Below are positions 1-64,000 of a DNA stretch of 64,000 nt, in pieces; positions within the stretch are counted from its first letter, which is position 1, and each line of letters starts with the position of its first letter. Both the position numbers and the translations under genes were made by a program. Source of the DNA: an uncultured Trueperaceae bacterium. Lineage in GTDB: Bacteria; Deinococcota; Deinococci; Deinococcales; Trueperaceae. Under the pieces are notes generated by a model that was given only the letters and a program-made list of their open reading frames with translations, had not been told where the DNA came from and made no database searches. The stretch is taken from the NCBI GenBank assembly GCA_937873495.1, contig CALMXZ010000002.1:1-64000 (forward strand). Reading direction: 5' to 3'.

Positions 1-166
1 CGGCGAGCACCGGACCGCCGCTGGCGTCGCAGCCGCTGACGACGAAGCCCTCCTCGTGGCACCAGCGCGCCAGCGCGGCCATGCTCACGCCGCCGATGCC
101 CATGAAGTGGATCCTCTGGCCGCCGCCGGAACCGCTGCGTGCCGTCTCTACGTCTAGGTCTGTCAT
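1..166 (-). CDS. murC: UDP-N-acetylmuramate--L-alanine ligase, N-terminal fragment
   Basis: This is the first 55 codons of MurC, cut by the window edge. The enzyme adds L-alanine to UDP-N-acetylmuramate in the cytoplasm, the first amino acid of the peptidoglycan stem peptide. The visible part begins with a short polar extension (residues 1-17), then the nucleotide-binding glycine loop IHFMGIGGVSMAALA typical of MurC N-termini. ATG at 166-164 overlaps the murG stop in an ATGA arrangement, so translation is probably coupled. It is the last visible gene of the dcw cluster. Identity rests on the motif and gene order, since the ligase core is outside the window. Confidence 0.88.
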   Translation of the reverse strand, partial: MTDLDVETARSGSGGGQRIHFMGIGGVSMAALARWCHEEGFVVSGCDASGGPVLA

Positions 167-1242
167 CTCTCTCTTCCGGTCTCCAAAACGGCGTCAACGA
201 TACGACGAGCGGCGCCCGCCGGGGTCCGTGCCGCCGCGGCGGCGGCTGCCGCGCTGCGCCAGCCCGGGTCCAGCGCGCGCGCCCAGGCCTCCGGCAGGGC
301 GGTAGCCACGTCGCTCTCCTTGACGAGCGACCCGGCCCCCGCGCCCGCCACCGCGCGGGCGTTGTGCGTCTGATGGTCCTCGGCGGCGGTCGGTAAGGGG
401 ACCATGATCGCAGGGACGCCGTGGAAGGCGGCCTCGGAGAGCGTGCTTATCCCTGCTCGCGTGATGGCGAGGTCGGCGGCCGACCAGGCGGTGATGGCGT
501 CTACGTACGGTAGGGGGCGGTAGGCGGGCCACGCGGCCGTGCGGGTCTCGACCTCATGCAGCCAGCGCGGCCCCGTCGAGTGGATGACGACCGGCGCGCC
601 GCCGGCGGCCATGAGGTTCTCGTACGCGTCGGGGACGGCGCGGTTCAGGGCGAGCGAGCCTTGTGAGCCGCCCATCACGAGGGTGACGACGGCCGCCTCG
701 GGCAGCCCGAGCGCGGCGCGCGCGGCGCCACGCTCCAGGCGCTCCTCGCGGACCGGGAAAGGGACCACGAGCGAGTTCGCGGTCCTCACGTGGGCCAACG
801 CCTCGGGCTGCGCCGTCATGAACAGCTTGGCCGCGCGCGCGAACCAACGGTTCACGCGGCTCGGGAACGCGTTGCCCTCGTGCAGCACGAGGGGGACGCG
901 CAGCCGCCACGCGGCGAAGCAGCCCGGCATGGAGGCGAAGCCGCCGAACCCGACCACCACGTCGGGGGCGACCCGGGGGGTCAGGCCGACGGCCTGCCGC
1001 AGCCCCGCCGCGGCCTTGAGCGCCTGGCGCGGATCGGGGCGTTGCCGGTCCCACTTGCCCGTGTCTACGCCGAAGAACGGGATGCCCGCCTCACCTGCCA
1101 GGCGCTCCTCCATGGCTCCGAGGCCGCCGATGAGCGCCACCTCGACGCCGCGCCTGGACGCCTCCCTCGCGACCGCGATGGCGGGGTAGATGTGGCCGCC
1201 CGTGCCGCCGGTGGCGAGGAGCAGGCGTCGGGGCGCGCTCAT
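163..1242 (-). CDS. murG: UDP-GlcNAc:undecaprenyl-PP-MurNAc-pentapeptide GlcNAc transferase
   Basis: MurG turns lipid I into lipid II by transferring GlcNAc at the inner face of the membrane. The 359-residue product has the usual family length. Family landmarks are the glycine loop TGGTGGHIYPA at residues 11-21, GFGGFASMPG at 98-107, GGSQGS at 191-196, and the UDP-GlcNAc region around 265-295 (TRAGISTLSEAAFHGVPAI, then EDHQTHNA). ATG at 1242-1240 overlaps the ftsW stop (ATGA). It lies between ftsW and murC in the expected dcw order. The same frame stays open upstream, but the family N-terminus fits this start. Confidence 0.97.
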   Translation of the reverse strand: MSAPRRLLLATGGTGGHIYPAIAVAREASRRGVEVALIGGLGAMEERLAGEAGIPFFGVDTGKWDRQRPDPRQALKAAAGLRQAVGLTPRVAPDVVVGFGGFASMPGCFAAWRLRVPLVLHEGNAFPSRVNRWFARAAKLFMTAQPEALAHVRTANSLVVPFPVREERLERGAARAALGLPEAAVVTLVMGGSQGSLALNRAVPDAYENLMAAGGAPVVIHSTGPRWLHEVETRTAAWPAYRPLPYVDAITAWSAADLAITRAGISTLSEAAFHGVPAIMVPLPTAAEDHQTHNARAVAGAGAGSLVKESDVATALPEAWARALDPGWRSAAAAAAAARTPAGAARRIVDAVLETGRER

Positions 1243-2348
1243 GCTCGCTGCCTGGTGCCGGGCGTCTGGGCGAACCGGCCGGGTTCGGACACCTCGGCCG
1301 GGGCAGCCGGCACCTGCTCGCCGAGCCGGCTCGCCATGTGCAGGAAGCCGAAGGCGATGGCCACGGACACTTGGGAGTTGAGGCCGTAGCTGACGCCGGG
1401 GAGCGGCAGCCCCGTAACGGGGAACATGCCGGTCACGACGAGGAGGTTGAGGCCGGCCTGCCCGCAGACGTACGCGGTGGCACCGGCCGCCAGCAGCGCG
1501 GACGGGCCCGTGACGCGTCGCGCGATGCGGTAGCCGTGCCAGGCCAGGAGCGCGTACATGGCGACGAGCGTCACCGAGCCGAGGAAGCCGAGGGAGTGCG
1601 CGATGGCCACGCCGATGAAGTCGGTGTCGGCCTCTGGCACGGGCACGCGGCGCCCCGTGCCGACGCCGAGGATGCCGCCGCGCCCGATGGCGTCGAGGGC
1701 CCGCAGCGCCTGGTAGGAGAGGTCGGCCGCCTGCGACTGCTGCCCCCACCGGTCGAAGTAGCCGACCATCCGCTCCCCGATGTAGGTGAACTGGCTCAGC
1801 ACCGTGCCGGCCAGCAGGGCGGCCGTCACCGAGGCGGTGAACAGGATGGCGAGGACGCGGGTGAGGGTGGCGCCGGCTGCGATCATTATGGCGACTGCGA
1901 GCAGGAACACGAACATGGCCGTGCTGACGTCCGGCTCGATGACGATGAGGCCGGCGGTCAGGCCGATGACCAGCATCGGACGCCAGATCTCCCAGTTGCC
2001 GAGGTGGTTGTGGAAGAAGGCGGCCAGGTAGGCGATGACCGCTACCTTCATCAGCTCGGACGGTTGCAGGCTGACACCGCCGACGAGGATCCAACGCTTG
2101 CTCTCGCTGCCGGCCGGCGACACGCCGATGACGAGGACCAACACCAGGAGGAAGAGGAGCGCGACGAAGGCGTACGGCGAGAGCTTGAGCACCTGCTTCT
2201 CGCGCAGGCGCGCGACGGCGAACGTGAGGAGCAGCGCGAAGGCGAAGCGCGCGCCGTGCTCGAGCGCGACGTTCGGTGCGGCGGAAGCCACCCCGACCAC
2301 GCCGAGCAGGCCGAGCGTCACCTGGATGCTGAGCAGCAGCCTGTCCAT
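1239..2348 (-). CDS. ftsW: FtsW-family lipid II polymerase (SEDS)
   Basis: A 369-residue polytopic membrane protein of the SEDS family, the peptidoglycan glycosyltransferase that works with FtsI in the division septum. Roughly nine or ten hydrophobic segments are visible. SEDS signatures are KRWILVGGVSLQPSELMK near residue 85-100, a loop with IGERMVGYFDRWG, and GLPLPGVSYGLNSQ near 325-340. ATG at 2348-2346 shares one base with the murD stop (TGATG), and the gene's own stop overlaps murG. FtsW is preferred over RodA because of its place between murD and murG. The C-terminal tail of about 25 residues is polar and unremarkable. Confidence 0.93.
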   Translation of the reverse strand: MDRLLLSIQVTLGLLGVVGVASAAPNVALEHGARFAFALLLTFAVARLREKQVLKLSPYAFVALLFLLVLVLVIGVSPAGSESKRWILVGGVSLQPSELMKVAVIAYLAAFFHNHLGNWEIWRPMLVIGLTAGLIVIEPDVSTAMFVFLLAVAIMIAAGATLTRVLAILFTASVTAALLAGTVLSQFTYIGERMVGYFDRWGQQSQAADLSYQALRALDAIGRGGILGVGTGRRVPVPEADTDFIGVAIAHSLGFLGSVTLVAMYALLAWHGYRIARRVTGPSALLAAGATAYVCGQAGLNLLVVTGMFPVTGLPLPGVSYGLNSQVSVAIAFGFLHMASRLGEQVPAAPAEVSEPGRFAQTPGTRQRA

Positions 2349-3727
2349 CAGGCGCCCGAGCCGCCGGCGTCGGCGCGCGCCGCGTCGGTCGCGTCGCCGA
2401 TGGCGCCGAGCGCCTCCCTGAAGGCGGCCGCCCGGTCGGCGTAGTCCTCGAACTGATCGAACGAGGCGGCGAGCGGTGCCAGGAGGACGGTGCCCGCGCC
2501 GGCATGGTGATCGCGCAGGTGCGCGTGGGCGACGGTCACCGCAGTGCGCATGGCCGCGCGCCCGTCCCGCTCCGCGACGACGACCGTCGGGACGAGGTCG
2601 CCGAACGCGGAGCGGAACTCCTCCGCGCTGGCTCCGATGAGCACGAGCAGGTCGACCTTGTCGGCCACGAGTTCGCGCAGTTCGGTGAGGCTGGCGCCCT
2701 TGCCCTGACCGCCTGCCAACCACACGAGCGGGCGGGGGCTGGAGCGCAGGGCGGCGGCGACGGCCAGCGGGCGCGTCGCGATCGAGTCTTCCAGGAACCG
2801 CACGCCGCCGACTTGGCCGGCTACCGAGTAGCGCCCCGGCAGGCCGGTGAACGCGCGCAGGCCGGCGGCGATGGCCGTGACCGGTGCGCCGACGGCGGCG
2901 CAGGCCAGCGCGACGGCCAGCGCGTTCGCCACCTGGTGCTCACCGAGCACGTTGAGGTCGCCGGCGTGCAGGAGGGGCTCGCCGTCCAGGACGAGCATGC
3001 CGTCCGGCGTCCGGTAGGCGGCGGCGTGCCGCTGGAGCGAGAAGCGCCTGACGTTCACGCCGGCGGCCTCGCTCTCGTCCGCCCAGCGCCGTAACACGGG
3101 ATCGTCGTCGTTGACGACCAGGGTCGAGCGCGGGCCGAGGTTGGCGATGAGGTTGCGCTTGGCCGCATGGTAGGCCGCCACGCTGCCGTGGCGGTCGATG
3201 TGGTCCTCGCCGAGGTTGAGGAGCACGGCGACGTCCGGCGCGAAGGTGGGGCAGCGCTCGAGCTGGAAGGAGGACATCTCGACCACGTGCACGCGTCCGG
3301 GCCTGGCCACGGCGGCCAGCGCGGGGACGATGTTGCCGCCTGCCACCGCGTCCATGCCGGCGGCCGCGAGCGTGTCGGCCGTCCAGCGCGTCACGCTGCC
3401 CTTGCCTGCCGTGCCGGTGATGCCTACGTAGGTGCCGGGCGTCGTGCGCCACACCCACTCGACCTCGCCTATGACCTCGGTGCCTGCGGCGCGCAGGGCG
3501 ACGAGGTCGGGGTGGTCGATGGGCACGCCCGGGGCGGCGATGGCGAGGGCGAAGCCGTCGTCCGTTACCGCCGTGACGCTCCGCGCGCCGGATCTGAGCG
3601 CCTCGCTGACGTCCTGCCCGCTACCGCGCCGGTCGTAGAAGGCCGTGGCGGCGCCGGCTTCGCGCAGGCGCTTCACGACCGCGAGCCCGGAGCGCCCGAG
3701 GCCGTAGACGAGGACCTCGCCTGTCAT
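2348..3727 (-). CDS. murD: UDP-N-acetylmuramoyl-L-alanine--D-glutamate ligase
   Basis: MurD adds D-glutamate to UDP-MurNAc-L-Ala in the cytoplasm. The 459-residue product has the family length. It opens with a Rossmann-like UDP-binding segment (VYGLGRSGLA, residues 7-16). The Mur ligase ATP loop reads GTAGKGS at 105-111, a variant of the common GTNGKS/T. Further Mur ligase landmarks are VVEMSSFQLE near 150-160 and NLGEDHIDRHG near 172-182. The start directly abuts the mraY stop (TAGATG) with no spacer, so coupling to mraY is likely. Confidence 0.96.
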   Translation of the reverse strand: MTGEVLVYGLGRSGLAVVKRLREAGAATAFYDRRGSGQDVSEALRSGARSVTAVTDDGFALAIAAPGVPIDHPDLVALRAAGTEVIGEVEWVWRTTPGTYVGITGTAGKGSVTRWTADTLAAAGMDAVAGGNIVPALAAVARPGRVHVVEMSSFQLERCPTFAPDVAVLLNLGEDHIDRHGSVAAYHAAKRNLIANLGPRSTLVVNDDDPVLRRWADESEAAGVNVRRFSLQRHAAAYRTPDGMLVLDGEPLLHAGDLNVLGEHQVANALAVALACAAVGAPVTAIAAGLRAFTGLPGRYSVAGQVGGVRFLEDSIATRPLAVAAALRSSPRPLVWLAGGQGKGASLTELRELVADKVDLLVLIGASAEEFRSAFGDLVPTVVVAERDGRAAMRTAVTVAHAHLRDHHAGAGTVLLAPLAASFDQFEDYADRAAAFREALGAIGDATDAARADAGGSGA

Positions 3728-4645
3728 CTAGCTGACCTGGCGGATGGCCACCGCCAGGGCGACGCAGAGGGCGGTGACGAGCTGGAAGCGCGTGACGATG
3801 CGCGCGTCGCTCCAGCCGCCCAGCTCGAAGTGGTGGTGGAGGGGGCTCATGCGCAGCAGGCGTTTGCCGCCCGTCGCCTTGAAGTAGGAGACCTGCGCGA
3901 CGACGGCGAGGACCTCGAGCACGGGGATGGCCGCCACGAGCGGCAGGTACCAGACGGTCCCTTGGAGGATGGCGAGGCCGGCGACCGCCGCGCCGAGCGC
4001 TTCCGAACCGACCCCGCCCATGAAGGTCCTCGCGGGGTTGGCGTTGTACCAGAGGAAGCCGAGGAGCGCGCCGAGGAGCGCGGCCGCGAACGGAGAGGCG
4101 AGGAAGAAGACGAGCACGATGGCCGTGACGCCGGCGGCGAGGCCGTCGAGGCCGTCGGTGAAGTTGAAGGCGTTGATGCTCCCCACGATCACGAACGCGA
4201 AGGCGAGCACGTCAAGCCAGTCGATCCCGAGGAGCGTGGCGCCCCCGCGCACCGCCCACCAGCCGAACGCCAGCGCCAGGGCGCCCTGACCGAGCAGGCG
4301 GTAACGGGCCATGAGCCCGGGGCCCTGCTCCTCGAGGCCGAGCGCGCGGCTCCGTTTGCGAGCGAGTGAGAGGGAGTCGTCGTACAGCCCGAGGAGCCCG
4401 CTGCCGAGCGTGAGGAGGAGGAGGGCGAGCTCCGGCTTGAGGGCGTCGCCGGCGAAGATGGCCCAGGCGACGCCGGCGGCCAGGAGGAACGCCACCCCGG
4501 CCATGGTGGGTGTGCCGGCCTTGGCGAGGTGCGACTCCGGCCCTTGCGCGCGGATCGCCTTGCCCCAACCGAGCCGCTGCGCGACCTGCACGAAGATGCC
4601 GGTGAACACGAGGCTGATGACGGCTGCTACGACGGTGGTCAACAT
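3728..4645 (-). CDS. mraY: phospho-N-acetylmuramoyl-pentapeptide transferase
   Basis: MraY is the integral membrane enzyme that makes lipid I from UDP-MurNAc-pentapeptide and undecaprenyl phosphate. The 305-residue protein is slightly short for the family (often 320-360). It has about nine hydrophobic helices and the active-site motifs: LGLYDDSLSL with the paired aspartates, NAFNFTDGLDGLAAG, and SPLHHHFELGG near the C-terminus. ATG at 4645-4643 overlaps the 3' end of murF by 7 bases. The frame is open further upstream, but that part has no MraY character. Confidence 0.96.
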   Translation of the reverse strand: MLTTVVAAVISLVFTGIFVQVAQRLGWGKAIRAQGPESHLAKAGTPTMAGVAFLLAAGVAWAIFAGDALKPELALLLLTLGSGLLGLYDDSLSLARKRSRALGLEEQGPGLMARYRLLGQGALALAFGWWAVRGGATLLGIDWLDVLAFAFVIVGSINAFNFTDGLDGLAAGVTAIVLVFFLASPFAAALLGALLGFLWYNANPARTFMGGVGSEALGAAVAGLAILQGTVWYLPLVAAIPVLEVLAVVAQVSYFKATGGKRLLRMSPLHHHFELGGWSDARIVTRFQLVTALCVALAVAIRQVS

Positions 4646-6054
4646 GACGCCCCCTCTTCGACGGTCTCGCCCGGCGTGAGCCACGCCCCGGCGGACGCCA
4701 GCGCGCGCGCGGCTTCCACGACCCGTTCCATGCCTACGCTTCGGGAGCCCTTCACCAACAGGGTCGCGCCCCGCGGCACCCGTGCAAGGAGGGCGCAGGC
4801 GCCGGCCGCGTCCGGCACGTGGACGGCCGCCGGGTTCGTCTCGAGTAGCGCCGCGCTTGACGGCCCGACCGCCACGACGAGGTCGAGCCCGAGCGTAGCC
4901 TCGCCCGCGCGCAGGTGGCTCTCCCTGTCGAGGCTCCCCAGCTCGCGCATGTCGCCGAGGAAGGCCGCGCGCGGCGCGGGTGAGGCCCGCAACACGTCGA
5001 GGGCCTCGGCGAGCGAGGCGGGGTTGGAGTTGTAACTGTCGTCTATCAAGGTCAGGCCCTGGAGCTCGCTGCGCTCCAACCGGCCGTGCTCGAGCTCGGC
5101 CTGCGCCACGCGCTCCCACGCGCCCTGCCGGGAGCTGCCGAGCCTCACCGCCAGCGCGACGCTGGCCAGCGCGTTCTGGGCCATGGCGCGCCCCGGCCAG
5201 GGGAGCACGACCGCGCCGGTGTCGCCGGCATCCCGCCAGCGCAGCGCGGTGCGACCGCCCAGCGGCTCGTCGGCGCTTCCGACCACACTGGCCGCCGCGC
5301 CGGCGAACTCGGGCGGCATGGGCGCGTCCTTGCCGACCACGGCGACGACCACGGTGTGCGCCAGCGTCGGGGCGTCGAGGTAGAGGGCCGCGGTGGCGCC
5401 GGCGAGCTTCACGCCGGGGGTCCGCTCGAGGAGCAGGGCCTTCTCGCGCGCCACACCCGCTACGTCGCCGAGCGCCTGCGTGTGGCTCGCCGCGATGGTG
5501 GTCAGGAGCGCGTGGTCCGGCCGGGTGAGCTCCAGGAGTTCGGCCATCTCGCCCGGTCTGTCGATGCCGAGTTCGAGGACGAGCGGCGCGCCCTTCGCGC
5601 CGGGCGGCAGGTCGGCGTCCTGCATGGCGGCGCTCACGAGGGCGCCGGCGATGGCGTAGTGGGTGTTCATGTTGCCGGGCGTCGATCGCCCCGGCAGCGC
5701 GGCGGCCAGGAGCGCTTTGGTGCTCGTCTTGCCGGCGGAGCCGCTGATAGCGACGACCGGGCCGGCCAGGCGGTCCCTGGCGGCGCGGCCGAGGGCGAGG
5801 ATGGCGCCCCTGGCGTCGTCGACGAGGAGGCCGCGGCGGTGGGGCCGGTCGGACACCACGAGCGCCGCGCCGCGCGCGATGGCGTCGTCGGCGAAGGCGA
5901 TGCCGTGGCCGCTCTCGCCGGGTAGAGCGAAGAAGGCGTCGCCGGGTCTGACGCGGCGGCTGTCGAACGCGATGCCGGTGGCGTCCGGCAGGTCCTCGAC
6001 GGGCTCGACGGTGTTGAGGAGCCTCACCAGCGAGCGCACGCTCAGGAGCGTCAT
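4639..6054 (-). CDS. murF: UDP-N-acetylmuramoyl-tripeptide--D-alanyl-D-alanine ligase
   Basis: MurF attaches D-Ala-D-Ala to complete the UDP-MurNAc-pentapeptide. The 471-residue product shows the MurF N-terminal domain (GIAFDSRRVRPGDAFFAL, about 27-44), the ATP loop GSAGKTSTK at 105-113, and NMNTHYAIAGAL after it. The C-terminal domain holds DDSYNSNPASL near 320-330. A good ribosome site (GGAGGT, 7 bases before ATG) fixes the start. Unlike most cluster junctions, murF is separated from ftsI by 117 bases with an A+T-rich patch, so an internal promoter is possible there. Confidence 0.95.
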   Translation of the reverse strand: MTLLSVRSLVRLLNTVEPVEDLPDATGIAFDSRRVRPGDAFFALPGESGHGIAFADDAIARGAALVVSDRPHRRGLLVDDARGAILALGRAARDRLAGPVVAISGSAGKTSTKALLAAALPGRSTPGNMNTHYAIAGALVSAAMQDADLPPGAKGAPLVLELGIDRPGEMAELLELTRPDHALLTTIAASHTQALGDVAGVAREKALLLERTPGVKLAGATAALYLDAPTLAHTVVVAVVGKDAPMPPEFAGAAASVVGSADEPLGGRTALRWRDAGDTGAVVLPWPGRAMAQNALASVALAVRLGSSRQGAWERVAQAELEHGRLERSELQGLTLIDDSYNSNPASLAEALDVLRASPAPRAAFLGDMRELGSLDRESHLRAGEATLGLDLVVAVGPSSAALLETNPAAVHVPDAAGACALLARVPRGATLLVKGSRSVGMERVVEAARALASAGAWLTPGETVEEGASC

Positions 6055-6078
6055 GACACTAACCTCCGCATGTTGACT

Positions 6079-6093
6079 ATCTTACACATCATA
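6079..6093 (-). promoter_or_regulatory. possible internal promoter upstream of murF (-10 candidates)
   Basis: The 117-base gap between ftsI and murF is the largest gap inside the dcw cluster. Read on the minus strand it holds two -10-like hexamers, TATGAT (6093-6088) and TAAGAT (6084-6079), in an A+T-rich patch. No convincing -35 hexamer sits 16-18 bases upstream of either. Transcription from here would give murF to murC extra expression. This is weak evidence. Confidence 0.3.
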
Positions 6094-6171
6094 CTGACAT
6101 GCCGCATAGGGTCTGTCGGCGGGCGGTCCCGGTCGCCGAGCCGGCGCCGCGGCGCGCACGGCGGCGGGCGC

Positions 6172-7656
6172 TCAGCGGGCCTGAGCGACCGCCTCGGCCA
6201 CCGGCGCCACGCCCCAGTGCGCCACGACCTCACTGCCGATGGCCCTGAAGATGGGGGCGGCGACGTAGGTGCTGGTGCTGTCGCCCTGGGGCTTCATCAG
6301 CATGACGACGACCACGACCTTCGGCTTCTCGACGGGGAACATTCCGGCGAAGGTGAGGGCGTAGTCGTCGGGAGGGTAGGTGCCTGCCGCGGGGTCGTAC
6401 ACGTCGGCCGTGCCGGTCTTGCCGCCAACGCTCATGCCGGGGATGCGCGACTGGCGCAGGCCGCCCGTGTCCATGACGTGGGACAGCATGCTCCTGATGG
6501 CCTGCGCCACTTCCGGCGCCAGCACGCGGTGCGGGGCGGGCAGCGTCTCGCCCTCCACGACCGTCGGCGGCACGTAGACGCCGTCGTTGGCGAAGACGCT
6601 GTAGGCGGCCGCGATCTGGAGCGGCGTCACCGACAGGTTCTGGCCGATGCTGTTGGACGCCTGGTCCTGCGGCACCCACGTTGCCCAATCGTTCAGGATG
6701 CCGCTGCGGCTGCTGGCGCTCGTCTGGTCGACGCCGTGGCCGAGGCCGAAGCGCCACATCCAGTCGTGCAGCTGCGCCGGCTGGAAGCGCGCGCCGAGCG
6801 CGATCATCGCGGAGTTGCTCGAGTAGGCGAGCACGTCGGGCACGCTCAGTAACGGGTCATGGCGCGCCACGTCCCTGAACGTCTTGGTGCCGACGCGCAA
6901 CGTCATCGGCGCGTCGACCAGCTCCGTGGGGGAGAGCAGGCCGTCTTGCAAGAGGCCGGCCACCACGAGGGGCTTGATGACGGAGCCGGGCTCGTACACC
7001 TGCTGGAACGGGCGGTTCAGCATCTGGCCTCTGCTCGCGCTTTGCCAGGCGTTGGGGTCGTAGCTCGGGTAGCTGGCGGACGCGAGCACGCGGCCCGTGC
7101 CGACCTCGAGGATGACGGCCGCCCCGCTCTCGGCCGAGTGCTCCACCGCCGCGGCGGCGAGATGGCTCTCCGTCGCCGCTTGCAGCACGGGGTCGAGCGT
7201 CAGGGTGACGTCCCGACCGCTCGCCAAGGTGCGGTCGAGTGTGTACTCGACGCCTTCGAGGCCGTAGCGGCCGTCAGGCTGGAGCGCGCCCGTGAAGCCG
7301 AGGAGGGGGGCCGCGAGGCCGCCGAGCGGGTAGTACCGTTCGCCCGCCGCCCCCTCGGCCAGGACCGTGCCGTCGGAGGCGAGCACACGCCCGCGCACGA
7401 CCTGCTCGACGGGCATGGCCGGGAGGTCGGTGAAGCCGCGCTGCTGGAGCGTGAAGCCCGCGAGCGCCACGAGGAGGGGGAGGAGGGTGGCCGGGACGAG
7501 GAGCCACGAGCGCTTGAGGCGGATGGAGGCGGGTTCGGCCTGCTCCACGCGCCGCGCGCCGGCGCGCGGTCGGGCATCGGCGGCCGGCTCCCTCACGCGT
7601 GGCGCACCGCCCCTGAACGGCTTGGCGCCTGCGTTGCTCGGGGTGATCAGCGCCAT
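6172..7656 (-). CDS. ftsI: division transpeptidase, class B penicillin-binding protein
   Basis: FtsI/PBP3 cross-links septal peptidoglycan and partners FtsW. The 494-residue protein has a basic, polar cytoplasmic tail (1-49), one membrane anchor at about 51-70, and a transpeptidase domain with all three serine-enzyme motifs: SVIK with the catalytic serine at 225, SSN at 279-281 and KTGT at 413-416. It is shorter than the roughly 580 residues of many FtsI proteins and has no PASTA domains. ATG at 7656-7654 overlaps the ftsL-like gene by 10 bases. Position between ftsL and murF supports division rather than elongation. Confidence 0.93.
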   Translation of the reverse strand: MALITPSNAGAKPFRGGAPRVREPAADARPRAGARRVEQAEPASIRLKRSWLLVPATLLPLLVALAGFTLQQRGFTDLPAMPVEQVVRGRVLASDGTVLAEGAAGERYYPLGGLAAPLLGFTGALQPDGRYGLEGVEYTLDRTLASGRDVTLTLDPVLQAATESHLAAAAVEHSAESGAAVILEVGTGRVLASASYPSYDPNAWQSASRGQMLNRPFQQVYEPGSVIKPLVVAGLLQDGLLSPTELVDAPMTLRVGTKTFRDVARHDPLLSVPDVLAYSSNSAMIALGARFQPAQLHDWMWRFGLGHGVDQTSASSRSGILNDWATWVPQDQASNSIGQNLSVTPLQIAAAYSVFANDGVYVPPTVVEGETLPAPHRVLAPEVAQAIRSMLSHVMDTGGLRQSRIPGMSVGGKTGTADVYDPAAGTYPPDDYALTFAGMFPVEKPKVVVVVMLMKPQGDSTSTYVAAPIFRAIGSEVVAHWGVAPVAEAVAQAR

Positions 7657-7979
7657 ACCGTCCGCACCTCCAGGCTCGGCTCCGCGACGGGCGGGACGTC
7701 GACGCTGCCGGCGGCCGCGGCGACCGCGACGCCGCCTTCCGGCACGGGCACGAAGCCGGCCGCCCTGGCCCACGCCGCCACCGCTTGCGGCGCCGTGACC
7801 GCGCCCGCCGCCAACCGGGCCCGGGCCACCGAGGCGCTCAGCTCCTCCTTGCGCTCCATCAGGTCGAGCTGGTGGCGCAGCAACCCCTGGTTCGACGCGC
7901 CCATGACGGCGAGAACGAGTAGCAGGGCCAGGTAGGCGGGCAGGGCGATGCGGAACGGAGCCGGTAGTGCGACGTTCAC
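7647..7979 (-). CDS. ftsL: FtsL-like division protein
   Basis: A 110-residue bitopic protein. After a short cytoplasmic segment there is one membrane helix at about residues 10-28, then a short amphipathic, coiled-coil-like stretch (HQLDLMERKEELSASVARA, about 36-54), then an Ala/Val/Pro-rich periplasmic tail. That plan, its size and its place between rsmH and ftsI are those of FtsL, which brings FtsW and FtsI to the septum. Sequence conservation of FtsL is low, so the call rests on topology and synteny. The start is GTG, overlapping the rsmH stop (GTGA). Confidence 0.75.
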   Translation of the reverse strand: MNVALPAPFRIALPAYLALLLVLAVMGASNQGLLRHQLDLMERKEELSASVARARLAAGAVTAPQAVAAWARAAGFVPVPEGGVAVAAAAGSVDVPPVAEPSLEVRTVWR

Positions 7980-8893
7980 TGGTTGACCCTTTCACCCGCT
8001 CGGAGCTTGGCGCTGCGCGCTCTCGGGTTGATCTCGATCTCTTCCGGCGTCGCCTCGAGGGGGCGCTTGGTCAGCGCGCTCATGCGGGGCGAGTCCTTCA
8101 GGAACTGCTTGACGATGCGGTCTTCCAGCGAGTGGTACGCGAGCACCACGAGGCGGCCGCCCGGGGCCAGGAGGCGGCCGGCCGCCTCGAGCCCCTCCTG
8201 CAACGCGCCCAGCTCGTCGTTGACGTGGATGCGCAGCGCCTGGAACGTGCGGCGGGCCGGGTGCTCGCGCCGCGGCCCGGGCGGGTAGGCGGAGCTCACC
8301 ACCTCGGCGAGGCGGCCCGTCGTCTGGATCCGGCCGGCCTCCCGCGCCTCGACGATGCGCCTGGCCACGCGGCGGCTGTGGCGCTCCTCGCCGAACCGGA
8401 AGATGATGGCGGCGAGGTCTTCGAGGGAGTAGTCGTTCACGACGTCCTCGGCGCTCTCGCCGGTCGCTGCCATGCGCATGTCGAGCGGGCCGTCGTGGCG
8501 GAACGCGAAGCCGCGCTCCCCCTCGTCGAGCTGCATGGAGGAGACGCCGAGGTCGAGCAGGACGCCCGCGATGCCGTCTGCAGTGCCGAGCTCGGCCGCC
8601 GTGATGCTCTCGACGTCCCTGAAGTTCCCTGCCACGAAGCGCAGCTCGCCCGGCAAGCCGGCGCGCCGCAGCGCGGCGACGTAGTCGGCCGCGGCCGGGT
8701 CCTGGTCGATGGCCAGCACGTTGGCGCCGCGCTCGAGGAGCAACCTCGTGTGCCCGCCCGCCCCGAAGGTGCCGTCCACGTACCAGGCGCCGGGGCGCAC
8801 GGCGAGAGCCTCGAGCGTCTCCGCGGCCATTACGCTCACGTGGGGCGCTGCGGTCGGGGTGGGGGAGGCGTGAGAGGCGTGAACGGGGTTCAC
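7976..8893 (-). CDS. rsmH: 16S rRNA (cytosine-1402-N4)-methyltransferase
   Basis: RsmH (MraW) methylates the N4 of C1402 in the decoding centre of 16S rRNA. The 305-residue product has the family hallmark near its N-terminus (PHVSVMAAETLEAL, about 18-31), then the SAM-binding loop DGTFGAGGHTRLLL and the acidic AIDQDPAA strand. LLDLGVSSMQLDEGERGF and RTFQALRIHVNDEL are further conserved blocks, and YHSLEDRIVKQF lies near the end. The chosen GTG (8893-8891) overlaps the mraZ stop (GTGA) and keeps the N-terminal hallmark. A later ATG would cut into it. Confidence 0.95.
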   Translation of the reverse strand: MNPVHASHASPTPTAAPHVSVMAAETLEALAVRPGAWYVDGTFGAGGHTRLLLERGANVLAIDQDPAAADYVAALRRAGLPGELRFVAGNFRDVESITAAELGTADGIAGVLLDLGVSSMQLDEGERGFAFRHDGPLDMRMAATGESAEDVVNDYSLEDLAAIIFRFGEERHSRRVARRIVEAREAGRIQTTGRLAEVVSSAYPPGPRREHPARRTFQALRIHVNDELGALQEGLEAAGRLLAPGGRLVVLAYHSLEDRIVKQFLKDSPRMSALTKRPLEATPEEIEINPRARSAKLRAGERVNQ

Positions 8894-9318
8894 CCCACCA
8901 GCTCCCTTAGGAGCTCGGGGGCGGGCGGGTTCTCCTGCACGGCTCCCAGGTTCGTCAGCCACAGCTGCTCGTTCCAGATCTCGAGGCGGTTGGGCGCTCC
9001 GACCACGACCACGTTGCCCTCGGCCTTGGCGAAGCTCCGCAAGGGGGCAGGCAGGCTGATGCGACCGGCCGAGTCGAGCTTGGCCTTCGCCGCGCCGGAG
9101 TAGAAGAAACGCACGAAGTTGCGGGATTCGGGGTCGGTGAGGGGCAGCTCGACGAGACGCTTCTCGATGCGCTCCCAGGCCGTCAGCGGGAAGACGAAGA
9201 GGCAGTCGTCGAGGCCGCGGGTGATGACCATGCCGTCCGCGACGAACTCCCGGAACGCGGGGGGCAGGATCACGCGTCCCTTGTCGTCGACGTTGTACTG
9301 GTACTCCCCGAACGGCAT
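8890..9318 (-). CDS. mraZ: transcriptional regulator MraZ
   Basis: MraZ is a DNA-binding regulator that controls its own dcw operon by binding repeated TGGGN boxes. The 142-residue protein has the normal size and two tandem SpoVT/AbrB-like half-domains. The first contains VDDKGRVILPPAFRE (about 9-23) and the second LDSAGRISLPAPLR (about 81-94), each with the expected DxxGR pattern. It is the first gene of the cluster. A three-box operator lies about 110-135 bases upstream, which fits autoregulation. The gene has an untranslated leader of roughly 100 bases, unlike many genes in this window. Confidence 0.96.
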   Translation of the reverse strand: MPFGEYQYNVDDKGRVILPPAFREFVADGMVITRGLDDCLFVFPLTAWERIEKRLVELPLTDPESRNFVRFFYSGAAKAKLDSAGRISLPAPLRSFAKAEGNVVVVGAPNRLEIWNEQLWLTNLGAVQENPPAPELLRELVG

Positions 9319-9426
9319 TGGTTGACGCGCGCTCCTCGCAGTGGCCCCGCCGCCCCCGGACGACCTCGGGCGCCGGCTCGGGGCGGCCAGGGTCGGCGCC
9401 GGAGGCGCCTAGCGGATGTGCGACTC

Positions 9427-9452
9427 TACCACAACCTCCCACTATTTCCCAC
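9427..9452 (-). promoter_or_regulatory. MraZ operator (three TGGG-type boxes, 10-bp period)
   Basis: On the minus strand three boxes follow each other at an exact 10-base period: GTGGGA (9452-9447), GTGGGA (9442-9437) and GTGGTA (9432-9427, one mismatch). This is the published MraZ box pattern of TGGGN repeats with 5-base spacers. A fourth GTGGGA lies 41 bases further upstream (9493-9488). A -10-like TAGAGT (9428-9423) overlaps the proximal box, so bound MraZ would cover the promoter. Confidence 0.75.
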
Positions 9453-9521
9453 CTGTGCCTCTAAGATCAGCGGGAATGTGTGATGTCTCCCACTAGGCCG
9501 CCGTTCCGGGGCCCGACATGA

Positions 9522-9551
9522 GGAGAGCGACCCCTCGCGGGGCCGCTCTCC
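9522..9551 (-). terminator. hairpin downstream of RNase P RNA
   Basis: A strong G+C-rich stem-loop, GGAGAGCGGCCCC paired with GGGGTCGCTCTCC around a short CGCGA-type loop. It directly follows the 3' end of RNase P RNA on the same strand and separates it from the mraZ operon. No clear T-run follows, so termination may depend on stem strength or the hairpin may protect the 3' end. Confidence 0.65.
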
Positions 9552-9554
9552 AGG

Positions 9555-9983
<429 letters not shown>

Positions 9984-9990
9984 GTTCAGC

Positions 9991-10019
9991 AGGATAGCAG
10001 GTCGAGCCGGTGGACAAGA
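9991..10019 (-). promoter_or_regulatory. rnpB: putative rnpB promoter
   Basis: On the minus strand a -10-like TATCCT (9996-9991) lies 7-8 bases before the predicted 5' end of RNase P RNA. Upstream is TCTTGT at a 17-base spacer (10019-10014), or TTGTCC at 15. The -35 match is moderate. The position relative to helix P1 is what supports the call. Confidence 0.45.
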
Positions 10020-10023
10020 AGAA

Positions 10024-10050
10024 GCGCGGAGGCCATGACGGCCTCCGCGC
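10024..10050 (-). terminator. intrinsic terminator of the BMP-family gene
   Basis: A perfect 11-bp stem (GCGCGGAGGCC / GGCCTCCGCGC) with a 5-base loop. On the minus strand it is followed by the T-rich tract TTCTTCTTGT. It stands 31 bases after the stop of the BMP-family gene and just before the rnpB promoter, as expected for an intrinsic terminator. Confidence 0.82.
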
Positions 10051-10080
10051 GGTGTTCCCGAGGGAACGTCCAGCCGGTTC

Positions 10081-11196
10081 TTACTGCTGGCGGTAGTCGG
10101 TGACTACGATCTCGCCGTCGATGATCTGCTGCTTGACCGAGTTGACCTTCTCGACCAGGTCGGCCGGGATGAGGGCCGAGTTGTACTCGTCGAGGGCGTA
10201 ATCGACGCCACCTTCGGCCAGGCCGAGGTTGAGGATCCCGCCGGTGAACTCGCCGTTGACGACGTCCATGACGGAGTCGTAGGCGGCGTTGTCGACGCGC
10301 TTGAGCATGCTCGTGAGGCCGAAGTTCAGGGTGGCGGCGTTGGCGTCGGTGTCGCCGAGGGGGTTCTGGTTGCTGTCGACGCCGATGAAGAAGATCGGCT
10401 TGGCGTTGCCACCGCACTTGGCGTCGTAGCCGGCGGGCTTGGCGATGTTATCGAGCTGGGCGTCGATGGGCGTCGCGCGGGTGGCGCCGGACGGCACGAA
10501 GCACTGCTTCTCGTTGACGAAGTCGATCACGCCGTTGCCGGAGGCGCCGGCGGCCGCGAAGATGATGTCGGCGTTCTGGGCGTTCTGCGTGCTGGCGAGT
10601 TCCTTGGCGCGCGCGGGGTCGTTCCAGGCGTCCGGCGTCACGCCGACGTAGTTGCTGATGATGGTGCAGTCGGCGCAGGCGGCCTTGACGCCTTCCTGGT
10701 AGCCGAGGTCGAACGCGCGGATGAGGGGCACGTCCATGCCGCCGACGAAGCCGACGACGCCGGTGCGGGTGAGGCTGCCGGCGACGAAGCCGACGAGGAA
10801 CGAGCCTTCCTGCTCCTTGAAGAGGACGCTACGCACGTTGTCGCCGTCGGAGACGGCGTCGATGATGACGAACGAGGTGCGCGGGAACTCCTGGGCGACG
10901 GACGTGATGGCGTCGGCCTGGAGGAAGCCCGGGGCGATGAGCAGCTCGGCGCCTTCGAGGGCGATGCGGCGCTGGCCTTCCGCGGCCGTGTCCGGGGTGC
11001 CTTCGAACTCGATGACCTCGACCTCGTAGCCGTCGGCCTGCAGGTCCTGCTGGGCGCGCTGGACGCCGGTCCAGGTGCTCTCGTTGAAGGAGCGGTCGAA
11101 CTTGCCGCCCGCGTCGTAGACGATGCCGAAGACGTAGTCCTGGGCGGTGGCGCCCGCGATGAGGAGCGCGGCGATGAGGATGAGCAGTTTGCGCAT
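10081..11196 (-). CDS. BMP-family substrate-binding protein
   Basis: A 371-residue secreted binding protein of the basic membrane protein (BMP/Med) family, which captures purine nucleosides or related solutes for an ABC importer. A signal peptide covers residues 1-18, ending ATA|QDYV with no lipobox cysteine, so it looks periplasmic rather than lipidated. BMP landmarks are VYDAGGKFDRSFNESTW at about 26-42, GTPDTAAEGQ, GFVGGMDVPLI, FAAAGASGNGV and FFIGVDSNQN. ATG is preceded by GAAGGGA. No permease or ATPase genes lie nearby, so the rest of the transporter must be elsewhere. A -10-like TATCAT sits at 11264-11259. A strong terminator follows. Confidence 0.88.
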   Translation of the reverse strand: MRKLLILIAALLIAGATAQDYVFGIVYDAGGKFDRSFNESTWTGVQRAQQDLQADGYEVEVIEFEGTPDTAAEGQRRIALEGAELLIAPGFLQADAITSVAQEFPRTSFVIIDAVSDGDNVRSVLFKEQEGSFLVGFVAGSLTRTGVVGFVGGMDVPLIRAFDLGYQEGVKAACADCTIISNYVGVTPDAWNDPARAKELASTQNAQNADIIFAAAGASGNGVIDFVNEKQCFVPSGATRATPIDAQLDNIAKPAGYDAKCGGNAKPIFFIGVDSNQNPLGDTDANAATLNFGLTSMLKRVDNAAYDSVMDVVNGEFTGGILNLGLAEGGVDYALDEYNSALIPADLVEKVNSVKQQIIDGEIVVTDYRQQ

Positions 11197-11395
11197 GGTG
11201 GCGATGGTCCCTTCTTGCGTACCTGAGAAGTTTCACCGGTTGCGGTGCAGCGTGCCGGATGATACCAGATGAGGCGGGGAGCCGGTCAGCCGCTCGCCTC
11301 GCCGCCGCCTTCACCTTTCCCTGAGCCTACCGACCCCGCGGCGGCCGGCGGCGTCGGCGGAGCCGGGCGCGGCGGGCGCGAACGGGGCTGCACGT

Positions 11396-12019
11396 CTAGA
11401 AGACGATGCGGCTCCAGTCGAGCTCGTCGAGGTTCTGGAAGAGGTCGACGTGCTCGAGCAGGGTGCCGGCCGACTGGTTGCGGAACATGGCGCACTCGAC
11501 GTGCTTGCCGCGGCGCTTGACGGCCTCGACCAGCTCGACGTAGTCGCCGTCGCCGGAGACGAGCAGGGCGGTGTCGTAGGCGTCCTCGTACGCGAGCGAC
11601 AGGGCCTCGACCGCGATGGCGACATCGATGCCCTTCTCGACCATCGAGCCGTCCGGGCGCCGGTGCAGCTTCCCGAACCGCACGGTGACGTACGGGATGC
11701 GCCTGAGGGAGTCGAAGAACCGCTGCTGTCCCTCGCGCAGCTCCTCGTCGTAGTCGTCGGTGAGCGGGGCGTTGTAGTAGTAGGTGCGGAAGAGGGGCCT
11801 GTCGCGCAGGAGCTGGTTGATCAGCTCGGCCAGGTTGACCCGCGTGTTGCGTAGGTTCTCGCGCATGCCGTTGTACAGGTTGCTGCCGTCGATGAAGATG
11901 GCGACCCGCTCCGCCGGCATGAACGGTCGCCGCGCCGGTGCCGGTCGCCGCTGGCCGGCCTGCTGCGCTTCGCTCTTCTCCCTCTGACGGCCTGTCCGGC
12001 CACTGTTGTCTCGTTCCAT
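11396..12019 (-). CDS. NYN-domain (LabA/DUF88-type) putative ribonuclease
   Basis: A 207-residue protein whose residues 38-200 form a NYN domain, a PIN-like metal-dependent nuclease fold. The acidic residues expected for metal binding are present: AIFIDGSNLYN (about 40-50), EKGIDVAIAVEAL and ALLVSGDGDYVELV. The first 35 residues are Arg/Gln/Pro-rich and probably disordered. A shorter form starting at the internal Met just before AERVAIF is possible. The gene is divergent from luxS, with back-to-back -10 boxes between them (minus-strand TACACT at 12100-12095), giving a leader of about 70 bases with GAGGAAGGG. RNA target unknown. Confidence 0.82.
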   Translation of the reverse strand: MERDNSGRTGRQREKSEAQQAGQRRPAPARRPFMPAERVAIFIDGSNLYNGMRENLRNTRVNLAELINQLLRDRPLFRTYYYNAPLTDDYDEELREGQQRFFDSLRRIPYVTVRFGKLHRRPDGSMVEKGIDVAIAVEALSLAYEDAYDTALLVSGDGDYVELVEAVKRRGKHVECAMFRNQSAGTLLEHVDLFQNLDELDWSRIVF

Positions 12020-12114
12020 ACGTGGTTGTCCGCTTGACCCTTCCTCGAGGCGTGATCGGCCGCATGCCGCGCATAGGTTCCGGCAGCCGGTGCCAGTGTA
12101 ACTGCTGCCACGGC

Positions 12115-12120
12115 TATACT
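12115..12120 (+). promoter_or_regulatory. luxS: leaderless promoter -10 box of luxS
   Basis: TATACT lies 6 bases before the GTG start of luxS. Transcription would begin at or next to the start codon, giving a leaderless mRNA. No ribosome site precedes the GTG. The divergent NYN gene has its own -10 box only 15 bases away. Confidence 0.6.
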
Positions 12121-12126
12121 CCCTGG

Positions 12127-12621
12127 GTGCCAGACCTGAGCGCGCCGCGACTGGAGAGCTTCGAGCTCGACCACGATAAGGTGAGGGCGCCGTACGTGCG
12201 CCTCGCCGCCCGCTACGCCGGTGAGCGGGGCGACGTCGTCACCAAGTTCGACCTGCGCCTCGTGCAGCCGAACGAAGCCGAGATCCCTACCGCCGCCCTT
12301 CACACCATGGAGCACCTGCTCGCCGGCTACCTCCGCGCTGCCCTGCCCGGCGTCGTGGTGGTGGACGCCAGCCCGATGGGCTGCCGCACGGGCTTCTACT
12401 TGACCGTGCTCGGTGAACCGACCGAGGCCGGCGTCCGCGCCGCCTTCGCGGCCGCCCTTGGCGCGGTGGCGGACCACACGGGCGAGGTCCCCGGGTGTAC
12501 GCGGCAACGCTGCGGCAACTGGCGCGACCACTCCCTGCCAGGCGCCAAGGCGTGGGCGGCCAGCGTCCTGCGGCACGAGATCGTCGTGCAGCCGACCGTG
12601 CCCATCGTCGAGGAGAGCTGA
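12127..12621 (+). CDS. luxS: S-ribosylhomocysteine lyase
   Basis: LuxS cleaves S-ribosylhomocysteine to homocysteine and DPD, the precursor of autoinducer-2, in the activated methyl cycle. The 164-residue product has family length. The metal site is complete: HTMEH at 59-63 (His59, Glu62, His63) and the cysteine ligand Cys129 in RCGNWRDH. The active-site cysteine is Cys86 in MGCRTGFY. GTG at 12127 is chosen because it gives the family N-terminus (ESFELDH, then APYVRLA) and sits 6 bases after a TATACT box. The upstream in-frame extension is unlike LuxS. Confidence 0.96.
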   Translation: MPDLSAPRLESFELDHDKVRAPYVRLAARYAGERGDVVTKFDLRLVQPNEAEIPTAALHTMEHLLAGYLRAALPGVVVVDASPMGCRTGFYLTVLGEPTEAGVRAAFAAALGAVADHTGEVPGCTRQRCGNWRDHSLPGAKAWAASVLRHEIVVQPTVPIVEES

Positions 12622-12693
12622 TCCCGCCGGGCTCTAATCGCACGTTCACGCGCTCATCAAGTCTCTCATGAGAACGCGTGGCATCCTTGCGCC

Positions 12694-13371
12694 ATGGAAC
12701 GTAGACCGCAGATCCTCATCGTGGAGGACGAGAAGGAGATCGCCAAGTTCATCGACCTCGAGTTGCAGGCCGAGAACTACGACACCGTGGTCAGTTACGA
12801 CGGCGTCACCGGTCTCTCCAAGTTCCGCGAGCTGAACCCCGACCTCGTCGTGCTCGACCTCATGCTCCCCGTCCTCGACGGGCTCGAGGTCGCCAGGCGC
12901 ATCCGCAAGACGAGCAACACCCCGATCATCATCCTCACGGCCAAGGACTCCGTCGACGACAAGGTGACGGGCCTCGACTCCGGCGCCGACGACTACCTCG
13001 TCAAGCCGTTCTCCATCGAGGAGCTCCTCGCCCGCGTCCGCGCGCACCTGCGGCGCGTCAACCCCGCCGTCACCGGCGAGGTACGTGTCGTCGACCTCGT
13101 CATGAACCTCGACGGTCGCGAGGTGTTCCGCGACGGCAGGCGCATCGAGCTCTCCGCCAAGGAGTTCGAGCTCCTCGAGCTCTTCGCGCGGAACCCCGGC
13201 AAGGTCTTCAGCCGCTTCGAGATCGAGGAGAAGGTGTGGCCGGAGTACACGGGCGGCAGCAACGTCGTGGACGTGTACGTCGGCTACCTGCGGCGTAAGC
13301 TCGAGCAGGAAGGCGAGCGGCGCCTCGTGCACACGGTGCGCGGCGTCGGTTACGTGCTGCGCGAGGAGTAG
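12694..13371 (+). CDS. OmpR/PhoB-family response regulator
   Basis: A 225-residue DNA-binding response regulator. The receiver domain (about 5-118) has the acidic pair in VEDEKE, the phospho-acceptor Asp55 in VVLDLMLP, and Lys in LVKPFS. The C-terminal winged helix (about 130-224) carries [16 protein letters not shown] and RRKLEQ...RGVGYVL, typical of the Trans_reg_C family. The histidine kinase follows 26 bases downstream. A -10-like CATCCT lies 6 bases before the ATG, hinting at a leaderless start. A perfect 10-base palindrome, TCTCATGAGA (12664-12673), sits upstream of it and could be an operator. The signal sensed is not evident. Confidence 0.95.
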
Positions 13372-13397
13372 GCGCGCTCTCGGGCGGGCTCCAAGAC

Positions 13398-14867
13398 GTG
13401 AAACTACGGCTGCAACTGACCATCGTGTTCGGGGCGTTCATCGCGGTCATCCTGTCCGCGGTGGCCGTCTCCGTCTACGTGCTCACCGAGCGCTCGCTCA
13501 CGGTCGGCATCACCGACAGCGCGGAGCGCGCCCTCGGCGAGTTGACCAGCGGCGGATCCAGCATCCAGCAGGCCGTGCAGAGGCTGCCGAGCAACACCTA
13601 CTACCAGGTCCTCCTCGTGGGTCAGGAAGGGCTCATGCCGGAGAGCGTCGCCGGCCTCCGCAGCAGCGCCACCTACTCGTTGAACTCCAACCTCATGGCG
13701 TCGCTCTCCGACGCGGCCGCCCAGGCGCTCATCGCCACGGGCCAGGGCAGCGAGGCGGTGAGCGTCAGGGGCGAGCGGATCCAGGTGCTCGGCCGGATCG
13801 CGCCCGTCGCCTTCCCGGCGCAGGGCATCGCCGCTCAGGCGGCGTTCCTCGTCGGGGTCCGCATGTCGCTCATGGCCCAGACGCTCGACCAGCTCGCGCG
13901 CGACCTCATCGCCACCGTCCTCATCGCGTTCCTCGTCTTCGCCCTCGGCGTGTGGCTCCTCTCCGAACGCGTCCTCGGGCCCCTCAAACGCGTCACGGCC
14001 GCGGCTTCGAAGGTGTCCGGCTCCGAGCTGAGCCAACGCGTGCCGGTGCCGGTCAACCGCGACGAGATCCGCGAGCTCGGCGTGACCATCAACCACATGC
14101 TCGACCGGCTGCAGGAGTCTTTCGAGACGCAGCGGCGCTTCACGGCCGACGCCAGCCACGAGCTGCGCACGCCCGTCACGGCCATCGGCGGGCACGTCAA
14201 CTACCTCCTCAGGCGGACGGGCCCGACGCCGGACCAGGTCGAGTCGCTGGAGGTCATCAGGCGCGAGAGCGAGCGCATGGGCAAGCTCGTCAACGACCTG
14301 CTCGAGCTCGCGCGCGCCGACGCCGGCTTCACGGTGCACCTAGAGCCCATGAACCTCGTCGAGGTCGTCGAGGCCGTCAAGCAGGAGGTCGCCCCCGTCG
14401 CGGGCGGCGCGAAGATCCACGTGCGCACCTCGACGCCCCTCGCCGAGGTCATGGGCGACTTCACGCGCCTCAAGCAGGTGCTGCTCAACCTCGTCCAGAA
14501 CGCCTTGAACGCGGGGGCCAAGAACGTGACGGTCACGCTGAGGCCGGAACGCTCGCTCGTCCACCTCGAGGTGTTGGACGACGGCGCCGGCATCCCCGCC
14601 GAGGCGCTGCCGCACCTCTTCGAGCGCTTCTTCCGCGTCGACGGCGCGCGTTCGACACGCGGCAACGGCAGCGGCCTCGGGCTCGCGATCGTCAAGTGGA
14701 TCGTCCAGCAGCACGGCGGCACCGTCGCCGTCGAGTCGCGCCTCGGGGAGGGCACCGTCTTCACGGTCACGGTGCCGGCGCTGGAGGTCAGGAACACCAT
14801 GGACCTGGCCGCCAACGTGCGCGCCACGCTCGTCGACAACGTCATCGGCCGCGTCAGGCCGCAGTAA
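13398..14867 (+). CDS. two-component sensor histidine kinase
   Basis: A 489-residue membrane sensor kinase paired with the preceding regulator. It has a membrane helix at about 9-29, an extracytoplasmic sensor region to about 165, and a second helix near 172-192. A HAMP linker follows, then the dimerisation helix with the phospho-histidine His254 in DASHELRTP. The catalytic domain has the N box (VLLNLVQNALNAG), DDGAGIP, FERFFRVD and GSGLGLAIVK. The start is GTG. A tail of about 25 residues beyond the ATPase domain is of unknown use. Confidence 0.94.
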   Translation: MKLRLQLTIVFGAFIAVILSAVAVSVYVLTERSLTVGITDSAERALGELTSGGSSIQQAVQRLPSNTYYQVLLVGQEGLMPESVAGLRSSATYSLNSNLMASLSDAAAQALIATGQGSEAVSVRGERIQVLGRIAPVAFPAQGIAAQAAFLVGVRMSLMAQTLDQLARDLIATVLIAFLVFALGVWLLSERVLGPLKRVTAAASKVSGSELSQRVPVPVNRDEIRELGVTINHMLDRLQESFETQRRFTADASHELRTPVTAIGGHVNYLLRRTGPTPDQVESLEVIRRESERMGKLVNDLLELARADAGFTVHLEPMNLVEVVEAVKQEVAPVAGGAKIHVRTSTPLAEVMGDFTRLKQVLLNLVQNALNAGAKNVTVTLRPERSLVHLEVLDDGAGIPAEALPHLFERFFRVDGARSTRGNGSGLGLAIVKWIVQQHGGTVAVESRLGEGTVFTVTVPALEVRNTMDLAANVRATLVDNVIGRVRPQ

Positions 14868-14921
14868 GCCCGCTAAGGCCCACCACGCGCTTGACCCGGG
14901 CCGGGCGAAGCGTGCCGCACT

Positions 14922-14950
14922 GCTGAGGCCGTGCCCGGCGCGGCCTCAGC
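14922..14950. terminator. bidirectional-type hairpin between kinase gene and purM
   Basis: A perfect 10-bp stem, GCTGAGGCCG / CGGCCTCAGC, with a 9-base loop, lies between the 3' ends of the convergent kinase and purM genes, ending 4 bases from the purM stop. It could stop transcripts from both sides. Neither flank has a clear T-run. Confidence 0.6.
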
Positions 14951-14954
14951 GCGC

Positions 14955-16019
14955 TCACTCCAGCCGCACGCCCGAGCCCGCGACGACCTCGCCGATCTCG
15001 TGCAACCCGGCCCACTCGCCGGCAGGCGACGCCGCCAGGAGCTCCCTGACCGCCTCGACGTCGGCGGGGGAGACGATCAGCACGAAGCCGACCCCCATGT
15101 TGAAGGCCGAGTAGGCGTCGTCGCTGCCTATGTCGCCCAGGGTGACGAGGTGCTCGAAGATGGCGGGCACGGGCCAGCTGCCCTTGCGCACCGCGGCCCC
15201 GAGGCCGGCCGGCAGGCTGCGCGGGAGGTTGCCGGGCAGGCCGCCGCCCGTGACGTGCGCCATGGCCTTCACGAGGCCGGCCGCCAGCAGCGGCCGCACG
15301 GCGGGGAGGAAGCTCCGATGCTCGGCCATGAGGGCGGCGCCGACGGTGCGCCCCGCAGGGTCGCCCGGGAGCGGGGCGTCCAGCCCGCCGTCGGCCGCCA
15401 GCACCAGGTGCCGCGCCAGGCTGAAGCCGTTCGTCTGCAGACCGCCGGACTCGAAAGCGAGCAGGACGTCGCCCTCCACCACGTTCGCGCCGTCTACGAC
15501 GGCGGCGCGTTCCACGATGCCTACGACGGTGCCGGCCACGTCCAACTGCCCGGCCACGTACACGCCGGGCATCTCCGCCGTCTCGCCGCCGAGCAGGGCC
15601 ATCCCCGCCTCGCGGCACGCTTCCGCCACGCCCGTCACGACCTCTACGACCACCGCGGGGTCGAGGCGCGACGACGCTACGTAGTCGAGGAAGAAGAGCG
15701 GCTCGGCGCCTTGGACGAGGATGTCGTTGACGCAATGGTTGACGAGGTCGCGCCCGACCTGCCTGAGGCGGCCTGTGGCCGCCGCGATCACCGTCTTGGT
15801 GCCGACCCCGTCGGTCGACGCGACGAGCGTAGGTTCCCTCAGGCCCGTCGGCAACGCGAACAGCCCACCGAAGGCGCCCAGACCGCGCACCACCCCCGGC
15901 GTGTACGTGCTCGCCACCACCGCCCCGATGCGCCCGAGCGCCTCGTCGGCGGCCCCTAGATCGACGCCGGCGGCCTGGTACGCCCCCCGCCTACGGTCCT
16001 GAAGGTCCTCTGCAGCCAT
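14955..16019 (-). CDS. purM: phosphoribosylformylglycinamidine cyclo-ligase
   Basis: PurM (AIR synthetase) closes the imidazole ring of aminoimidazole ribotide in purine synthesis. The 354-residue product shows the family N-terminus YQAAGVDLGAADEAL, the STDGVGTKTVIA block, the metal and ATP region NHCVNDILVQGAEPLFFLDY, and LLGGETAEMPGVY. ATG at 16019-16017 is 6 bases from a -10 box TACGAT (16031-16026 on the minus strand), so the mRNA may be leaderless. A longer in-frame start exists but adds unrelated sequence. No other pur genes are adjacent. Confidence 0.96.
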   Translation of the reverse strand: MAAEDLQDRRRGAYQAAGVDLGAADEALGRIGAVVASTYTPGVVRGLGAFGGLFALPTGLREPTLVASTDGVGTKTVIAAATGRLRQVGRDLVNHCVNDILVQGAEPLFFLDYVASSRLDPAVVVEVVTGVAEACREAGMALLGGETAEMPGVYVAGQLDVAGTVVGIVERAAVVDGANVVEGDVLLAFESGGLQTNGFSLARHLVLAADGGLDAPLPGDPAGRTVGAALMAEHRSFLPAVRPLLAAGLVKAMAHVTGGGLPGNLPRSLPAGLGAAVRKGSWPVPAIFEHLVTLGDIGSDDAYSAFNMGVGFVLIVSPADVEAVRELLAASPAGEWAGLHEIGEVVAGSGVRLE

Positions 16020-16138
16020 GAGCGCATCGTAACTGCGTTCACACCCGACCGAAGCGCCCCGCCGCCGCCAGCCCCACCCAGCGTCCACGCCTCGCCGCCT
16101 ACGCGCCTCGGGCGCGGTCGTCGCTAGACTTGAGGACG

Positions 16139-18454
16139 GTGCCGTCCGCCATCGACGTCCTACTGCCGTTGCCGATAGGCCAGCTGACCTACCTACCCCC
16201 CGTGCTCGGGCGGCCAGGAACGGCCGGCGTGGCCGACGTGCCCCTTCCCGGCCAGCGCGTGGTGGTGCCGTGGCAGGCAGGCGCGCGTGTCGGGATCGTG
16301 GCCGACGTCAGGACCGTCGATGCCGGCCGCGGGCTGGAGCTCCGGCACGCCGTCAACACCCTCGAAGAGCAGCCGTGGCTCACGCGGGCCGGGCTGGCCA
16401 CCATCGCCCAACTCGCCAGACACTCCGGGGTGCCGGCCGGCCTCGTGCTCGCCACCTTGAACCCGCCGGGCCTGCACCAGGAGCTCGACCACCAGGTGCG
16501 CCTTCACGAGGGCGCGGCCGGTTACCTGAGCGCCGTTGGCGCGCCCCTCGAGGCACTGACCTCCTCCTCCGGTGAGGCCGGTGACGGTTGGCTGCCCGCC
16601 GCCCTCGTGCCGGCCGGCAGCCTGGAGGAGCTGCGCAAGCAGGGGCTGGTCGACGAGCGCGCCCTGCCGGTCGTCGCTACCAAGCGCGTGCTCGTGCCGG
16701 TGCGCGAACCCGACGCCGACCTCGAGGGTGCCAGGCGCCTGGCGCAACGTATCGCGCTCGAGCGGTTGTGGGAGATCGGCGAGGCGCCGAGCGCCGCCGC
16801 GCTCGCCGAGGAGGCCGAGGTCGGCGCCGGTGCCGTGCGGGCGCTGGTCACCAAGGGTTACGCCGAGTACGCGGAGGTCGCGGCCGAGGAGCCCTCGGTC
16901 CCGGCGCCTGTGCCGGCGGCCGCGGCCCTGCCGCTCGGCGACGCCGTGGCGCCGGCCGGCGACGGCGCCGTGGTGGGCGGCACGCGCGCCGCGCGCCTGG
17001 CCGCCCTCGTGCCGCGCTTGCGCGAGGACCTGCTCGCCGGCACCAGCGTCATCGTGCTCGCGCCCGAGACGGCCATGGCGGTCGAGGCGGCGGCGCAGCT
17101 CGCCACCGTCCTGCCGACCAGCCTGCTAACGGGCGAGGCTTCGGACGGGGCGAGGCAGCGCCTGTGGCGCGACCTGCCCGGCGCGGCCCCCCAGGTCCTC
17201 GTCGGCACCTACCTGGCGCTCCTCGCACCGCTCGAACCCCTCGGTCGGGTCGTCGTGCTCGAGGCGGCCAGCCCCGCCTACAAGCTGCAGGCCGGGTCGC
17301 GCACCCTCGTGTCGAAGGCCGCGCGCGTGGTCGCCAAGGCCGCCAGGGCGCAGCTGACCCTGCTCGACCTGGTGGCCGGCCCTGACCTCCTCGCGCAGGT
17401 GCCGCGCGGCTCGCGCGTCGACCTGCCGCTGCCCGCGCTGCGCCTGCACGTGGCCGATCTCAACGACAGCGGCAACTGGCCGGTGCACCCCGACCTCACC
17501 CGGACCCTGAAGCAGGTCGTCGATCGGGAGAGGCAGGCGCTCATCCTCGCTCCGCGCAGGGGGTACTCCGGCTCGCTCGGCTGCTCGGAGTGTGGATGGC
17601 AGGCGCCTTGCCCCAACTGCGACCTCACCCTGCGCTACCACCGTGACGAGGGTGCGCTCCGCTGCCACCAGTGCGGTCACGAGGAGCGACCACCCCAACG
17701 GTGCCCCGCGTGCGGCGGCACCGACGTCGGACCGCTCCGCGGCGCGGGCACGCAGTGGGTGGCCGACCAGCTCCGTAAGAGCCTCGGCGGCTTCCCCGTG
17801 TACCGTTACGACAAGGACCACCGCGACGACGTCGGCGCCATGGTGGCGGGCGCGCCCGGCGTCGTCGTCGGCACGCAGGCGCTCCTGGCCCTGCCACCGC
17901 TGCCCGAGCTCTCGCTCATCGGCGTCACCCACTTCGACACGCACCTGGTGGCCGCCGACTTCCGTGCCGAGGAGGAAGCGACCCGCACGCTCCTGCGCCT
18001 CGCCGAGCTGGGCGGCGGCCGCCGCCCCCTCATGATCGTGCAGACGCATTCGCCCGAGCACGAGTTGTTGGCGGCCCTCGCCGCGCCGGACCCCGCGGCT
18101 GCCGTGGAGGTCCTCGTCGGCAGGCAGCTCGCGCGGCGCAAGCGCTTCGGCTACCCGCCGTTCGCGAGCCTCGCCAAGCTGCAGTTCTCGGCGCGCGACC
18201 GCGGCAGCGCGTTGGCCGCGGCGCAGGCGGCGGCAGACGGCCTGCTCACCGGCGGCGCGCGTCCGGACGAGGTGCTCGGCCCCGCGAGCGCTCCGGTGGA
18301 GCGCCTCAAGGGGCGCTACCTCTACCAGCTCCTCCTGCGCGCCGCAGACGACGTCAGGCTCGAGGAGCTGCTGGCACGCACGCCGCAGAGGTACCCGGGC
18401 GCCAGGTTGGCGACGGACGTCGATCCGAGCGACGTCGGCGCGTTCCTCGACTGA
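16139..18454 (+). CDS. priA: primosomal protein PriA, lacking helicase motifs
   Basis: PriA recognises stalled forks and loads the replisome. The 771-residue protein keeps the 3' DNA-binding N-terminus (VLLPLPIGQLTYLPP), a WH-like part, the zinc-binding cysteines (CSEC, CPNC, CHQC, CPAC; about 480-527) and the C-terminal domain. The ATPase motifs are gone. Where GxTGSGKT is expected (about residue 279) the sequence reads GGTRAARLA, and the DEEH box reads LEAASPAYK. D. radiodurans PriA is reported to be such a pseudohelicase. The start is a GTG 8 bases after the -10 box TAGACT (16125-16130). TTG at 16130 is the alternative but overlaps that box. Confidence 0.93.
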   Translation: MPSAIDVLLPLPIGQLTYLPPVLGRPGTAGVADVPLPGQRVVVPWQAGARVGIVADVRTVDAGRGLELRHAVNTLEEQPWLTRAGLATIAQLARHSGVPAGLVLATLNPPGLHQELDHQVRLHEGAAGYLSAVGAPLEALTSSSGEAGDGWLPAALVPAGSLEELRKQGLVDERALPVVATKRVLVPVREPDADLEGARRLAQRIALERLWEIGEAPSAAALAEEAEVGAGAVRALVTKGYAEYAEVAAEEPSVPAPVPAAAALPLGDAVAPAGDGAVVGGTRAARLAALVPRLREDLLAGTSVIVLAPETAMAVEAAAQLATVLPTSLLTGEASDGARQRLWRDLPGAAPQVLVGTYLALLAPLEPLGRVVVLEAASPAYKLQAGSRTLVSKAARVVAKAARAQLTLLDLVAGPDLLAQVPRGSRVDLPLPALRLHVADLNDSGNWPVHPDLTRTLKQVVDRERQALILAPRRGYSGSLGCSECGWQAPCPNCDLTLRYHRDEGALRCHQCGHEERPPQRCPACGGTDVGPLRGAGTQWVADQLRKSLGGFPVYRYDKDHRDDVGAMVAGAPGVVVGTQALLALPPLPELSLIGVTHFDTHLVAADFRAEEEATRTLLRLAELGGGRRPLMIVQTHSPEHELLAALAAPDPAAAVEVLVGRQLARRKRFGYPPFASLAKLQFSARDRGSALAAAQAAADGLLTGGARPDEVLGPASAPVERLKGRYLYQLLLRAADDVRLEELLARTPQRYPGARLATDVDPSDVGAFLD

Positions 18455-18591
18455 CGGGCGGAGCGCCGATGGTCGTGGCGGCGCGGCGGGGACCGGGCGG
18501 ACCGGACTCGCCCTGCGCGGCGCGGACCGGGTTCGGCCGGCGCGACGTTCTCACACCGGCCGGATAAGATGTCGCCCGGTAGGAGAACTAC

Positions 18592-19035
18592 ATGCTTCGC
18601 AACAGGCGCGCTTCCTTTGATTACGAACTGCTGGAGACCTTCGAGGCCGGCCTCGAGCTCACGGGCAGCGAGGTGAAGTCCTTGCGCCAGGGGGGCGGCT
18701 CGATCGCGGAGGCCTACGCCCGCGTGGCCGGCGGCGAGGTGTTCATCGAGAACATGACCATCCCGACCTACCAGGAAGCCAGCTACAACAACCACGAACC
18801 CACCAGGCGCAGGCGCCTGTTGCTCAACGCCAAGGAGATCGCCGAGATCTCCAAGGGCCTTGAGCGGCGCGGCCTCACGCTCGTGCCGCTCAAGCTCTAC
18901 TTCAAGGGGGGCTGGGCGAAGCTCGAGCTGGCCTTGGCCCGGGGCAAGAAGCTGCACGACAAGCGCGATGACGCGGCGCGGAAGGACGCCAAGCGCGAGA
19001 TCGACAGGCAGCTCGCCAGGTCGGGGCGCAAGTGA
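18592..19035 (+). CDS. smpB: SsrA-binding protein SmpB
   Basis: SmpB binds tmRNA and brings it to stalled ribosomes for trans-translation. The 147-residue protein has family length and signature: RRASFDYELLETFEAGLELTGSEVKSLR split over residues 5-32, then the ENMTIPTYQEASYNNHEPTR region, and VPLKLYFK. The basic C-terminal tail (KKLHDKRDDAARKDAKREIDR) is the segment that enters the mRNA channel. A -10-like TAAGAT (18565-18570) precedes a ribosome site AGGAGA. The stop overlaps the next gene (GTGA). The tmRNA gene itself is not in this window. Confidence 0.97.
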   Translation: MLRNRRASFDYELLETFEAGLELTGSEVKSLRQGGGSIAEAYARVAGGEVFIENMTIPTYQEASYNNHEPTRRRRLLLNAKEIAEISKGLERRGLTLVPLKLYFKGGWAKLELALARGKKLHDKRDDAARKDAKREIDRQLARSGRK

Positions 19036-20423
19036 GCTCGGCGCGCTCCGTCCGCCGGCTCTTGGTCTGCCTCCTCCTCTCGAGCGCGGCGCTAGCGTTC
19101 GCGGAGCCGCGCCTGCTCGTCAACGGCCGCGACATCGCGGCGAACACCACCGAGCTGGTGAAGGGCACGAGCTACGCCCCGGGCGCCGCCCTCGCGCGCG
19201 CGCTCGGTGCCGAGCTGAGTAGCGACCTCGGTCGGGGCATCGTCTCGCTCCAGGCCGGCGGGCGCGTCATGCAGCTCGCCCTGGTGGGGGAGCCCCCCGC
19301 CGCTGGCGCCTCTACCCCGGCCGTCTGGCTCGACGGCCGCGCCGTCGCGGGCGGGCCCGCCGTCATGACGGGCGGCGAGGTGTTCCTGCCCGTCAAGGCC
19401 GTGGCGGAGGCGCTGGGAGCCAGCGTCACCTATCTGGCCGACGAGGACACCGTGATGGTCGTGCAACCCCGGGCGCGCCTCACGGCCATGCGCGTGCAGG
19501 CGCGCGGCGGCGAGCGCGTGGAGCTGAGCCTCAGCGCGTTGGTGCGCTACTCGACGTTCTTCAACGAGCCGCTCTCGACGCTCCACGTGTACTTCGAGCG
19601 GACCGACATCGAGACGCGCCTACCGACGCTGGAGGGCGAGGCCTTCACGACCACCACGGCCACGGCGACGTCCGGCGCGACCGAGGTGAGGGTCCAGCTC
19701 CGACCGGGCACGCCCTACCGCGTGTACGCCGTGCCGGACGGTCGTGGCTTCAGGCTGAACGTTGCCCTCGGCGCCGCTACCGGGGAGACGGAGTCGGACA
19801 AGGTGTACGTCGTCATCGACCCCGGTCACGGCGGCTCCGACCAGGGCATCCTCACCCCCGGCTTCGGCAGCGAGGCCACCCTGACCCTAGCGTTCGCCGA
19901 GCGCCTCGCCTCGGCGCTGGCCGGCCGCGGCATGCGCGTGGCCCTCACGCGCGACCTCGACGCGCTCGTCGACGTCGCCGCGCGCGAGAAGCTCGGGGTC
20001 GGCGCCGACCTGTTCATCTCCGTTCACGTCGCGCCCGTCGAACTCGGCGAGTTCCGCGCCTACTACCTCGGCGCCGCCGCCAACGTGACCAGCCTCGACA
20101 TGGCGGTCCGTGAGAACGCGACGGCGGCGCTGCGCGAGGGCGCGACGGACGCTCTGCGGCGCGAACTCCTGCTCGGCCTCGTGCCGGACCTCGATGTCGG
20201 CAGGCGGGTGTCCGAGGCGCTCGCGGGGCGGCTCTTCGCCGTCGGGGGGTACAGGGCGGAGGTGGTCGCGAGCGCGCCCCTGCAGGTCCTCGGCGGCGCG
20301 GCCGGGCGCGGGGTGCTGCTCGAGTTCTCGGCGGCCGATCTCGCGTCCGACGGGCTACCCGAGCGGTTCGCGGACGCCATCGAACAGCTCGCAAGGGAAG
20401 GCGGCATAGGTGCGGCGCGCTGA
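19032..20423 (+). CDS. secreted N-acetylmuramoyl-L-alanine amidase
   Basis: A 463-residue exported cell-wall hydrolase that cuts the MurNAc-L-Ala bond. After a signal peptide (about 1-24, ending AFA) there is a copper-amine-oxidase-like N-domain (about 25-145) and an AMIN-like beta region (about 150-245). A C-terminal Amidase_3 zinc domain (about 258-455) begins VVIDPGHGGSDQG. The zinc ligands His in DPGHGG, Glu in FGSEATL and His in FISVHVAP are in place. GTG overlaps the smpB stop. The gene overlaps the following membrane protein by 14 bases, so the two probably act together at the envelope. Confidence 0.9.
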   Translation: MSSARSVRRLLVCLLLSSAALAFAEPRLLVNGRDIAANTTELVKGTSYAPGAALARALGAELSSDLGRGIVSLQAGGRVMQLALVGEPPAAGASTPAVWLDGRAVAGGPAVMTGGEVFLPVKAVAEALGASVTYLADEDTVMVVQPRARLTAMRVQARGGERVELSLSALVRYSTFFNEPLSTLHVYFERTDIETRLPTLEGEAFTTTTATATSGATEVRVQLRPGTPYRVYAVPDGRGFRLNVALGAATGETESDKVYVVIDPGHGGSDQGILTPGFGSEATLTLAFAERLASALAGRGMRVALTRDLDALVDVAAREKLGVGADLFISVHVAPVELGEFRAYYLGAAANVTSLDMAVRENATAALREGATDALRRELLLGLVPDLDVGRRVSEALAGRLFAVGGYRAEVVASAPLQVLGGAAGRGVLLEFSAADLASDGLPERFADAIEQLAREGGIGAAR

Positions 20424-21036
20424 GCCGCTACGCCCGAGCGCCGGTCCCGCGCCGTCGGTCGAGCCGGAGACGGGGCGGGACGGGGCCGCGCGCCCGGCCT
20501 GGTTACGGGTGGCCGGCGCCATCGCTACGCCGCAGGTCCTCGTGGCCGGCATCCTCGCGCTCGGCGCGCTCTCGCTGATCCGGCCGCAGCGGCAGGTGTC
20601 TGGCGCGCCCCAGGGCATTATCGAGCGCTCCGGCGCCTGGCAGGAGCTTACGGCGCAGGACGTGCGCGTCGTCATGGTCGACGAGGCCGGCTTGGAGCGG
20701 AACCGGAGCGTCCGGCTCGCGCTGCCGCCAGGGGCGTCGCAACGGTTGGCGGCCGTCATGACCGCCTTACGCGATGAGCTCGCGCAAGAGGGGGTGTGGC
20801 CGAGCGACCTGCCCGCGCCACGCGTGTTCGTGGAGACCATCGACCGGCGCACCGTGGCCGTTATCGACATGCTGGTGCCCGCCGGCGCCGCGGTGAGTGT
20901 CGCTCAGGAGCTGGCGCTGCTCCGTTCGCTCACCGCAACGGCGGAGGCGAACGGAGCGGTGGACGTGCGCTTCTTGCGCGGCGGCGAGCCGACCGGGACG
21001 CTGCTCGAGCACGTGGCGGTACCCGCCGCGCTATAG
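20410..21036 (+). CDS. membrane-anchored protein, possibly GerMN-like
   Basis: A 208-residue protein with a Pro/Gly-rich cytoplasmic start, one membrane helix at about 39-58, and an extracytoplasmic mixed alpha/beta part. That part carries VFVETIDRRTVAVIDMLVP and VAQELALLRSLTATAEANGAVDVRFL, which resemble the GerMN fold, a domain often encoded beside cell-wall amidases. The resemblance is by eye and modest. The start is GTG inside the amidase reading frame, with a 14-base overlap. It meets asnS tail to tail 4 bases away. Function unknown, plausibly an envelope partner of the amidase. Confidence 0.6.
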   Translation: MRRAEPLRPSAGPAPSVEPETGRDGAARPAWLRVAGAIATPQVLVAGILALGALSLIRPQRQVSGAPQGIIERSGAWQELTAQDVRVVMVDEAGLERNRSVRLALPPGASQRLAAVMTALRDELAQEGVWPSDLPAPRVFVETIDRRTVAVIDMLVPAGAAVSVAQELALLRSLTATAEANGAVDVRFLRGGEPTGTLLEHVAVPAAL

Positions 21037-21039
21037 GCC

Positions 21040-22338
21040 TTAAGGGTAGATGCGGGTCAGCATGCGCGGGAAGGGGATGACCTCGCGCAGGTGGTGCGCG
21101 CCCGTCACCCACGCCAGGAACCGCTCCAGGCCCATGCCGAAGCCCGAATGCGGCACGCTTCCGAACCGCCGCAGGTCGAGGTACCAACCGAAAGCGTCCT
21201 CTGGCAGGGCGTGCTCCTGGATGCGCCTGCGCAGCAGGTCGAAGTCGTGGATGCGCTGCGACCCGCCGATGAGCTCGCCGTACCCTTCCGGACCGATCAG
21301 GTCGGCGGCCAGCACGCGCGTGGGGTCGTCGGCGACCGGCTGCATGTAGAACGCCTTGGCGGCCGTCGGCCACTTCTCGACGAACACGGGCCTGTCGTAG
21401 CGCTCACCGAGCATGGTCTCGTGCGGGGCGCCGAAGTCATCGCCGAACTGCAAGACCTCGCCCTTGGTGGCCAGGTAGGCGAGCGCCTCGTCGTACGTGA
21501 TCCGCGGGAAACCGCCGTTGGCGCTCGGCTCCAGCTTGGAGACGTCGCGGCCGAGCATCTCGAGCTCGGCCCTGCGCTTGTCGAGAACGCGTCCGACCAG
21601 GTAGGCGATCATGTCCTCCTGGAGCTGCATGTTGCCCTCATGCTCAAGGTAGGCGACCTCGGGCTCCACCATCCAGAACTCGAGCAGGTGCCTGCGAGTC
21701 TTGCTCTTCTCGGCGCGGAACGTGGGGCCGAACGTGTAGATCTTGCCGAGGGCCAGCGCACCGGCCTCGCCGTAGAGCTGGCCGGACTGTGACAGGTACG
21801 CGCTCCCCTCGTCGAAGAGGGAGATCTCGAAGAGGTTGGTCGTGCCCTCGACGGCCGTCGGCATGAAGAACGGCGCGTCGAAGCGCAGGAAGCCGCGGTC
21901 GGAGAAGAAGTCGTGGATGCCGCGCTCGACCTCGTCGCGCACGCGCATGATGGCCCACGGCGCCTTGTGCCGCAGGTACAGGTGACGGTGCTCGAAGAGG
22001 AAGTCGACCCCGTGCTCCTTCGGAGTGATGGGGTAGTCGCCGCTGCGCCCGATCAGGGCGACGGTGGCGAGGCCGAGCTCCACGCCGTTGGGCGAGCGCG
22101 TGTCGGCCCTGACCTCGCCGGTGACGGCGACCGCCGACTCCTGTGCCAGGGAGCGGGCGAGTTCGAACGTGGCCTCGTCGACCTCGTTCTTCACCAACAC
22201 CCCCTGCACGAAACCGCTGCCGTCCCTGAGCTGCAGGAAGGCGATCTTGCCGCTAGAGCGCAGCGACGTTAGCCAACCGTTGACCTGTACCCGTTCGCCG
22301 ACGTGGCGCGGCAACTCTTCGATGCTGACGATCCTCAT
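21040..22338 (-). CDS. asnS: asparaginyl-tRNA synthetase
   Basis: AsnRS charges tRNA-Asn. The 432-residue class II enzyme has the N-terminal OB fold ([26 protein letters not shown]), motif 2 around [25 protein letters not shown] and motif 3 [10 protein letters not shown] near the C-terminus. Length and the motif 2 wording favour AsnRS over AspRS, and a separate aspS lies in the same operon. ATG at 22338 overlaps the stop of the Cof phosphatase gene (ATGA). A -10 box TACACT (22351-22346) 7 bases upstream, inside that gene, may add a second, leaderless transcript. Confidence 0.94.
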
Positions 22339-23159
22339 GCGAGAGAGTGTAACAACCCGCCGTTCGCGTCCATCGCCTCTTCCAACGCAGGCACGACGCC
22401 GCACTCCTCGACATCGCCGACGGAAGCGTAGAGCTCGAGCAGCTCGGGAGCCGCGTTCGCCATGACGCGTGGGTGACCGACGACCCCCAGCATCGGCAGG
22501 TCGTTGTGGCTGTCTCCGACGGCCATGACGTCGTTGAGCCCCAAGCGCATCTGCTCGGCGAGCTGCTTGACGGCGCTCGCCTTCGAGACGCCCGTCCGCG
22601 TGATGGAGACGAAGGCGATTCCCGGCAGCCCAGGCGAGGTGGCCGGCGAGAGCTGGACGCCGGCCGGCACGGCCTCGGCGAGGCCGGTGTAGTCGTCGAC
22701 CGGCAGCACCCACTGGGCGCGCACGACCGGCTCCGTCGCGGCGACGTCCTCGAGGTCGCGCACGATGGCGGTAACGCCGATCATGTTGGCGTGCGCCTCG
22801 GAGAGGTCCGTCGTGCGCTCGACGTAGAGCGAGCTGGGCGTGTACAGCTCGAGCACGACCCCGCGCTGGCGCGAGACGTCGATGATGCGGCGGATGGCGT
22901 CGTCCTTGAGGGCCACGGCCTTCACCGTCCTACCGTCCGGGTAGCCGAGGTACGCGCCGTTCTGGAAGACGTGCGGGTTGTCGGGGCCGAGGCGCTGAGC
23001 TATGCGTTGCGCGACGCCGAAACCGGGCCTGCCCGTGCACACGGCGAGCTTCACGCCCGCCTCCCTGGCCTTGGCGGCCGCCTCCCACACGCACTCCTGC
23101 ACCAGCCCGGAAGCACCGACGATGGTGCCGTCCAGGTCGAGCACGACGAGTGGTATCAC
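22335..23159 (-). CDS. Cof-type HAD-superfamily phosphatase
   Basis: A 274-residue haloacid dehalogenase hydrolase of the Cof (type IIB) group, which dephosphorylates small sugar phosphates, nucleotides or cofactors. Motif I is [11 protein letters not shown] at the N-terminus, motif II is CTGR at about 43-46, and motifs III and IV appear as Lys in [10 protein letters not shown] and [11 protein letters not shown] cap domain fills the middle. The substrate cannot be told. GTG overlaps the aspS stop (GTGA), and the gene's own stop overlaps asnS, so it is embedded between two aminoacyl-tRNA synthetases. Confidence 0.88.
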
Positions 23160-24937
23160 GCGTCCGCCGCACCGACGACGGCGAGGCCGAGCTCGTGGAG
23201 TTGCCGCTCGTCGATGGTCGACGGCGCGCCCGTGAGGGGGTCGGCGCCGCGCTGGTTCTTCGGGAAGGCGATCGTGTCGCGGATGCTGCCGACCCCGGCC
23301 AGGAGCATGACGAGGCGGTCGAGCCCCCAAGCGATGCCGCCGTGCGGCGGCGCGCCGTGCGCCAGCGCCTCGAGGAAGAAGCCGAAGCGCCGCTCCGCCT
23401 CCTCCTTGGTGAAGCCGAGCGCCTTGAACATGCGCTCCTGCACGTCGAGCCGGTGGATGCGCAGGCTGCCGCCGCCGACCTCGGAGCCGTTGAGGACGAG
23501 GTCGTAAGCGTGCGCGAGGACGCTGCCCGGGTCAGACTCCATGCGCGCGACGTCCGCTTCGCGCGGCCGCGTGAACGGGTGGTGCATGTACGTCCAAGCG
23601 CCGGTCTCCTCGTCCTGCTCGAGGAGGGGGAAGTCCACCACCCAGAGGAACGCCAGCTCGTCAGGTGGCACCGGCGTGCCAAGGACCTCCGGGAGGCGCA
23701 GGCGCACCGCGCCGAGCGCGGTGCAGGCGCGCTTCCAGGCGTCCGCCACGAGCAGGAGCGTGTCGCCTTCCGTGCGCGCTACGTCTTGCAGCGCCGCCGT
23801 CTCCTCCGGTGAGAGGAACTTGGCGACGGGTCCAGCCAGTCCGTCCGCGGTGCGCTTGAGCCACGCCAAGCCCTTCGCGCCGTGGCGCTTCGCCGTCTCC
23901 TCGAGGTCGGCGAGCGCCTTGCGGCTCAGGGGCTCCGCCTGCGCGGCCGGCACGAGGAGCGCCTTCACCGCGCCGCCCGGCTCGCCGGCGGCGGCGAAGC
24001 CACGGAAGGCGCTGCCCCGGAGCGCCGCCGTCAGGTCCAGGAACTCGAAACCGAACCGCACGTCGGGCTTGTCGGAGCCGTAGCGGTCCATGGCGTCCCG
24101 GTAGGTGAGCCGCGGGAAGGGCAGCTCGACGGTCCTGCCCGTGGCCGCGCCGACGACGTGCGCCATGAGCCCCTCGTTGAGGCCGAGGATGTCCTCCTCC
24201 TCGACGAACGAGAGCTCCATGTCGAGCTGGGTGAAGTCGGGCTGCCGGTCGGCGCGCAGGTCCTCGTCGCGGAAGCACCTGGCGATCTGGAAGTAGCGGT
24301 CGACCCCCGCGATCATGAGGAGCTGCTTGAAGAGCTGCGGCGACTGCGGCAGCGCGTAGAAGGCCCCGGCCTTCTGCCTGGCGGGCACGACGTAGTCGCG
24401 GGCGCCTTCCGGGGTCGAGAGCGTGAGGAGCGGCGTCTCGACCTGGACGAACCCCCTGGCGCTCAAGTACTCCCAGATGGCCTGCGTGACGCGGTGCCTG
24501 AGGAGCAGCGGCGCCAGGGCGCCGGGCCGGCGCAGGTCGAGGTAGCGGTACTTGAGCCTGAGCTCCTCGTTGACGTCGCCGGCACCAGCAGCGGCGTCGA
24601 TCACGAAGGGCGGCGTACGCGCGGGCGCCACCACCGCCAGCGCTCCAGCCACGACCTCGACCGCTCCGGTGGCGAGCCGGTCGTTCCGTTGCGACTCCGG
24701 CCGCTCGCGCACCAGGCCGCTCACCTCGACGACGTACTCGTTGCGCACGCCGTCGGCCGCCGCGAAGGCGTCGGCGTCGTCCGGTTCGACCACCACCTGC
24801 GTCAGGCCGTAGCGGTCGCGGAGGTCGAGGAACACCAGGCCGCCGAGGTCACGGCGCCGGTTCACCCACCCCTGTAGCGTCACGGTGGCGCCGGCGTCGG
24901 AAGCTCGCAGGTCTCCGCAAGTATGGGTTCTCTTCAT
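23156..24937 (-). CDS. aspS: aspartyl-tRNA synthetase, bacterial type
   Basis: AspRS charges tRNA-Asp. The 593-residue length and the large insertion between motifs 2 and 3 (the GAD region, about 290-410) mark the bacterial type. Visible parts are the OB fold (VTLQGWVNRRRDLGGLVFLDLRDR split), LRLKYRYLDLRRP, the aspartate loop QSPQLFKQLLM, motif 2 ARCFRDEDLRADRQPDFTQLD and motif 3 GIAWGLDRLVML. The start is 13 bases after the hisS stop, with AAAGG before it. Whether it also charges tRNA-Asn cannot be judged, but the presence of AsnRS makes that less needed. Confidence 0.96.
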   Translation of the reverse strand: MKRTHTCGDLRASDAGATVTLQGWVNRRRDLGGLVFLDLRDRYGLTQVVVEPDDADAFAAADGVRNEYVVEVSGLVRERPESQRNDRLATGAVEVVAGALAVVAPARTPPFVIDAAAGAGDVNEELRLKYRYLDLRRPGALAPLLLRHRVTQAIWEYLSARGFVQVETPLLTLSTPEGARDYVVPARQKAGAFYALPQSPQLFKQLLMIAGVDRYFQIARCFRDEDLRADRQPDFTQLDMELSFVEEEDILGLNEGLMAHVVGAATGRTVELPFPRLTYRDAMDRYGSDKPDVRFGFEFLDLTAALRGSAFRGFAAAGEPGGAVKALLVPAAQAEPLSRKALADLEETAKRHGAKGLAWLKRTADGLAGPVAKFLSPEETAALQDVARTEGDTLLLVADAWKRACTALGAVRLRLPEVLGTPVPPDELAFLWVVDFPLLEQDEETGAWTYMHHPFTRPREADVARMESDPGSVLAHAYDLVLNGSEVGGGSLRIHRLDVQERMFKALGFTKEEAERRFGFFLEALAHGAPPHGGIAWGLDRLVMLLAGVGSIRDTIAFPKNQRGADPLTGAPSTIDERQLHELGLAVVGAADA

Positions 24938-24950
24938 GTTCGGGTGCCTT

Positions 24951-26228
24951 TCAAGCGTTCTTGGACAGGCGCTCATCGAGCGCTGCCGCCAGGTCCGTTT
25001 CGACTACCTCGAGTTGCGCGCCGCTCGTGAGGTCCTTGAGCTGCCACGCGCGGCGCTGGCGCTCCTCGGCGCCGCGCACCGCGGCGAAGCGCGCCCGGCT
25101 CCTGTCGGCGTCGCGCAGGCCCTTGCCGGGGTTGCGCCGCTGGTAAGCGAACTCGACCCACCGGCCCGCCCGCCGCAGGGACATGGCCAGCGCCGCGGCC
25201 TCGTCGACCGCGTCGTCGTCGAGCGGCACGAGGAAGAGGTCGGGGCGTGGCGCCTCGCCCGCCTCACGGTCCGGCTCCTGCGCCATGGCGTCGATGACCC
25301 GTTCCACGCCGAAGGCCCAGCCGGTGCCTGGGAGGGAGGGGCCGCCGAGCATCTCGATGAGGCCGTCGTAGCGACCGCCGCCACCGAGGGCCGACTGCGC
25401 GCCGATACCTTCGTAGTGGGCTTCGAAGGCCGTGCGCCGGTAGTAGTCGAGGCCGCGCACGATCGCGGGCTCCAGGTCGAACGGCACCCCCCAGGCGCCC
25501 AGGTACTCCTCGACCTTGGCGAGGTGAGCGCGCGCGGGCGGACCGAGGCGGTCGAGGGGACGCTGCAGCCCGGCGATGAGCCGCTGGTCGTTGGCGTCCT
25601 TGCTGTCCAGCACCCGCATGGGGTTGAGGCGCAAGCGTTCCTGGCTCACCGGGCTCAGTTCATGCGCGATGCCCGCCAGCTCGGCGCGCAGGTAGGCGTT
25701 GTAAGCCTGCCGGTCTTCCGGGTCGCCTACCGAGCCGAGCTTGATCCGGTGGCGTGTGAGCCCGCAGCGCCGCAGCGTGCGGTAGAGGAGCTCGATGGCC
25801 TCGGCGTCGGCGAGCGGGCCGTCCAGGCCGATCGTCTCGAAGTTGACCTGGTGGAACTGCCGGTAGCGCCCCCGCTGCACGTTCTCGGCGCGGAAGAGGG
25901 GGCCTTGGCTCCAGAGCTTCACGGGCTGGGGGAGGGTGTGCATGCCGTGCTCGATGAACGCGCGCATGACGCCGGCCGTGAACTCGGGTCTGAGGGTGAG
26001 GTTGCGGCCGCCGCGGTCCTCGAAGGTGTACATCTCCTTCTGGACGACGAGGTCGGCCGAGTCGCCGACCGACTTCTCGAACACGTCGGTGTACTCGAAG
26101 ATCGGGGTCGTGAGCGCGCCGGCGCCGGCGGCCTCCAGCACTTCCTTGGCCGCGGCGCTCACGCTCAGCCAGGCTGCCTGGTCGCGCGGGAGGATGTCTT
26201 GGGTGCCTTTGACTGCCTGGAGTCTCAT
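24951..26228 (-). CDS. hisS: histidyl-tRNA synthetase
   Basis: HisRS charges tRNA-His. The 425-residue enzyme starts with the family opening LQAVKGTQDILP. It has motif 1 near FEYTDVFEKSVGD, motif 2 FRAENVQRGRYRQFHQVNFE, the histidine-specific VRGLDYYRRTAFE and motif 3 GWAFGVERVI. The C-terminal anticodon domain follows. ATG at 26228 lies 8 bases from a -10 box TACACT (26242-26237), which suggests a leaderless mRNA for an operon hisS-aspS-Cof-asnS. The further in-frame ATG upstream would contradict that and adds nonconserved residues. Confidence 0.95.
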   Translation of the reverse strand: MRLQAVKGTQDILPRDQAAWLSVSAAAKEVLEAAGAGALTTPIFEYTDVFEKSVGDSADLVVQKEMYTFEDRGGRNLTLRPEFTAGVMRAFIEHGMHTLPQPVKLWSQGPLFRAENVQRGRYRQFHQVNFETIGLDGPLADAEAIELLYRTLRRCGLTRHRIKLGSVGDPEDRQAYNAYLRAELAGIAHELSPVSQERLRLNPMRVLDSKDANDQRLIAGLQRPLDRLGPPARAHLAKVEEYLGAWGVPFDLEPAIVRGLDYYRRTAFEAHYEGIGAQSALGGGGRYDGLIEMLGGPSLPGTGWAFGVERVIDAMAQEPDREAGEAPRPDLFLVPLDDDAVDEAAALAMSLRRAGRWVEFAYQRRNPGKGLRDADRSRARFAAVRGAEERQRRAWQLKDLTSGAQLEVVETDLAAALDERLSKNA

Positions 26229-26267
26229 CCTGGCAGAGTGTACACCCGAGCCAGAACGCATAAGAAC

Positions 26268-26296
26268 GGGGCGGGCGGCGCGTAGCCGCCCGCCCC
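26268..26296. terminator. strong hairpin between lipoprotein gene and hisS
   Basis: A perfect 12-bp stem, GGGGCGGGCGGC / GCCGCCCGCCCC, with a 5-base loop. On the minus strand it follows the stop of the small lipoprotein gene by about 38 bases and is followed by GTTCTTATG. It most likely insulates that gene from hisS. Confidence 0.7.
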
Positions 26297-26334
26297 TAGG
26301 CTCGGGCGAGGAGGGAACCGGCCTTACGGACGGC

Positions 26335-26697
26335 TCAGGGGAGGTTGAGCGGCAGCCCGTTGCTCGTTATGCCGCCGGCCACCACGAAGACCCACCCGTT
26401 GCCGCCTGTCTCGGGTGCGACGAGCACGATGCGGGTCGGGGTCCACTCGACGACCTGGGCGGCCTGTCCGCCGCTGCCTTCCGCGTTGGCGCCGAGGATG
26501 ACGTGGTTGGCCGCGTCGCCGCCCGTGCGGCCGTCACCGAAGTAGCGCCCCTGGAGGACGATGTTGCCGCCCTTGACGGTGGGCGTGGACGCCGAGATGA
26601 GGGTGACAGGCACGTTCGTCACCACGGAGGGTCTGGGGGTGCAGCTGGTCATGACGGCCGCGATGAGGCCTAGAGCTATGAGAGCGAGACGCTTCAC
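26335..26697 (-). CDS. small lipoprotein with IPT/TIG-like beta domain
   Basis: A 120-residue predicted lipoprotein. Residues 1-20 form a signal peptide with the lipobox VMTSC, so the mature protein starts at a lipidated cysteine. The rest is beta-rich with the pattern PTVKGGNIVLQGRYFGDG and VEWTPTRIVLVAPETGG. This is reminiscent of a single IPT/TIG domain (an Ig-like fold in surface proteins), judged by eye. The GTG start is set by AGGAGG 6 bases upstream. It stands alone between hisS and the divergent mgtE. Function unknown, presumably at the cell surface. Confidence 0.7.
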   Translation of the reverse strand: MKRLALIALGLIAAVMTSCTPRPSVVTNVPVTLISASTPTVKGGNIVLQGRYFGDGRTGGDAANHVILGANAEGSGGQAAQVVEWTPTRIVLVAPETGGNGWVFVVAGGITSNGLPLNLP

Positions 26698-26837
26698 TGA
26701 TGTCCTCCTACTGATGACGAGGGTAATGCTGCCCCATTCGGGCGTCAATGGATTGTTTCATACGGATAGGATGGCCTGCGTGACCTGCCTCCGGTTCCTC
26801 GACCGCCCGCGCCGCCCGTCCGGGGAGGGGAGGGGTC

Positions 26838-28229
26838 GTGGCTGAGCTCGAAGCGCGCCCCGAGTTGGTCGAGGAGCTGACGCGCCTCGTCGCCGACAGG
26901 CGGTTCGAGGAGCTGCACCAGAAGCTCGTGACGTTCGCGCCACCCGACCTCGCCGAGGTGTTCGAGGCCTTGCCGAACGAGACCGAGGCCGTCGTGTTCC
27001 GCCTCCTGACGAGGGACAGGGCGCTCGACACCTTCGAGTACCTCGGCCTTGCGTCGCAGGAGCGCCTGATCCAGAGCCTCGGCGACCGCGAGGTAGCGCG
27101 CATCCTCAACGAGATGTCCGCCGACGACCGCACCGCGTTGCTCGAGGAGCTGCCCGGCGAGGTCACGCGGCGCTTGATGAACCTGCTGAGCCCGTCGGAG
27201 CGCGATGTGGCGACGCGCCTCCTCAACTACCCGGAGGAGTCGATCGGCCGCCTCATGTCGCCCGACTACGTGGCGGTCAAGCGCCACTGGACCGTGGCGG
27301 AGGCCCTGCGCCACGTTCGCGTCTACGGCCGCGACTCCGAGACGCTTAACGTCGTCTACGTGACGGGCCCGGGCGGCGTCCTGATCGACGACCTCAGGAT
27401 GCGCGAGCTGCTGCTCGTGGACCCAGACACGCGCATCGAGACGATGATCGACGGGCAGTTCGTGGCGTTACGCGCGACGGACGACCAGGAGACGGCCGTC
27501 GCGGTCTTCCGCAAGCACGACCGTTCGGCGCTGCCGGTCGTCGACTCCGCCGGCGTCATCGTCGGCATCGTCACCGTCGACGACGTCCTCGACGTGGCCG
27601 AGGAAGAGGCAACGGAGGACATCCAGATGCTCGGTGGCGTCGAGGCGCTCGAGGAGCCTTACCTGAGCATCTCGCTCGCCAGGGTGATCCGCAAGCGCGC
27701 CTTCTGGCTCGTCCTGCTCTTCCTGGGGCAGACCCTGACGGCGACGGCCATGGGCTTCTTCGAGGCCGAGATCGCCAGCGCCGTCGTGCTCGCCCTGTTC
27801 CTGCCTCTCATCATCTCCTCGGGCGGTAACTCCGGCTCGCAGGCTGCCGCGCTAGTCACGCGCGCCATGGCCCTCGGCGAGATCGGGGTGAAGGACTGGT
27901 GGGCCATCGCCAAGCGCGAGGTGCTGGCCGGGCTCGCGCTCGGCGGGCTGCTCGGCGGGCTCGGCTTCGCGCGCGTCGCCATCTGGGGCCTGGCCCTGCA
28001 CGCGTACGGAGACGCCTGGTTCCTCATCGGCGTCACGGTGTTCATCGCGCTCATCGGCGTCGTCCTATGGGGCTCGTTGACCGGCTCGCTCCTCCCGATC
28101 GTCCTCAAGCGCTTCGGAGCCGACCCGGCGGCCTCGTCGACCCCGTTCGTCGCGACCATCGTCGACGTCGTCGGCATCCTCATCTTCTTCGGGCTCGCAA
28201 AACTGGTCCTGACCGGCACCCTGCTGTAG
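26838..28229 (+). CDS. mgtE: magnesium transporter MgtE
   Basis: MgtE is a homodimeric Mg2+ channel gated by cytosolic Mg2+. The 463-residue protein has the cytosolic N domain of superhelical repeats (1-130), two CBS domains (about 135-262; SPDYVAVKRHWTV and VVDSAGVIVGIVTVDDVLDV) and five membrane helices from about 285. The pore region LPLIISSGGNSGSQAAALVTRAMA is well preserved. GTG is preceded by a strong purine-rich site (AGGGGAGGGG). A Mg2+ riboswitch was looked for in the short upstream region and not seen. Confidence 0.95.
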   Translation: MAELEARPELVEELTRLVADRRFEELHQKLVTFAPPDLAEVFEALPNETEAVVFRLLTRDRALDTFEYLGLASQERLIQSLGDREVARILNEMSADDRTALLEELPGEVTRRLMNLLSPSERDVATRLLNYPEESIGRLMSPDYVAVKRHWTVAEALRHVRVYGRDSETLNVVYVTGPGGVLIDDLRMRELLLVDPDTRIETMIDGQFVALRATDDQETAVAVFRKHDRSALPVVDSAGVIVGIVTVDDVLDVAEEEATEDIQMLGGVEALEEPYLSISLARVIRKRAFWLVLLFLGQTLTATAMGFFEAEIASAVVLALFLPLIISSGGNSGSQAAALVTRAMALGEIGVKDWWAIAKREVLAGLALGGLLGGLGFARVAIWGLALHAYGDAWFLIGVTVFIALIGVVLWGSLTGSLLPIVLKRFGADPAASSTPFVATIVDVVGILIFFGLAKLVLTGTLL

Positions 28230-28376
28230 CCCGGCGGCTTTCGAATCGAAAGAGTTATCCGACTCTAGGGCGGGCTCGCCATGCCCGCGAGGCGGTTCGC
28301 CTTGGAACCTCAACCGTCGCGGACCGATCGCGTTCGATTCGACATTTAACCCCATTGGCATCGTCAAATCGCTGGC
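28230..28376. other. intergenic stretch after mgtE with small hairpins
   Basis: About 150 bases with no gene, less G+C-rich than its surroundings. Just after mgtE come a 6-bp hairpin CTTTCG-AAT-CGAAAG (28238-28252) and a weaker AGAGT/ACTCT stem (28251-28266), which may help end mgtE transcription. TTCGA-type motifs recur (TTTCGAATCGAA, GTTCGATTCGAC). Nothing else recognisable is seen before the lysW promoter. Confidence 0.4.
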
Positions 28377-28405
28377 TTGACATGGCGCGATGTCCGCATT
28401 AGGCT
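28377..28405 (+). promoter_or_regulatory. lysW: promoter of the lys operon
   Basis: A consensus -35 TTGACA (28377-28382), a 17-base spacer and a -10 TAGGCT (28400-28405). It is one of the best matches to the housekeeping consensus in the window. Predicted transcription starts near 28412, giving a leader of about 200 bases before lysW. That leader is much longer than those of the many leaderless genes here. Confidence 0.8.
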
Positions 28406-28411
28406 ACCCCT

Positions 28412-28614
28412 CGGTCTGCGGATCGCGGCGCCCCTGAAGCGGGTGCCGCGCTTACGAAACGAAAGCACGGCTCCGCTACATCGAACTCACCGAGGCGCCA
28501 CTGCGCCCGGCTGGGCGGACCGTTCCCGCGGAAGACGAAGCCCGACCCACCTCCAACGCGAGGCAGGCGGTCGGCGGGCGCCAGGAGCGCCCGCCCGAAG
28601 GCCAGGAGGATGCC
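28412..28614 (+). promoter_or_regulatory. long 5' leader of the lys operon with a hairpin next to the ribosome site
   Basis: About 200 bases between the predicted start of transcription and the lysW ATG. A perfect 9-bp hairpin, GGCGGGCGC / GCGCCCGCC with a 5-base loop (28573-28595), ends 8 bases before the ribosome site AGGAGG. No long T-run follows, so it looks more like a translational control or ribosome-access element than an intrinsic attenuator. No lysine- or arginine-rich leader peptide, T-box or lysine riboswitch core was recognised. Lysine-responsive leader control is known for lysine genes in Thermus, so regulation here is plausible but unproved. Confidence 0.4.
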
Positions 28615-28779
28615 ATGCAGCTGCTGGATACCCCGTACGGACGCCTCGAAGTAGACCTCGGCTCGCTCATGCTCGGCGAGCTCCTCGTGACGGACGAAGG
28701 TGCGGAGCTCGAGGTGGTGGCGCTCGATCCGCTGCGCTTCGAGCTGGCGCCGGAGGAAGCCGAGGACTGGGGCGAGTGA
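28615..28779 (+). CDS. lysW: amino-group carrier protein LysW, without zinc-ligand cysteines
   Basis: LysW carries alpha-aminoadipate on its C-terminal glutamate through lysine synthesis, shielding the amino group. This 54-residue protein has the exact family size, the conserved C-terminal half ([18 protein letters not shown]) and the essential end EDWGE, with Glu54 as attachment point. ATG is 6 bases after AGGAGG. Oddly, it has no cysteine at all. The zinc-binding CxxC pairs expected near residues 5-8 and 25-28 read DTPY and VTDE. The fold must be stabilised without zinc. The stop overlaps lysX (GTGA). Confidence 0.93.
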
Positions 28780-29735
28780 GCCCGCTCCCCTCGCCGGCCG
28801 CGGGCGACGAGGTGGCCGGGCCGCACGGAACGGCGTCCGTGGCTGCTGCCACCGCGCTTGGGCGTGGCGGCGCTACCCGCCAGGCCGTAGCTACCGGCAT
28901 CGCCATCGTCTACGACCGGCTGCGCGAGGAGGAGCGCCTGCTCTTCGAAGCCTTCGAGCGCCTGAGCGTCCTCTTCACCGCCGTTTACGCCCCCTCGCTG
29001 GCGCTGGAGTTGGGCGCCGGCCCTCAGCCCGCCGTCGTCCTGGAGCGCTGCGTGTCGCAGTGGCGCGGCCTGAGCCTCGCGCACGCCTACGAGGCGGCCG
29101 GGAGCACCGTGATCAACCGCCCCGACGTGATACGGACGTGCGGCGACAAGCTCGCTACCAGCGCCGCCCTCGTGCGCCAGGGCGTGCCGACGCCCCGCAC
29201 GAGCGTCGCGGTCGACGCCGACGCGGCGCTGGCCGAGGCCGAGCGCCTCGGCTACCCCGTGGTCATCAAGCCCCTCGTGGGGAGCTGGGGACGGCTCGTG
29301 GCGCGGGCCGAGAGCCCGGCGGCGCTCGAAGCGCTGATCGAGTACAAGGAGGTGCTCGGCGGCCCCGAGCACAAGGTGCACTACCTGCAGGAGTACGTGG
29401 AGAAGCCCGGCCGTGACATCCGGGCGTTCGTGGTGGGCGACGAGGTCATCTGCGCCATCTACCGCTCCTCTGAGCACTGGATCACCAACACCGCTCGGGG
29501 CGGCAGGGCGAGCGACTGCCCGCTGACCGACGAGCTCGTCGAGCGCTGCCTTGGCGCGGCGCGCGCCGTAGGCGGCGGCATCCTCGCCATCGACCTGGTG
29601 GAGTCGAGCCGCGGCCTGCTCGTCGTGGAGGTCAACCACACCATGGAGTTCCGCAACTCCATCACCACGACCGGCGTCGACATCCCCGGTCGGATCGCCG
29701 GGTACGCCGCCCGGCAGCTGGAACTCTCGGCGTGA
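28776..29735 (+). CDS. lysX: LysW--alpha-aminoadipate ligase
   Basis: LysX is an ATP-grasp ligase that joins alpha-aminoadipate to the C-terminal glutamate of LysW. It shows the family opening [15 protein letters not shown], the ATP-grasp blocks [14 protein letters not shown] and [18 protein letters not shown], and the metal and ATP site [15 protein letters not shown], followed by [16 protein letters not shown] at 28776 overlaps the lysW stop and gives 319 residues, about 40 more than usual. The extra N-terminus is Ala/Gly-rich and may not be translated if a later GTG is used. No second lysX/argX-like gene is seen here. Confidence 0.9.
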
Positions 29736-29820
29736 ACCCCGTGGAGCGCGCGGTGGTCTCGCGCCCGGGCGTGGCGTGCGGGCGCGCCGTGGCGGCGCGA
29801 CACCGCCGGGGACGTGCGGC

Positions 29821-30948
29821 TTGAAGCCGGTGCGGGTCGGCATCCTAGGAGCGTCCGGCTACGCCGGCGGCGAGTTCCTCAGGCTGGCGCTCGGGCACCC
29901 GGGCCTTGAGGTCGGCCAGGTGACTAGTAGGGAGTACGCGGGCCAACCGGTTCACATCGTCCACCCCAACCTCCGTGGCGTCACCGGCTTGCGCTTCTGC
30001 CGACCGGAGGAGCTCGAGCCCGTCGACGTGCTCGTGAGCGCGCTGCCTCACGGCGGGCTCGCCGAGCGGGTGGACGACTACCTGCCGCTGGCGCGGCGCG
30101 CGCTCATCGACCTCTCCGATGACTTCCGCCTGCGGAGCGCCGGGGCATACGGCGCCTTCCACAGCCGGCCGCACCCGCGCCCCGACCTGCTCGGCACGTT
30201 CATCTACGGCAACCCGGAGCTGCACCGCGCGGAGCTCGTCGACGCCGCCTCGGTACCGGCCGCGGTGGGTGCCGCGGCCCGGGCTGACGGGCTGAGCGAC
30301 CTCATCGAAGGCGCCGTACCGGGCGGTCCGGTCAGGATCGCGGGTGCGGGCTGCATCGCCACGGCCACGATCCTCGCGCTGCACCCCCTCGTGGTCGCCG
30401 GCGTCCTGAACGTGGAGCGCGACGTGATCGCGGACGCCAAGATCGGCAGCAGCGCGGCCGGGAAGGACGTCTCCTTGGCCTCGCACCACCCCGAGCGGTC
30501 GGGCGCCGTGCGGACCTACGCCCCGACCGGGCACCGGCACCAGGCCGAGATCGCCCAGGAGCTCGCGGGCGGTCCGACCGTGCACCTGAGCGCCACGGCC
30601 GTGGAGCGGGTGCGGGGCGTGCTCGTCGCCGCCCACGCGTTCGTGCGCGAGGGGGTGGGGGAGCCGGAGGTGCTCGAGGCGTTCAGGCGCGCGTACGACG
30701 CGGAGCCGTTCGTCCGCCTCGTGCGGGCGCGCCGCGGCGTGCACCGCGTACCGGACCCGCGGATCCTCGACGGGACCAACTACTGCGACGTCGGCTTCGC
30801 GTTCGACGAGCTCACGGGCAGGGTCGTGGCGCTGGCGGCGCTCGACAACCTCGTGAAGGGCACGGCCGGGCACGCCGTGCAGGCTCTCAACCTCGCCCTC
30901 GGCTTCCCGGAGGCCACGGGCCTCGGCTTCACGGGGCTGCACCCGTGA
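29821..30948 (+). CDS. lysY: [LysW]-aminoadipate semialdehyde-forming reductase (ArgC family)
   Basis: LysY reduces LysW-aminoadipyl phosphate to the semialdehyde with NADPH and belongs to the ArgC family. The 375-residue protein has the Rossmann start VRVGILGASGYAGGEFLRLAL, the conserved SALPHG and LIDLSDDFRL, and the active-site cysteine in AGAGCIATAT. HNxx-type SAAGKDVSLASHH and LDNLVKGTAGHAVQALN follow. TTG at 29821 is preferred because it gives the Thermus-like N-terminus (Met-Lys, then the Rossmann strand) and has GGGGA upstream. GTG at 29776 would add 15 residues. ArgC itself is the alternative; operon context decides. Confidence 0.88.
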   Translation: MKPVRVGILGASGYAGGEFLRLALGHPGLEVGQVTSREYAGQPVHIVHPNLRGVTGLRFCRPEELEPVDVLVSALPHGGLAERVDDYLPLARRALIDLSDDFRLRSAGAYGAFHSRPHPRPDLLGTFIYGNPELHRAELVDAASVPAAVGAAARADGLSDLIEGAVPGGPVRIAGAGCIATATILALHPLVVAGVLNVERDVIADAKIGSSAAGKDVSLASHHPERSGAVRTYAPTGHRHQAEIAQELAGGPTVHLSATAVERVRGVLVAAHAFVREGVGEPEVLEAFRRAYDAEPFVRLVRARRGVHRVPDPRILDGTNYCDVGFAFDELTGRVVALAALDNLVKGTAGHAVQALNLALGFPEATGLGFTGLHP

Positions 30949-31757
30949 GCGCGCCCGTGGTGGTGAAGGTGGGCGGGTCGGAGGGCATCGACCTGGGCGC
31001 CGTATGCGACGACGTCGCCGCCATGTGGCAGGGCGGAAGGCGCGTCGTGCTCGTGCACGGCGGCAGCGCCGAGACGAACCGCGTCTCTGCCAAGCTCGGC
31101 GTGCCGCCCCGCTTCGTGACGAGCCCGAGCGGGCATCAGAGCCGCTTCACCGATCGGGCGACCCTGGAGGTCTTCGAGATGGTCTACTGCGGCAAGGTCA
31201 ACAAGGGCCTCGTCGAGGGCCTGCAGGGGCGCGGCGTGAACGCCGTCGGCCTCTCGGGGCTGGACGGCCGGCTCCTCGAGGGCCGCCTCAAGAGCACCGT
31301 CCGGTCCGTCGAGGACGGCCGCGTGCTCGTGCTGCACGGCGACCATACGGGTACGGTCGAGAAGGTCAACGTCGCCCTGCTCGAGCTGCTCCTCGGCAAC
31401 GGCTACCTGCCCGTGCTCACGCCACCCGCCGTCAGCTTCGAGGGGGTCGCGATGAACGTGGACGGTGACCGCGCGGCGGCGGCCGTGGCTGTCGCGCTCG
31501 GGGCCGAGGCGCTCGTGCTTCTCTCCAACGTGCCCGGCCTGCTGCGAGAGTTCCCGGACGAGGCCACGCTGGTTGACCGCGTCGACGCCGCCGCACCGGA
31601 GGCGGCCATGGAGCTGGCGCAGGGGCGGATGAAGAAGAAGGTCATGGGCGCCGTGGCCGCCGTGCAGGGTGGCGTCGGCAGGGTCGTGCTGGGAGATGCG
31701 CGCGTCGGCGAGCCCGTCAGCCGGGCCTTGCGCGGACAAGGAACGGTGGTGGCGTGA
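30945..31757 (+). CDS. lysZ: [LysW]-aminoadipate kinase (ArgB family)
   Basis: LysZ phosphorylates the side-chain carboxylate of LysW-bound aminoadipate. The 270-residue amino acid kinase shows VVVKVGGSEGIDL at the start, the substrate loop VLVHGGSAETNRVSAKLG, and SRFTDRATLEVFEMVYCGKVNKGLV. Near the ATP site are NVDGDRAAAAVAVAL and the lysines of GRMKKKVMGA. It differs from classical ArgB in the same way as Thermus LysZ (residues after VHGG, and the CGKVNK block). GTG overlaps the lysY stop, and the end overlaps lysJ, so the three are tightly coupled. Confidence 0.9.
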   Translation: MSAPVVVKVGGSEGIDLGAVCDDVAAMWQGGRRVVLVHGGSAETNRVSAKLGVPPRFVTSPSGHQSRFTDRATLEVFEMVYCGKVNKGLVEGLQGRGVNAVGLSGLDGRLLEGRLKSTVRSVEDGRVLVLHGDHTGTVEKVNVALLELLLGNGYLPVLTPPAVSFEGVAMNVDGDRAAAAVAVALGAEALVLLSNVPGLLREFPDEATLVDRVDAAAPEAAMELAQGRMKKKVMGAVAAVQGGVGRVVLGDARVGEPVSRALRGQGTVVA

Positions 31758-33004
31758 GCGGGGAGACGAGCCGGCCGCATGGCGGACGGTCGGGCCCGGG
31801 CGCGGCCGAGGCCGGGAGCCAACCCTTGAGCGTCGGACCGGCGACGGCCGCGCTCCTGGAGCGGGAGGAGCGCGTCGGCTCCACGCTCTACCGACCCGAG
31901 GTCGCGTTCGTGCGCGGATCCAGCGCCTACCTGTACGACGCCGACGACCGCGAGTACCTCGACTTCATGGCCGGCATCGGGGTGGCCAGCCTCGGCCACG
32001 CCAACCCGCGCCTGGCGGACGCGCTCAAGCGCCAGGCCGACCGCCTCGTCGTGTGCCCGCAGAGCCAGGGCAACGACGTGCGCGCCGAGTTCCTCGAGCG
32101 CCTCACCGCGTTGGCCGGCGCGCCGCTGACGCGCGCCTTCCTGAGCAACTCCGGCAGCGAGGCCAACGAGGCCGCCGTGAAGTGGGCGCGCGCCGCCACG
32201 GGGCGCCGCAAGGTCGTCGCCGCCAAGCGCGGCTTCGCCGGCCGCACCCTCGGCGCCCTCTCGCTCACGTGGGAGGCCTCCTACCGCCAGCCGTTCGAGC
32301 CGCTGCCGACGACGGCGGAGTTCGTTGCGTTCGGCGACGTGCAAGCCCTGGAGGCCGCCATCGACGCGGACACCGCCGCCTTCGTCGTCGAGCCGATCCA
32401 GGGCGAGGGTGGCATCCACGTCGCCCCGCCGGGCTACCTGGAACAGGCGCGCGAGCTCACGAGCGCGCGCGGCGCCCTGCTCGTTCTGGACGAGGTGCAG
32501 TGCGGCTCCGGCCGCACCGGTACGTTCCTGGCCGCGCAAGCGCTGAACGTGACGCCCGACGTCGTGACGCTGGCCAAGGGCCTCGCCGGCGGCGTGCCCA
32601 TCGGCGCGACGCTCATGACCGAGGTGGTCGCGAGCGCCATGCCGCGTGGCGGCCACGGCACGACCTTCGGTGGCAACCCCCTCGCATGCGCCGCCGGGTT
32701 GGCCGTGCTGGACGAGCTCGAGCACGGTGGCCTCCTGGCGAACGTCAGGGAGCTGGGGGAGAGGCTCGCGAGCGGCTTGAGCGCCATCGGAAGCCCGCGC
32801 GTGCGGGACGTGCGCGGGCGTGGGCTGATGGTGGGCCTCGAGCTGCGGGAGCGGGTCGGCCCCGTGATCAAGGGCCTGCGCGAGCGCGGCCTGCTCACCG
32901 TGGCGGCCGGCGCGACCGTCATCCGGTTCCTGCCGCCGCTCGTCGTCAGCGCGCGCGAGGTCGACCGCGCCGTCGAGATCGTCGCGGCGGAGCTCGGAGC
33001 GTGA
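31754..33004 (+). CDS. lysJ: [LysW]-aminoadipate semialdehyde / ornithine aminotransferase
   Basis: LysJ is a PLP aminotransferase that turns LysW-bound aminoadipate semialdehyde into LysW-lysine using glutamate. The 416-residue class III enzyme has LDFMAGIGVASLGHANP, FLSNSGSEANEAAVKWAR (phosphate binding), VVEPIQGEGGIHV, LVLDEVQCGSGRTG and the PLP lysine Lys275 in TLAKGLAGG. A polar N-terminal extension of about 25 residues precedes the core. GTG overlaps the lysZ stop. Members of this family can also serve arginine synthesis, so dual use is possible. Confidence 0.91.
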   Translation: MSGETSRPHGGRSGPGAAEAGSQPLSVGPATAALLEREERVGSTLYRPEVAFVRGSSAYLYDADDREYLDFMAGIGVASLGHANPRLADALKRQADRLVVCPQSQGNDVRAEFLERLTALAGAPLTRAFLSNSGSEANEAAVKWARAATGRRKVVAAKRGFAGRTLGALSLTWEASYRQPFEPLPTTAEFVAFGDVQALEAAIDADTAAFVVEPIQGEGGIHVAPPGYLEQARELTSARGALLVLDEVQCGSGRTGTFLAAQALNVTPDVVTLAKGLAGGVPIGATLMTEVVASAMPRGGHGTTFGGNPLACAAGLAVLDELEHGGLLANVRELGERLASGLSAIGSPRVRDVRGRGLMVGLELRERVGPVIKGLRERGLLTVAAGATVIRFLPPLVVSAREVDRAVEIVAAELGA

Positions 33005-33041
33005 ACGAGGTCGCACGACGCACCGCGGCGGAACCTGCGGC

Positions 33042-34187
33042 ATGGCCTCGGGAAGCATGAGTTCGGGAGCCCCGCGCCCAGAGACCGAGGTCGCCGGGCC
33101 TCCAGCCACTGCGAGCTCCGGGCTGAGCGACGAGCAAGCCGTCGAGCTGGTCAGGCGGTCCGTGGTCACGGCGAGCCTCTCGGGCGGCGAACGGCCGCTC
33201 GCCGAGTACCTCGTCGGCGCCGTGGCCGGCAGCGCCTCGGAGGCGTTCGTGGACGAGGCCGGCAACGCCGTGGCCGTTTGGGGCGCGGGGCCGCGTCGCG
33301 TGACCTTCCTCGGCCACCTCGACACGGTGGCGGGCGAGATACCAGTGCGCGTGGAGGACGGCGTGCTGCACGGCAGGGGTTCGGTGGACGCGAAGGGCAG
33401 CCTGTGCGCGGCGCTCGCGGCCGCCACGCGCGCGCCGAGCACGGTGTGGGACCGCCTCACCTTCACGTTCATCGGGGCGGTAGAAGAGGAGGCGCCGAGC
33501 AGCAAGGGGGCCTGGCACGCCATGGCGGCGTACCCGCGCCCCGACCTCCTCGTCGTGGGCGAGCCGAGCGGTTGGGAGCGCTACACGCTCGGCTACAAGG
33601 GGAGGCTGGGCGTCAAGCTCACGGCTCGGTGCGCCAACGCCCACTCCGCTCGCGAAGACGCGAGCGCGGCGGAACTCGTAGTGGACGCCTACACGCGGCT
33701 GCGGGAGTGGGTCGGCCAGGACAACGAGGGCGTGGCAGGCCTGTTCGAACGCCTGCAGTTGACGCTGCTCGGCCTCACCTCGGGGGAGGACGGCCTGGAG
33801 GCGTGGTGCGAGGCGCGCGCGAGCCTGCGCGTGCCCCCGCGGTGGACGTGCGCCGGCCTACGCGCCGCAGTGGCGGAGCTCCTGCCGGGTGTGGAGCTGG
33901 AGTTCACGGAGGGCTTGGATGCTCACCGCGCTGACGGCCGGACCGAGCTGGCCAGGGCCTTCCGCGTGGCGGTGCGTTCCCAGGGCGGCAGCCCGGTGCC
34001 GTCGCTGAAGACGGGCACGTCGGACATGAACGTCGTGGCGCCGCATTGGCCCGTTCCGATGCTCGCGTACGGCCCCGGCGACTCCAACCTCGATCACACG
34101 CCGGATGAGCGACTCGACCTCGCCGAGTACCTGAGGGCCGTGCGCGTGTTCGAGCGGGCATTCGCGGAGTTGGCGGGCGTCGGTTGA
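33042..34187 (+). CDS. lysK: [LysW]-lysine hydrolase (M20 metallopeptidase)
   Basis: LysK releases free lysine (or ornithine) from the carrier LysW by zinc-dependent hydrolysis. The 381-residue M20-family protein has the metal-site motifs FLGHLDTVAG, GRGSVDAKGS, the catalytic EEE in IGAVEEEAPSS, and VVGEPSGWERYTLGYKGRLG. The dimerisation lid fills the middle, and the C-terminal metal motif region GTSDMNVVAPHW follows. The first 28 residues are low-complexity. Another in-frame ATG at 33057 is possible. It is the last gene of the lys operon, 37 bases after lysJ. Confidence 0.88.
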   Translation: MASGSMSSGAPRPETEVAGPPATASSGLSDEQAVELVRRSVVTASLSGGERPLAEYLVGAVAGSASEAFVDEAGNAVAVWGAGPRRVTFLGHLDTVAGEIPVRVEDGVLHGRGSVDAKGSLCAALAAATRAPSTVWDRLTFTFIGAVEEEAPSSKGAWHAMAAYPRPDLLVVGEPSGWERYTLGYKGRLGVKLTARCANAHSAREDASAAELVVDAYTRLREWVGQDNEGVAGLFERLQLTLLGLTSGEDGLEAWCEARASLRVPPRWTCAGLRAAVAELLPGVELEFTEGLDAHRADGRTELARAFRVAVRSQGGSPVPSLKTGTSDMNVVAPHWPVPMLAYGPGDSNLDHTPDERLDLAEYLRAVRVFERAFAELAGVG

Positions 34188-34206
34188 ACGCGCTGGACCG
34201 ACGGGT

Positions 34207-34491
34207 CTAGCCGACCTCCAGCGCCACCGCTATCCGGTCGCCCTCGGTGACGCTCTCCGCCAGACGCACCTTGGCCTTGAGCGGCACGACGTAGCGCCCG
34301 TCCTTCGGCCATAGGGCCGTGCGCCACTCCGTTCCGCCGACGCGCACGGTTGCGGGGATCATGCCCCAGCCGTACGTGATGTAGGACGCCATCGCCTTGA
34401 TGGCGGCGCAGTGCTCCTCCGGGACGGTAACGAAGTGGAAAGGCGCCGGTCCGCGCCAGTACCAGACCTCGCCGGTGAACTCGAAGGTCAT
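34207..34491 (-). CDS. DUF1905 family protein
   Basis: A 94-residue small beta-barrel-like protein of the DUF1905 family, recognised by FTGEVWYWRGPAPFHFVTVPEE, the AIKAMASYITYGWGMIPATVRVG core and the final VRLAESVTEGDRIAVALEV. The family has no settled biochemical role. It is often fused or linked to YdeI-like domains. ATG overlaps the stop of the upstream GNAT gene (ATGA), so the two are co-translated. It faces lysK tail to tail with a gap of 19 bases. Confidence 0.8.
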   Translation of the reverse strand: MTFEFTGEVWYWRGPAPFHFVTVPEEHCAAIKAMASYITYGWGMIPATVRVGGTEWRTALWPKDGRYVVPLKAKVRLAESVTEGDRIAVALEVG

Positions 34492-35111
34492 CGCTCGGGA
34501 GCCTCTGCGTGCTCCGTGGCTGGTACGCGTTTCGTCATGACCCAATGATGCATGCCGATCTGCCTGCCCCGCTCGAACCCCTGCTCCTCGAACATGGCGG
34601 TCGTGCCGTTGAAGAGGAAGGAGCTGGAGGTCTTTCGGTTAGTCACGTCCTCTGGGAAGCTCTCGACGAGGCCACCGCCGAGCCTGGCGATCTCCGCTAC
34701 GGCACCGCCGAGGGCGGCCCGCGCCACCCCCTGGTGGCGGTAGCGCTTGTCGACGAAGAAGCACGTGATGCGCCAATCGGGGAGCTCGGCGATCTCCTTG
34801 TCGTAGGCGCGCTTACGGTTGATGGCCTCGAGCTCGGCCCTTGGCCCGAACTGGCACCAGCCCACACACTCAAGGCCGTCGTACACGAGGGCCGCGTGAG
34901 CCCTATCGGTTCGCACCAGCAGCTCTTTCTGGTCCCGGTGGCTCAAGAGGGGGTCGCGGTAGCTCTTGGTGTGGAACGCGACGCACCAACAGCCGCCCCA
35001 GACGCCGTTGTGGCGCTCCACCAGGTCGGCGAAGGCCGGCCATGTATCGACGCCGAGCGGCATGATGGAGAGGCTCGACCCTCGCGCGTCCGCCGGTACG
35101 GTCTGCGCCAC
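34488..35111 (-). CDS. GNAT-family N-acetyltransferase
   Basis: A 207-residue acetyltransferase with the GNAT core. The acetyl-CoA loop is KRYRHQGVARAALGGAVAEIARLG, after the strand DWRITCFFVD. The N-terminus has a cysteine-rich stretch, GVWGGCWCVAFH, seen in a subgroup of GNAT proteins. A second GNAT of the same subgroup, with KQGCWCMAY, occurs at 54.5 kb in this window. The start is a GTG at 35111 with GGAAGG upstream; ATG at 35063 is an alternative. Substrate unknown. Confidence 0.8.
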   Translation of the reverse strand: MAQTVPADARGSSLSIMPLGVDTWPAFADLVERHNGVWGGCWCVAFHTKSYRDPLLSHRDQKELLVRTDRAHAALVYDGLECVGWCQFGPRAELEAINRKRAYDKEIAELPDWRITCFFVDKRYRHQGVARAALGGAVAEIARLGGGLVESFPEDVTNRKTSSSFLFNGTTAMFEEQGFERGRQIGMHHWVMTKRVPATEHAEAPER

Positions 35112-35121
35112 GTTCTTCGAC

Positions 35122-36138
35122 CTACCTTCCACCGAGCAGGGCGTCCATGACCCGCTGCGTCCTGAGGGCGCTCTCGCCCGTGCTCTGGCAAGCGCCCATC
35201 GCGCCAAGGATGTCGGCGACCACGGTCCTGATGAGCGGCTCCTGGATGTGCGGAGGGTGGGGGATTACGCGCTCGAGGACGGCGCCGGCGCCGCGCCTGA
35301 CGCGCACCGGCCCCTCGTCGAAGACGGGCACCTCGATCGCCCCTTCCGTCAGCGTCACGGTCAGGGCGTCTCGGGCCTCGGCCGCCGCGAAGTCCCAGGC
35401 CGCCGTGCCGAGCACGCCGCTGGCGAAGCGCATGCTCGCTACGACCTGGTCCGGCACATCCGACCACGATTGGCGCGTCGCGCTCCAGCCCCGCGTCTCG
35501 GCGACCGGCCCGAGCCAATGATCGAGGAGGTCGAGGCCGTGGCTGCCGAGGTCGAGGAGGAGGCCCGCACCGGCGGCCTCGCGGTCCCAGCGCCAAGCCG
35601 ACCGCGCCTCTCCGACCGGGGCGACGCGCGCCAACGCGAGGTTCACCATGGTCGGCGTTCCGAGGCTGCCGCCCTGGATCAGGTCGCGCACGAACTCGAA
35701 GCGCGGCAAGGCCCTGCGGTAGTACGCCACGTAGAGCGGGACGCCGGTCGCCCGGCACGCCGCCAGCATCTCCTCGCCCTCGGCCGCAGTTCGCGCCATG
35801 GGCTTCTCGACGTAGACGGGCTTGCCGGCCTCGGCCGCGAGCTTCACGTACTCGGCGTGGCTGGAGGGCGGGGTGGCCACGTAGACGGCGTCAACATCGT
35901 CCGCTTCCACTACGGCGCGGGCATCCGTCGTCCACCGCTGCACGCCGTGGCGCGCCGCGTAGTCGCGCGCCTTCTCGGCGTCCCTGCGCATGATCACGGA
36001 CACGGAACTGCTGGGCACGCGCGCGAACGCGGGCCCCGACTTGACCTCCGTGACGTCGCCAGCGCCGATGAAGCCCCAGCGCACCTTCTCGACAGGCTGG
36101 TCGGACACGGCTTCTGGTGGCGTGGCGTCGGCGGCCAC
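35122..36138 (-). CDS. Gfo/Idh/MocA-family oxidoreductase
   Basis: A 338-residue NAD(P)-dependent dehydrogenase of the Gfo/Idh/MocA family, whose members oxidise or reduce sugars and other polyols. The Rossmann start is VRWGFIGAGDVTEVK (about 19-33), and the family EKP motif is in KPVYVEKPMA. The active-site helix region is GAGLLLDLGSHGLDLLDHWLG, with the expected aspartate and histidine. The start is GTG with GAGG upstream. It lies 10 bases ahead of the GNAT gene in the same direction. Substrate not inferable. Confidence 0.87.
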   Translation of the reverse strand: MAADATPPEAVSDQPVEKVRWGFIGAGDVTEVKSGPAFARVPSSSVSVIMRRDAEKARDYAARHGVQRWTTDARAVVEADDVDAVYVATPPSSHAEYVKLAAEAGKPVYVEKPMARTAAEGEEMLAACRATGVPLYVAYYRRALPRFEFVRDLIQGGSLGTPTMVNLALARVAPVGEARSAWRWDREAAGAGLLLDLGSHGLDLLDHWLGPVAETRGWSATRQSWSDVPDQVVASMRFASGVLGTAAWDFAAAEARDALTVTLTEGAIEVPVFDEGPVRVRRGAGAVLERVIPHPPHIQEPLIRTVVADILGAMGACQSTGESALRTQRVMDALLGGR

Positions 36139-36166
36139 TATCTCGACCCTCGCGTGGTCGGCCCGC

Positions 36167-36805
36167 TCATGATGCCTTCGCCACCTGCGAGCCGATCCAC
36201 TCTGGGAGGTACGGCGAGGTGCAACCCTTCGGGACTGGGTAGTCGAGATAGAGGCCGAGGCGCTCCCCGAGGTCGAGGCAGCGCTGCCGGCGTTCCGGGT
36301 CGTAGATGCCGATCATCGCGGCGCAGTAGTTCATGACCCACTGTAGGTCCGGGTCAGCGCCGCCGAGGTCGCGCTCGATGAGCCGCAGGAGCCGCTCCGC
36401 CTCGGCCGTCGAGCTCTTCTGCTGCCGCATGAGCCGCGCCTTGAACGACCAGAAGAGCCGCCGTCGCATGAGGGACCGGCTTTCCAGCCACCCGTCCATG
36501 CTCGGGTGCAGCTTCTTGGCCGCCATCAGTTGGTTGGCCAGCAGCCACTCGCCCACCTTGCCCTGCTCCGCTCTGTCCAGCGTCTCGATGTCGACCAGGA
36601 GGCGCTCCAAGTAGTCGGGCGTCAGGCTCTTACGGTCCATGATGAGGATGGCGACCAGCTTCGAGTTGACGTTGGCCTCCTGCCACAGGCGCTCCGCCAG
36701 CTCCTGGTCGGTGCCGATGCGCTTCGCGATCTCGCGCAGCTTGCCCATCAGGGTCGTTGGGGAGTCGAGGGCCTGCCGTACGGCGGGGTCGAGGGTCTTC
36801 GCCAT
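36167..36805 (-). CDS. AlkD-like DNA alkylation repair protein (HEAT-like)
   Basis: A 212-residue all-helical protein like the AlkC/AlkD DNA glycosylases, which remove alkylated bases using HEAT-like repeats. Suggestive stretches are [56 protein letters not shown] and [20 protein letters not shown] near the C-terminus. These resemble the group of short AlkD relatives. Catalytic residues cannot be assigned by eye. It is divergent from the SDR gene with only 30 bases between starts, and the two -10 regions overlap. Confidence 0.72.
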
Positions 36806-36835
36806 GGTTCTTCGCATAGTAGTATCCTCCGCGCC

Positions 36836-37615
36836 ATGGCAAAGCGCGTACACGGCTCCACCGGGCGGGTCGCACTCGTCACGGGCGGCGCGAGCGGCAT
36901 CGGAGCCGCCTGCGCCGTGCGGCTCCTCGCCGACGGGCTCGATGTCGTCATAGCCGATCGCGACGCAGAGGCTGCTGGGGAGCTGGCCTCACGCCTCGGC
37001 TGTCGGGCGGTAGTGGCGAACCTGGCGAAGCGGGAGGGCTGCGCGGACGCTGTCGCCGAGACCCTCGAGCTGGCCGGTGCCCTCGATGTCGTCGTCGCCA
37101 ACGCCGGTTATCAACACATCGAGGCCCTGAGCACTTTCCCGGAAGACAAGTGGGACGACATGCTGGCCCTCATGCTCACGGGGCCGTTCCTGTTGACCAA
37201 GTACGCCTGGGAAGCCCTCACGCGCAGCGGTAACGGTCGTCTCATCTACATGGGCAGCGCTCACAGCCTCACGGCGAGTCCGTTCAAGGGCGCTTACGTC
37301 ACGGCCAAGCACGGCCTCGTCGGCCTTGCCCGCGTCGCCGCCCTGGAGGGCGGCCAGTACGGCATAACCGCCAACGTGGTGGCGCCGGCCTACGTGCGCA
37401 CGCCGCTTGTCGCCGGGCAGATAGCGGACCAGGCGCGCACGCGCGGGATCTCACCCGAGGAGGTGGAAAGCAAGGTGTTCCTGGAGAACACCGCCGTCAA
37501 GCGCCTGCTCGAGCCTGCCGACGTGGCGGCGCTCGTCAGCTACCTGGCCTCGGAGGCGGCCTGGGGCGTGACCGGCAGCGTGCAGAGCATCGACCTCGGG
37601 TGGACGGCGCGCTGA
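36836..37615 (+). CDS. short-chain dehydrogenase, 3-hydroxybutyrate dehydrogenase-like
   Basis: A 259-residue NAD(P)-binding SDR with the cofactor loop VTGGASGIG (about 16-24), NAG in [10 protein letters not shown], and the catalytic Ser141, Tyr154 and Lys158. The spacing and wording ([31 protein letters not shown] split, and [13 protein letters not shown]) resemble D-3-hydroxybutyrate dehydrogenases. That would link it to ketone-body or PHB metabolism; the nearby secreted esterase has some depolymerase-like look. A -10 box TATCCT lies 7 bases before the ATG, pointing to a leaderless mRNA. Confidence 0.85.
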
Positions 37616-37699
37616 GGTCATAGGCCGACCAAAGGCGTGGCGCAACGACGGCGATCCCATCCCGGGTCCGCGGCTTAAGCGGTCGGCTCGGCTCCCGAT

Positions 37700-38563
37700 T
37701 CAGCGCGTGTGGGCCAGCAGCCAGTCGTAGATGCTCACGGAGTAAGGGTCGCGTTCCGCGCTGACCGCGCTGGAGTGCATGCCGCTCAGGTCGTAGGTGC
37801 GCGACCAGGAGTCGTGGCCGATCCCGGTGTAGACGGTCAGCTTGGCGCGCTCGGTCGGGGCGGGGGAGCAGGCGTTCATGGCGTCGACCATGGCGACAGA
37901 CTGGTCGACCACGACGACGTCGTCGGCGTCGCCGTGGAAGGCCCACACGGGCACTTCCGTCATCCCGCAGGCGAGCTTCGGGTTCCCGCCCCCGGCGATG
38001 GGCACCGCCGCGGCCACCAGGCCCTGGTACTTCTCGAGGTAGCGCCACGTCGTGTAACCCCCGGCGCTGAGGCCCGTCAGGTAGACGCGCGCCGGGTCGA
38101 CCCGGTAGGTCGCCAGCAACGTCTCCAGGAACGCCTGGACCTCGTCGGCGCTCGGCGAGCCGCTGGCCGATTGCGGCGAGACGACGATGAAGGGCACCTT
38201 GGTCGCGTCCAACCAGCCGCCGCTCTCGATGAGCCGCGGCGGCCCATTGCGCAGCACCAAGGGCAGGTCGGTGGTGCCGTTACCCCTCTCGCCGATGCCG
38301 TGGAAGAACACCAACAGCGGGTAGGTGCGGCGTCCGCTGGTCGCGTAGCTGGCCGGTAGGTACTCGTAGTACCCCATGTCGGCGTCGCCGCTGTCGAGCG
38401 GGCGGGGCGTCTGCCGACCCGCCTCGCTCTCCTCGGGGAGCTGGCTCGGCGGGCTGGAGCAGCCGGCGAGCAGCAGGAGCAGCAGCAGCCCGCCGCCCCA
38501 AACCAGCGAGCGGTGCTTGGCCTCTGGTCGCGGTTCGTTGCGTGCCGGCCGGGTCTCTCCCAT
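37700..38563 (-). CDS. lipoprotein alpha/beta hydrolase (esterase/depolymerase-like)
   Basis: A 287-residue exported esterase. Residues 1-36 form a signal peptide with lipobox LLAGC, so it should be membrane-anchored outside. The hydrolase part has the oxyanion region VFFHGIGERG, the nucleophile in TGLSAGGYTTW, an aspartate in FHGDADDVV and the histidine in GIGHDSWSRT. This resembles the PHB-depolymerase and prolyl-oligopeptidase-like groups. A -10-like GATACT sits 7 bases before the ATG, consistent with leaderless transcription. The long in-frame region upstream of this ATG is not protein-like. Confidence 0.83.
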   Translation of the reverse strand: MGETRPARNEPRPEAKHRSLVWGGGLLLLLLLAGCSSPPSQLPEESEAGRQTPRPLDSGDADMGYYEYLPASYATSGRRTYPLLVFFHGIGERGNGTTDLPLVLRNGPPRLIESGGWLDATKVPFIVVSPQSASGSPSADEVQAFLETLLATYRVDPARVYLTGLSAGGYTTWRYLEKYQGLVAAAVPIAGGGNPKLACGMTEVPVWAFHGDADDVVVVDQSVAMVDAMNACSPAPTERAKLTVYTGIGHDSWSRTYDLSGMHSSAVSAERDPYSVSIYDWLLAHTR

Positions 38564-38763
38564 GTGCCGCAGTATCCGCCCCGACGCGGCGCCAAGGCTG
38601 TCAGTTTGCGCACGCTCGGGTGAGCGAGCCACGGTGAGTGAGCACGCGGAACTCGCCACCGAGCCTCGCGCCCGTACGTGCGGCGCATGGAACAGCGTCG
38701 ATCCGATCGCAGTCGCTAGGACGCCTCGCGTCCGTACGCGCGTCTGAGGGATGAGTCTTCGGG

Positions 38764-39576
38764 TCAGTCGCCCGCTTCCGCCTCGTTCGATGGCGGAGGC
38801 GAGCCTGCACGGTGCCAAGCGATGTAGTCGACCGCTACCGGTCCGGCCCCTGCTTGTCGCAGCGCGGCGTTCGCCTTGCCGCGGTGGTACTGGCCGTGGA
38901 GGAACAGGTGATGGAGGATGTCGCGGAGTTCGGTGGTGAACGCGCCACTACTGGCCTGATAGCTGACTGGTCGAGCTAGATCGGCGGCGCTGGCGCCCGT
39001 CACCAGGTGCTCGAGCGCGTCGTCGATGCGGCGACCGGCGCTCGCCAGCTCAGCCACTCCCAACGCCGGCCAGACCGCCAGCGAGGGGCTCCTACCCTCG
39101 ATGCGCGCTAGCCAGGTCTCTTGTGCCCCGCGTACGTGGGCCAGCTCTCTGAGGGCCTCGGGTACCGGCGTCACCTGGGTCCTCGATGCCCCCAACAGGG
39201 CGGCGTCGGCCCAAGCGCCGTGCCGTTGCAGCGAGATGAGGTGCGAGGCGGGGCCCGGCTGGGTTCCCTCGGCCGATCCCGCCACGACCGGTCCGCCCCG
39301 TGCGCGAGGCGAGGTCTCCACGTGCAGCTCGAAGCCGGCGATCAGCGGGCGGCCGCGTGCGATGGCGGCGCGTACGGACGGAAGCTGTAGCGACGCCTCG
39401 TGGCTCGCCCGGTCGGTCCAGACCTCAGTCACCCATACGACGTCCGGGTCGGTGACGTCTACCGCGACCAGGTACTCCACGCACCCCGGCATCTCGCCCG
39501 AGCCGCTGGTGAGGATCTCGGCCAACTCTTCCGCACGGCCGGTAACGGCCCGGATCTTGCCTATCAAGCCGAACAT
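38764..39576 (-). CDS. fusion of ABM monooxygenase-like and DinB-like domains
   Basis: A 270-residue two-domain protein. Residues 1-90 look like an antibiotic-biosynthesis monooxygenase (ABM) ferredoxin-like domain (MFGLIGKIRAVTGRAEEL, VWVTEVWTD). Residues 112-260 look like a DinB/DUF664 four-helix bundle, which carries a metal-binding histidine triad; LRDILHHLFLHGQYHRGKANAAL has the expected H-x-x-H-type pattern near the end. A linker of about 20 residues joins them. DinB members often act as thiol-dependent transferases. A -10 box TAGACT lies 6 bases before the ATG. No partner gene is evident. Confidence 0.78.
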   Translation of the reverse strand: MFGLIGKIRAVTGRAEELAEILTSGSGEMPGCVEYLVAVDVTDPDVVWVTEVWTDRASHEASLQLPSVRAAIARGRPLIAGFELHVETSPRARGGPVVAGSAEGTQPGPASHLISLQRHGAWADAALLGASRTQVTPVPEALRELAHVRGAQETWLARIEGRSPSLAVWPALGVAELASAGRRIDDALEHLVTGASAADLARPVSYQASSGAFTTELRDILHHLFLHGQYHRGKANAALRQAGAGPVAVDYIAWHRAGSPPPSNEAEAGD

Positions 39577-39697
39577 GGCCGCAGTCTAGCCGACGGGCTG
39601 CGATCACTCACGGGCGCGTGGGAGCGCGCGGCCTCGGTCGATGATGCTCCCCCCGCCGATCGCCCACGCGCGCTGGGCGCGGAGCCTCTTCCCGCCG

Positions 39698-40498
39698 TCA
39701 CTCTCCCCGGTGATGCCTACCGATGGGCAGCATGTGCGGCCGCCCGGAGAGCGGGTCGGCGATGATCCGACACTCCATGCCGAACAGCGTCTTCACCGTC
39801 ACCTCGTTCAGGACCTCGGACGGCGCCCCGCTGACGCAGAGCCGGCCGGAGGAGATGGCCACGAGGCGGTCGGCGTAGCGGGCGGCCAGGTTGAGGTCGT
39901 GGAGCACCATGACGATGGTCGTGCCGCGCGCCCGGTTCAGGTCGGTGAGCAGGTCAAGGACCTCGACCTGGTGGCTGATGTCAAGGAACGTCGTCGGCTC
40001 GTCCAGGAGCAGGATGTCCGTGCCCTGGGCGAGCGCCATGGCGATCCAGACGCGTTGGCGCTGCCCGCCCGAGAGCTCGTCGACCGGGCGGTCGGCGAGA
40101 TCGACGGTGCGCGTGGCCTCCATGGCGGCGGCGACCGCTTCGTCGTCCTGCTTGCTCCAGCGCGAGAAGACGCCGTGGTGCGGATGCCGTCCGCGCCCGA
40201 TGAGGTCGGCGACGGTGATCCCTTCCGGGGCAAGCGGCGACTGGGGGAGGAGCCCCAGCGTTCGCGCCAGCTGTTTGGTAGGGGTCTGGTGCACGGCTTT
40301 TCCGTCCAACAGCACCCGGCCCTTGCTCGGCGTGAGGAGGCGTGACATGGCGCGCAGGAGCGTCGACTTGCCGGACGCGTTGGCGCCGACTATGGCCGTG
40401 ACCTTGCCGGGGAGCAGTTCGAGGTCGATGCCCTCCAGAACCTGCCTGTCGCCGTACCCGGCGACTAGGTCCTCGACGAGCAGAGTGTGGTTCGTCAC
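39698..40498 (-). CDS. iron-siderophore ABC transporter ATP-binding protein
   Basis: A 266-residue ABC ATPase of the FecE/FepC type that drives ferric siderophore import. It has Walker A GANASGKST (about 38-46), the signature [17 protein letters not shown], Walker B ILLLDEPTTFLD and the switch histidine in VLHDLNLAARY. GTG overlaps the stop of the upstream permease gene (GTGA). It is the last gene of the operon binding protein-permease-permease-ATPase. Confidence 0.93.
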   Translation of the reverse strand: MTNHTLLVEDLVAGYGDRQVLEGIDLELLPGKVTAIVGANASGKSTLLRAMSRLLTPSKGRVLLDGKAVHQTPTKQLARTLGLLPQSPLAPEGITVADLIGRGRHPHHGVFSRWSKQDDEAVAAAMEATRTVDLADRPVDELSGGQRQRVWIAMALAQGTDILLLDEPTTFLDISHQVEVLDLLTDLNRARGTTIVMVLHDLNLAARYADRLVAISSGRLCVSGAPSEVLNEVTVKTLFGMECRIIADPLSGRPHMLPIGRHHRGE

Positions 40499-41607
40499 CA
40501 GGTGCCTCCCCCGCGGTTCGAGCGGACTATCAGGTAGATGAGGTATGGCGCCCCGAGGGCGCCGGTGATGACCCCGACGGGGTAACGGCTGGGTAACAGG
40601 AACTGGCCGCAGTAGTCGGCGACGAGCACCAGGAGCGCGCCGACCAGCGCCGCCGGGAGGAGCAGCGAGCCGTTGCGGCCGACGATGCGAGCCGCCAGCG
40701 GACCGGCGAGGAAAGCCACGAAGGAGATGGGACCGGCGGCGGCCGTCGCGAAGGCGACGAGCCCGGTGGCCGCGATCAGCACGGTCACGCGGGTGGGGGC
40801 CACGCGCACGCCGAGGGCCGCGGCCGCGTCGTCGCCCATGCGCAGCGCCTCGAGGTCGCGGCTGCGGGAGAGCAGGACGGCTCCGAACACCGGCAACGCG
40901 TATAGAACGGGCATGATCCTGCCCCACGACGCCCCGTTGACGCTGCCGGCCAGCCAGCGCATGGCCTCCTGCATGTTCCACTCGCCGGCCTCGCTGAGCG
41001 AGTAGGCGATCACGCTCTCGAGCAGCGCGGCGACGCCGATACCGACGAGGATGAGGCGCGTGCCGCTGGCGCCCCCTCGGTACGAGAGCAGGTAGATGAG
41101 GAGCGCCACCCCAAGGCTCACGCCGATCGCGACGGTGGAGACGGCCGCCCCGCCCAAGGAGAAGAACACGATGCCGACCACGGCCGCCGCGCTGGCGCCG
41201 TAGCTGATGCCGATGATGTCCGGGCTCGCCAAGGGGTTCCTGAGCAGCGTCTGGTACGCCGCCCCGCCGAAGCCGAAGGAGCAGCCTGCCAGCACCGAGA
41301 GCACCGCCCTCGGCAAACGCAGTCGTCCGACCGTGAAGCTCACGCCTGGCACGTCATCGCCGAGCAGCACCCGCCACACGTCGCCTGGTGGCACGAACGA
41401 CTGGCCCAGCATGAGCGTGAGGGCGAAGACGAGGCAGAGCAGTACCACCAGTAGCGCGATGAGGGCCGCGCGACGGCTCACTCTGCGACGCCTGGAGGCG
41501 GACAGGTCCTCTGCGAGCGGCCGTGCCAGGGTCGCGGTGGGCGAGGCGCTGCCGTCGGCGGCCGTGAAGCTCGAACCGGCGGTGGACGGAGAGGAGCCGG
41601 CGGTCAC
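40495..41607 (-). CDS. iron-siderophore ABC transporter permease (FecCD family)
   Basis: A 370-residue permease with about nine or ten membrane helices and a polar N-terminal tail of 45 residues. FecCD landmarks are RLPRAVLSVLAGCSFGFGGAAYQTLLRNPLA split, SPDIIGISYGAS, and GPISFVAFLAGPLAARIVG (the ATPase-contact region). The C-terminal helix pair is followed by ITGALGAPYLIYLIVR. The start is GTG, only 7 bases after the other permease. It pairs with that permease to form a heterodimeric channel. Confidence 0.93.
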   Translation of the reverse strand: MTAGSSPSTAGSSFTAADGSASPTATLARPLAEDLSASRRRRVSRRAALIALLVVLLCLVFALTLMLGQSFVPPGDVWRVLLGDDVPGVSFTVGRLRLPRAVLSVLAGCSFGFGGAAYQTLLRNPLASPDIIGISYGASAAAVVGIVFFSLGGAAVSTVAIGVSLGVALLIYLLSYRGGASGTRLILVGIGVAALLESVIAYSLSEAGEWNMQEAMRWLAGSVNGASWGRIMPVLYALPVFGAVLLSRSRDLEALRMGDDAAAALGVRVAPTRVTVLIAATGLVAFATAAAGPISFVAFLAGPLAARIVGRNGSLLLPAALVGALLVLVADYCGQFLLPSRYPVGVITGALGAPYLIYLIVRSNRGGGTW

Positions 41608-41614
41608 GGTTCGA

Positions 41615-42661
41615 TCACAGCTCCTTCACCTTGCGTCGCCGGGCGATCCAGATGAAGACGGGCGCTCCGACGAAGGCCGTGATGATCCCTACGTCGAGTT
41701 CGCTCGGCCTGGCGACCACACGCCCGACCACGTCGGCACCGATGACCAGGCAGGCGCCGGCGAGGGCCGAGAAGGGGATGAGCCAGCGATGGTCGACGCC
41801 TACGAGCAGCCGACAGGCGTGTGGCACCGCGAGGCCGACGAAGCCGATGGGGCCGCAAACGGCCGTGACGGCCCCGCAGAGCGTCACCGCGCCCAGGGAT
41901 GACAACGCCCGCGCCATGGCGACGTTCTCGCCGAGGCCGGTCGCCAGCTCCTCGCCCAGCGCGAGGGAGTTGAGCGGCCGCGCGGCCAGGAGACAGATGC
42001 CGAGGCCCAGCACGATGAACGGCAGGACCAGCAGGATGCGGTCGAAGGTGATGCCGCCAACGCCGCCGATCATCCATGCCCGCACGCCGCCGGCGATGTC
42101 GTTCCTGCCGAGCACCACGGCGTTGATGAAGGAGGCCAGCGCCACCGAGGTGGCGGTGCCGGCGAGAGCGAGCTTCATGGGGGTGGCGCCGCCCGGGCCG
42201 AGCGAACCGATGGCGTAGACGAACAGCGCGGTGAGCGCCGCCCCTACGATGGCGGTCCATACGTACGTGTACGACAACGCGATGTTGAACCAGGCCATGC
42301 CGAGCACGACGGCCAGCGCGGCGCCGGAGTTGACGCCGAGGATGCCGGGGTCGGCGAGCGGGTTGCGGGTGACTCCCTGCATCACGGCACCCGCCACGCC
42401 GAGCGCCGCGCCGGCCACTAGGGCCATGACCGTGCGCGGGATGCGCTTGGCGATGGCCGCCTGCCCGATAGTGGCGGTGGCCCCGCCGAACGCGGCCTGC
42501 ACGTCGCCCCAGCCGACCTGCCTGACGCCGATGGTCACCGAGGCGAAACAGAGGGCCACCAGCGCTACGAGCACGGCGCCGAGCCATGCCGTCCTCAGAC
42601 GTTCGGGGCGCCGGATAGGCGCCCCGAACTCCGGCTTGCTTCCGGTCGTCGTGCTGTTCAA
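41615..42661 (-). CDS. iron-siderophore ABC transporter permease (FecCD family)
   Basis: A 348-residue polytopic permease, the partner of the following one. Landmarks are RIPRTVMALVAGAALGVAGAVMQ followed by GVTRNPLADPGILGVNSGAA, then GPIGFVGLAVPHACRLLVG, and the C-terminal VGIITAFVGAPVFIWIA. The start is TTG, overlapping the stop of the binding-protein gene, so translation is coupled. A short basic N-terminus precedes the first helix. Confidence 0.93.
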   Translation of the reverse strand: MNSTTTGSKPEFGAPIRRPERLRTAWLGAVLVALVALCFASVTIGVRQVGWGDVQAAFGGATATIGQAAIAKRIPRTVMALVAGAALGVAGAVMQGVTRNPLADPGILGVNSGAALAVVLGMAWFNIALSYTYVWTAIVGAALTALFVYAIGSLGPGGATPMKLALAGTATSVALASFINAVVLGRNDIAGGVRAWMIGGVGGITFDRILLVLPFIVLGLGICLLAARPLNSLALGEELATGLGENVAMARALSSLGAVTLCGAVTAVCGPIGFVGLAVPHACRLLVGVDHRWLIPFSALAGACLVIGADVVGRVVARPSELDVGIITAFVGAPVFIWIARRRKVKEL

Positions 42662-43644
42662 TCGAGCTTGTCCACCGCGGCGGCGAGCTTAGCGACGTAA
42701 TCGCGTAGCACCCACGAGATCGACAACGGGGTCGGGTTCGCGGCGGTGCCAAGGGGATCGTTGCCGAGGGTGACGATGGCGCCGCCTGCCACGGCCGGCA
42801 TCTTCGACGTGAGGGGGTCGGCGTTGAGCGCGTCGATGAGCGCCTGGCCGCCGTAGGTCACGACGAGCTGGACGTCGTCGAAGCGGTCGATCTCCTCGGC
42901 GCTGACCTGGCCCGAGAACTTGCCGCTCTCAGAGGCGGTGAGCACGCTCTGCGGCATGCTGAGGCCGAGGTCGAGGAAGAACTTCACGCGCGTGTCGTTG
43001 GCCGTGTAGAAGCGGACGGTGCTGAGGTCCGTCGTGTCGAGGTGGGTGATGAACATGACTTGCTGGCCGTTCAGCTGCGGGAAGTCGGCGAGGGTGGCTT
43101 TGATCTCCGCCTCGATGCTCGCGATGAGCGCGTCGCCCTCGGCGACCATGCCCATGCCGGCGCTGTTGAACCTGATCATGTCGCGCCAGTCGGTCGCCCA
43201 GGCGGCGTTGGGGTACGCCACAACCGGGGCGATCTGGCTCAGCGTGTCGTAGACCTCTTGCGTCAGGCCGGAGTACGCGGCGAGGATCACGTCGGGCTGC
43301 GTCGCGGCGACGGCCTCGAAGTCGATGCCGTCGCCTTCGTCGAAGAGGACGGGCGTGGCCGCGCCGAGCTCGTCGAGGCGCTCCTTGACCCACGGCAGCA
43401 GGCCGTCGCCGTCGTCGTCGCCGAAGTTCGCGGCCGCGAAGCCGACGGGCACGACGCCGAGGGCAAGCGGGACCTCATGGTTGGCCCAGTTGACCGTCGC
43501 CACGCGCTCTGGCTTCTTGGTTATGACGGTGGTCCCAAGGGCGTGCTGGATGGTGATCGGGTAGTCGGGTCCGCTGATCTGGGCATGGGCGGAGACGCAC
43601 ATGAGGAGCACGAGGAGGAACGACAGTCCGCGGAGGACGCGCAT
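42658..43644 (-). CDS. iron-siderophore ABC transporter substrate-binding protein
   Basis: A 328-residue secreted binding protein of the FecB/FepB (TroA-like) class. A signal peptide covers residues 1-22 (ending AHA), with no lipobox cysteine. The mature part has the family strands TTVITKKPERVATVNW, LALGVVPVG, DFEAVAATQPDVILA and the closing FDDVQLVVTYGG. It should bind a ferric siderophore and deliver it to the two FecCD permeases. It is the first gene of the operon, with AGAGG before the ATG and a consensus promoter upstream. Confidence 0.91.
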   Translation of the reverse strand: MRVLRGLSFLLVLLMCVSAHAQISGPDYPITIQHALGTTVITKKPERVATVNWANHEVPLALGVVPVGFAAANFGDDDGDGLLPWVKERLDELGAATPVLFDEGDGIDFEAVAATQPDVILAAYSGLTQEVYDTLSQIAPVVAYPNAAWATDWRDMIRFNSAGMGMVAEGDALIASIEAEIKATLADFPQLNGQQVMFITHLDTTDLSTVRFYTANDTRVKFFLDLGLSMPQSVLTASESGKFSGQVSAEEIDRFDDVQLVVTYGGQALIDALNADPLTSKMPAVAGGAIVTLGNDPLGTAANPTPLSISWVLRDYVAKLAAAVDKLD

Positions 43645-43707
43645 GGGTATGCCTCTTTCTCTGGCTTGGAGCCTATACCCGACCAGTCTAGTCAGGTTTA
43701 CTCGCTC

Positions 43708-43736
43708 AAGCTAACAGCCGGTACCTCGGCTGTCAA
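43708..43736 (-). promoter_or_regulatory. promoter with embedded inverted repeat for the siderophore operon
   Basis: On the minus strand there is a -35 TTGACA (43736-43731), a 17-base spacer and a -10 TAGCTT (43713-43708). The spacer region carries a 7-bp inverted repeat, ACAGCCG / CGGCTGT, separated by six bases (43733-43714), which overlaps the -35 box. A repressor bound there would block the promoter, as expected for iron control. The repeat does not look like a classical Fur or DtxR box. The same repeat could alternatively fold as a weak terminator for the upstream reductase gene. Confidence 0.6.
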
Positions 43737-43765
43737 GCGGCGAGTCGGCGCCGGCCAGACGCGCG

Positions 43766-44593
43766 TCATGCGGGGGAGTAGTGCCAGTAGCCGACGGTGT
43801 GCACTAGTTCCTTCGGCCACGCCATGCCTTGCAGCAGGAGACGGCCCAATGACGCCGTCATGACGGATTCGCCGGCCGCGTAGACGTAGGGGCGCGCCTC
43901 GTTCGCGGCCATGCGTACGGCCGCCAGAGCCAGGTCGCCCGGCACCTCCGAGACGTTCTGGCGGGGGAGCCACTCGACCTCGATGCCGACGGGTCGCGCC
44001 AGGTCTTGCACGTCTTCCTCGCGCGGTACTTCCACCGTCACCCGGCCGCGGGCGTCGAGGGGCAGCGAAGCGAGGATCCCGGCGAAGGCGGGCAAGGCCG
44101 TCTCGTCGCCGACGAGCCAGACGCCGTGGCTTGCCAGCTCGGGCTTGAAGAGCGGGCCCTGGTCGAGCAGTCCGACCCGTTGCCCCGGCTCGGCCGTCTG
44201 CGCCCACGTCGAGAGCGGTCCGCAGCCCGGCTCGCCCGGTTCCCCGTGCACCACGACGTCGACGTCGATCTCCGGGCCGCCGGCACCGGCGCGCCGATGC
44301 TCGCGAACGGTGACGTAGCGCATGCGTGGCCGCTCCTCGTCGGGCTTGGCGAGGTAGTGCGAGTACCAGAGCGGGTCCGGAGCCCCGGTGGGCAGGTCCG
44401 CGCCGTCGTGGCCGGGGCGCGGCATGAACAGCCTGAACCAGTGATCGAAGCCGTGGTGGGGGAGGTCGGCGATGTCGCCCCCGCCGAGCGTCAGCCTGGC
44501 GAAGGACGGGCTGATGCGCTGCCTGCCGAGCACGGTCGTGACGAGTGGGTAGGGGTGCTTCGCTTTGCCGCGCTTCTCTTCGCCTTGGGGCAT
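43766..44593 (-). CDS. siderophore-interacting protein (FAD-dependent ferric reductase)
   Basis: A 275-residue flavoprotein of the SIP/ViuB family, which reduces ferric siderophores in the cytoplasm to release iron. The FAD-binding domain contains RISPSFARLTLGGGDI and the long middle stretch with RMRYVTVREHR. The NAD(P)H-binding half has GVWLVGDETALPAFAGIL, AAGESVMTASLGRLLLQ and the closing GYWHY motif. It lies just upstream of the siderophore importer operon and in the same direction, but with its own promoter and a gap of 121 bases, so the two can be regulated apart. Confidence 0.9.
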   Translation of the reverse strand: MPQGEEKRGKAKHPYPLVTTVLGRQRISPSFARLTLGGGDIADLPHHGFDHWFRLFMPRPGHDGADLPTGAPDPLWYSHYLAKPDEERPRMRYVTVREHRRAGAGGPEIDVDVVVHGEPGEPGCGPLSTWAQTAEPGQRVGLLDQGPLFKPELASHGVWLVGDETALPAFAGILASLPLDARGRVTVEVPREEDVQDLARPVGIEVEWLPRQNVSEVPGDLALAAVRMAANEARPYVYAAGESVMTASLGRLLLQGMAWPKELVHTVGYWHYSPA

Positions 44594-44647
44594 GGCCTGG
44601 TACCCGTCCTATCGGCCACGGCGAGCCATGGCGGATCAATCCATAGG

Positions 44648-44676
44648 ATGTTACTAGGATATGGCGGTCGGTTCAA
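44648..44676 (-). promoter_or_regulatory. putative promoter of the siderophore-interacting protein gene
   Basis: On the minus strand there is TTGAAC (44676-44671), a 17-base spacer and TAACAT (44653-44648). Predicted transcription starts about 45-50 bases before the ATG. The region is A+T-rich and holds repeated ATCCTA-type words (CATATCCTAG, CATCCTATGG), which could be part of an operator. The MFS gene starts about 100 bases away on the other strand. Confidence 0.55.
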
Positions 44677-44774
44677 CGCTCGAGCGCGCGCCCCGTCTCG
44701 AGCGAGCGCGGCGCCCCGGGACCTAGCGAGCCCGAAAGCGGTACATTCTCGGGGTCTGCGAGGCGCGCCGAGGT

Positions 44775-46121
44775 GTGCCCGGGTCGGAGCTGAGCGAGTT
44801 GTCGAGCGACGCCACACCTGAAACCGATGCCCCGCTGCAAGCGGGCGTGCTGCAAGCCAACGCGCTGCGAGCGAACGCGCTGCAAGCCGCGGCGTCGGCG
44901 CCCGATGCGGCGCCGCTGAGCGGCGGCAAGTCGAAGGCGATGGCGGAGGCGGCCGCCGGCACGGTGTTCACCGTGATCGCCGCCATCAGCTTCTCGCACT
45001 TCCTCAACGACGTCATGCAGGCGTTACTGCCGGCCATCTACCCGATGCTCAAGGACGACCACGCTCTCACGTTCACCCAGGTCGGCCTGTTGACGCTCAC
45101 TTTCCAGTTCACCGCCTCGTTGCTCCAGCCGGTGGTCGGCATCGTCGCCGATCGGCGTCCGCTGCCTTACTCGATGGCAGTTGGCATGGGCTCCACGTTG
45201 GCCGGCCTGCTACTGCTGGCCAGGGCGACCAGCTTCCCATTCCTGGTCCTGGCCGCGGCGCTCGTGGGCCTCGGCTCCTCCGTGTTCCACCCTGAGGCGT
45301 CCAGGGTCGCGAGGATGGCAGCAGGCGCTCGGCCTGGCCTGGCGCAGTCGCTGTTCCAGGTAGGAGGGAACTTCGGCTCCGCTCTCGGCCCGCTCCTCGC
45401 CGCCTTCATCGTCCTGCCATTCGGGCAGGGCAGCATCGCCTGGTTCTCGATCGTGGCTGTGTTGGCCATGGTCGTGCTCTTCAGGGTCGGCAAGTGGTAC
45501 GCGAGCCATGTCGGGCTGCTGTACGGCAAGAGTAGGAAAGCAGTCGCCGTGGCGAGCCAGAAACGCATCGTGGTGGCCGTCCTCGTCCTCATCGGCCTGA
45601 CGTTCTCGAAGGCCGTGTACACCTCGAGCCTCAACAGCTACTACACGTTCTTCCTGATCGAGCGCTTCGACGTTTCGATCCGCGACTCGCAGCTCCGGCT
45701 GTTCGTCTACATGGTGGCGGTAGTCATCGGCACCATCGTAGGCGGGCCGCTCGGCGACCGCTTCGGACGGAAGATCGTCCTGTGGGGGAGCGTCCTCGGA
45801 GCCCTGCCGTTCACCATCATGCTGCCGTGGGTGAACCTGACCTGGACGCTCGTCCTGACCGCGCTCATCGGCGTTATCATGGCGTCGGCCTTCCCGGCCA
45901 TCGTCGTGTACGCCCAGGAACTCCTGCCGAGGGGGGTCGGCATGGTCGCGGGGCTGCTGTACGGGCTCTCGTTCGGCGTGGCCGGACTCGCGGCGGCGTT
46001 CCTCGGCGGCTTGGCCGACACGCACGGCATCACGTTCGTATATCGGCTCTGTGGTTGGCTACCGATCGTCGGGCTGCTGGTGGTGTTCCTGCCGGACGCG
46101 AGGCCGGCACGGGAGACGTAG
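44775..46121 (+). CDS. MFS transporter, fosmidomycin-resistance (Fsr)-like
   Basis: A 448-residue major facilitator with 12 membrane helices. The first helix region, SFSHFLNDVMQALLPAIYPMLK, closely follows the pattern of Fsr-type exporters. The loop GGPLGDRFGRKIVLWGS is the MFS signature between helices 8 and 9. The first 55 residues are polar and contain four near-identical five-residue repeats (LQAGV-type). The start is GTG; a start at 44940 would drop that tail. A -10-like TACATT is at 44742-44747. Lying beside siderophore uptake genes, it may export a siderophore or a drug. Confidence 0.83.
   Translation: MPGSELSELSSDATPETDAPLQAGVLQANALRANALQAAASAPDAAPLSGGKSKAMAEAAAGTVFTVIAAISFSHFLNDVMQALLPAIYPMLKDDHALTFTQVGLLTLTFQFTASLLQPVVGIVADRRPLPYSMAVGMGSTLAGLLLLARATSFPFLVLAAALVGLGSSVFHPEASRVARMAAGARPGLAQSLFQVGGNFGSALGPLLAAFIVLPFGQGSIAWFSIVAVLAMVVLFRVGKWYASHVGLLYGKSRKAVAVASQKRIVVAVLVLIGLTFSKAVYTSSLNSYYTFFLIERFDVSIRDSQLRLFVYMVAVVIGTIVGGPLGDRFGRKIVLWGSVLGALPFTIMLPWVNLTWTLVLTALIGVIMASAFPAIVVYAQELLPRGVGMVAGLLYGLSFGVAGLAAAFLGGLADTHGITFVYRLCGWLPIVGLLVVFLPDARPARET
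44835..44894 (+). repeat. four tandem 15-bp repeats in the MFS gene
   Basis: Four consecutive 15-base units starting CTGCAAGC or CTGCGAGC encode LQAGV, LQANA, LRANA and LQAAA. They sit in the nonconserved N-terminal tail of the transporter and probably arose by slippage. Such a repeat could vary in copy number between strains. Confidence 0.7.
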
Positions 46122-46187
46122 CGGACCACGTCCGCGCCCGTGCGCTCAGCGCGCTGGACCGCGGCGTGAGCGTCCCTCGCCGGCGGA

Positions 46188-46571
46188 TCAGCGTTTCTTG
46201 AACAGGACCTCCGCGAGCATGGCGGCGAAGCCGAGGCTTGCCAGCCACGCCAGGCCGCCGAACACGGCGAACCAGGTCGTGCCGAGCAGGAACCCGAACC
46301 CGAGCACCATGCCGAGCATCCCGGTCGTCGCGACGACGACCTGGACGAGCGCCAAGCGCGGCCGCCTGAAAGGCACGCCCCGGAAACGCGGGACCGCGTG
46401 GTACGCGACGCCGTAGATCATCGAGGTCACGAAGCCTAGCAGGTTCAGGTGCGCGTGCGCCGGGCGCCAGTAGTAGGGCAGGAGGCCGACCCCGACCGCC
46501 AGGCCCAGGCTGTTGGCGACCACGAACGACACCAGCGAGACGGCCAGGGCGACCCTGGTGGCTGCGATCAT
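46188..46571 (-). CDS. small membrane protein related to heme-copper oxidase subunit I
   Basis: A 127-residue protein with about four membrane helices. The segment RPAHAHLNLLGFVTSMIYGVAYHAVPRF resembles one helix pair of the cbb3/NorB-type oxidase subunit I and carries four histidines that could bind heme. Proteins of this short type are often encoded near nitrosative-stress genes. It sits 4 bases downstream of a cupin and ScdA_N gene pair in one apparent operon. Haem binding and function are inferred, not shown. Confidence 0.65.
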   Translation of the reverse strand: MIAATRVALAVSLVSFVVANSLGLAVGVGLLPYYWRPAHAHLNLLGFVTSMIYGVAYHAVPRFRGVPFRRPRLALVQVVVATTGMLGMVLGFGFLLGTTWFAVFGGLAWLASLGFAAMLAEVLFKKR

Positions 46572-46575
46572 GGGG

Positions 46576-46890
46576 CTACGGCCTCGGCGTGATGATGCCC
46601 AGGACCAGGAACCGCCCCGCGCCGGCGCGCGCGCCATGCTCCTCGTCTGGGGCGCAGGCCAGCAGCGTCCCCGCGCGGGCGGCTACTCGAACCTCGCCGG
46701 CCCACAGCTCGCCTTCCCCCTCGACGACGACGAGGCTCACGCGCGGTTCGCCACGCCCACGCACCTGCTGTCCGTCCTGCAACGAGAAGAGGACGAGGCG
46801 CGCCTCCGGCGCATCCGACACGACGCGCGCGTCGCGCCGTTCGCCGTAACGCGCTAGCGACGGCAGGTCGAAGGCCTCCGCTAGGCTCAT
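46576..46890 (-). CDS. cupin-domain protein
   Basis: A 104-residue single-domain cupin. The beta-barrel signature is visible as RVSLVVVEGEGELWAGEVRVAARAGTLLACAPDEEHG, where the histidine near the end of motif 1-2 could bind a metal. The usual first-motif histidines (HxH) are not present, so catalysis is doubtful and a binding or regulatory role is more likely. ATG overlaps the stop of the ScdA_N gene (ATGA). Next in the operon is the oxidase-like membrane protein. Confidence 0.75.
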   Translation of the reverse strand: MSLAEAFDLPSLARYGERRDARVVSDAPEARLVLFSLQDGQQVRGRGEPRVSLVVVEGEGELWAGEVRVAARAGTLLACAPDEEHGARAGAGRFLVLGIITPRP

Positions 46891-47099
46891 GCGCCCCCGT
46901 CTTCCAGCTTCTGGAGCCGGCCCAGGACGGACGCGAGGTCCAAGCCGGCGTCGCCGCAGGCCTCCTGGAGGCTGAGACCACCGCCGCAGCACGTGTCCAG
47001 CCCGAGGTCGCTCAGGAGCCCCGAGGCTTCCGGGAGGACTTGCAGGACTTCGTTCACCGTTGTGGACGGACCGATGGCGTCGGTGGTAGCGATACTCAT
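46887..47099 (-). CDS. ScdA_N (DUF542)-domain protein
   Basis: A 70-residue protein that is just the N-terminal domain of ScdA/RIC iron-sulfur repair proteins: STTVNEVLQVLPEASGLLSDLG and then the conserved Cys-Cys pair in LDTCCGGGLSLQEAC. Full ScdA/RIC proteins add a hemerythrin domain with a di-iron site, which is missing here. The pair of cysteines suggests redox or NO sensing or protein contact. It heads a three-gene unit with a cupin and an oxidase-like membrane protein. A -10-like GAGACT is 6 bases before the ATG. Confidence 0.82.
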   Translation of the reverse strand: MSIATTDAIGPSTTVNEVLQVLPEASGLLSDLGLDTCCGGGLSLQEACGDAGLDLASVLGRLQKLEDGGA

Positions 47100-47157
47100 G
47101 ACCGAAGTCTCGCCAGGCCCCGCGCGCCGGGGCCATGACCTGGGTAGCGTTGCTAGG

Positions 47158-47586
47158 TCAGCGCGTGCGCGTGAACGTGACGTTGGCCACCGGCACGACA
47201 CCCGCGATGGAGACAGTGCCGACGAGTCGTTCACCCGCGAAGCTGCCGTCGAAGGCCAGGACGTTGGAGCCGCTGCGAAGCTCGAGATGATCGTCCAGAC
47301 CGATCCGGCCGGTCAGGTCGACGATGCTGCCCGTCTGCAAACGGAAGATCCCTGTGTCGTACTGCAACGTGGCCCCGGCGGTCACGTCCTGCAGGCGCTG
47401 GCTGAACGTCAGCGCGAGGTCCACCGGCAGGCGGATAGTGGCGCCGGCCACTTGCACCTCGACCTGGAAGCGCGCGGACCATGTCTGGCCGTCGATGTTC
47501 CTGAGGAACGGTACCGCCGGGATGCAGGCGGCGAGGGTTGCGACTAGCAGAACGCCAGTGAGTATCAGGGTGCGCGAGCGGTTCAT
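47158..47586 (-). CDS. small lipoprotein of unknown function
   Basis: A 142-residue predicted lipoprotein. The signal peptide (1-20) ends with the lipobox TLAAC. The mature part is beta-rich with alternating hydrophobic residues (VEVQVAGATIRLPVDLALTF, LTGRIGLDDHLELRSGSNVLAFDGSF split), like a lipocalin-like or repeat beta-barrel. No family is recognised. GGGAAAGGACGG precedes the ATG. It stands alone between the ScdA_N operon and the divergent cupin gene. Confidence 0.65.
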   Translation of the reverse strand: MNRSRTLILTGVLLVATLAACIPAVPFLRNIDGQTWSARFQVEVQVAGATIRLPVDLALTFSQRLQDVTAGATLQYDTGIFRLQTGSIVDLTGRIGLDDHLELRSGSNVLAFDGSFAGERLVGTVSIAGVVPVANVTFTRTR

Positions 47587-47772
47587 GGTGGGGCCGTCCT
47601 TTCCCTGCCGAAGTTGGCGCCGGGCCTTCCGGCTTGCCTACCCCGCCCAGATTACCCGGCTGGAGGTACCTTTCGAGGCGGCGACGAACACGCTGCGCTG
47701 CAGCTGCCCTCACGGGAGCCGACGCTGACGCAGGTCATGGCGCTTGGCGACGCTCTGCCGGTAGCTTCGCGC

Positions 47773-48165
47773 ATGAGCGAGCGACCTGCCACGCCACAGA
47801 CCCGCTTCATGCCGCAGTACGACGATATCGCCAAGTTCAGGGACGAGGCCTTCACGCCCAACCTGGTTGGGCGCGGAGCCCACTTGCAGGCGATGGTGGT
47901 CTGTTTCGAGCCCGGCCAGTTCATCCCCGTGCACGCGCCGAGGCTCGACATCGCCCTGATCGTCCTGGAAGGGGAGGGTGAGCTGGCGCTGGATGGCGGC
48001 ACCGTGCGCCTCGCGCCAGACGCCGTCGCCTTCATCCCGGCGGGAGGGACGCGGGGCATCAGGGCCGAGACCCGCCTCAAGGCTTTCCAGGTCGTCAGCC
48101 CGGTGCCTACACCCGCCGATCACGAGGGGGTAGCCGCCGGGCTAGCGCGCGGGACCTGGCGCTAA
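47773..48165 (+). CDS. cupin-domain protein
   Basis: A 130-residue single-domain cupin with MVVCFEPGQFIPVHAPRLDIALIVLEGEGELALDGG as the barrel core and VRLAPDAVAFIPAGGTRGIRAE as the second motif. One motif-1 histidine (PVHAP) remains. The second motif lacks its usual histidine. A -10-like TAGCTT ends 5 bases before the ATG, so the mRNA may be leaderless. Its stop codon overlaps the stop of the convergent fusion gene (CTAA read both ways). Role unknown. Confidence 0.72.
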   Translation: MSERPATPQTRFMPQYDDIAKFRDEAFTPNLVGRGAHLQAMVVCFEPGQFIPVHAPRLDIALIVLEGEGELALDGGTVRLAPDAVAFIPAGGTRGIRAETRLKAFQVVSPVPTPADHEGVAAGLARGTWR

Positions 48166-49487
48166 GTGGGCTTGACGCCGCCGAACGCCGCGAAGCCGGT
48201 GTTGACGTGCAGCACGTCCACCGCCAGCCCATGGCGGCGAAGCAGGTCGAGCTGGTACGTGAGCGGGCGCGGGGTGTCCTCGCGGGCGATGTAGGCGAAC
48301 ACGCCGTCGCGGTACGCGGCGTCGCGAAGGTCTGCCAGGTAGTCGCCGTAGCGCTCCCACGTCAACGCCTGCACGGCGGGGAGGTTCGCCTCGACCAGGT
48401 CGAACACCCAGAGCGAGCCGCCCGGCGCAAGGCTGGTGGCGAGCCTGCCGATCACGGCGTCCCAGTCGGCGTCGTCGCGCAGATGGTGCAGGACTGCGGC
48501 GGCGATGATCACGTCGAAGCTCTGCGGCGCCAACTCGATGTCCCTCACGTCACCCCGGAGCGTTCTGACGCTGCCAGCGGAGGCGGCAGCCACACGCTCC
48601 CGGGCCCTGGCCAGCATGGGCTCGCTCAGGTCTATCAGCGTGACGTCGAGGCCGGGCAGCTCCTGCAAGGTACGCAGCGTGAAGTTGCCCCCGCCGCAAC
48701 CTACGTCCAGCAACCGCCTGGCGCCGGGCGTGACGCGCGCGGCCGCCTCGGCGACGAGGCCGAGTGCCAACGCCGCGTCGACGGTCGCGGTCTGGCCCGT
48801 CTCCAGGTTGGAGAAGCGCTCCACGTCGGCGTCGAACCGCCGGCGGATGTCGTCGACGGAGGACTTGTCGGTGAACGAGCGGGCCGGTGCATCGCGCTCC
48901 ACCGGCTGGCGCCCCGCGCCAACGTCACCACGCAAGTCGTACCGCAGCTCGACGAAGCCCGGACCGAACCGCTTGACCTCGGTGAGGCGCATGGCAGGTC
49001 CCGTGAGGCGCCGCGGGAAGAGCGGCTTGCCCCGCCCGAGGGTCACCGGGGCCACTTGGACGATGATCTCGTCCAGTAGACCGGCGTCGTGGAACTGGCC
49101 GGCGAGGTCGCCGCCGCCCACCACCCAGACGTTCTTGGCGCCGGCCGCCGCCCGCATCTGCTTGTGCGCTTGCCTAACGTCGCCTGTGACGAACCGGATG
49201 TTCGCGCCGGCTACGCTCGGGAGCGTCCGGTGAGTGAAGACCCAGGTCGGCTGCGAGTACGGCCAGGCGACCCCCAGCTCGGCCGTCACCTCTGCCGTCA
49301 CCTCTGCGGAGTGTTCCAGGAGCCATTCGTAGGTCGCTGAGCCCATGGCGAGCGCCCCGACGCGGGAGATGAAGTCCGGGTAGCTGCTCGCGCCGGTGTC
49401 GCCAAGGCTCGTCAGCCACTCGAGGGAGTCGTCCTCGGTGGCGATGAAGCCGTCGAGGCTGGTTGCCGTGTAGTACTGAGTCTTCAT
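48162..49487 (-). CDS. fusion of RibD_C/dihydrofolate reductase-like and SAM methyltransferase domains
   Basis: A 441-residue two-domain protein in one uninterrupted frame. Residues 1-185 are a RibD_C-type reductase (TQYYTATSLDGFIA, MGSATYEWLL, VVGGGDLAGQFHDAGLLDEI, GRGKPLFPRR). A polar linker of about 20 residues leads to a class I methyltransferase at about 210-440: RRLLDVGCGGGNFTLRTL, then VTLIDLSEPML, GDVRDIEL and VIIAAAVLHHL. The substrate of either half is unknown. GTGAGGAC precedes the ATG. The formamidase gene is divergent. A sequencing frameshift cannot explain the joining, as linker codon use is normal. Confidence 0.84.
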   Translation of the reverse strand: MKTQYYTATSLDGFIATEDDSLEWLTSLGDTGASSYPDFISRVGALAMGSATYEWLLEHSAEVTAEVTAELGVAWPYSQPTWVFTHRTLPSVAGANIRFVTGDVRQAHKQMRAAAGAKNVWVVGGGDLAGQFHDAGLLDEIIVQVAPVTLGRGKPLFPRRLTGPAMRLTEVKRFGPGFVELRYDLRGDVGAGRQPVERDAPARSFTDKSSVDDIRRRFDADVERFSNLETGQTATVDAALALGLVAEAAARVTPGARRLLDVGCGGGNFTLRTLQELPGLDVTLIDLSEPMLARARERVAAASAGSVRTLRGDVRDIELAPQSFDVIIAAAVLHHLRDDADWDAVIGRLATSLAPGGSLWVFDLVEANLPAVQALTWERYGDYLADLRDAAYRDGVFAYIAREDTPRPLTYQLDLLRRHGLAVDVLHVNTGFAAFGGVKPT

Positions 49488-49571
49488 CAGGCGTCCTCAC
49501 CTAAGCCGTGCGCCGCTTCCGGGCCGGCGCACTCGGAACGATACCCGGTCGGTTGGTGCGATGATTCGGCC

Positions 49572-50501
49572 ATGGCCCACCACGTGTTCAAGCCGACCGT
49601 CTACTACAACACCTTCGCCGAGCACCCCCTCGCGCTGCGCGTGGCGCCCGGCGACACGGTCGAGACGACCACCGTCGACGCCGCAGGCCGTGATGCCACC
49701 GATGAGCAGATCACGCCCAGGGGCAACCCGATGACGGGCCCCTTCGCGGTGGCCGGCGCGGAGCCGGGCGACGCCATCACGGTGCGCGTCACCAAGCTGG
49801 AGCCGAACCGCGGCACGGGCTGGGCAAGCATGCGTTTGGCACCCAACACGCTCGATCCCGAGTTCGTGGCCGAGTTCCGCGACGAGGCCGGCCCGGCGCG
49901 CGTGACGTGGCGCATCGACCGTGAGCGGCGCCGCGTCGTCCTTGACGAAGGAGTCGCCGGTCTTGCCGGCTACACTCTGCCGCTCGCGCCCATGCTCGGT
50001 TGCCTCGGCGTGGCGCCCGATCGCCATCAGTCGATCTCAACCGCTACCTCGGCCGAGCACGGCGGCAACATGGACTACCGCGGCATCGGTGCCGGAGTGA
50101 CGCTGCACTTCCCGGTGTTCGCCCCCGGCGGCCTCTTCTTCCTCGGCGACGGACACGCCGTGCAGGGCGCGGGGGAGATGGCGGGCACCGGCGTCGAGAC
50201 CTCCTTCGACGTCACCTTCGAGATCGGCCTGATCAAGCACGATGGCCGCGACCAGGTCAGGTGGCCGCGGGGCGAGGACGAGCACGACCTGTTCACCCTC
50301 GGCAACGCCCGCCCGCTCGACCAGGCGGCGCAGAACGCCACCACCGAGATGACGCGCTGGCTCATGAACGGTCACGGACTAAGCTTCGAGGCCGCCTCCG
50401 TGCTCATCGGGCAGGCTGCCGAGTACAAGATCGGCAACATGTTCGATCCGGCCTACACCGTCGTGTGCCTCGTGCCTAAGGCCGTTCTGCCGAGCAGGTA
50501 G
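49572..50501 (+). CDS. acetamidase/formamidase-family protein
   Basis: A 309-residue hydrolase of the FmdA/AmdA family, which releases ammonia from formamide, acetamide or similar amides. Family blocks are NPMTGPFAVAGAEPGDAITVRV, LPLAPMLGCLGVAP, AEHGGNMDYRGIGAGVTLHFPVF split, LFFLGDGHAVQGAGEMAGTGVE split, and AYTVVCLVPKAVLP at the end. A -10-like GATGAT lies 6 bases before the ATG. No amide transporter or regulator is adjacent. True substrate uncertain. Confidence 0.88.
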   Translation: MAHHVFKPTVYYNTFAEHPLALRVAPGDTVETTTVDAAGRDATDEQITPRGNPMTGPFAVAGAEPGDAITVRVTKLEPNRGTGWASMRLAPNTLDPEFVAEFRDEAGPARVTWRIDRERRRVVLDEGVAGLAGYTLPLAPMLGCLGVAPDRHQSISTATSAEHGGNMDYRGIGAGVTLHFPVFAPGGLFFLGDGHAVQGAGEMAGTGVETSFDVTFEIGLIKHDGRDQVRWPRGEDEHDLFTLGNARPLDQAAQNATTEMTRWLMNGHGLSFEAASVLIGQAAEYKIGNMFDPAYTVVCLVPKAVLPSR

Positions 50502-50626
50502 GGCGTGCGACGCTGCGCCATACATGCTCGCGCCCGTGGTGGGCGTCGCGTGCCCACGCTCGGCGTAGGGCGTCGCTTGGCGCTCGCGTGCCTGAGCTCG
50601 GGCCGCTGTCGGTACATCATGGACGC

Positions 50627-51289
50627 ATGCCATTAGAGATCGACCATCTGCTGTTCGCCGGAGACGACCTAGAGGAGATCGTCGGGGAGGTCTTGGCCAA
50701 GTCGGGGGTGCGTGCGCGGCCCGGCGGGCGGCACGTCGGCCAGGGGACGCACAACGCCCTCATCGGCCTCGGGGCGGGCCGTTACCTGGAGCTCATGGCC
50801 CGCGACCCCCGCGGTGACGAGGGAGGGAGCGGGGCTTACCGCCGCTCCCTCGCGTACTTGCGGGAGCCCGCCCTGCACACGTGGTGCGCGCGCGTCGACG
50901 ACATGGGCGGGTTGCTCGACCGGGCGCGCTCCTCGGGCTTGAGCACTGAGCACATGGAGGGCGGCAGGACCACACCCGACGGCGCGCGGCTCACGTGGAC
51001 CGTGGTCGCCGTTACGGGGCACGGCTACGGCGGGCTGGTGCCGTTCTTCATCGATTGGCAGGGCTCCCCTCACCCCTCGCTGAGTCTGGGCCGCGAGCTG
51101 GCGCTGACAGGCCTCACCGTGGCGCACCCGGACGACGTGGGGCTGGCGGCGCTCCTCCACGCGCTCGGTGGCCCGGTCCCGGACGTCGCCGTCGAGCACT
51201 CTTCCGCCCCACGCATAAGCGCCGGCCTCACCGGACCCGCCGGGCCGTTCACCTTGAGCGGCGTCGGAGGCCAGATGCGCTTCGTTTGA
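50627..51289 (+). CDS. glyoxalase-like (VOC) domain protein
   Basis: A 220-residue protein with a vicinal-oxygen-chelate type N-terminal half: LEIDHLLFAGDDLEEIVGEVL, HVGQGTHNALIGLGAGRYLELMA and LHTWCARVDDMGGLLDRA. It fits the glyoxalase-like family of about 200 residues, where a second divergent half follows. His-Glu metal ligands of true glyoxalases are partly present (DHLL; YLEL). A ribosome site is not obvious, and CATCAT lies 6 bases before the ATG. Function unknown. Confidence 0.75.
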   Translation: MPLEIDHLLFAGDDLEEIVGEVLAKSGVRARPGGRHVGQGTHNALIGLGAGRYLELMARDPRGDEGGSGAYRRSLAYLREPALHTWCARVDDMGGLLDRARSSGLSTEHMEGGRTTPDGARLTWTVVAVTGHGYGGLVPFFIDWQGSPHPSLSLGRELALTGLTVAHPDDVGLAALLHALGGPVPDVAVEHSSAPRISAGLTGPAGPFTLSGVGGQMRFV

Positions 51290-51346
51290 ACGTTGCGGTC
51301 CGGACATGAGACACGTCCTCACGGACGCCCGGGCTATATTCCAGCC

Positions 51347-52084
51347 GTGAAGCATGTCGCCATCTGCGCTCTTGCGGCGCTTACCCTGCTGTCGGGCTGC
51401 ACGCCCGCCGTCACCGTAGAGGACGCCGGAGCGAGCCTCCAGTCCTTCACCCTGCAGCCCGTGCCGCGCGACCTACGGTACGTCATCGCGGTACCTAGTT
51501 TCACCGTTGGTGCCGGTAGCGTGAGGATCGGCTCGGTCGACCTGTCCAAGGAGGGTGGCGACGCGTTCTACCGGGAGCTCGGCTCCGGCGTGGCCGACAT
51601 CTTCATCGCCGAAGCCTACGAGAGCCAGCAGTTCCGTATCACAGAGCGCGCGGAGATCGACAAGGTCCTCTTCGAGCAGGATCTGGCGCAGTCGGGTCGG
51701 GTGAACCCGACGACCGCGGCCGCGGTCGGCCGCATCGAGGGCGCGGAACTGCTCGTCCTGGGGAGCGTCTCGGAGTTCGGCGTGCAGACGACGGGCGGGG
51801 GCGGGAAGGTGCTTGGGGTCTTCGGCGGCTCCGCCGAGACGGTCACGGCCCGCGTGGCAGTGGAGATCCGCTTCGTCGACACGAACACGGCCGAGATCAT
51901 GGCCATCGGCAGGGGAGTGGCCGAGGTCTCGCAAGGCAACGTCTCGATAGACATCGCGAACGTCATGACGAACCTCAGGGTCGGGCGCACGGGCACGACC
52001 ATCGTCGACTACGCGGTGCGCAACGCCATCCGCTCCGCCATCGAGAACGCGGCGCGCTCCCTACCTACGAAAGCCGAGAAGTAG
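51347..52084 (+). CDS. CsgG-family lipoprotein
   Basis: A 245-residue lipoprotein with signal peptide 1-17 and lipobox LLSGC. The body matches the CsgG/HfaB fold: RYVIAVPSF, GSGVADIFIAEAYESQQFRITERAEIDKVL split, GAELLVLGSVSEFG, and AVEIRFVDTNTAEIMA with GRGVAEV. CsgG forms an outer-membrane secretion pore for curli. Isolated family members like this one often serve other envelope roles, and no curli genes are near. GTG lies 6 bases after the -10 box TATATT (51335-51340), a clear leaderless arrangement. Confidence 0.83.
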   Translation: MKHVAICALAALTLLSGCTPAVTVEDAGASLQSFTLQPVPRDLRYVIAVPSFTVGAGSVRIGSVDLSKEGGDAFYRELGSGVADIFIAEAYESQQFRITERAEIDKVLFEQDLAQSGRVNPTTAAAVGRIEGAELLVLGSVSEFGVQTTGGGGKVLGVFGGSAETVTARVAVEIRFVDTNTAEIMAIGRGVAEVSQGNVSIDIANVMTNLRVGRTGTTIVDYAVRNAIRSAIENAARSLPTKAEK

Positions 52085-52087
52085 CCA

Positions 52088-53788
52088 CTAAGCTACGGAC
52101 CGCAGCTCCTCGCGGCGCCTGATGTACGCCTGGGCGTCCCACTCCACCTTCTCGCGCTTCACGGTCGGGTCCGGGATCGGCACGGCCGCGAGCAGCGCCT
52201 TGGTGTAGTCGTCCTGGGGGTTCCGGTAGATGCTGTGGGCGCTGCTGACCTCGACGATGTCGCCCTTGTACATGACGGCCACGCGGTCCGAGATGTCTTC
52301 GACGACCGCCAGGTCGTGCGAGATGAAGAGCATGGTCAGGCCCAGTCGCGAGCGGAGGTCCTTCAGCAGGTCGAGCACGTCGCGGCGGATGGAGACGTCC
52401 AGCGCCGAGACGCACTCGTCGGCGACGATGAAATCCGGCTCGACCGCCAGGGCCCGGGCTATACCGACCCTCTGGCGTTGTCCACCCGAGAACTCGTGCG
52501 GATAGCGGCTCATGAGCGCGGGATCGAGTTGCACGAGCTCGAGCAGTTCTGCCACGCGACGCTCGCGTTCCTTCCGGCCCGTGACCAGTTTGTGGATGTG
52601 CAGCGGCTCGCCGATGATGTCGCCGATCGGCATGCGCGGGTTCAGGCTGGCGTACGGGTCCTGGAAGATGATCTGCATGCGCCGACGGTAGGCGCGCATG
52701 TCGCTGGTGGAGAGCTTCGTAACGTCGACGCCGTCGAACACGACCGCGCCCGAGGTCGGCTCGACGAGCCGGAGGATGGCGCGGCCGGCCGTGGTCTTGC
52801 CCGAACCCGATTCGCCGACGAGCCCGAGGACCTCTCCTTGGTACAGCTGCATGTCGAAGTCGTTGACCGCCTTGACATGGCCGACGGTCCTGCTGAACAC
52901 GCCGCCCTTGATGGGGAACCACTTGCGCATCTTGCGCACGTCGAGCAACACCTTCGGCTTCGCCTTGACGGCCGGTGCCGGCTTCAGCGCGTCGATGCGT
53001 GGGACGGCGCCGAGTAGACGCTGCGTGTAGGCGTGCTGCGGCTTCGTGAAGACGTCGAGGGCCGCGCCCTGCTCGACGATCACGCCCTTCTCCATCACGA
53101 CGACGCGGTCGGCGATCTCGGCGACGACGCCGAGGTCGTGCGTGATGAACAGCACGCTGGCGCCGATCTCGCGCTGGAGCTTCTTGATGAGATCGAGGAT
53201 CTGCGCCTGGATGATGACGTCGAGGGCGGTGGTCGGCTCGTCGGCGATCAGGAGGCTGGGGTTGCACGACAGGGCCATGGCGATCATGACGCGCTGCCGC
53301 TGCCCGCCCGACATCTGGTGCGGGTAGTAGCGCACGCGCTTGGCCGGTTCAGGCACCTCGACGAGGTCGAGCATCTCGGTGGCCTGCTTGATGGCCTGGG
53401 AGTAGCTCTTGCCCTGGTGCAGGACGATCGCCTCGGCGATCTGGTCGCCGACCGTGTAGACGGGGTTGAGGCTCGTCATCGGTTCTTGGAAGATCATCGA
53501 GATGTCGTTGCCGCGGATCTTGCGCATCTCGCGCTCGCTGAACTTCATGATGTCGCGACCGTCGAACTTGATCTCGCCGCCGGCGAAGCGCGCCGGCGGG
53601 GTCGGCAGCAGCCGCATGACCGCCAGCGAGGTAACGGACTTGCCGGAGCCCGATTCACCAACGACGGCCAGGGTCTCACCCTTGTCGATGTGGAAAGAGA
53701 TGTCGTCGACGGCCTTGACGATGCCGTTGTCCGTGTCGAAGTAGACCTTGAGGTTGTTGACTTCCAGCAAGCGGTTCGCGCTTGACAT
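52088..53788 (-). CDS. peptide ABC transporter, two fused ATPase domains (DppD-DppF type)
   Basis: A 566-residue protein with two complete ABC ATPases joined head to tail, matching OppD/DppD (about 7-265) and OppF/DppF (about 290-540). Each has Walker [10 protein letters not shown], the signature SGGQRQRV and Walker B ([24 protein letters not shown], where a usual Pro-Thr-Ser reads Cys-Val-Ser). Each has the D/H loops too. The Opp/Dpp C-terminal extensions are present ([26 protein letters not shown]). ATG at 53788 has AAGGAG 10 bases upstream. No permease or binding protein is adjacent, so it works with subunits encoded elsewhere. Confidence 0.9.
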
Positions 53789-53824
53789 CGGCTTCACGCT
53801 CCTTGGGCTCGCTCCGGCGAGCGA

Positions 53825-54241
53825 TCAGTTGAGTAGGTTCGAGGCGTCGAGGGTCTTGGTAGCCGCTTCGTGCGCGCCCGGCAGGGCGAAACAGTTGTCG
53901 ACGGCTGTTCGCAGCATGTCTTCAAGCGCGGCCCTGACGACCGCGTTGACGCGGATCCCGCCCGTGCCGGCCCACAGTTGGATGCCGCCGGCCGGGTCGA
54001 GGCGCATCTCGAACTGCGCGGCGGCGCTGGGCTCCTGCCGCAGCGGGCTGGCGAGCAGCTGCTGCAGGTCGCGCAGTCTAAGGCTCAAGGAAGCGTTGTC
54101 CCAGACGAGGTGCAGGTAGCCGCACGTGCAGCGGGCCACGAACCTGTCCTTGCCTAGGCTGGCGACGATGGTAACGGGACCGCAGGCCGAGCTCGACGCT
54201 ACGTCGGTCTGCAGCCCGGTGTTCGACTCTGGATCGAGCAT
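53825..54241 (-). CDS. hypothetical protein with a CxC motif
   Basis: A 138-residue cytoplasmic protein of unknown family. The middle has FVARCTCGYLHLVWDNASLSLRLRDLQQLL, a strand-turn-helix with a Cys-Thr-Cys-Gly turn. The second half continues with QFEMRLDPAGGIQLWAGTGGIRVNA and an amphipathic helix VVRAALEDMLRTAVDNCF. ATG at 54241 is chosen for AAGGTGG 5 bases upstream. A GTG at 54295 would extend it by 18 residues into a large inverted repeat. The repeat just upstream may control it. Confidence 0.55.
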   Translation of the reverse strand: MLDPESNTGLQTDVASSSACGPVTIVASLGKDRFVARCTCGYLHLVWDNASLSLRLRDLQQLLASPLRQEPSAAAQFEMRLDPAGGIQLWAGTGGIRVNAVVRAALEDMLRTAVDNCFALPGAHEAATKTLDASNLLN

Positions 54242-54275
54242 CTCATCCACCTTCACTCTGGCTTGTCCCACCCCG

Positions 54276-54332
54276 GACAATCCATAGTAAAGCACTATGA
54301 ATAGAATTCATAGTCAGCAGCTATGGATTGTC
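54276..54332. repeat. 57-bp nested inverted repeat in an A+T-rich patch
   Basis: Two perfect inverted repeats share one centre at 54304. The outer arms are GACAATCCATAG (54276-54287) and CTATGGATTGTC (54321-54332), and the inner arms are ACTATGAAT (54294-54302) and ATTCATAGT (54306-54314) around AGA. Six unpaired bases separate the arms on each side. The patch is strikingly A+T-rich for this chromosome. It stands between a GNAT gene and the hypothetical gene, both leftward, so it could be an operator, a terminator or the remnant of a small mobile element. Confidence 0.75.
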
Positions 54333-54453
54333 GGAGACGGCGCGAGCGAGATGGGTCGCCGCGGTGCCGCTACGCCGGTGGGCGGCGGCCTGGCCCGTGA
54401 TGGCGGTCTCGAGAGCTAATCGTCACCCACGGGACGCGGGGTCCGCGAGCCGG

Positions 54454-55011
54454 TCAGAGCTCCCGCCGCATGACCCAGCGCGGGCGCCCGCCGCTCACCC
54501 CGGTCGTCTGGACCGCCCGGGCAAAGCCGTGCGCCTCGAACAGGCTGGTGGTGCCGACGTAGCCCGAGACGAGGTCGATGCGGCCTTCGCCCGCGTCGGC
54601 CGGGTAGCCTTCGACGACCTCGGCGCCGCGCTCCCGCGCGTGTTCGACGGCCCCCTCGAGCAGGTAGTGCATCAGCCCTTGCCTGCGGTACCCGGCGCGC
54701 ACGACGAAGCAGACGACGGACCAGGCATCGCGGTCGTCGACGAACGGTATGGTCCGCGAGTTCATCAGCCGGCGGTAGGTCGAGCGCGGCGCGACGGAAC
54801 ACCAGCCTGCGGCCTCGCCGTCCACGTAGGCGAGCACACCAGGACCAGGTTCGGTGGCGCACTCCGCGCGCATGTACGCGATGCGTCCGTCGGCGTCGAG
54901 GCTGGAGTTGCGGTAGGCCATGCACCAACAGCCCTGCTTGCCCGTCTTGGGCCCCACCACGGTGGCGAAGTCGTCGAACCGCTCGGTGGCCGGGAGGATC
55001 GCTACGCGCAT
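54454..55011 (-). CDS. GNAT-family N-acetyltransferase
   Basis: A 185-residue acetyltransferase. The acetyl-CoA site is VVRAGYRRQGLMHYLLEGAVEHARERG, after the strand WSVVCFVV. Near the N-terminus it has KQGCWCMAYRNSS, and it closes with SLFEAHGFARA, both shared with the GNAT gene at 34.5 kb, so the two are probably distant paralogues. A -10 box TACACT lies 6 bases before the ATG (55023-55018), giving a leaderless arrangement. Substrate unknown. Confidence 0.82.
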   Translation of the reverse strand: MRVAILPATERFDDFATVVGPKTGKQGCWCMAYRNSSLDADGRIAYMRAECATEPGPGVLAYVDGEAAGWCSVAPRSTYRRLMNSRTIPFVDDRDAWSVVCFVVRAGYRRQGLMHYLLEGAVEHARERGAEVVEGYPADAGEGRIDLVSGYVGTTSLFEAHGFARAVQTTGVSGGRPRWVMRREL

Positions 55012-55033
55012 GCGCTGAGTGTAAGCCCCACTG

Positions 55034-55480
55034 CTACGAGGGCTTCGCGAAGGCGAGGACGTGGCCGTCCGGGTCGAGTGAGTACCCGACGTCGTCGCCC
55101 CAGCCGCGAGGTGTCACCGGGCTCAGTTCGGCGGCTCCGGCCTCGACGGCGCGCCGGTGGTACTCGACGGGGTTTTGTACGACCAGGTAGACCTCGCTCC
55201 TAGGGATGCCGTTCGCGCGGCCAGGGTCTGGAAGGGCCTCGCCGAGGAGTCGGCGGATCCCTGCCTCGGGCATCAGCCCGAGTCGGGCTTGCGCGCCGAC
55301 TTCGAACTCGGTCATGCCCGGCACGTCCAAGCTGGGCGGTCGCCCGAGGACGGCGCGGTAGAACGCGGCGCTGGCCGCTTGGTCCTTCACGTACAGGATG
55401 AGGAGCACGGACCTGGCGGGAGGCGTCTCCGAGGCGGGCTCGTGGCCGACAGGCACAGGGGCCGCGGGGGAGTCTCCCAC
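55034..55480 (-). CDS. VOC-family (glyoxalase/bleomycin-resistance-like) protein
   Basis: A 148-residue protein with one VOC domain: VLLILYVKDQAASAAFYRAVLG at the start, GIPRSEVYLVVQNPVEYHRRAV in the middle and the typical end WGDDVGYSLDPDGHVLAFAKP. An N-terminal stretch of about 20 residues is Pro/Ala-rich. GTG at 55480 is a best guess; GTG just before LLILYV is also possible. It lies 7 bases after the SRPBCC gene, in the same direction. Its substrate is unknown. Confidence 0.78.
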   Translation of the reverse strand: MGDSPAAPVPVGHEPASETPPARSVLLILYVKDQAASAAFYRAVLGRPPSLDVPGMTEFEVGAQARLGLMPEAGIRRLLGEALPDPGRANGIPRSEVYLVVQNPVEYHRRAVEAGAAELSPVTPRGWGDDVGYSLDPDGHVLAFAKPS

Positions 55481-55487
55481 CTCGTGC

Positions 55488-55892
55488 CTAGCGGCCTTCC
55501 ACGTGGCGTGCGAAGCTGTCGAGGATCGCCTGCCAGCCACCCCGCTGCAGCTCGACGGGGTTCTGATCCTCGGCATCGAAAGTGACGCGCACCCTGACGC
55601 CGCCCGGCACCTCGTCGAACTCCACCCTCGCCTCGCGGTCGCCGAAGGTGTACTCGATCAGTTCACCCTCCACGACCCGCGTGTAGGTGCCGGCGAAGTC
55701 GAAACCGGCGCTGCCGTCCTTGGCCTCCATGCGCGACGAGAAGCTACCGCCCGGGCGCAGGTCCACGGTGGAGGCGGTCGTGTGCCAGTCGTCGGAGGCG
55801 GTGTTCCAGCGTTCGATGTCGTCAGGGTTGGAGTAGGCGTGCCACACCTTGGCCAGTGGCGCGTCTATCACGGTCTCTACGACTATCTTCAC
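55488..55892 (-). CDS. SRPBCC (AHSA1/START-like) domain protein
   Basis: A 134-residue helix-grip protein of the activator-of-Hsp90 ATPase-like family, which binds hydrophobic ligands. It opens with VETVIDAPLAKVWHAYSNPDDIERWN and ends with GGWQAILDSFARHVEG, both standard for the family. The start is GTG at 55892, set by a full AAGGAGGT 7-8 bases upstream. The ATG 18 bases earlier lies in front of that site and is probably not used. It forms a pair with the following VOC gene. Confidence 0.85.
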   Translation of the reverse strand: MKIVVETVIDAPLAKVWHAYSNPDDIERWNTASDDWHTTASTVDLRPGGSFSSRMEAKDGSAGFDFAGTYTRVVEGELIEYTFGDREARVEFDEVPGGVRVRVTFDAEDQNPVELQRGGWQAILDSFARHVEGR

Positions 55893-55937
55893 GGTCAAGA
55901 CCTCCTTCATGGTGCGTGTTTGGAGCGCTGGCGCCCC

Positions 55938-56495
55938 TTAGCTCGCGGCGGCGGCCAGGATCTTCTTCAAGGTATGGAAGAACCGGGTCGTGTTGCGGGT
56001 CGGGAGGACATCGGCCGAGAACTTGCCGGTCACCCGGCCGTCGATGAGGCGCCAGATCACGTAGGCCTCGAACTCGTTGACCGCCACGATGTCCATGTCG
56101 TTCCTTGGAGTACTGACCGGTAGCTGCAACTCCCGGTCAAGCGGTTCGGACGTGAACATCACGCAGAAGCGCAGGTCATCGGTCTTGACGATTTCGGCGA
56201 ACGGGTCCCGGTCCAGCACGGCATTGAGCTCCTCCGGCGTGCGCAGGAACGTCGGTACTGCGTACCCGAGCGCGTCGTGAAGGGCCCTCTCGATCGTCTC
56301 GGTGAGCGAGGCCCTGTCGGTAGCTGACGTGTCGAAGAACACGTTCCCGCTGTTGATGTACGAGCGCACGTTGTCCAGGCCGAGGTCGGTGAAGACCTGG
56401 CGCAGCCGGTCCATCTTGACCACGTGCCCGCCGACGTTGATCCCGCGCAAGAGCGCGACGTACCGGACCGGTGCGCTGGGACTGGTCGCTCTCAT
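55938..56495 (-). CDS. DUF1697 family protein
   Basis: A 185-residue protein of the DUF1697 family: RYVALLRGINVGGHVVKMDRLRQVF split, LGLDNVRSYINSGNVFF, and TTRFFHTLKKILAAA at the end are the family marks. It has a ferredoxin-like tandem fold in known members, and its biochemical role is unsettled. The start may be this ATG or one three codons upstream. A CACGAT hexamer lies 7 bases before this ATG. It sits in a run of small single-domain genes. Confidence 0.85.
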   Translation of the reverse strand: MRATSPSAPVRYVALLRGINVGGHVVKMDRLRQVFTDLGLDNVRSYINSGNVFFDTSATDRASLTETIERALHDALGYAVPTFLRTPEELNAVLDRDPFAEIVKTDDLRFCVMFTSEPLDRELQLPVSTPRNDMDIVAVNEFEAYVIWRLIDGRVTGKFSADVLPTRNTTRFFHTLKKILAAAAS

Positions 56496-56540
56496 GGGAC
56501 CCATCGTGCCGCGGGTCGTCGCGCTGGGCTGCCACGGGCG

Positions 56541-57017
56541 TCACGTTCCACGCGCTGCGCCGCGCTCGTAGCGCGCCTCCACCGCGGGAGCCTCCTCGCC
56601 CTCGGGCGTGGCCACGTACATGCGTACCAGCAACTCGTCGGCCGATGGGCAGGAGAGAACGATGCGCCAACCCCAGTCCGGCCCATCCCCGATCGACCAC
56701 CGCGTGGTCGCCTCCACGCTGCCGTCGGTCGTCGGGCGACCCTCGAAGCGCATGAACTTGCCCATGGTGTGGAACGAGTCGACCCACACCATGGCCATGT
56801 GATCTGTCTCTGCCGCGGTCCGCGCCATGAGCACGCCGTCGTGCGGCTTGCCCTGATCGGACCAGGAGTAGGTCAACACCAGGAACCCGTTGGCCGCCGC
56901 GGCGGCCACGGTCACCTCAGCCGCCGACTCGCGGACCGGTTCTTCTGGTCCAAGCCAGAGCAGGTTCCGCCCCGACCACTTGCCGACCACCTTGCCGGCG
57001 TCGATCAGCGTGCTCAT
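56541..57017 (-). CDS. DUF1579 family protein
   Basis: A 158-residue beta-rich protein. VGKWSGRNLLWLGPEEP, ESAAEVTVAAAAANGFLVLTYSWSDQGKPHDGVL split, and VDSFHTMGKFMRFEG follow the DUF1579-like lipocalin-type pattern. The family has no assigned reaction. GGGAGG precedes the ATG. It is divergent from the MmcQ/YjbR-like gene, with 57 bases between starts. Confidence 0.7.
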   Translation of the reverse strand: MSTLIDAGKVVGKWSGRNLLWLGPEEPVRESAAEVTVAAAAANGFLVLTYSWSDQGKPHDGVLMARTAAETDHMAMVWVDSFHTMGKFMRFEGRPTTDGSVEATTRWSIGDGPDWGWRIVLSCPSADELLVRMYVATPEGEEAPAVEARYERGAARGT

Positions 57018-57074
57018 AACGCCTCCCTCGCAGCATGTTCGTACCATGGCCACTGTCGCCTATCGTAGGAGGGT

Positions 57075-57467
57075 ATGAAGGTCTTGAGCGCGCATTGGCT
57101 TGGCGCCGCCGACGCCGAGGGCTCGGTGAGGAGCATCTGCCTGGCGTTCCCCGAAGTCGAGGAGCGGCCGAGCCACGGCCACCCAGCCTGGTTCGTGCGG
57201 GGGAAGCGGCAGTTCGCCACCTTCCATACCGCTCACCACGATCTCCTACGCCCCCACCTGTGGTGCGCGGCGCCTCCTGGCGCGCAGCAAGCGGTGGTCG
57301 CCGCCCATCCGGATCGGTACTTCCGGCCGCCGTACGTCGGTCAACGCGGCTGGCTCGGGCTGTACCTGGATGGCGTCGTCGATGCTCGAGAGCTCGAAGG
57401 CGTGCTGACAGAGGCGTATCGGGAGGTGTGTCCGCCCGGCTTGCTCGCCCGGTTCGACCAGGGCTGA
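57075..57467 (+). CDS. MmcQ/YjbR-family protein
   Basis: A 130-residue protein of the MmcQ/YjbR (DUF419) family, which has a double-wing DNA-binding-like fold. Marks are RSICLAFPEVEERPSHGHPAWFVRGKRQFATF split, AAHPDRYFRPPYVGQRGWLGLYLDG split, and TEAYREVCPPGLLARFD. Molecular function is not established. A -10 box TATCGT lies 8 bases before the ATG, and AGGAGG lies unusually close (2 bases), so a leaderless start is likely. Confidence 0.85.
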   Translation: MKVLSAHWLGAADAEGSVRSICLAFPEVEERPSHGHPAWFVRGKRQFATFHTAHHDLLRPHLWCAAPPGAQQAVVAAHPDRYFRPPYVGQRGWLGLYLDGVVDARELEGVLTEAYREVCPPGLLARFDQG

Positions 57468-57547
57468 GGGTGGGCAGACCGACGAGGGAGCCGGGTCGGC
57501 GACCAGGGTCAGGTCGCGAGTCTACGTTGGCCTGACCGACCGAACAA

Positions 57548-57608
57548 GTCAAGCTCGCTTGACATCCAGCGCTGGTCAAGTATGCTTGACTTGTCAAGGA
57601 CGCTTGAC
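57548..57608 (+). promoter_or_regulatory. promoter with three copies of a 16-bp palindromic operator
   Basis: The palindrome GTCAAG-N4-CTTGAC occurs three times: 57548-57563, 57575-57590 and 57593-57608. Between and over them lies a promoter: -35 TTGACA (57559-57564), a 16-base spacer and -10 TATGCT (57581-57586). The first operator covers the -35 box, the second the -10 box, and the third the start of transcription. This is an ideal repression layout, and the XRE gene that follows is the likely source of the repressor. The leader to that gene is about 95 bases. Confidence 0.85.
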
Positions 57609-57686
57609 GGCAGATGGTCGCGACCGTCTCAGGCCGATGCAGCTCACCGTACGGAGGAAGGCACCTCGAGGAAGAGGACGTAAGTA

Positions 57687-57881
57687 ATGGAGAACGAGGT
57701 CAAGCACAGGCGTGAGGCGGCAGGGTTGTCCCAACGCGAGCTGGCCGAGCGCCTGGGGGTATCCAGGCAGACGGTCAACTCGATCGAGACGGGCAAGTAC
57801 GATCCGTCGCTGCCTCTCGCCATCGCGATCGCGCGCTTCTTCGAAGCGTCAGTAGAGGAGATGTTCCATGTCGATGAGTAA
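57687..57881 (+). CDS. XRE-family transcriptional regulator
   Basis: A 64-residue protein that is a single helix-turn-helix domain: KHRREAAGLSQRELAERLGVSRQTVNSIETGKYDPSLPLA, with the recognition helix SRQTVNSIE, then ARFFEASVEEMF. It belongs to the short HTH group that is often paired with a membrane protein, as here. It probably binds the three palindromes in its own promoter. GAGGAAGAGG precedes the ATG. It overlaps the membrane-protein gene by 14 bases. Confidence 0.92.
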   Translation: MENEVKHRREAAGLSQRELAERLGVSRQTVNSIETGKYDPSLPLAIAIARFFEASVEEMFHVDE

Positions 57882-58299
57882 CGGATCCGCGCCCGGCAGG
57901 CGGGCGCCGCTGGTGGTAGGTCTCTTGGCCGGTGCGGCCGTCGTCGTAGTGCTCGGGCTCCTCGTGAGGGAGTTCGGTCCTGGAAACATGGGTAACGGCG
58001 TTCTCGCGGGTGGCTCCATCGCGCTCCTCGGGATAGGTGCGGCTGCCTGGCGTGCTTGGCACCGACCCGACGACGCGGGTCCTCTCGACCGCCACTTCGC
58101 CGGTAGCGCCGACGAACGAGACGCCGTCGTTCTCACGCGAGCGCTCGCCGTCGCGGGCGTGACCGCCCTCCCGTTGACCGGGCTTGCGACGGTGGCCATC
58201 GCGGTGGGCCTCAGATGGGACATCACCTTGGCGGTACTCCTGTTCGCCCAGCTCGCCATCCTGGTCGTGGCGTACCGGCTCGAGGTCGTCCGCGGCTGA
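57868..58299 (+). CDS. membrane protein paired with XRE regulator
   Basis: A 143-residue protein with four membrane helices at about 14-33, 45-61, 91-112 and 116-137. A polar loop between the second and third carries WHRPDDAGPLDRHFAGSADERDAVV. It has the size and plan of the integral membrane proteins that follow short XRE genes (DUF2178-like), whose role is unknown. ATG is followed by a second in-frame ATG. AGAGGAG lies 7 bases upstream. Translation should be coupled to the regulator. Confidence 0.75.
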   Translation: MSMSNGSAPGRRAPLVVGLLAGAAVVVVLGLLVREFGPGNMGNGVLAGGSIALLGIGAAAWRAWHRPDDAGPLDRHFAGSADERDAVVLTRALAVAGVTALPLTGLATVAIAVGLRWDITLAVLLFAQLAILVVAYRLEVVRG

Positions 58300-58476
58300 G
58301 CGATCGGGAGAGTGAACCGGCCGACGGTCATGGCTTCTCGGTCTCATCCGAAAGCGGGGCCGTCGGCCCGGAGGTTCAATCGGCGGAGAGCGGCTGCTTA
58401 GGCTCGCCAACTCAGCACATGACCAACCGGATATCGGGTTCCGCGAGGATCGTCATCACTGTCGAACCCGCTTATG

Positions 58477-58492
58477 TAGCATTAAAATAGCA
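58477..58492 (+). promoter_or_regulatory. putative promoter/operator of the AbrB-Doc pair
   Basis: TAAAAT (58483-58488) is a good -10 box, about 33 bases before the antitoxin ATG. It lies between two direct repeats TAGCA (58477-58481 and 58488-58492) one helical turn apart, a layout expected for autoregulation by an AbrB-type antitoxin. The -35 region (TGTCGA at 58460-58465) is poor. The rest of the 220-base gap upstream shows no gene. Confidence 0.5.
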
Positions 58493-58521
58493 CTGGGGGC
58501 GGACGGATCGTAGGAGGCCTC

Positions 58522-58749
58522 ATGGTTCATCAGATAACCCTGCGCAAGGCCGGTGGCTCGATAACGGCCACGTTGCCGAAGTCCGCAACCGACCGCCTGA
58601 ACGTCAAGGCCGGCGACAAGCTCTTCATGGTCGAGACGGACCGGGGCCTGCTCCTCACACCTTACGACCCGGAGTTCGACGACGCCATAGAAGCCTTCCA
58701 GGAGGTGCGTCGGCAGTTCCGCAACACGCTCAAGAAACTCGCGGAGTAG
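58522..58749 (+). CDS. AbrB/MazE-type antitoxin
   Basis: A 75-residue swapped-hairpin DNA-binding protein: HQITLRKAGGSITATLPKSATDRLNVKAGDKLFMVE is the AbrB-like domain with the LPK turn. The C-terminal helix (DDAIEAFQEVRRQFRNTLKKLAE) would wrap the toxin. It is followed 3 bases later by a Doc-type toxin, so it is the antitoxin of that pair. GTAGGAGG precedes the ATG. Confidence 0.88.
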   Translation: MVHQITLRKAGGSITATLPKSATDRLNVKAGDKLFMVETDRGLLLTPYDPEFDDAIEAFQEVRRQFRNTLKKLAE

Positions 58750-58752
58750 CCC

Positions 58753-59166
58753 ATGGCGCGTGAACCGCGATGGTTGAGTCGTACCGTCGTCGACGCCATC
58801 CAGCACGAGCTGATCGCCGAGCACGGCGGTGCGCATGGGACGCGGGCTGGTGGAGAAGCGTTGATCGAGTCGGCGGTCGAGCGTCCCCGCCAACGCTTTG
58901 AATACGAGCCCAACTCCGACTTGCCTTCGCTGGCGGCCGCGTACCTCTTCGGCTTGGCCAAGAACCACGGCTATGTCGACGGCAACAAGCGTGTGGCCTT
59001 CGCCGTCGCGACGACGTTCCTGCTGGTGAATGGCCTTCGGCTGACGGCGACAGAATCGGATGCCTACGACTTGGTTGTGGGAGTGGCCGCCGGGCTGTAC
59101 TCGGAGGTCGACATCGCCGTCTGGATCCGGCGTAACCATGAGGTGATCCGCCGTGGCGACGTATAG
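58753..59166 (+). CDS. Doc-type (death-on-curing, Fic-fold) toxin
   Basis: A 137-residue Fic/Doc protein. Doc of phage P1 phosphorylates EF-Tu; Fic relatives AMPylate proteins. The active-site loop reads HGYVDGNKRVAF from His72, close to the consensus HxFxDGNKR with Tyr for Phe, so the enzyme should be active. The N-terminus (LSRTVVDAIQHELIAEHGG) and GLYSEVDIAVWIRRN near the end are Doc-like. It follows its antitoxin gene by 3 bases. Confidence 0.9.
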   Translation: MAREPRWLSRTVVDAIQHELIAEHGGAHGTRAGGEALIESAVERPRQRFEYEPNSDLPSLAAAYLFGLAKNHGYVDGNKRVAFAVATTFLLVNGLRLTATESDAYDLVVGVAAGLYSEVDIAVWIRRNHEVIRRGDV

Positions 59167-59183
59167 TGTCAGGCTCGTTACAC

Positions 59184-59209
59184 TGAGTATTTTTACTCAA
59201 CATATTGAG
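59184..59209. repeat. overlapping small hairpins in an A+T-rich spot after the toxin gene
   Basis: TGAGTA-TTTT-TACTCA (59184-59199) and CTCAA-CATA-TTGAG (59196-59209) share the middle arm, so only one can form at a time. The spot is A+T-rich and lies between the stops of two convergent genes. It may be a weak terminator for the toxin gene or a binding site with three TGAGT-like half-sites. Confidence 0.45.
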
Positions 59210-59268
59210 CAAAATGCGCAAAGGACCTGCTGATGCCGAGCGGTCGGACTACCAGACGCAGGAAGCTA

Positions 59269-60465
59269 CTAGGTCTTCTTGTACAGCGCGTTGAGCGTCA
59301 CCCGCCACCCGCCCGCCGTCTCGACCCTTACCCGCTCGGTCGGCAGTACCGGCTCGAGGCCGTGGCGGAGGAAATGCCCGTCGAGCCGCTCGAGGTCCGG
59401 TAAGGTCATGCGCCTGTCGGGCGAGCCGAAGCCGACCCACACGTCCTGCGTTCCGTGCTCGCGCGTGAGCGGTGTTCCGTTCGGCGCCGAGTCCGGCGCG
59501 AAGTTTGCCACCAACGCGAGCCCACCCCGATGCAGGACGCGCGCCAACTCGGACAGGGCCTGGAGCCATTCGGCGTCGCCCTGGGCGTCCTGTAGCACCC
59601 CGAGAGCGACGACCAGATCGAACTCGCCGCTGATGAACTCGCTCAGGTCGTGCATGTAGCCGCGCGTGACGCGCCACGCCGCCTCACGCGCACCTAGTAC
59701 AACTGCCAGCCGTCTGCGGGTCTCGGCCACCATCGCTCGGGAAGCGTCTAGGGCCAGGACGTCCGCGCCCTGCTCGGCCAACCAGACGGTGTTGCGCCCG
59801 CCGGCGCAGCCGAGGTCGAGGACCCGCGGCTTCGGCCCGGTGCTCCAGGCCGCCTTGACCGGAGCGTATTCGTCCTCGCCAAGGAGCAGCTTGACGAGCC
59901 GGTGGTCGGGCGGTCGCTCGGCGAAGCGCGCCGCTACCTCGGGACTCTCCCACATGCTCGTCGGTGCGGCGGGTAGCAGGGCGGCGGCAGCGTCAGTGCC
60001 CGCAGCGGTTCCCGTGTCGGTCCCCGAACCGGCCCATTCGGCCACCACGGCCAGCGTCAACGGGTCGCGCACCCCGTCGTAGTAGCGATCCAGCACTTGC
60101 GAGAACTGGCCGCCCCGGGTGTCCACGGCCTCGAACAACGTCATGCTCGAACGCAGCTTGACGTCGTCCATCGGGCCCAGCAGCTGTCGCGCGCTCACGC
60201 CCTGGTGGCTCAGGACGGCCGCGGTGCACTCGCGCAGGCGGGCGCCCAGCAGCGGATGGTCCAGGTACGCCCGCGCCTCCGCCAAGGAACCGATGGCGTA
60301 GCGCACCGCCATGTCGCTATGGCCCAACCCGACGACCTGGGGGAAGACGAACCACATCCAATGGCTCGTCTTCCGGCCCGCCGTCAGCTCCGAGAAGGCG
60401 GTGGCGTAGGCGTCCTTCTGGGCAGTGACGAAGCGGGTGAGGTCGTGCGGGTCTTGTGCGACCAT
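59269..60465 (-). CDS. fusion of DUF1810 and SAM methyltransferase domains
   Basis: A 398-residue two-domain protein. Residues 1-140 are a DUF1810 domain: DLTRFVTAQKDAYATAFSEL, KTSHWMWFVFPQVVGLGHSDMAVRYAIGS split, and LLGARLRECTAAVL. After an Ala/Gly/Thr-rich linker (about 150-180), residues 190-398 form a class I methyltransferase with PRVLDLGCAGGRNTVWLAEQGADVLALDAS split and FDLVVALGVLQD. The ATG lies 7 bases from a -10 box TACGCT (60478-60473), which argues for the start here. Substrates unknown. Confidence 0.84.
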   Translation of the reverse strand: MVAQDPHDLTRFVTAQKDAYATAFSELTAGRKTSHWMWFVFPQVVGLGHSDMAVRYAIGSLAEARAYLDHPLLGARLRECTAAVLSHQGVSARQLLGPMDDVKLRSSMTLFEAVDTRGGQFSQVLDRYYDGVRDPLTLAVVAEWAGSGTDTGTAAGTDAAAALLPAAPTSMWESPEVAARFAERPPDHRLVKLLLGEDEYAPVKAAWSTGPKPRVLDLGCAGGRNTVWLAEQGADVLALDASRAMVAETRRRLAVVLGAREAAWRVTRGYMHDLSEFISGEFDLVVALGVLQDAQGDAEWLQALSELARVLHRGGLALVANFAPDSAPNGTPLTREHGTQDVWVGFGSPDRRMTLPDLERLDGHFLRHGLEPVLPTERVRVETAGGWRVTLNALYKKT

Positions 60466-60654
60466 CGGAACCAGCGTACCGTCTCGACCGTTCGCGCCGC
60501 GGCCCGGACCGGCTGACGCAAGCGAGACGCGAGCATGAAAGAAGTACAGTTGGCGGCGGTGGACCATGACCGGTAGGAACCAGATCGAAGCGTCCTGCAT
60601 GGTGGCGCGTTTCGCTCGCTTACCGGTGCGCCCGCATGAGGACGAGGTGCTCGG

Positions 60655-61815
60655 ATGATGCTCGGGCGGGCCGTAGGCTCGGAGCGCTCCACCGTCGGCT
60701 CCATCGAACTCTTCTTCGACCTCGTCTACGTCTTCGCCATCGTCCAGATCTCGCACCTCCTGATCTCCGACCTGTCGTGGCGCGGCTTCGCCCAGACGGC
60801 CGTCGTGTTCGCCGCGATCTGGTGGGGCTGGAACTACACGGCCTGGATGATGAACTGGCTCGATCCCGGCCGAGGCGCCGTTCAGTTGCTGAACGCCGTG
60901 CTGATGCTATTCGCGCTGGGCATGGCCGCGGCCATCCCGGCGGCGTTCGGCGCCGGTGGTGTTCTCTTCGCGGCCTGCTACGTGTTCATGGGGCTCTTGA
61001 GGCCGGTCTTCATGGTGATCGCGTTCCGCAACGAGCCTCTGGCGCGGAACTACCAGCTCCTGGGCGCTTGGTCCGCCGCCGCTGGTGTCCTGTGGCTGGT
61101 GGGGGCGTTCCTGCCTTCCGAGGCGCGACTGGTCGTCTGGCTCGTGGCCGTGGTCGCCGACTACCTTGGCCCGCGGCTCGACTTCAGGTTCCCTGGCCTC
61201 GGCAGCGCCCCGATGTCCGATTGGGACACGGACGCCGAGCATCTCGCCGAGCGCAACCGCCTAGTGTTCATCATCGCGCTGGGCGAGTCGATCCTGCTGA
61301 TGGGTGGCTCGTTGGCGGCCGCCGGCACCGTCGATGTCCGGCTCGTCGCCGGCTTCGTCGTCGGTTTCGCGGCCCTCGTGTCGCTGTGGTTCAACTACTT
61401 CGCCCTGGCCGGTCACGATGTGCTCGGCGGGGAAGACGGCACCGCCGCGCTGCGCTCGGCTTACGCGTACGCTCATGCGCTGATGGTGGGTGGCGCGATC
61501 CTGGTCGCCGTCTCGATCGAGTTGCGCCTGACTCACTCTCACCTCAGCACACCGATGGTCCTGGTCACGATCGCCGGCCCGCTCGTCTACCTGCTGGGGA
61601 ACGTGCTGTTCCTGCGTTCGCGGTTCGGGCGGGTCGCGCTCACACGGTACGTCGCGATCGCCGCGCTCGTCCTCATCGGCATGGCCGCCGTGGCCTGGCA
61701 GCACGAACTGCCCGTCATCGCCTTGAGCATCGCTGTGCTCGCGGTCGTCGGGGGCCTCGCGGTGAGGACGGTCCTCGGCCGACCGCGGAAGCGGGCCGGT
61801 GCGGAGCCGGCCTAA
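60655..61815 (+). CDS. low temperature requirement protein A (LtrA) family
   Basis: A 386-residue protein with about ten to twelve membrane helices. The family opening is STVGSIELFFDLVYVFAIVQISHLL split, followed by WWGWNYTAWMMNWLDPG, and HLAERNRLVFIIALGESILLMG in the middle is also characteristic. LtrA was named from a cold-growth phenotype in Listeria; its biochemical role is unknown. Two ATG codons stand in a row, with GAGG upstream. It is divergent from the DUF1810 fusion gene. Confidence 0.88.
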   Translation: MMLGRAVGSERSTVGSIELFFDLVYVFAIVQISHLLISDLSWRGFAQTAVVFAAIWWGWNYTAWMMNWLDPGRGAVQLLNAVLMLFALGMAAAIPAAFGAGGVLFAACYVFMGLLRPVFMVIAFRNEPLARNYQLLGAWSAAAGVLWLVGAFLPSEARLVVWLVAVVADYLGPRLDFRFPGLGSAPMSDWDTDAEHLAERNRLVFIIALGESILLMGGSLAAAGTVDVRLVAGFVVGFAALVSLWFNYFALAGHDVLGGEDGTAALRSAYAYAHALMVGGAILVAVSIELRLTHSHLSTPMVLVTIAGPLVYLLGNVLFLRSRFGRVALTRYVAIAALVLIGMAAVAWQHELPVIALSIAVLAVVGGLAVRTVLGRPRKRAGAEPA

Positions 61816-61833
61816 GGTCGGCCACTTGACCGA

Positions 61834-63996
61834 CTATGCGACCTCCCCATAGAGCACTGGCAGCCGCACGCAGGAGGGCCAGTCTGCCCCGTGGTGCACG
61901 CGCTGCGTGGCCACCACCGGCTCCGGGTCGGTGAACGGGTCGACGCCGGTGTTCGTATTGGGGAAGAACGTCATGTAGTCGGCCGAGCAGATGTCCACGC
62001 GGATCTTGTGGCCGGCCTCGAACACGTGCCCGGCGAAGTGCAGGTAGAGCTCGTACGCCTCGACACTGCCGGGCGTGAGGAGGGCGGACGGCACTGCGGG
62101 CCAGTTCCTGAACTCGGCGCGGATGCCGTTCGTCGACACCTTGCGCGCCACGCCCTTCTCGTCGACGTCGGACACGGTGACGAAGAAGTCCGTGTCGACG
62201 GCGCTCGACGCGGCGAAGAAGCGCGCAGACAGGTTGCCCGCCACGGCGACGTTCTGCTTCAGGACGCCGGTCTCGTACACGAGGTAGTCCTGGCGCGACT
62301 GTTGCGGGTTGAGCACGGACGGGGTGAACTGCCCGTCGCCCGACGCCACGTTGCTCGGGTCGTACACGTAGGTGTCGAACCTGTCGCCCGGTGTGGGGGT
62401 AGTGACGAGCCGACCGTTGCCGTGCATGGAGTTGGCGCCGCCGTCGCTGTCGAGGTACAGCTCGACGAGCTGCGCCTCCGCGGGGTTCCAGTCGTCGGAG
62501 GTGCGCCACTCGTTGGCGCCCTCGCCGCCCAGGTAGTAGGTTGCGCGCGGCTTCTCGTCCTCGCCGTTGGCCACGCCCTTGAGGTAGCGGTCGAACCAGC
62601 GGATGGTGCGGGTGTCGAAGTCGTAGTCGATGGCGTTGTCGCCGTACGCGAGGTCCATGCAGTCGCGGAACGCGTTGAGCCCATGGGGCCACGGGCCGAT
62701 GATGATGCGCCGGCCGGGCACGTCGTGCTCGGTGAGGAAGCGCCACGTCTCCTGCACGCCGAGGGCGTCGCCGTCGTGCCACCCCGACAGGATGAGCATC
62801 GGGACCTTGAGGTCGTGCGCGTGCGCGCCGTTGTCGCAGTGGCGCCAGAACTCGTCGTACTGATAGTGCTCCGCCCACATGTCCCATGGGCCGGAGCGCT
62901 TGCCGATAGCCTGGGTGGGGATGTCGAGGAGCGGCCGCATCCGCACGACCTTCTCCGGGTCGACGGTCTTGCCGCCGAACACGTCGAAATCCGTCCTGTT
63001 CGACACTGACTGGCCGAGCGTCCAGCACAGCAGCGGCCACGAACACACGGCCCCGCCGCGGCGCACCGTGTCGTAGTAGAAGGGCGAGCCGACGTTCACC
63101 TCGCTGATGGCCGTCTTGAGGTTCGGGTGGCCCGTCGTCGCGGCGGCCGTCGTCGTGTACCCGAGGTAGCTGGCGCCCCACATGCCGATGTTGCCGTCGC
63201 TCCACTCCTGGGCGGCGATCCAATCGAACAGGTCGCGGGCGTCCTCGCGCTCGTGATAGAAGGGCACGAGCTCGCCGTCCGAGTCGGAGCGGCCCCGCAC
63301 GTCCTGGATGACGAACGCGTAGCCGCGGTTCACCCAGTGGGTGCAGCGGTGGAGGTCGCGCGCCTTGCCGTAGCACGTGCGCACGACGATAGCTGGGAAG
63401 CGTTGGCCGGGTCGGCCGCCGGCGGGGAGGAAGACCTCCGTGGCGAGGTCGACGCCGTCGCGCGTCCGCACCGCCTCGTTGCCCAAGGGGCGGATCCCGT
63501 ACTCCGCCTTCGACAGCACCGGGTCGGCGTACTTCGTGAACGGCGTCACGCTCTCGTGACCTTCCAGGATCAGCATCTCGCTCGAGATGCGCCCTGGCAT
63601 CACGAAGGCGACGACCGTGCCGGCTACCGTGACGACGTCCATGATGGGCGGTTCGCCGCGCATCGCCCAGAGCTGACCCGTCGCCTCCCGCCCGTCGACC
63701 GTCCCCGGGAACGCCAGGTAGCGGTTGTAGCGGGTGCCGTTCGGGAGCGTGACGGTCTCACCGCTCCACGCGGCCGACGAGAGGGCGGCGAAGTTCGCGT
63801 GCAAGGCAGGGAGGTCGAAGAGCGACTCCTTCATGCCCTTGTCGAACAGGATGCGCTTGAGGTGCATGCGCGTCTGCGGGTCGATGCCGAGCCAGAGCAG
63901 CTCACTTCCGCCGAACACGAACTGTCCCTCGTAGACGCCGGAGCGGTAGTGGTTGAACGTGATGGTGGGTGGGGCTTCCTTCGCTGCTGCTTCCAT
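61834..63996 (-). CDS. CocE/NonD-family hydrolase (S15 X-Pro dipeptidyl-peptidase-like)
   Basis: A 720-residue serine hydrolase. Residues 175-440 are the alpha/beta-hydrolase S15 domain with the catalytic triad Ser276 (WGASYLG), Asp408 (GWHDGD) and His438 (GPWPHG), spaced as in cocaine esterase CocE. The C-terminal beta jelly-roll domain (about 480-715) is the X-Pro dipeptidyl-peptidase C domain. The first 165 residues are an extra N-terminal region of unknown role (MRGEPPIMDVVTVAGTVVAF). There is no signal peptide. It may cleave esters or acyl-amides. The gene is complete, ending 4 bases from the window edge. Confidence 0.88.
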   Translation of the reverse strand: MEAAAKEAPPTITFNHYRSGVYEGQFVFGGSELLWLGIDPQTRMHLKRILFDKGMKESLFDLPALHANFAALSSAAWSGETVTLPNGTRYNRYLAFPGTVDGREATGQLWAMRGEPPIMDVVTVAGTVVAFVMPGRISSEMLILEGHESVTPFTKYADPVLSKAEYGIRPLGNEAVRTRDGVDLATEVFLPAGGRPGQRFPAIVVRTCYGKARDLHRCTHWVNRGYAFVIQDVRGRSDSDGELVPFYHEREDARDLFDWIAAQEWSDGNIGMWGASYLGYTTTAAATTGHPNLKTAISEVNVGSPFYYDTVRRGGAVCSWPLLCWTLGQSVSNRTDFDVFGGKTVDPEKVVRMRPLLDIPTQAIGKRSGPWDMWAEHYQYDEFWRHCDNGAHAHDLKVPMLILSGWHDGDALGVQETWRFLTEHDVPGRRIIIGPWPHGLNAFRDCMDLAYGDNAIDYDFDTRTIRWFDRYLKGVANGEDEKPRATYYLGGEGANEWRTSDDWNPAEAQLVELYLDSDGGANSMHGNGRLVTTPTPGDRFDTYVYDPSNVASGDGQFTPSVLNPQQSRQDYLVYETGVLKQNVAVAGNLSARFFAASSAVDTDFFVTVSDVDEKGVARKVSTNGIRAEFRNWPAVPSALLTPGSVEAYELYLHFAGHVFEAGHKIRVDICSADYMTFFPNTNTGVDPFTDPEPVVATQRVHHGADWPSCVRLPVLYGEVA

Positions 63997-64000
63997 GCGT

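What the first reader, a model, noticed from the sequence alone, without database searches (positions are those of the whole stretch)
28615..28779. LysW carrier protein with no cysteines
LysW proteins of the Thermus-type lysine pathway are small zinc-ribbon proteins with two CxxC pairs. This one keeps the length (54 residues), the C-terminal half and the functional end EDWGE, yet all four cysteine positions are replaced (DTPY and VTDE instead of CxxC). The gene is intact, has a good ribosome site and heads a complete lysX-Y-Z-J-K operon, so it is unlikely to be dead. It implies a metal-free carrier fold. Family zinc content is established knowledge; the claim of a working metal-free form is inference.
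Basis: partly seen in the sequence, partly recalled or inferred. Interest (0 to 1): 0.78.

Follow-up and report, generated by a model that had tools for sequence, protein, structure and literature searches.

The report
Zinc-free LysW amino-group carrier protein
A tiny carrier protein that normally needs a zinc atom to hold its shape has lost all its zinc-binding cysteines in a whole family of bacteria related to Thermus, and it appears to keep its fold and its job without the metal.

Summary
In detail: 28615-28779 encodes a 54-residue LysW with no Cys and no His, over the TIGR01206 cut-off, and it is the only lysW in the genome. It is not decay or an assembly error. All 27 genomes of one derived group in the family (including the complete Truepera radiovictrix genome) share it, with fixed replacements: T, G, T/S and a one-residue deletion at the four Cys positions. 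dN/dS is well below 1. Five relatives in the same family keep four Cys. A second, different Cys-free LysW (NPESG/DDETG, 57 aa) occurs in seven genomes elsewhere in the class, beside ordinary LysX. AlphaFold models of both types match solved LysW structures first.

Best reading: zinc was a replaceable structural staple, while the acidic globular surface and the EDWGE tail are what the enzymes use. In the genomes checked, Cys-free LysW occurs only where ribosomal protein bL31 has also lost zinc ligands, so this looks like zinc-ribbon erosion of the kind known for C-minus ribosomal proteins.

One correction: the operon is only the back half of the lysine pathway. The window's genus lacks a recognisable homocitrate synthase, has dapB and an ArgJ arginine route, so what the carrier makes there is open.

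The parts
28604..28609 (+). ribosome binding site AGGAGG, 5 nt before the lysW start
   Evidence: sequence
28615..28779 (+). lysW: Cys-free (type I) amino-group carrier protein, 54 aa
28630..28641 (+). TPYG, replaces the first zinc knuckle (CPEC); T and G fixed at the two Cys columns in 27/27 type I sequences
28690..28701 (+). TDEG, replaces the second zinc knuckle (CEDC) with one residue fewer; T/S at the third Cys column and a gap at the fourth in 27/27
28762..28776 (+). C-terminal EDWGE; the last Glu is the attachment residue in characterised LysW/ArgW
   Evidence: invariant in all aligned LysW rows; function from PMC10433800
28812..29735 (+). lysX, carrier ligase (start codon uncertain, 28812 or 28839); homology begins at 28899
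   Evidence: TIGR02144 LysX 347.8 bits
29280..29294 (+). GSWGR motif of LysX, reported to recognise EDWGE
   Evidence: PMC10433800
29634..29663 (+). LysX segment [10 protein letters not shown], nearly the same as in Thermus LysX (NHTMEFKNSV)
29776..30948 (+). lysY, argC-like reductase (start uncertain)
   Evidence: TIGR01850 argC family 314.2 bits
30945..31757 (+). lysZ, [LysW]-aminoadipate kinase
   Evidence: NF010659 431 bits (cut-off 223)
31754..33004 (+). lysJ, class-III aminotransferase
   Evidence: NF042418 447.9 bits (below its cut-off of 700); TIGR00707 argD 415.7 (cut-off 410)
33042..34187 (+). lysK, [LysW]-lysine hydrolase
   Evidence: NF003367 404.8 bits (cut-off 363)

Best explanation
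This is a functional LysW that has dispensed with its structural zinc. The two CxxC knuckles of the ancestral zinc ribbon are replaced by TPxG and (T/S)D(E/D)G, most likely tight beta-turns (the second knuckle is one residue shorter), and the small beta-sheet is held by its hydrophobic core. LysX still recognises the EDWGE tail and attaches the substrate amino group to the terminal Glu, and LysZ, LysY, LysJ and LysK still read the conserved acidic globular surface, so the carrier cycle goes on without metal. The change probably happened once in the Trueperaceae-like family, in lineages that also lost zinc ligands of ribosomal protein bL31. A second Cys-free LysW arose separately in a Deinococcales lineage and spread into some Thermaceae. 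Shown here: sequence, distribution, conservation, selection, single copy, co-occurrence with ligand-poor bL31. Predicted: fold. Inferred: absence of metal, beta-turns, unchanged carrier chemistry, the driving force (lower zinc need or lower temperature).
For: No Cys and no His, so no classical Zn site. No second lysW in the genome. 27/27 type I sequences share T, G, T/S and a deletion at the four Cys columns, plus new fixed residues such as D at column 19; they include the single-contig genome G108, which is T. radiovictrix by its exact length of 3,260,398 bp. dN/dS is 0.09-0.24 within the window's genus, and pN is well below pS in the former zinc half too. Five relatives in the same family keep Cys4. 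AlphaFold2 model: mean pLDDT 90.2, pTM 0.70; its best seven PDB hits are all LysW chains. The type II model matches T. thermophilus LysW (5eio_C) at 0.7 A over 46 columns. LysX has GSWGR in every genome compared and no column cleanly separating type I from Cys4 partners. Cys-free type II lysW sits beside native Thermaceae LysX (one clade rejected, p-AU 4.7e-5), which suggests the two forms are interchangeable. Zn ligands of bL31 are lost in every Cys-free-LysW genome whose bL31 was read, while bL36 keeps its zinc ribbon. Type I lysW lies in lysS-T-U-W-X-Y clusters in G108, G109, G084 and G098.
Against: No metal or activity measurement exists. AlphaFold does not model zinc, its input alignment held Cys4 rows, and Foldseek scores also use sequence; the type I match is loose (rmsd 2.0 to 6.3 A to the Thermus chains, best E 1.6e-3). 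In the window's own genus the AAA-making front end is missing and dapB is present, so lysine need may not explain why the gene is kept there. Three relatives (G090, G075, G080) have no lysW or lysX, though they are draft assemblies.
Confidence: 0.82

Rival explanations
1. Relic: lysW and its operon have lost their function in this genus (lysine moved to the DAP route), and the cysteines went because nothing needs the fold.
For: No homocitrate synthase over the TIGR02146 cut-off in 6/6 genomes of the genus; dapB in 5/6; argF-argC-argJ present in G000; three related genomes lack lysW and lysX.
Against: Cys loss is older than the loss of lysS: T. radiovictrix, G109, G084 and G098 have Cys-free LysW and the lysS-T-U genes. 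The replacements are fixed and the gene is under purifying selection. All five downstream genes are intact.
Confidence: 0.08
2. Repurposed carrier: in the window's genus the Cys-free LysW pathway no longer makes lysine but another amino acid (ornithine from glutamate, or a non-protein diamino acid as in Streptomyces carrier-protein pathways), with Cys loss incidental. This concerns the product and is compatible with a metal-free carrier.
For: Front end missing, dapB present, short W-X-Y-Z-J-K cluster in most type I genera, operon kept and under selection. LysW-like carriers in Streptomyces biosynthetic clusters are a precedent for other products (products from general knowledge).
Against: The LysX segment NHTMEFRNS is as in lysine-making relatives. 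Arginine already has the ArgJ cycle. The Streptomyces carriers read keep four Cys, so repurposing does not by itself remove them.
Confidence: 0.35
3. The metal site persists in another form, with Asp/Glu (or a partner protein) taking the place of Cys.
For: The protein is rich in Asp and Glu, some newly fixed.
Against: No Cys or His in 20 of 27 type I and 7 of 7 type II sequences; the two types replace Cys with different, mostly non-coordinating residues; an all-carboxylate structural Zn site in a 54-residue ribbon would be unusual (general knowledge).
Confidence: 0.04
4. Sequencing or assembly error, or wrong frame or start.
For: None found.
Against: The same residues in 27 genomes, among them single-contig genomes G108, G084 and G093.
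Confidence: 0.005

Closest known systems
LysW of Thermus thermophilus (TIGR01206; PDB 3WWL, 3WWN, 5EIO)
   Same: Length, GEL, ELEVV..(D/E)PLR, APEE.EDWGE, acidic charge, W-X order, top structural match
   Different: T. thermophilus LysW binds Zn through four Cys; here all four are gone, with a one-residue deletion in the second knuckle
Type II Cys-free LysW of Deinococcales MAGs and four Thermaceae (G006-008, G023, G024, G028, G034)
   Same: No Cys, same tail, adjacent native LysX
   Different: 57 aa, knuckle lengths kept (NPE[ST]G, DDETG), separate origin; scores 101 bits to TIGR01206 against 55 for type I.
ArgW/LysW of haloarchaea, Thermococcus and Sulfolobus
   Same: Carrier with C-terminal EDWGE used by LysX/ArgX
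   Different: Keep three or four Zn-binding Cys (PMC10433800)
Zinc and non-zinc (C+/C-) ribosomal proteins L31, L36, S4, S14 and others
   Same: Same evolutionary event: zinc ribbon whose ligands are lost in some lineages while function is kept; Deinococcus has C- L31 and Thermus C+ L31 (PMC3087516), in line with what was read here
   Different: LysW is a metabolic carrier, not a ribosomal protein, and here there is no Cys-containing paralogue to switch to

Membership tests
LysW (TIGR01206 equivalog) | score over the curated cut-off | tested here: met
   55.0 bits against 53.2, 53.5 in the genome search
LysW (TIGR01206 equivalog) | C-terminal EDWGE with terminal Glu | tested here: met
LysW (TIGR01206 equivalog) | gene next to lysX and the carrier-dependent enzymes | tested here: met
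LysW zinc-ribbon form | four (or three) zinc-binding Cys in two knuckles | tested here: not met
   0 Cys, 0 His. So it is a LysW but not a zinc-ribbon LysW
LysW | LysW beta fold | tested here: inconclusive
   prediction only: pLDDT 90, best seven PDB hits are LysW, but E-values are weak and the score uses sequence too
LysW | substrate attachment by LysX and turnover by LysZ-Y-J-K | not testable with these tools
   needs biochemistry
AAA lysine pathway (Thermus type) | homocitrate synthase and homoaconitase LysT/LysU for AAA synthesis | tested here: not met
   window's genus: none over the TIGR02146 cut-off in 6/6 genomes, candidates are 2-isopropylmalate and citramalate synthase, no LysT/U near lysW (not searched genome-wide). 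Met in type I relatives G108, G109, G084, G098
ArgW-type arginine pathway | carrier route is the only ornithine route (no acetyl cycle) | tested here: not met
   argF-argC-argJ on G000 contig C11

The most novel reading that the evidence does not exclude
In the window's genus and other short-cluster Trueperaceae, a zinc-free carrier protein runs an orphan LysW pathway uncoupled from aminoadipate synthesis and makes something other than lysine or arginine; the metal-free carrier evolved first in lysine-making ancestors and was then redeployed.
Probability: 0.25. Interest if true: 0.75.

Novelty: new variant of a known kind. Interest (0 to 1): 0.52.

Why it matters
LysW is described as a zinc-binding carrier, and zinc ligands are kept in the archaeal, Thermus and Streptomyces members seen here. 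At least two separate losses of all ligands, one of them beside an unchanged partner ligase, suggest that zinc is a structural staple only. That gives a natural experiment for asking which LysW features the enzymes read, a metal-free scaffold for carrier-protein engineering, and a non-ribosomal case of zinc-ribbon erosion nested within loss of zinc ligands in bL31. The missing front end of the pathway in this genus raises a new question about what such carriers make.

Tried and rejected
Second lysW in the genome: none. Assembly error: rejected (27 genomes). Partner adaptation in LysX: no diagnostic column, GSWGR everywhere. General zinc-ribbon loss: rejected, since bL36 keeps its ligands, while bL31 does not. 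Type I as several independent losses: LysX gives p-AU 0.281 for one clade, so one loss is not rejected, and in the AspRS tree well-supported branches force only one change; the most parsimonious trees themselves need three changes, so one loss is preferred because the four-column replacement is identical, not because the trees show it. A first AspRS tree used wrong frames for nine rows and was discarded. Arginine role: weakened by argF-argC-argJ. Deinococcus LysW itself: I recognised no genome of that genus among the genomes searched; a Deinococcus plasmid LysW found instead has four Cys. Plasmid search for type I: Streptomyces and Deinococcus carriers, all Cys4 in those translated. Viral contigs: nothing. 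Literature: no held paper found that mentions Cys-free LysW; most structural LysW papers are not in the library, so this absence is weak.

Full report
Observation. The window encodes at 28615-28779 a 54-residue protein without Cys or His that scores over the curated lysW cut-off (55.0 against 53.2 bits) and over the Pfam Zn_ribbon_LysW cut-off. A strong ribosome site lies 5 nt upstream. lysX, lysY, lysZ, lysJ and lysK follow. The genome holds no second lysW by sequence or by HMM.

Distribution. A search of the 111 genomes of the class found lysW in 101. I read the sequences of all 32 lysW genes found in the window's family and of more than 20 elsewhere; the remaining genes were not read for Cys. 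In the family, 27 are Cys-free of one kind (type I) and five (G074, G095, G096, G097, G099) have four Cys; the other seven genomes show no lysW and are fragmented drafts. G108 is T. radiovictrix: its single contig has exactly the published length, 3,260,398 bp (PMC3072082). Among the other families, Thermus-, Oceanithermus-, Marinithermus- and most Meiothermus-like genomes read have four Cys, but seven genomes carry a second Cys-free kind (type II): G006-G008, matching contigs titled Deinococcales MAGs, and four Thermaceae, G023, G024, G028 and G034. Organism names other than G108 are my recognition from genome sizes and grouping and were not confirmed.

Anatomy. Column by column, type I has T 27/27, G 27/27, T 16 or S 11, and a gap 27/27 where Cys4 proteins have Cys; type II has N, T or S, D, T at the same columns without length change. 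So the two types replace the ligands differently. Both keep GE(L/I), E-(L/F)-E-V, P at column 46, AP and EDWGE. The excess of acidic over basic residues is 12 to 18 in Cys-free proteins and about the same in Cys4 ones.

Selection. Pairwise dN/dS in the window's genus is 0.09 to 0.24, and 0.08 to 0.54 in the other type I genera tested. In the window's genus pN in the N-terminal half that once held the zinc is also well below pS. The small length of the gene makes single values rough.

Fold. AlphaFold2 gives the window protein a five-stranded model with pLDDT 90.2 and pTM 0.70. The first seven PDB hits are all LysW chains, best E 1.6e-3, rmsd 2.0 A to 5eio_C. The type II model (pLDDT 84.0) superposes on 5eio_C at 0.7 A over 46 columns. 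Foldseek uses sequence as well as shape, and the type I alignment held three Cys4 rows, so this is support and not proof.

History. On LysX, one clade for type I is not rejected (p-AU 0.281), while one clade for type II is rejected (4.7e-5), also for the four Thermaceae alone (0.0013). On AspRS, strongly supported branches force only one change for type I and two for type II. The Thermaceae type II proteins share MAK, EFEV and PP(R/K)L with the Deinococcales ones, where Cys4 members of the same family have PL(R/K)L. The simplest reading is one loss for type I, one for type II, and transfer of the type II lysW gene alone into some Thermaceae, next to native LysX. That would mean Cys4 and Cys-free carriers can replace each other with the same ligase (inference). 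LysX shows no column that cleanly separates type I from Cys4 partners, and GSWGR is present in every row.

Zinc context. bL36 keeps its zinc ligands in all 30 genomes read. bL31 has lost at least two of its four ligand Cys in every type I and type II genome read, keeps four Cys in Thermus-, Marinithermus- and Oceanithermus-like genomes and in G095 and G099, and is also reduced in several Cys4-LysW genomes (G074, G096, G097, G001, G003, G004 and Meiothermus-like G025, G026, G031, G033). So, in the genomes read, Cys-free LysW occurs only on a background of ligand-poor bL31, not the reverse. A published table gives the same L31 and L36 pattern for Deinococcus and Thermus and names zinc economy or lower temperature as possible causes (PMC3087516). 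These genomes are related, so this is a nested pattern and not a statistical test.

Pathway context. In G108, G109, G084 and G098 the type I lysW lies in a lysS-T-U-W-X-Y cluster, with LysZ-J-K read as well in all but G109. The survey of Nishida and Nishiyama reports dihydrodipicolinate reductase in no organism of its set other than D. proteolyticus, so not in T. radiovictrix (PMC3356886); there the carrier is probably the only lysine route (inference). In the window's genus the picture differs: no protein reaches the homocitrate synthase cut-off in six genomes (best 284.6 of 413.55; the hits in G000 are 2-isopropylmalate synthase, citramalate synthase and one unclear relative), dapB is present in five of six (over its cut-off in four), and G000 has argF-argC-argJ. 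No LysS, LysT or LysU lies in the stretch held around lysW (10-36 kb) in 18 further short-cluster genomes or in the window. LysX keeps NHTMEFRNS. Genome G090 of the same genus, and G075 and G080, lack lysW and lysX and have a single ArgC-family protein. The operon may therefore be dispensable for lysine in these lineages and make something else, or depend on aminoadipate from elsewhere. I could not settle this.

Verdict. A real, conserved, zinc-ligand-free variant of LysW, most likely a working metal-free carrier. It is a new variant of a known kind; no held paper was found that describes it, but most structural LysW papers are outside the library, and the high TIGR01206 score of type II (101 bits) suggests that Cys-free sequences were already within that family model (inference).

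Noticed in passing
G000 whole genome; window 28615-34187: The window's genus has no recognisable homocitrate synthase, has dapB, and G000 has argF-argC-argJ, yet lysW-X-Y-Z-J-K is kept: the product of this operon is unknown.
   Followed up: partly
L204-L233, L264-L283: Ribosomal protein bL31 has lost zinc ligands in every genome with Cys-free LysW that was read, but keeps them in Thermus-like, Marinithermus-like and two Cys4-LysW relatives; bL36 keeps its zinc ribbon.
   Followed up: partly
L310, L312, L313, L334 against L316-L333: Two forms of the cluster in the family: long (lysS-T-U-W-X-Y-Z-J-K) and short (W-X-Y-Z-J-K).
   Followed up: partly
G103-G107 (L110, L104, L112, L103, L134): LysX of genus g15 is very divergent and has NHG instead of NHT in the conserved NHTMEF segment, which might mean another substrate.
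   Followed up: no
L138 (G032:C24), around 1309-1480: A second LysW-like protein with four Cys but without the EDWGE tail, in a Meiothermus-like genome; possibly an unrelated small zinc ribbon.
   Followed up: no
L304:15635-16912: G000 has a third 2-isopropylmalate-synthase-like enzyme beside peptide ABC transporter genes, over no curated cut-off among the matches listed and not seen at full length in its close relatives by the same search.
   Followed up: no
L139 (Deinococcus sp. NW-56 plasmid): A lysS-to-lysK cluster with a Cys4 LysW on a plasmid, very divergent from the rest of the class.
   Followed up: no
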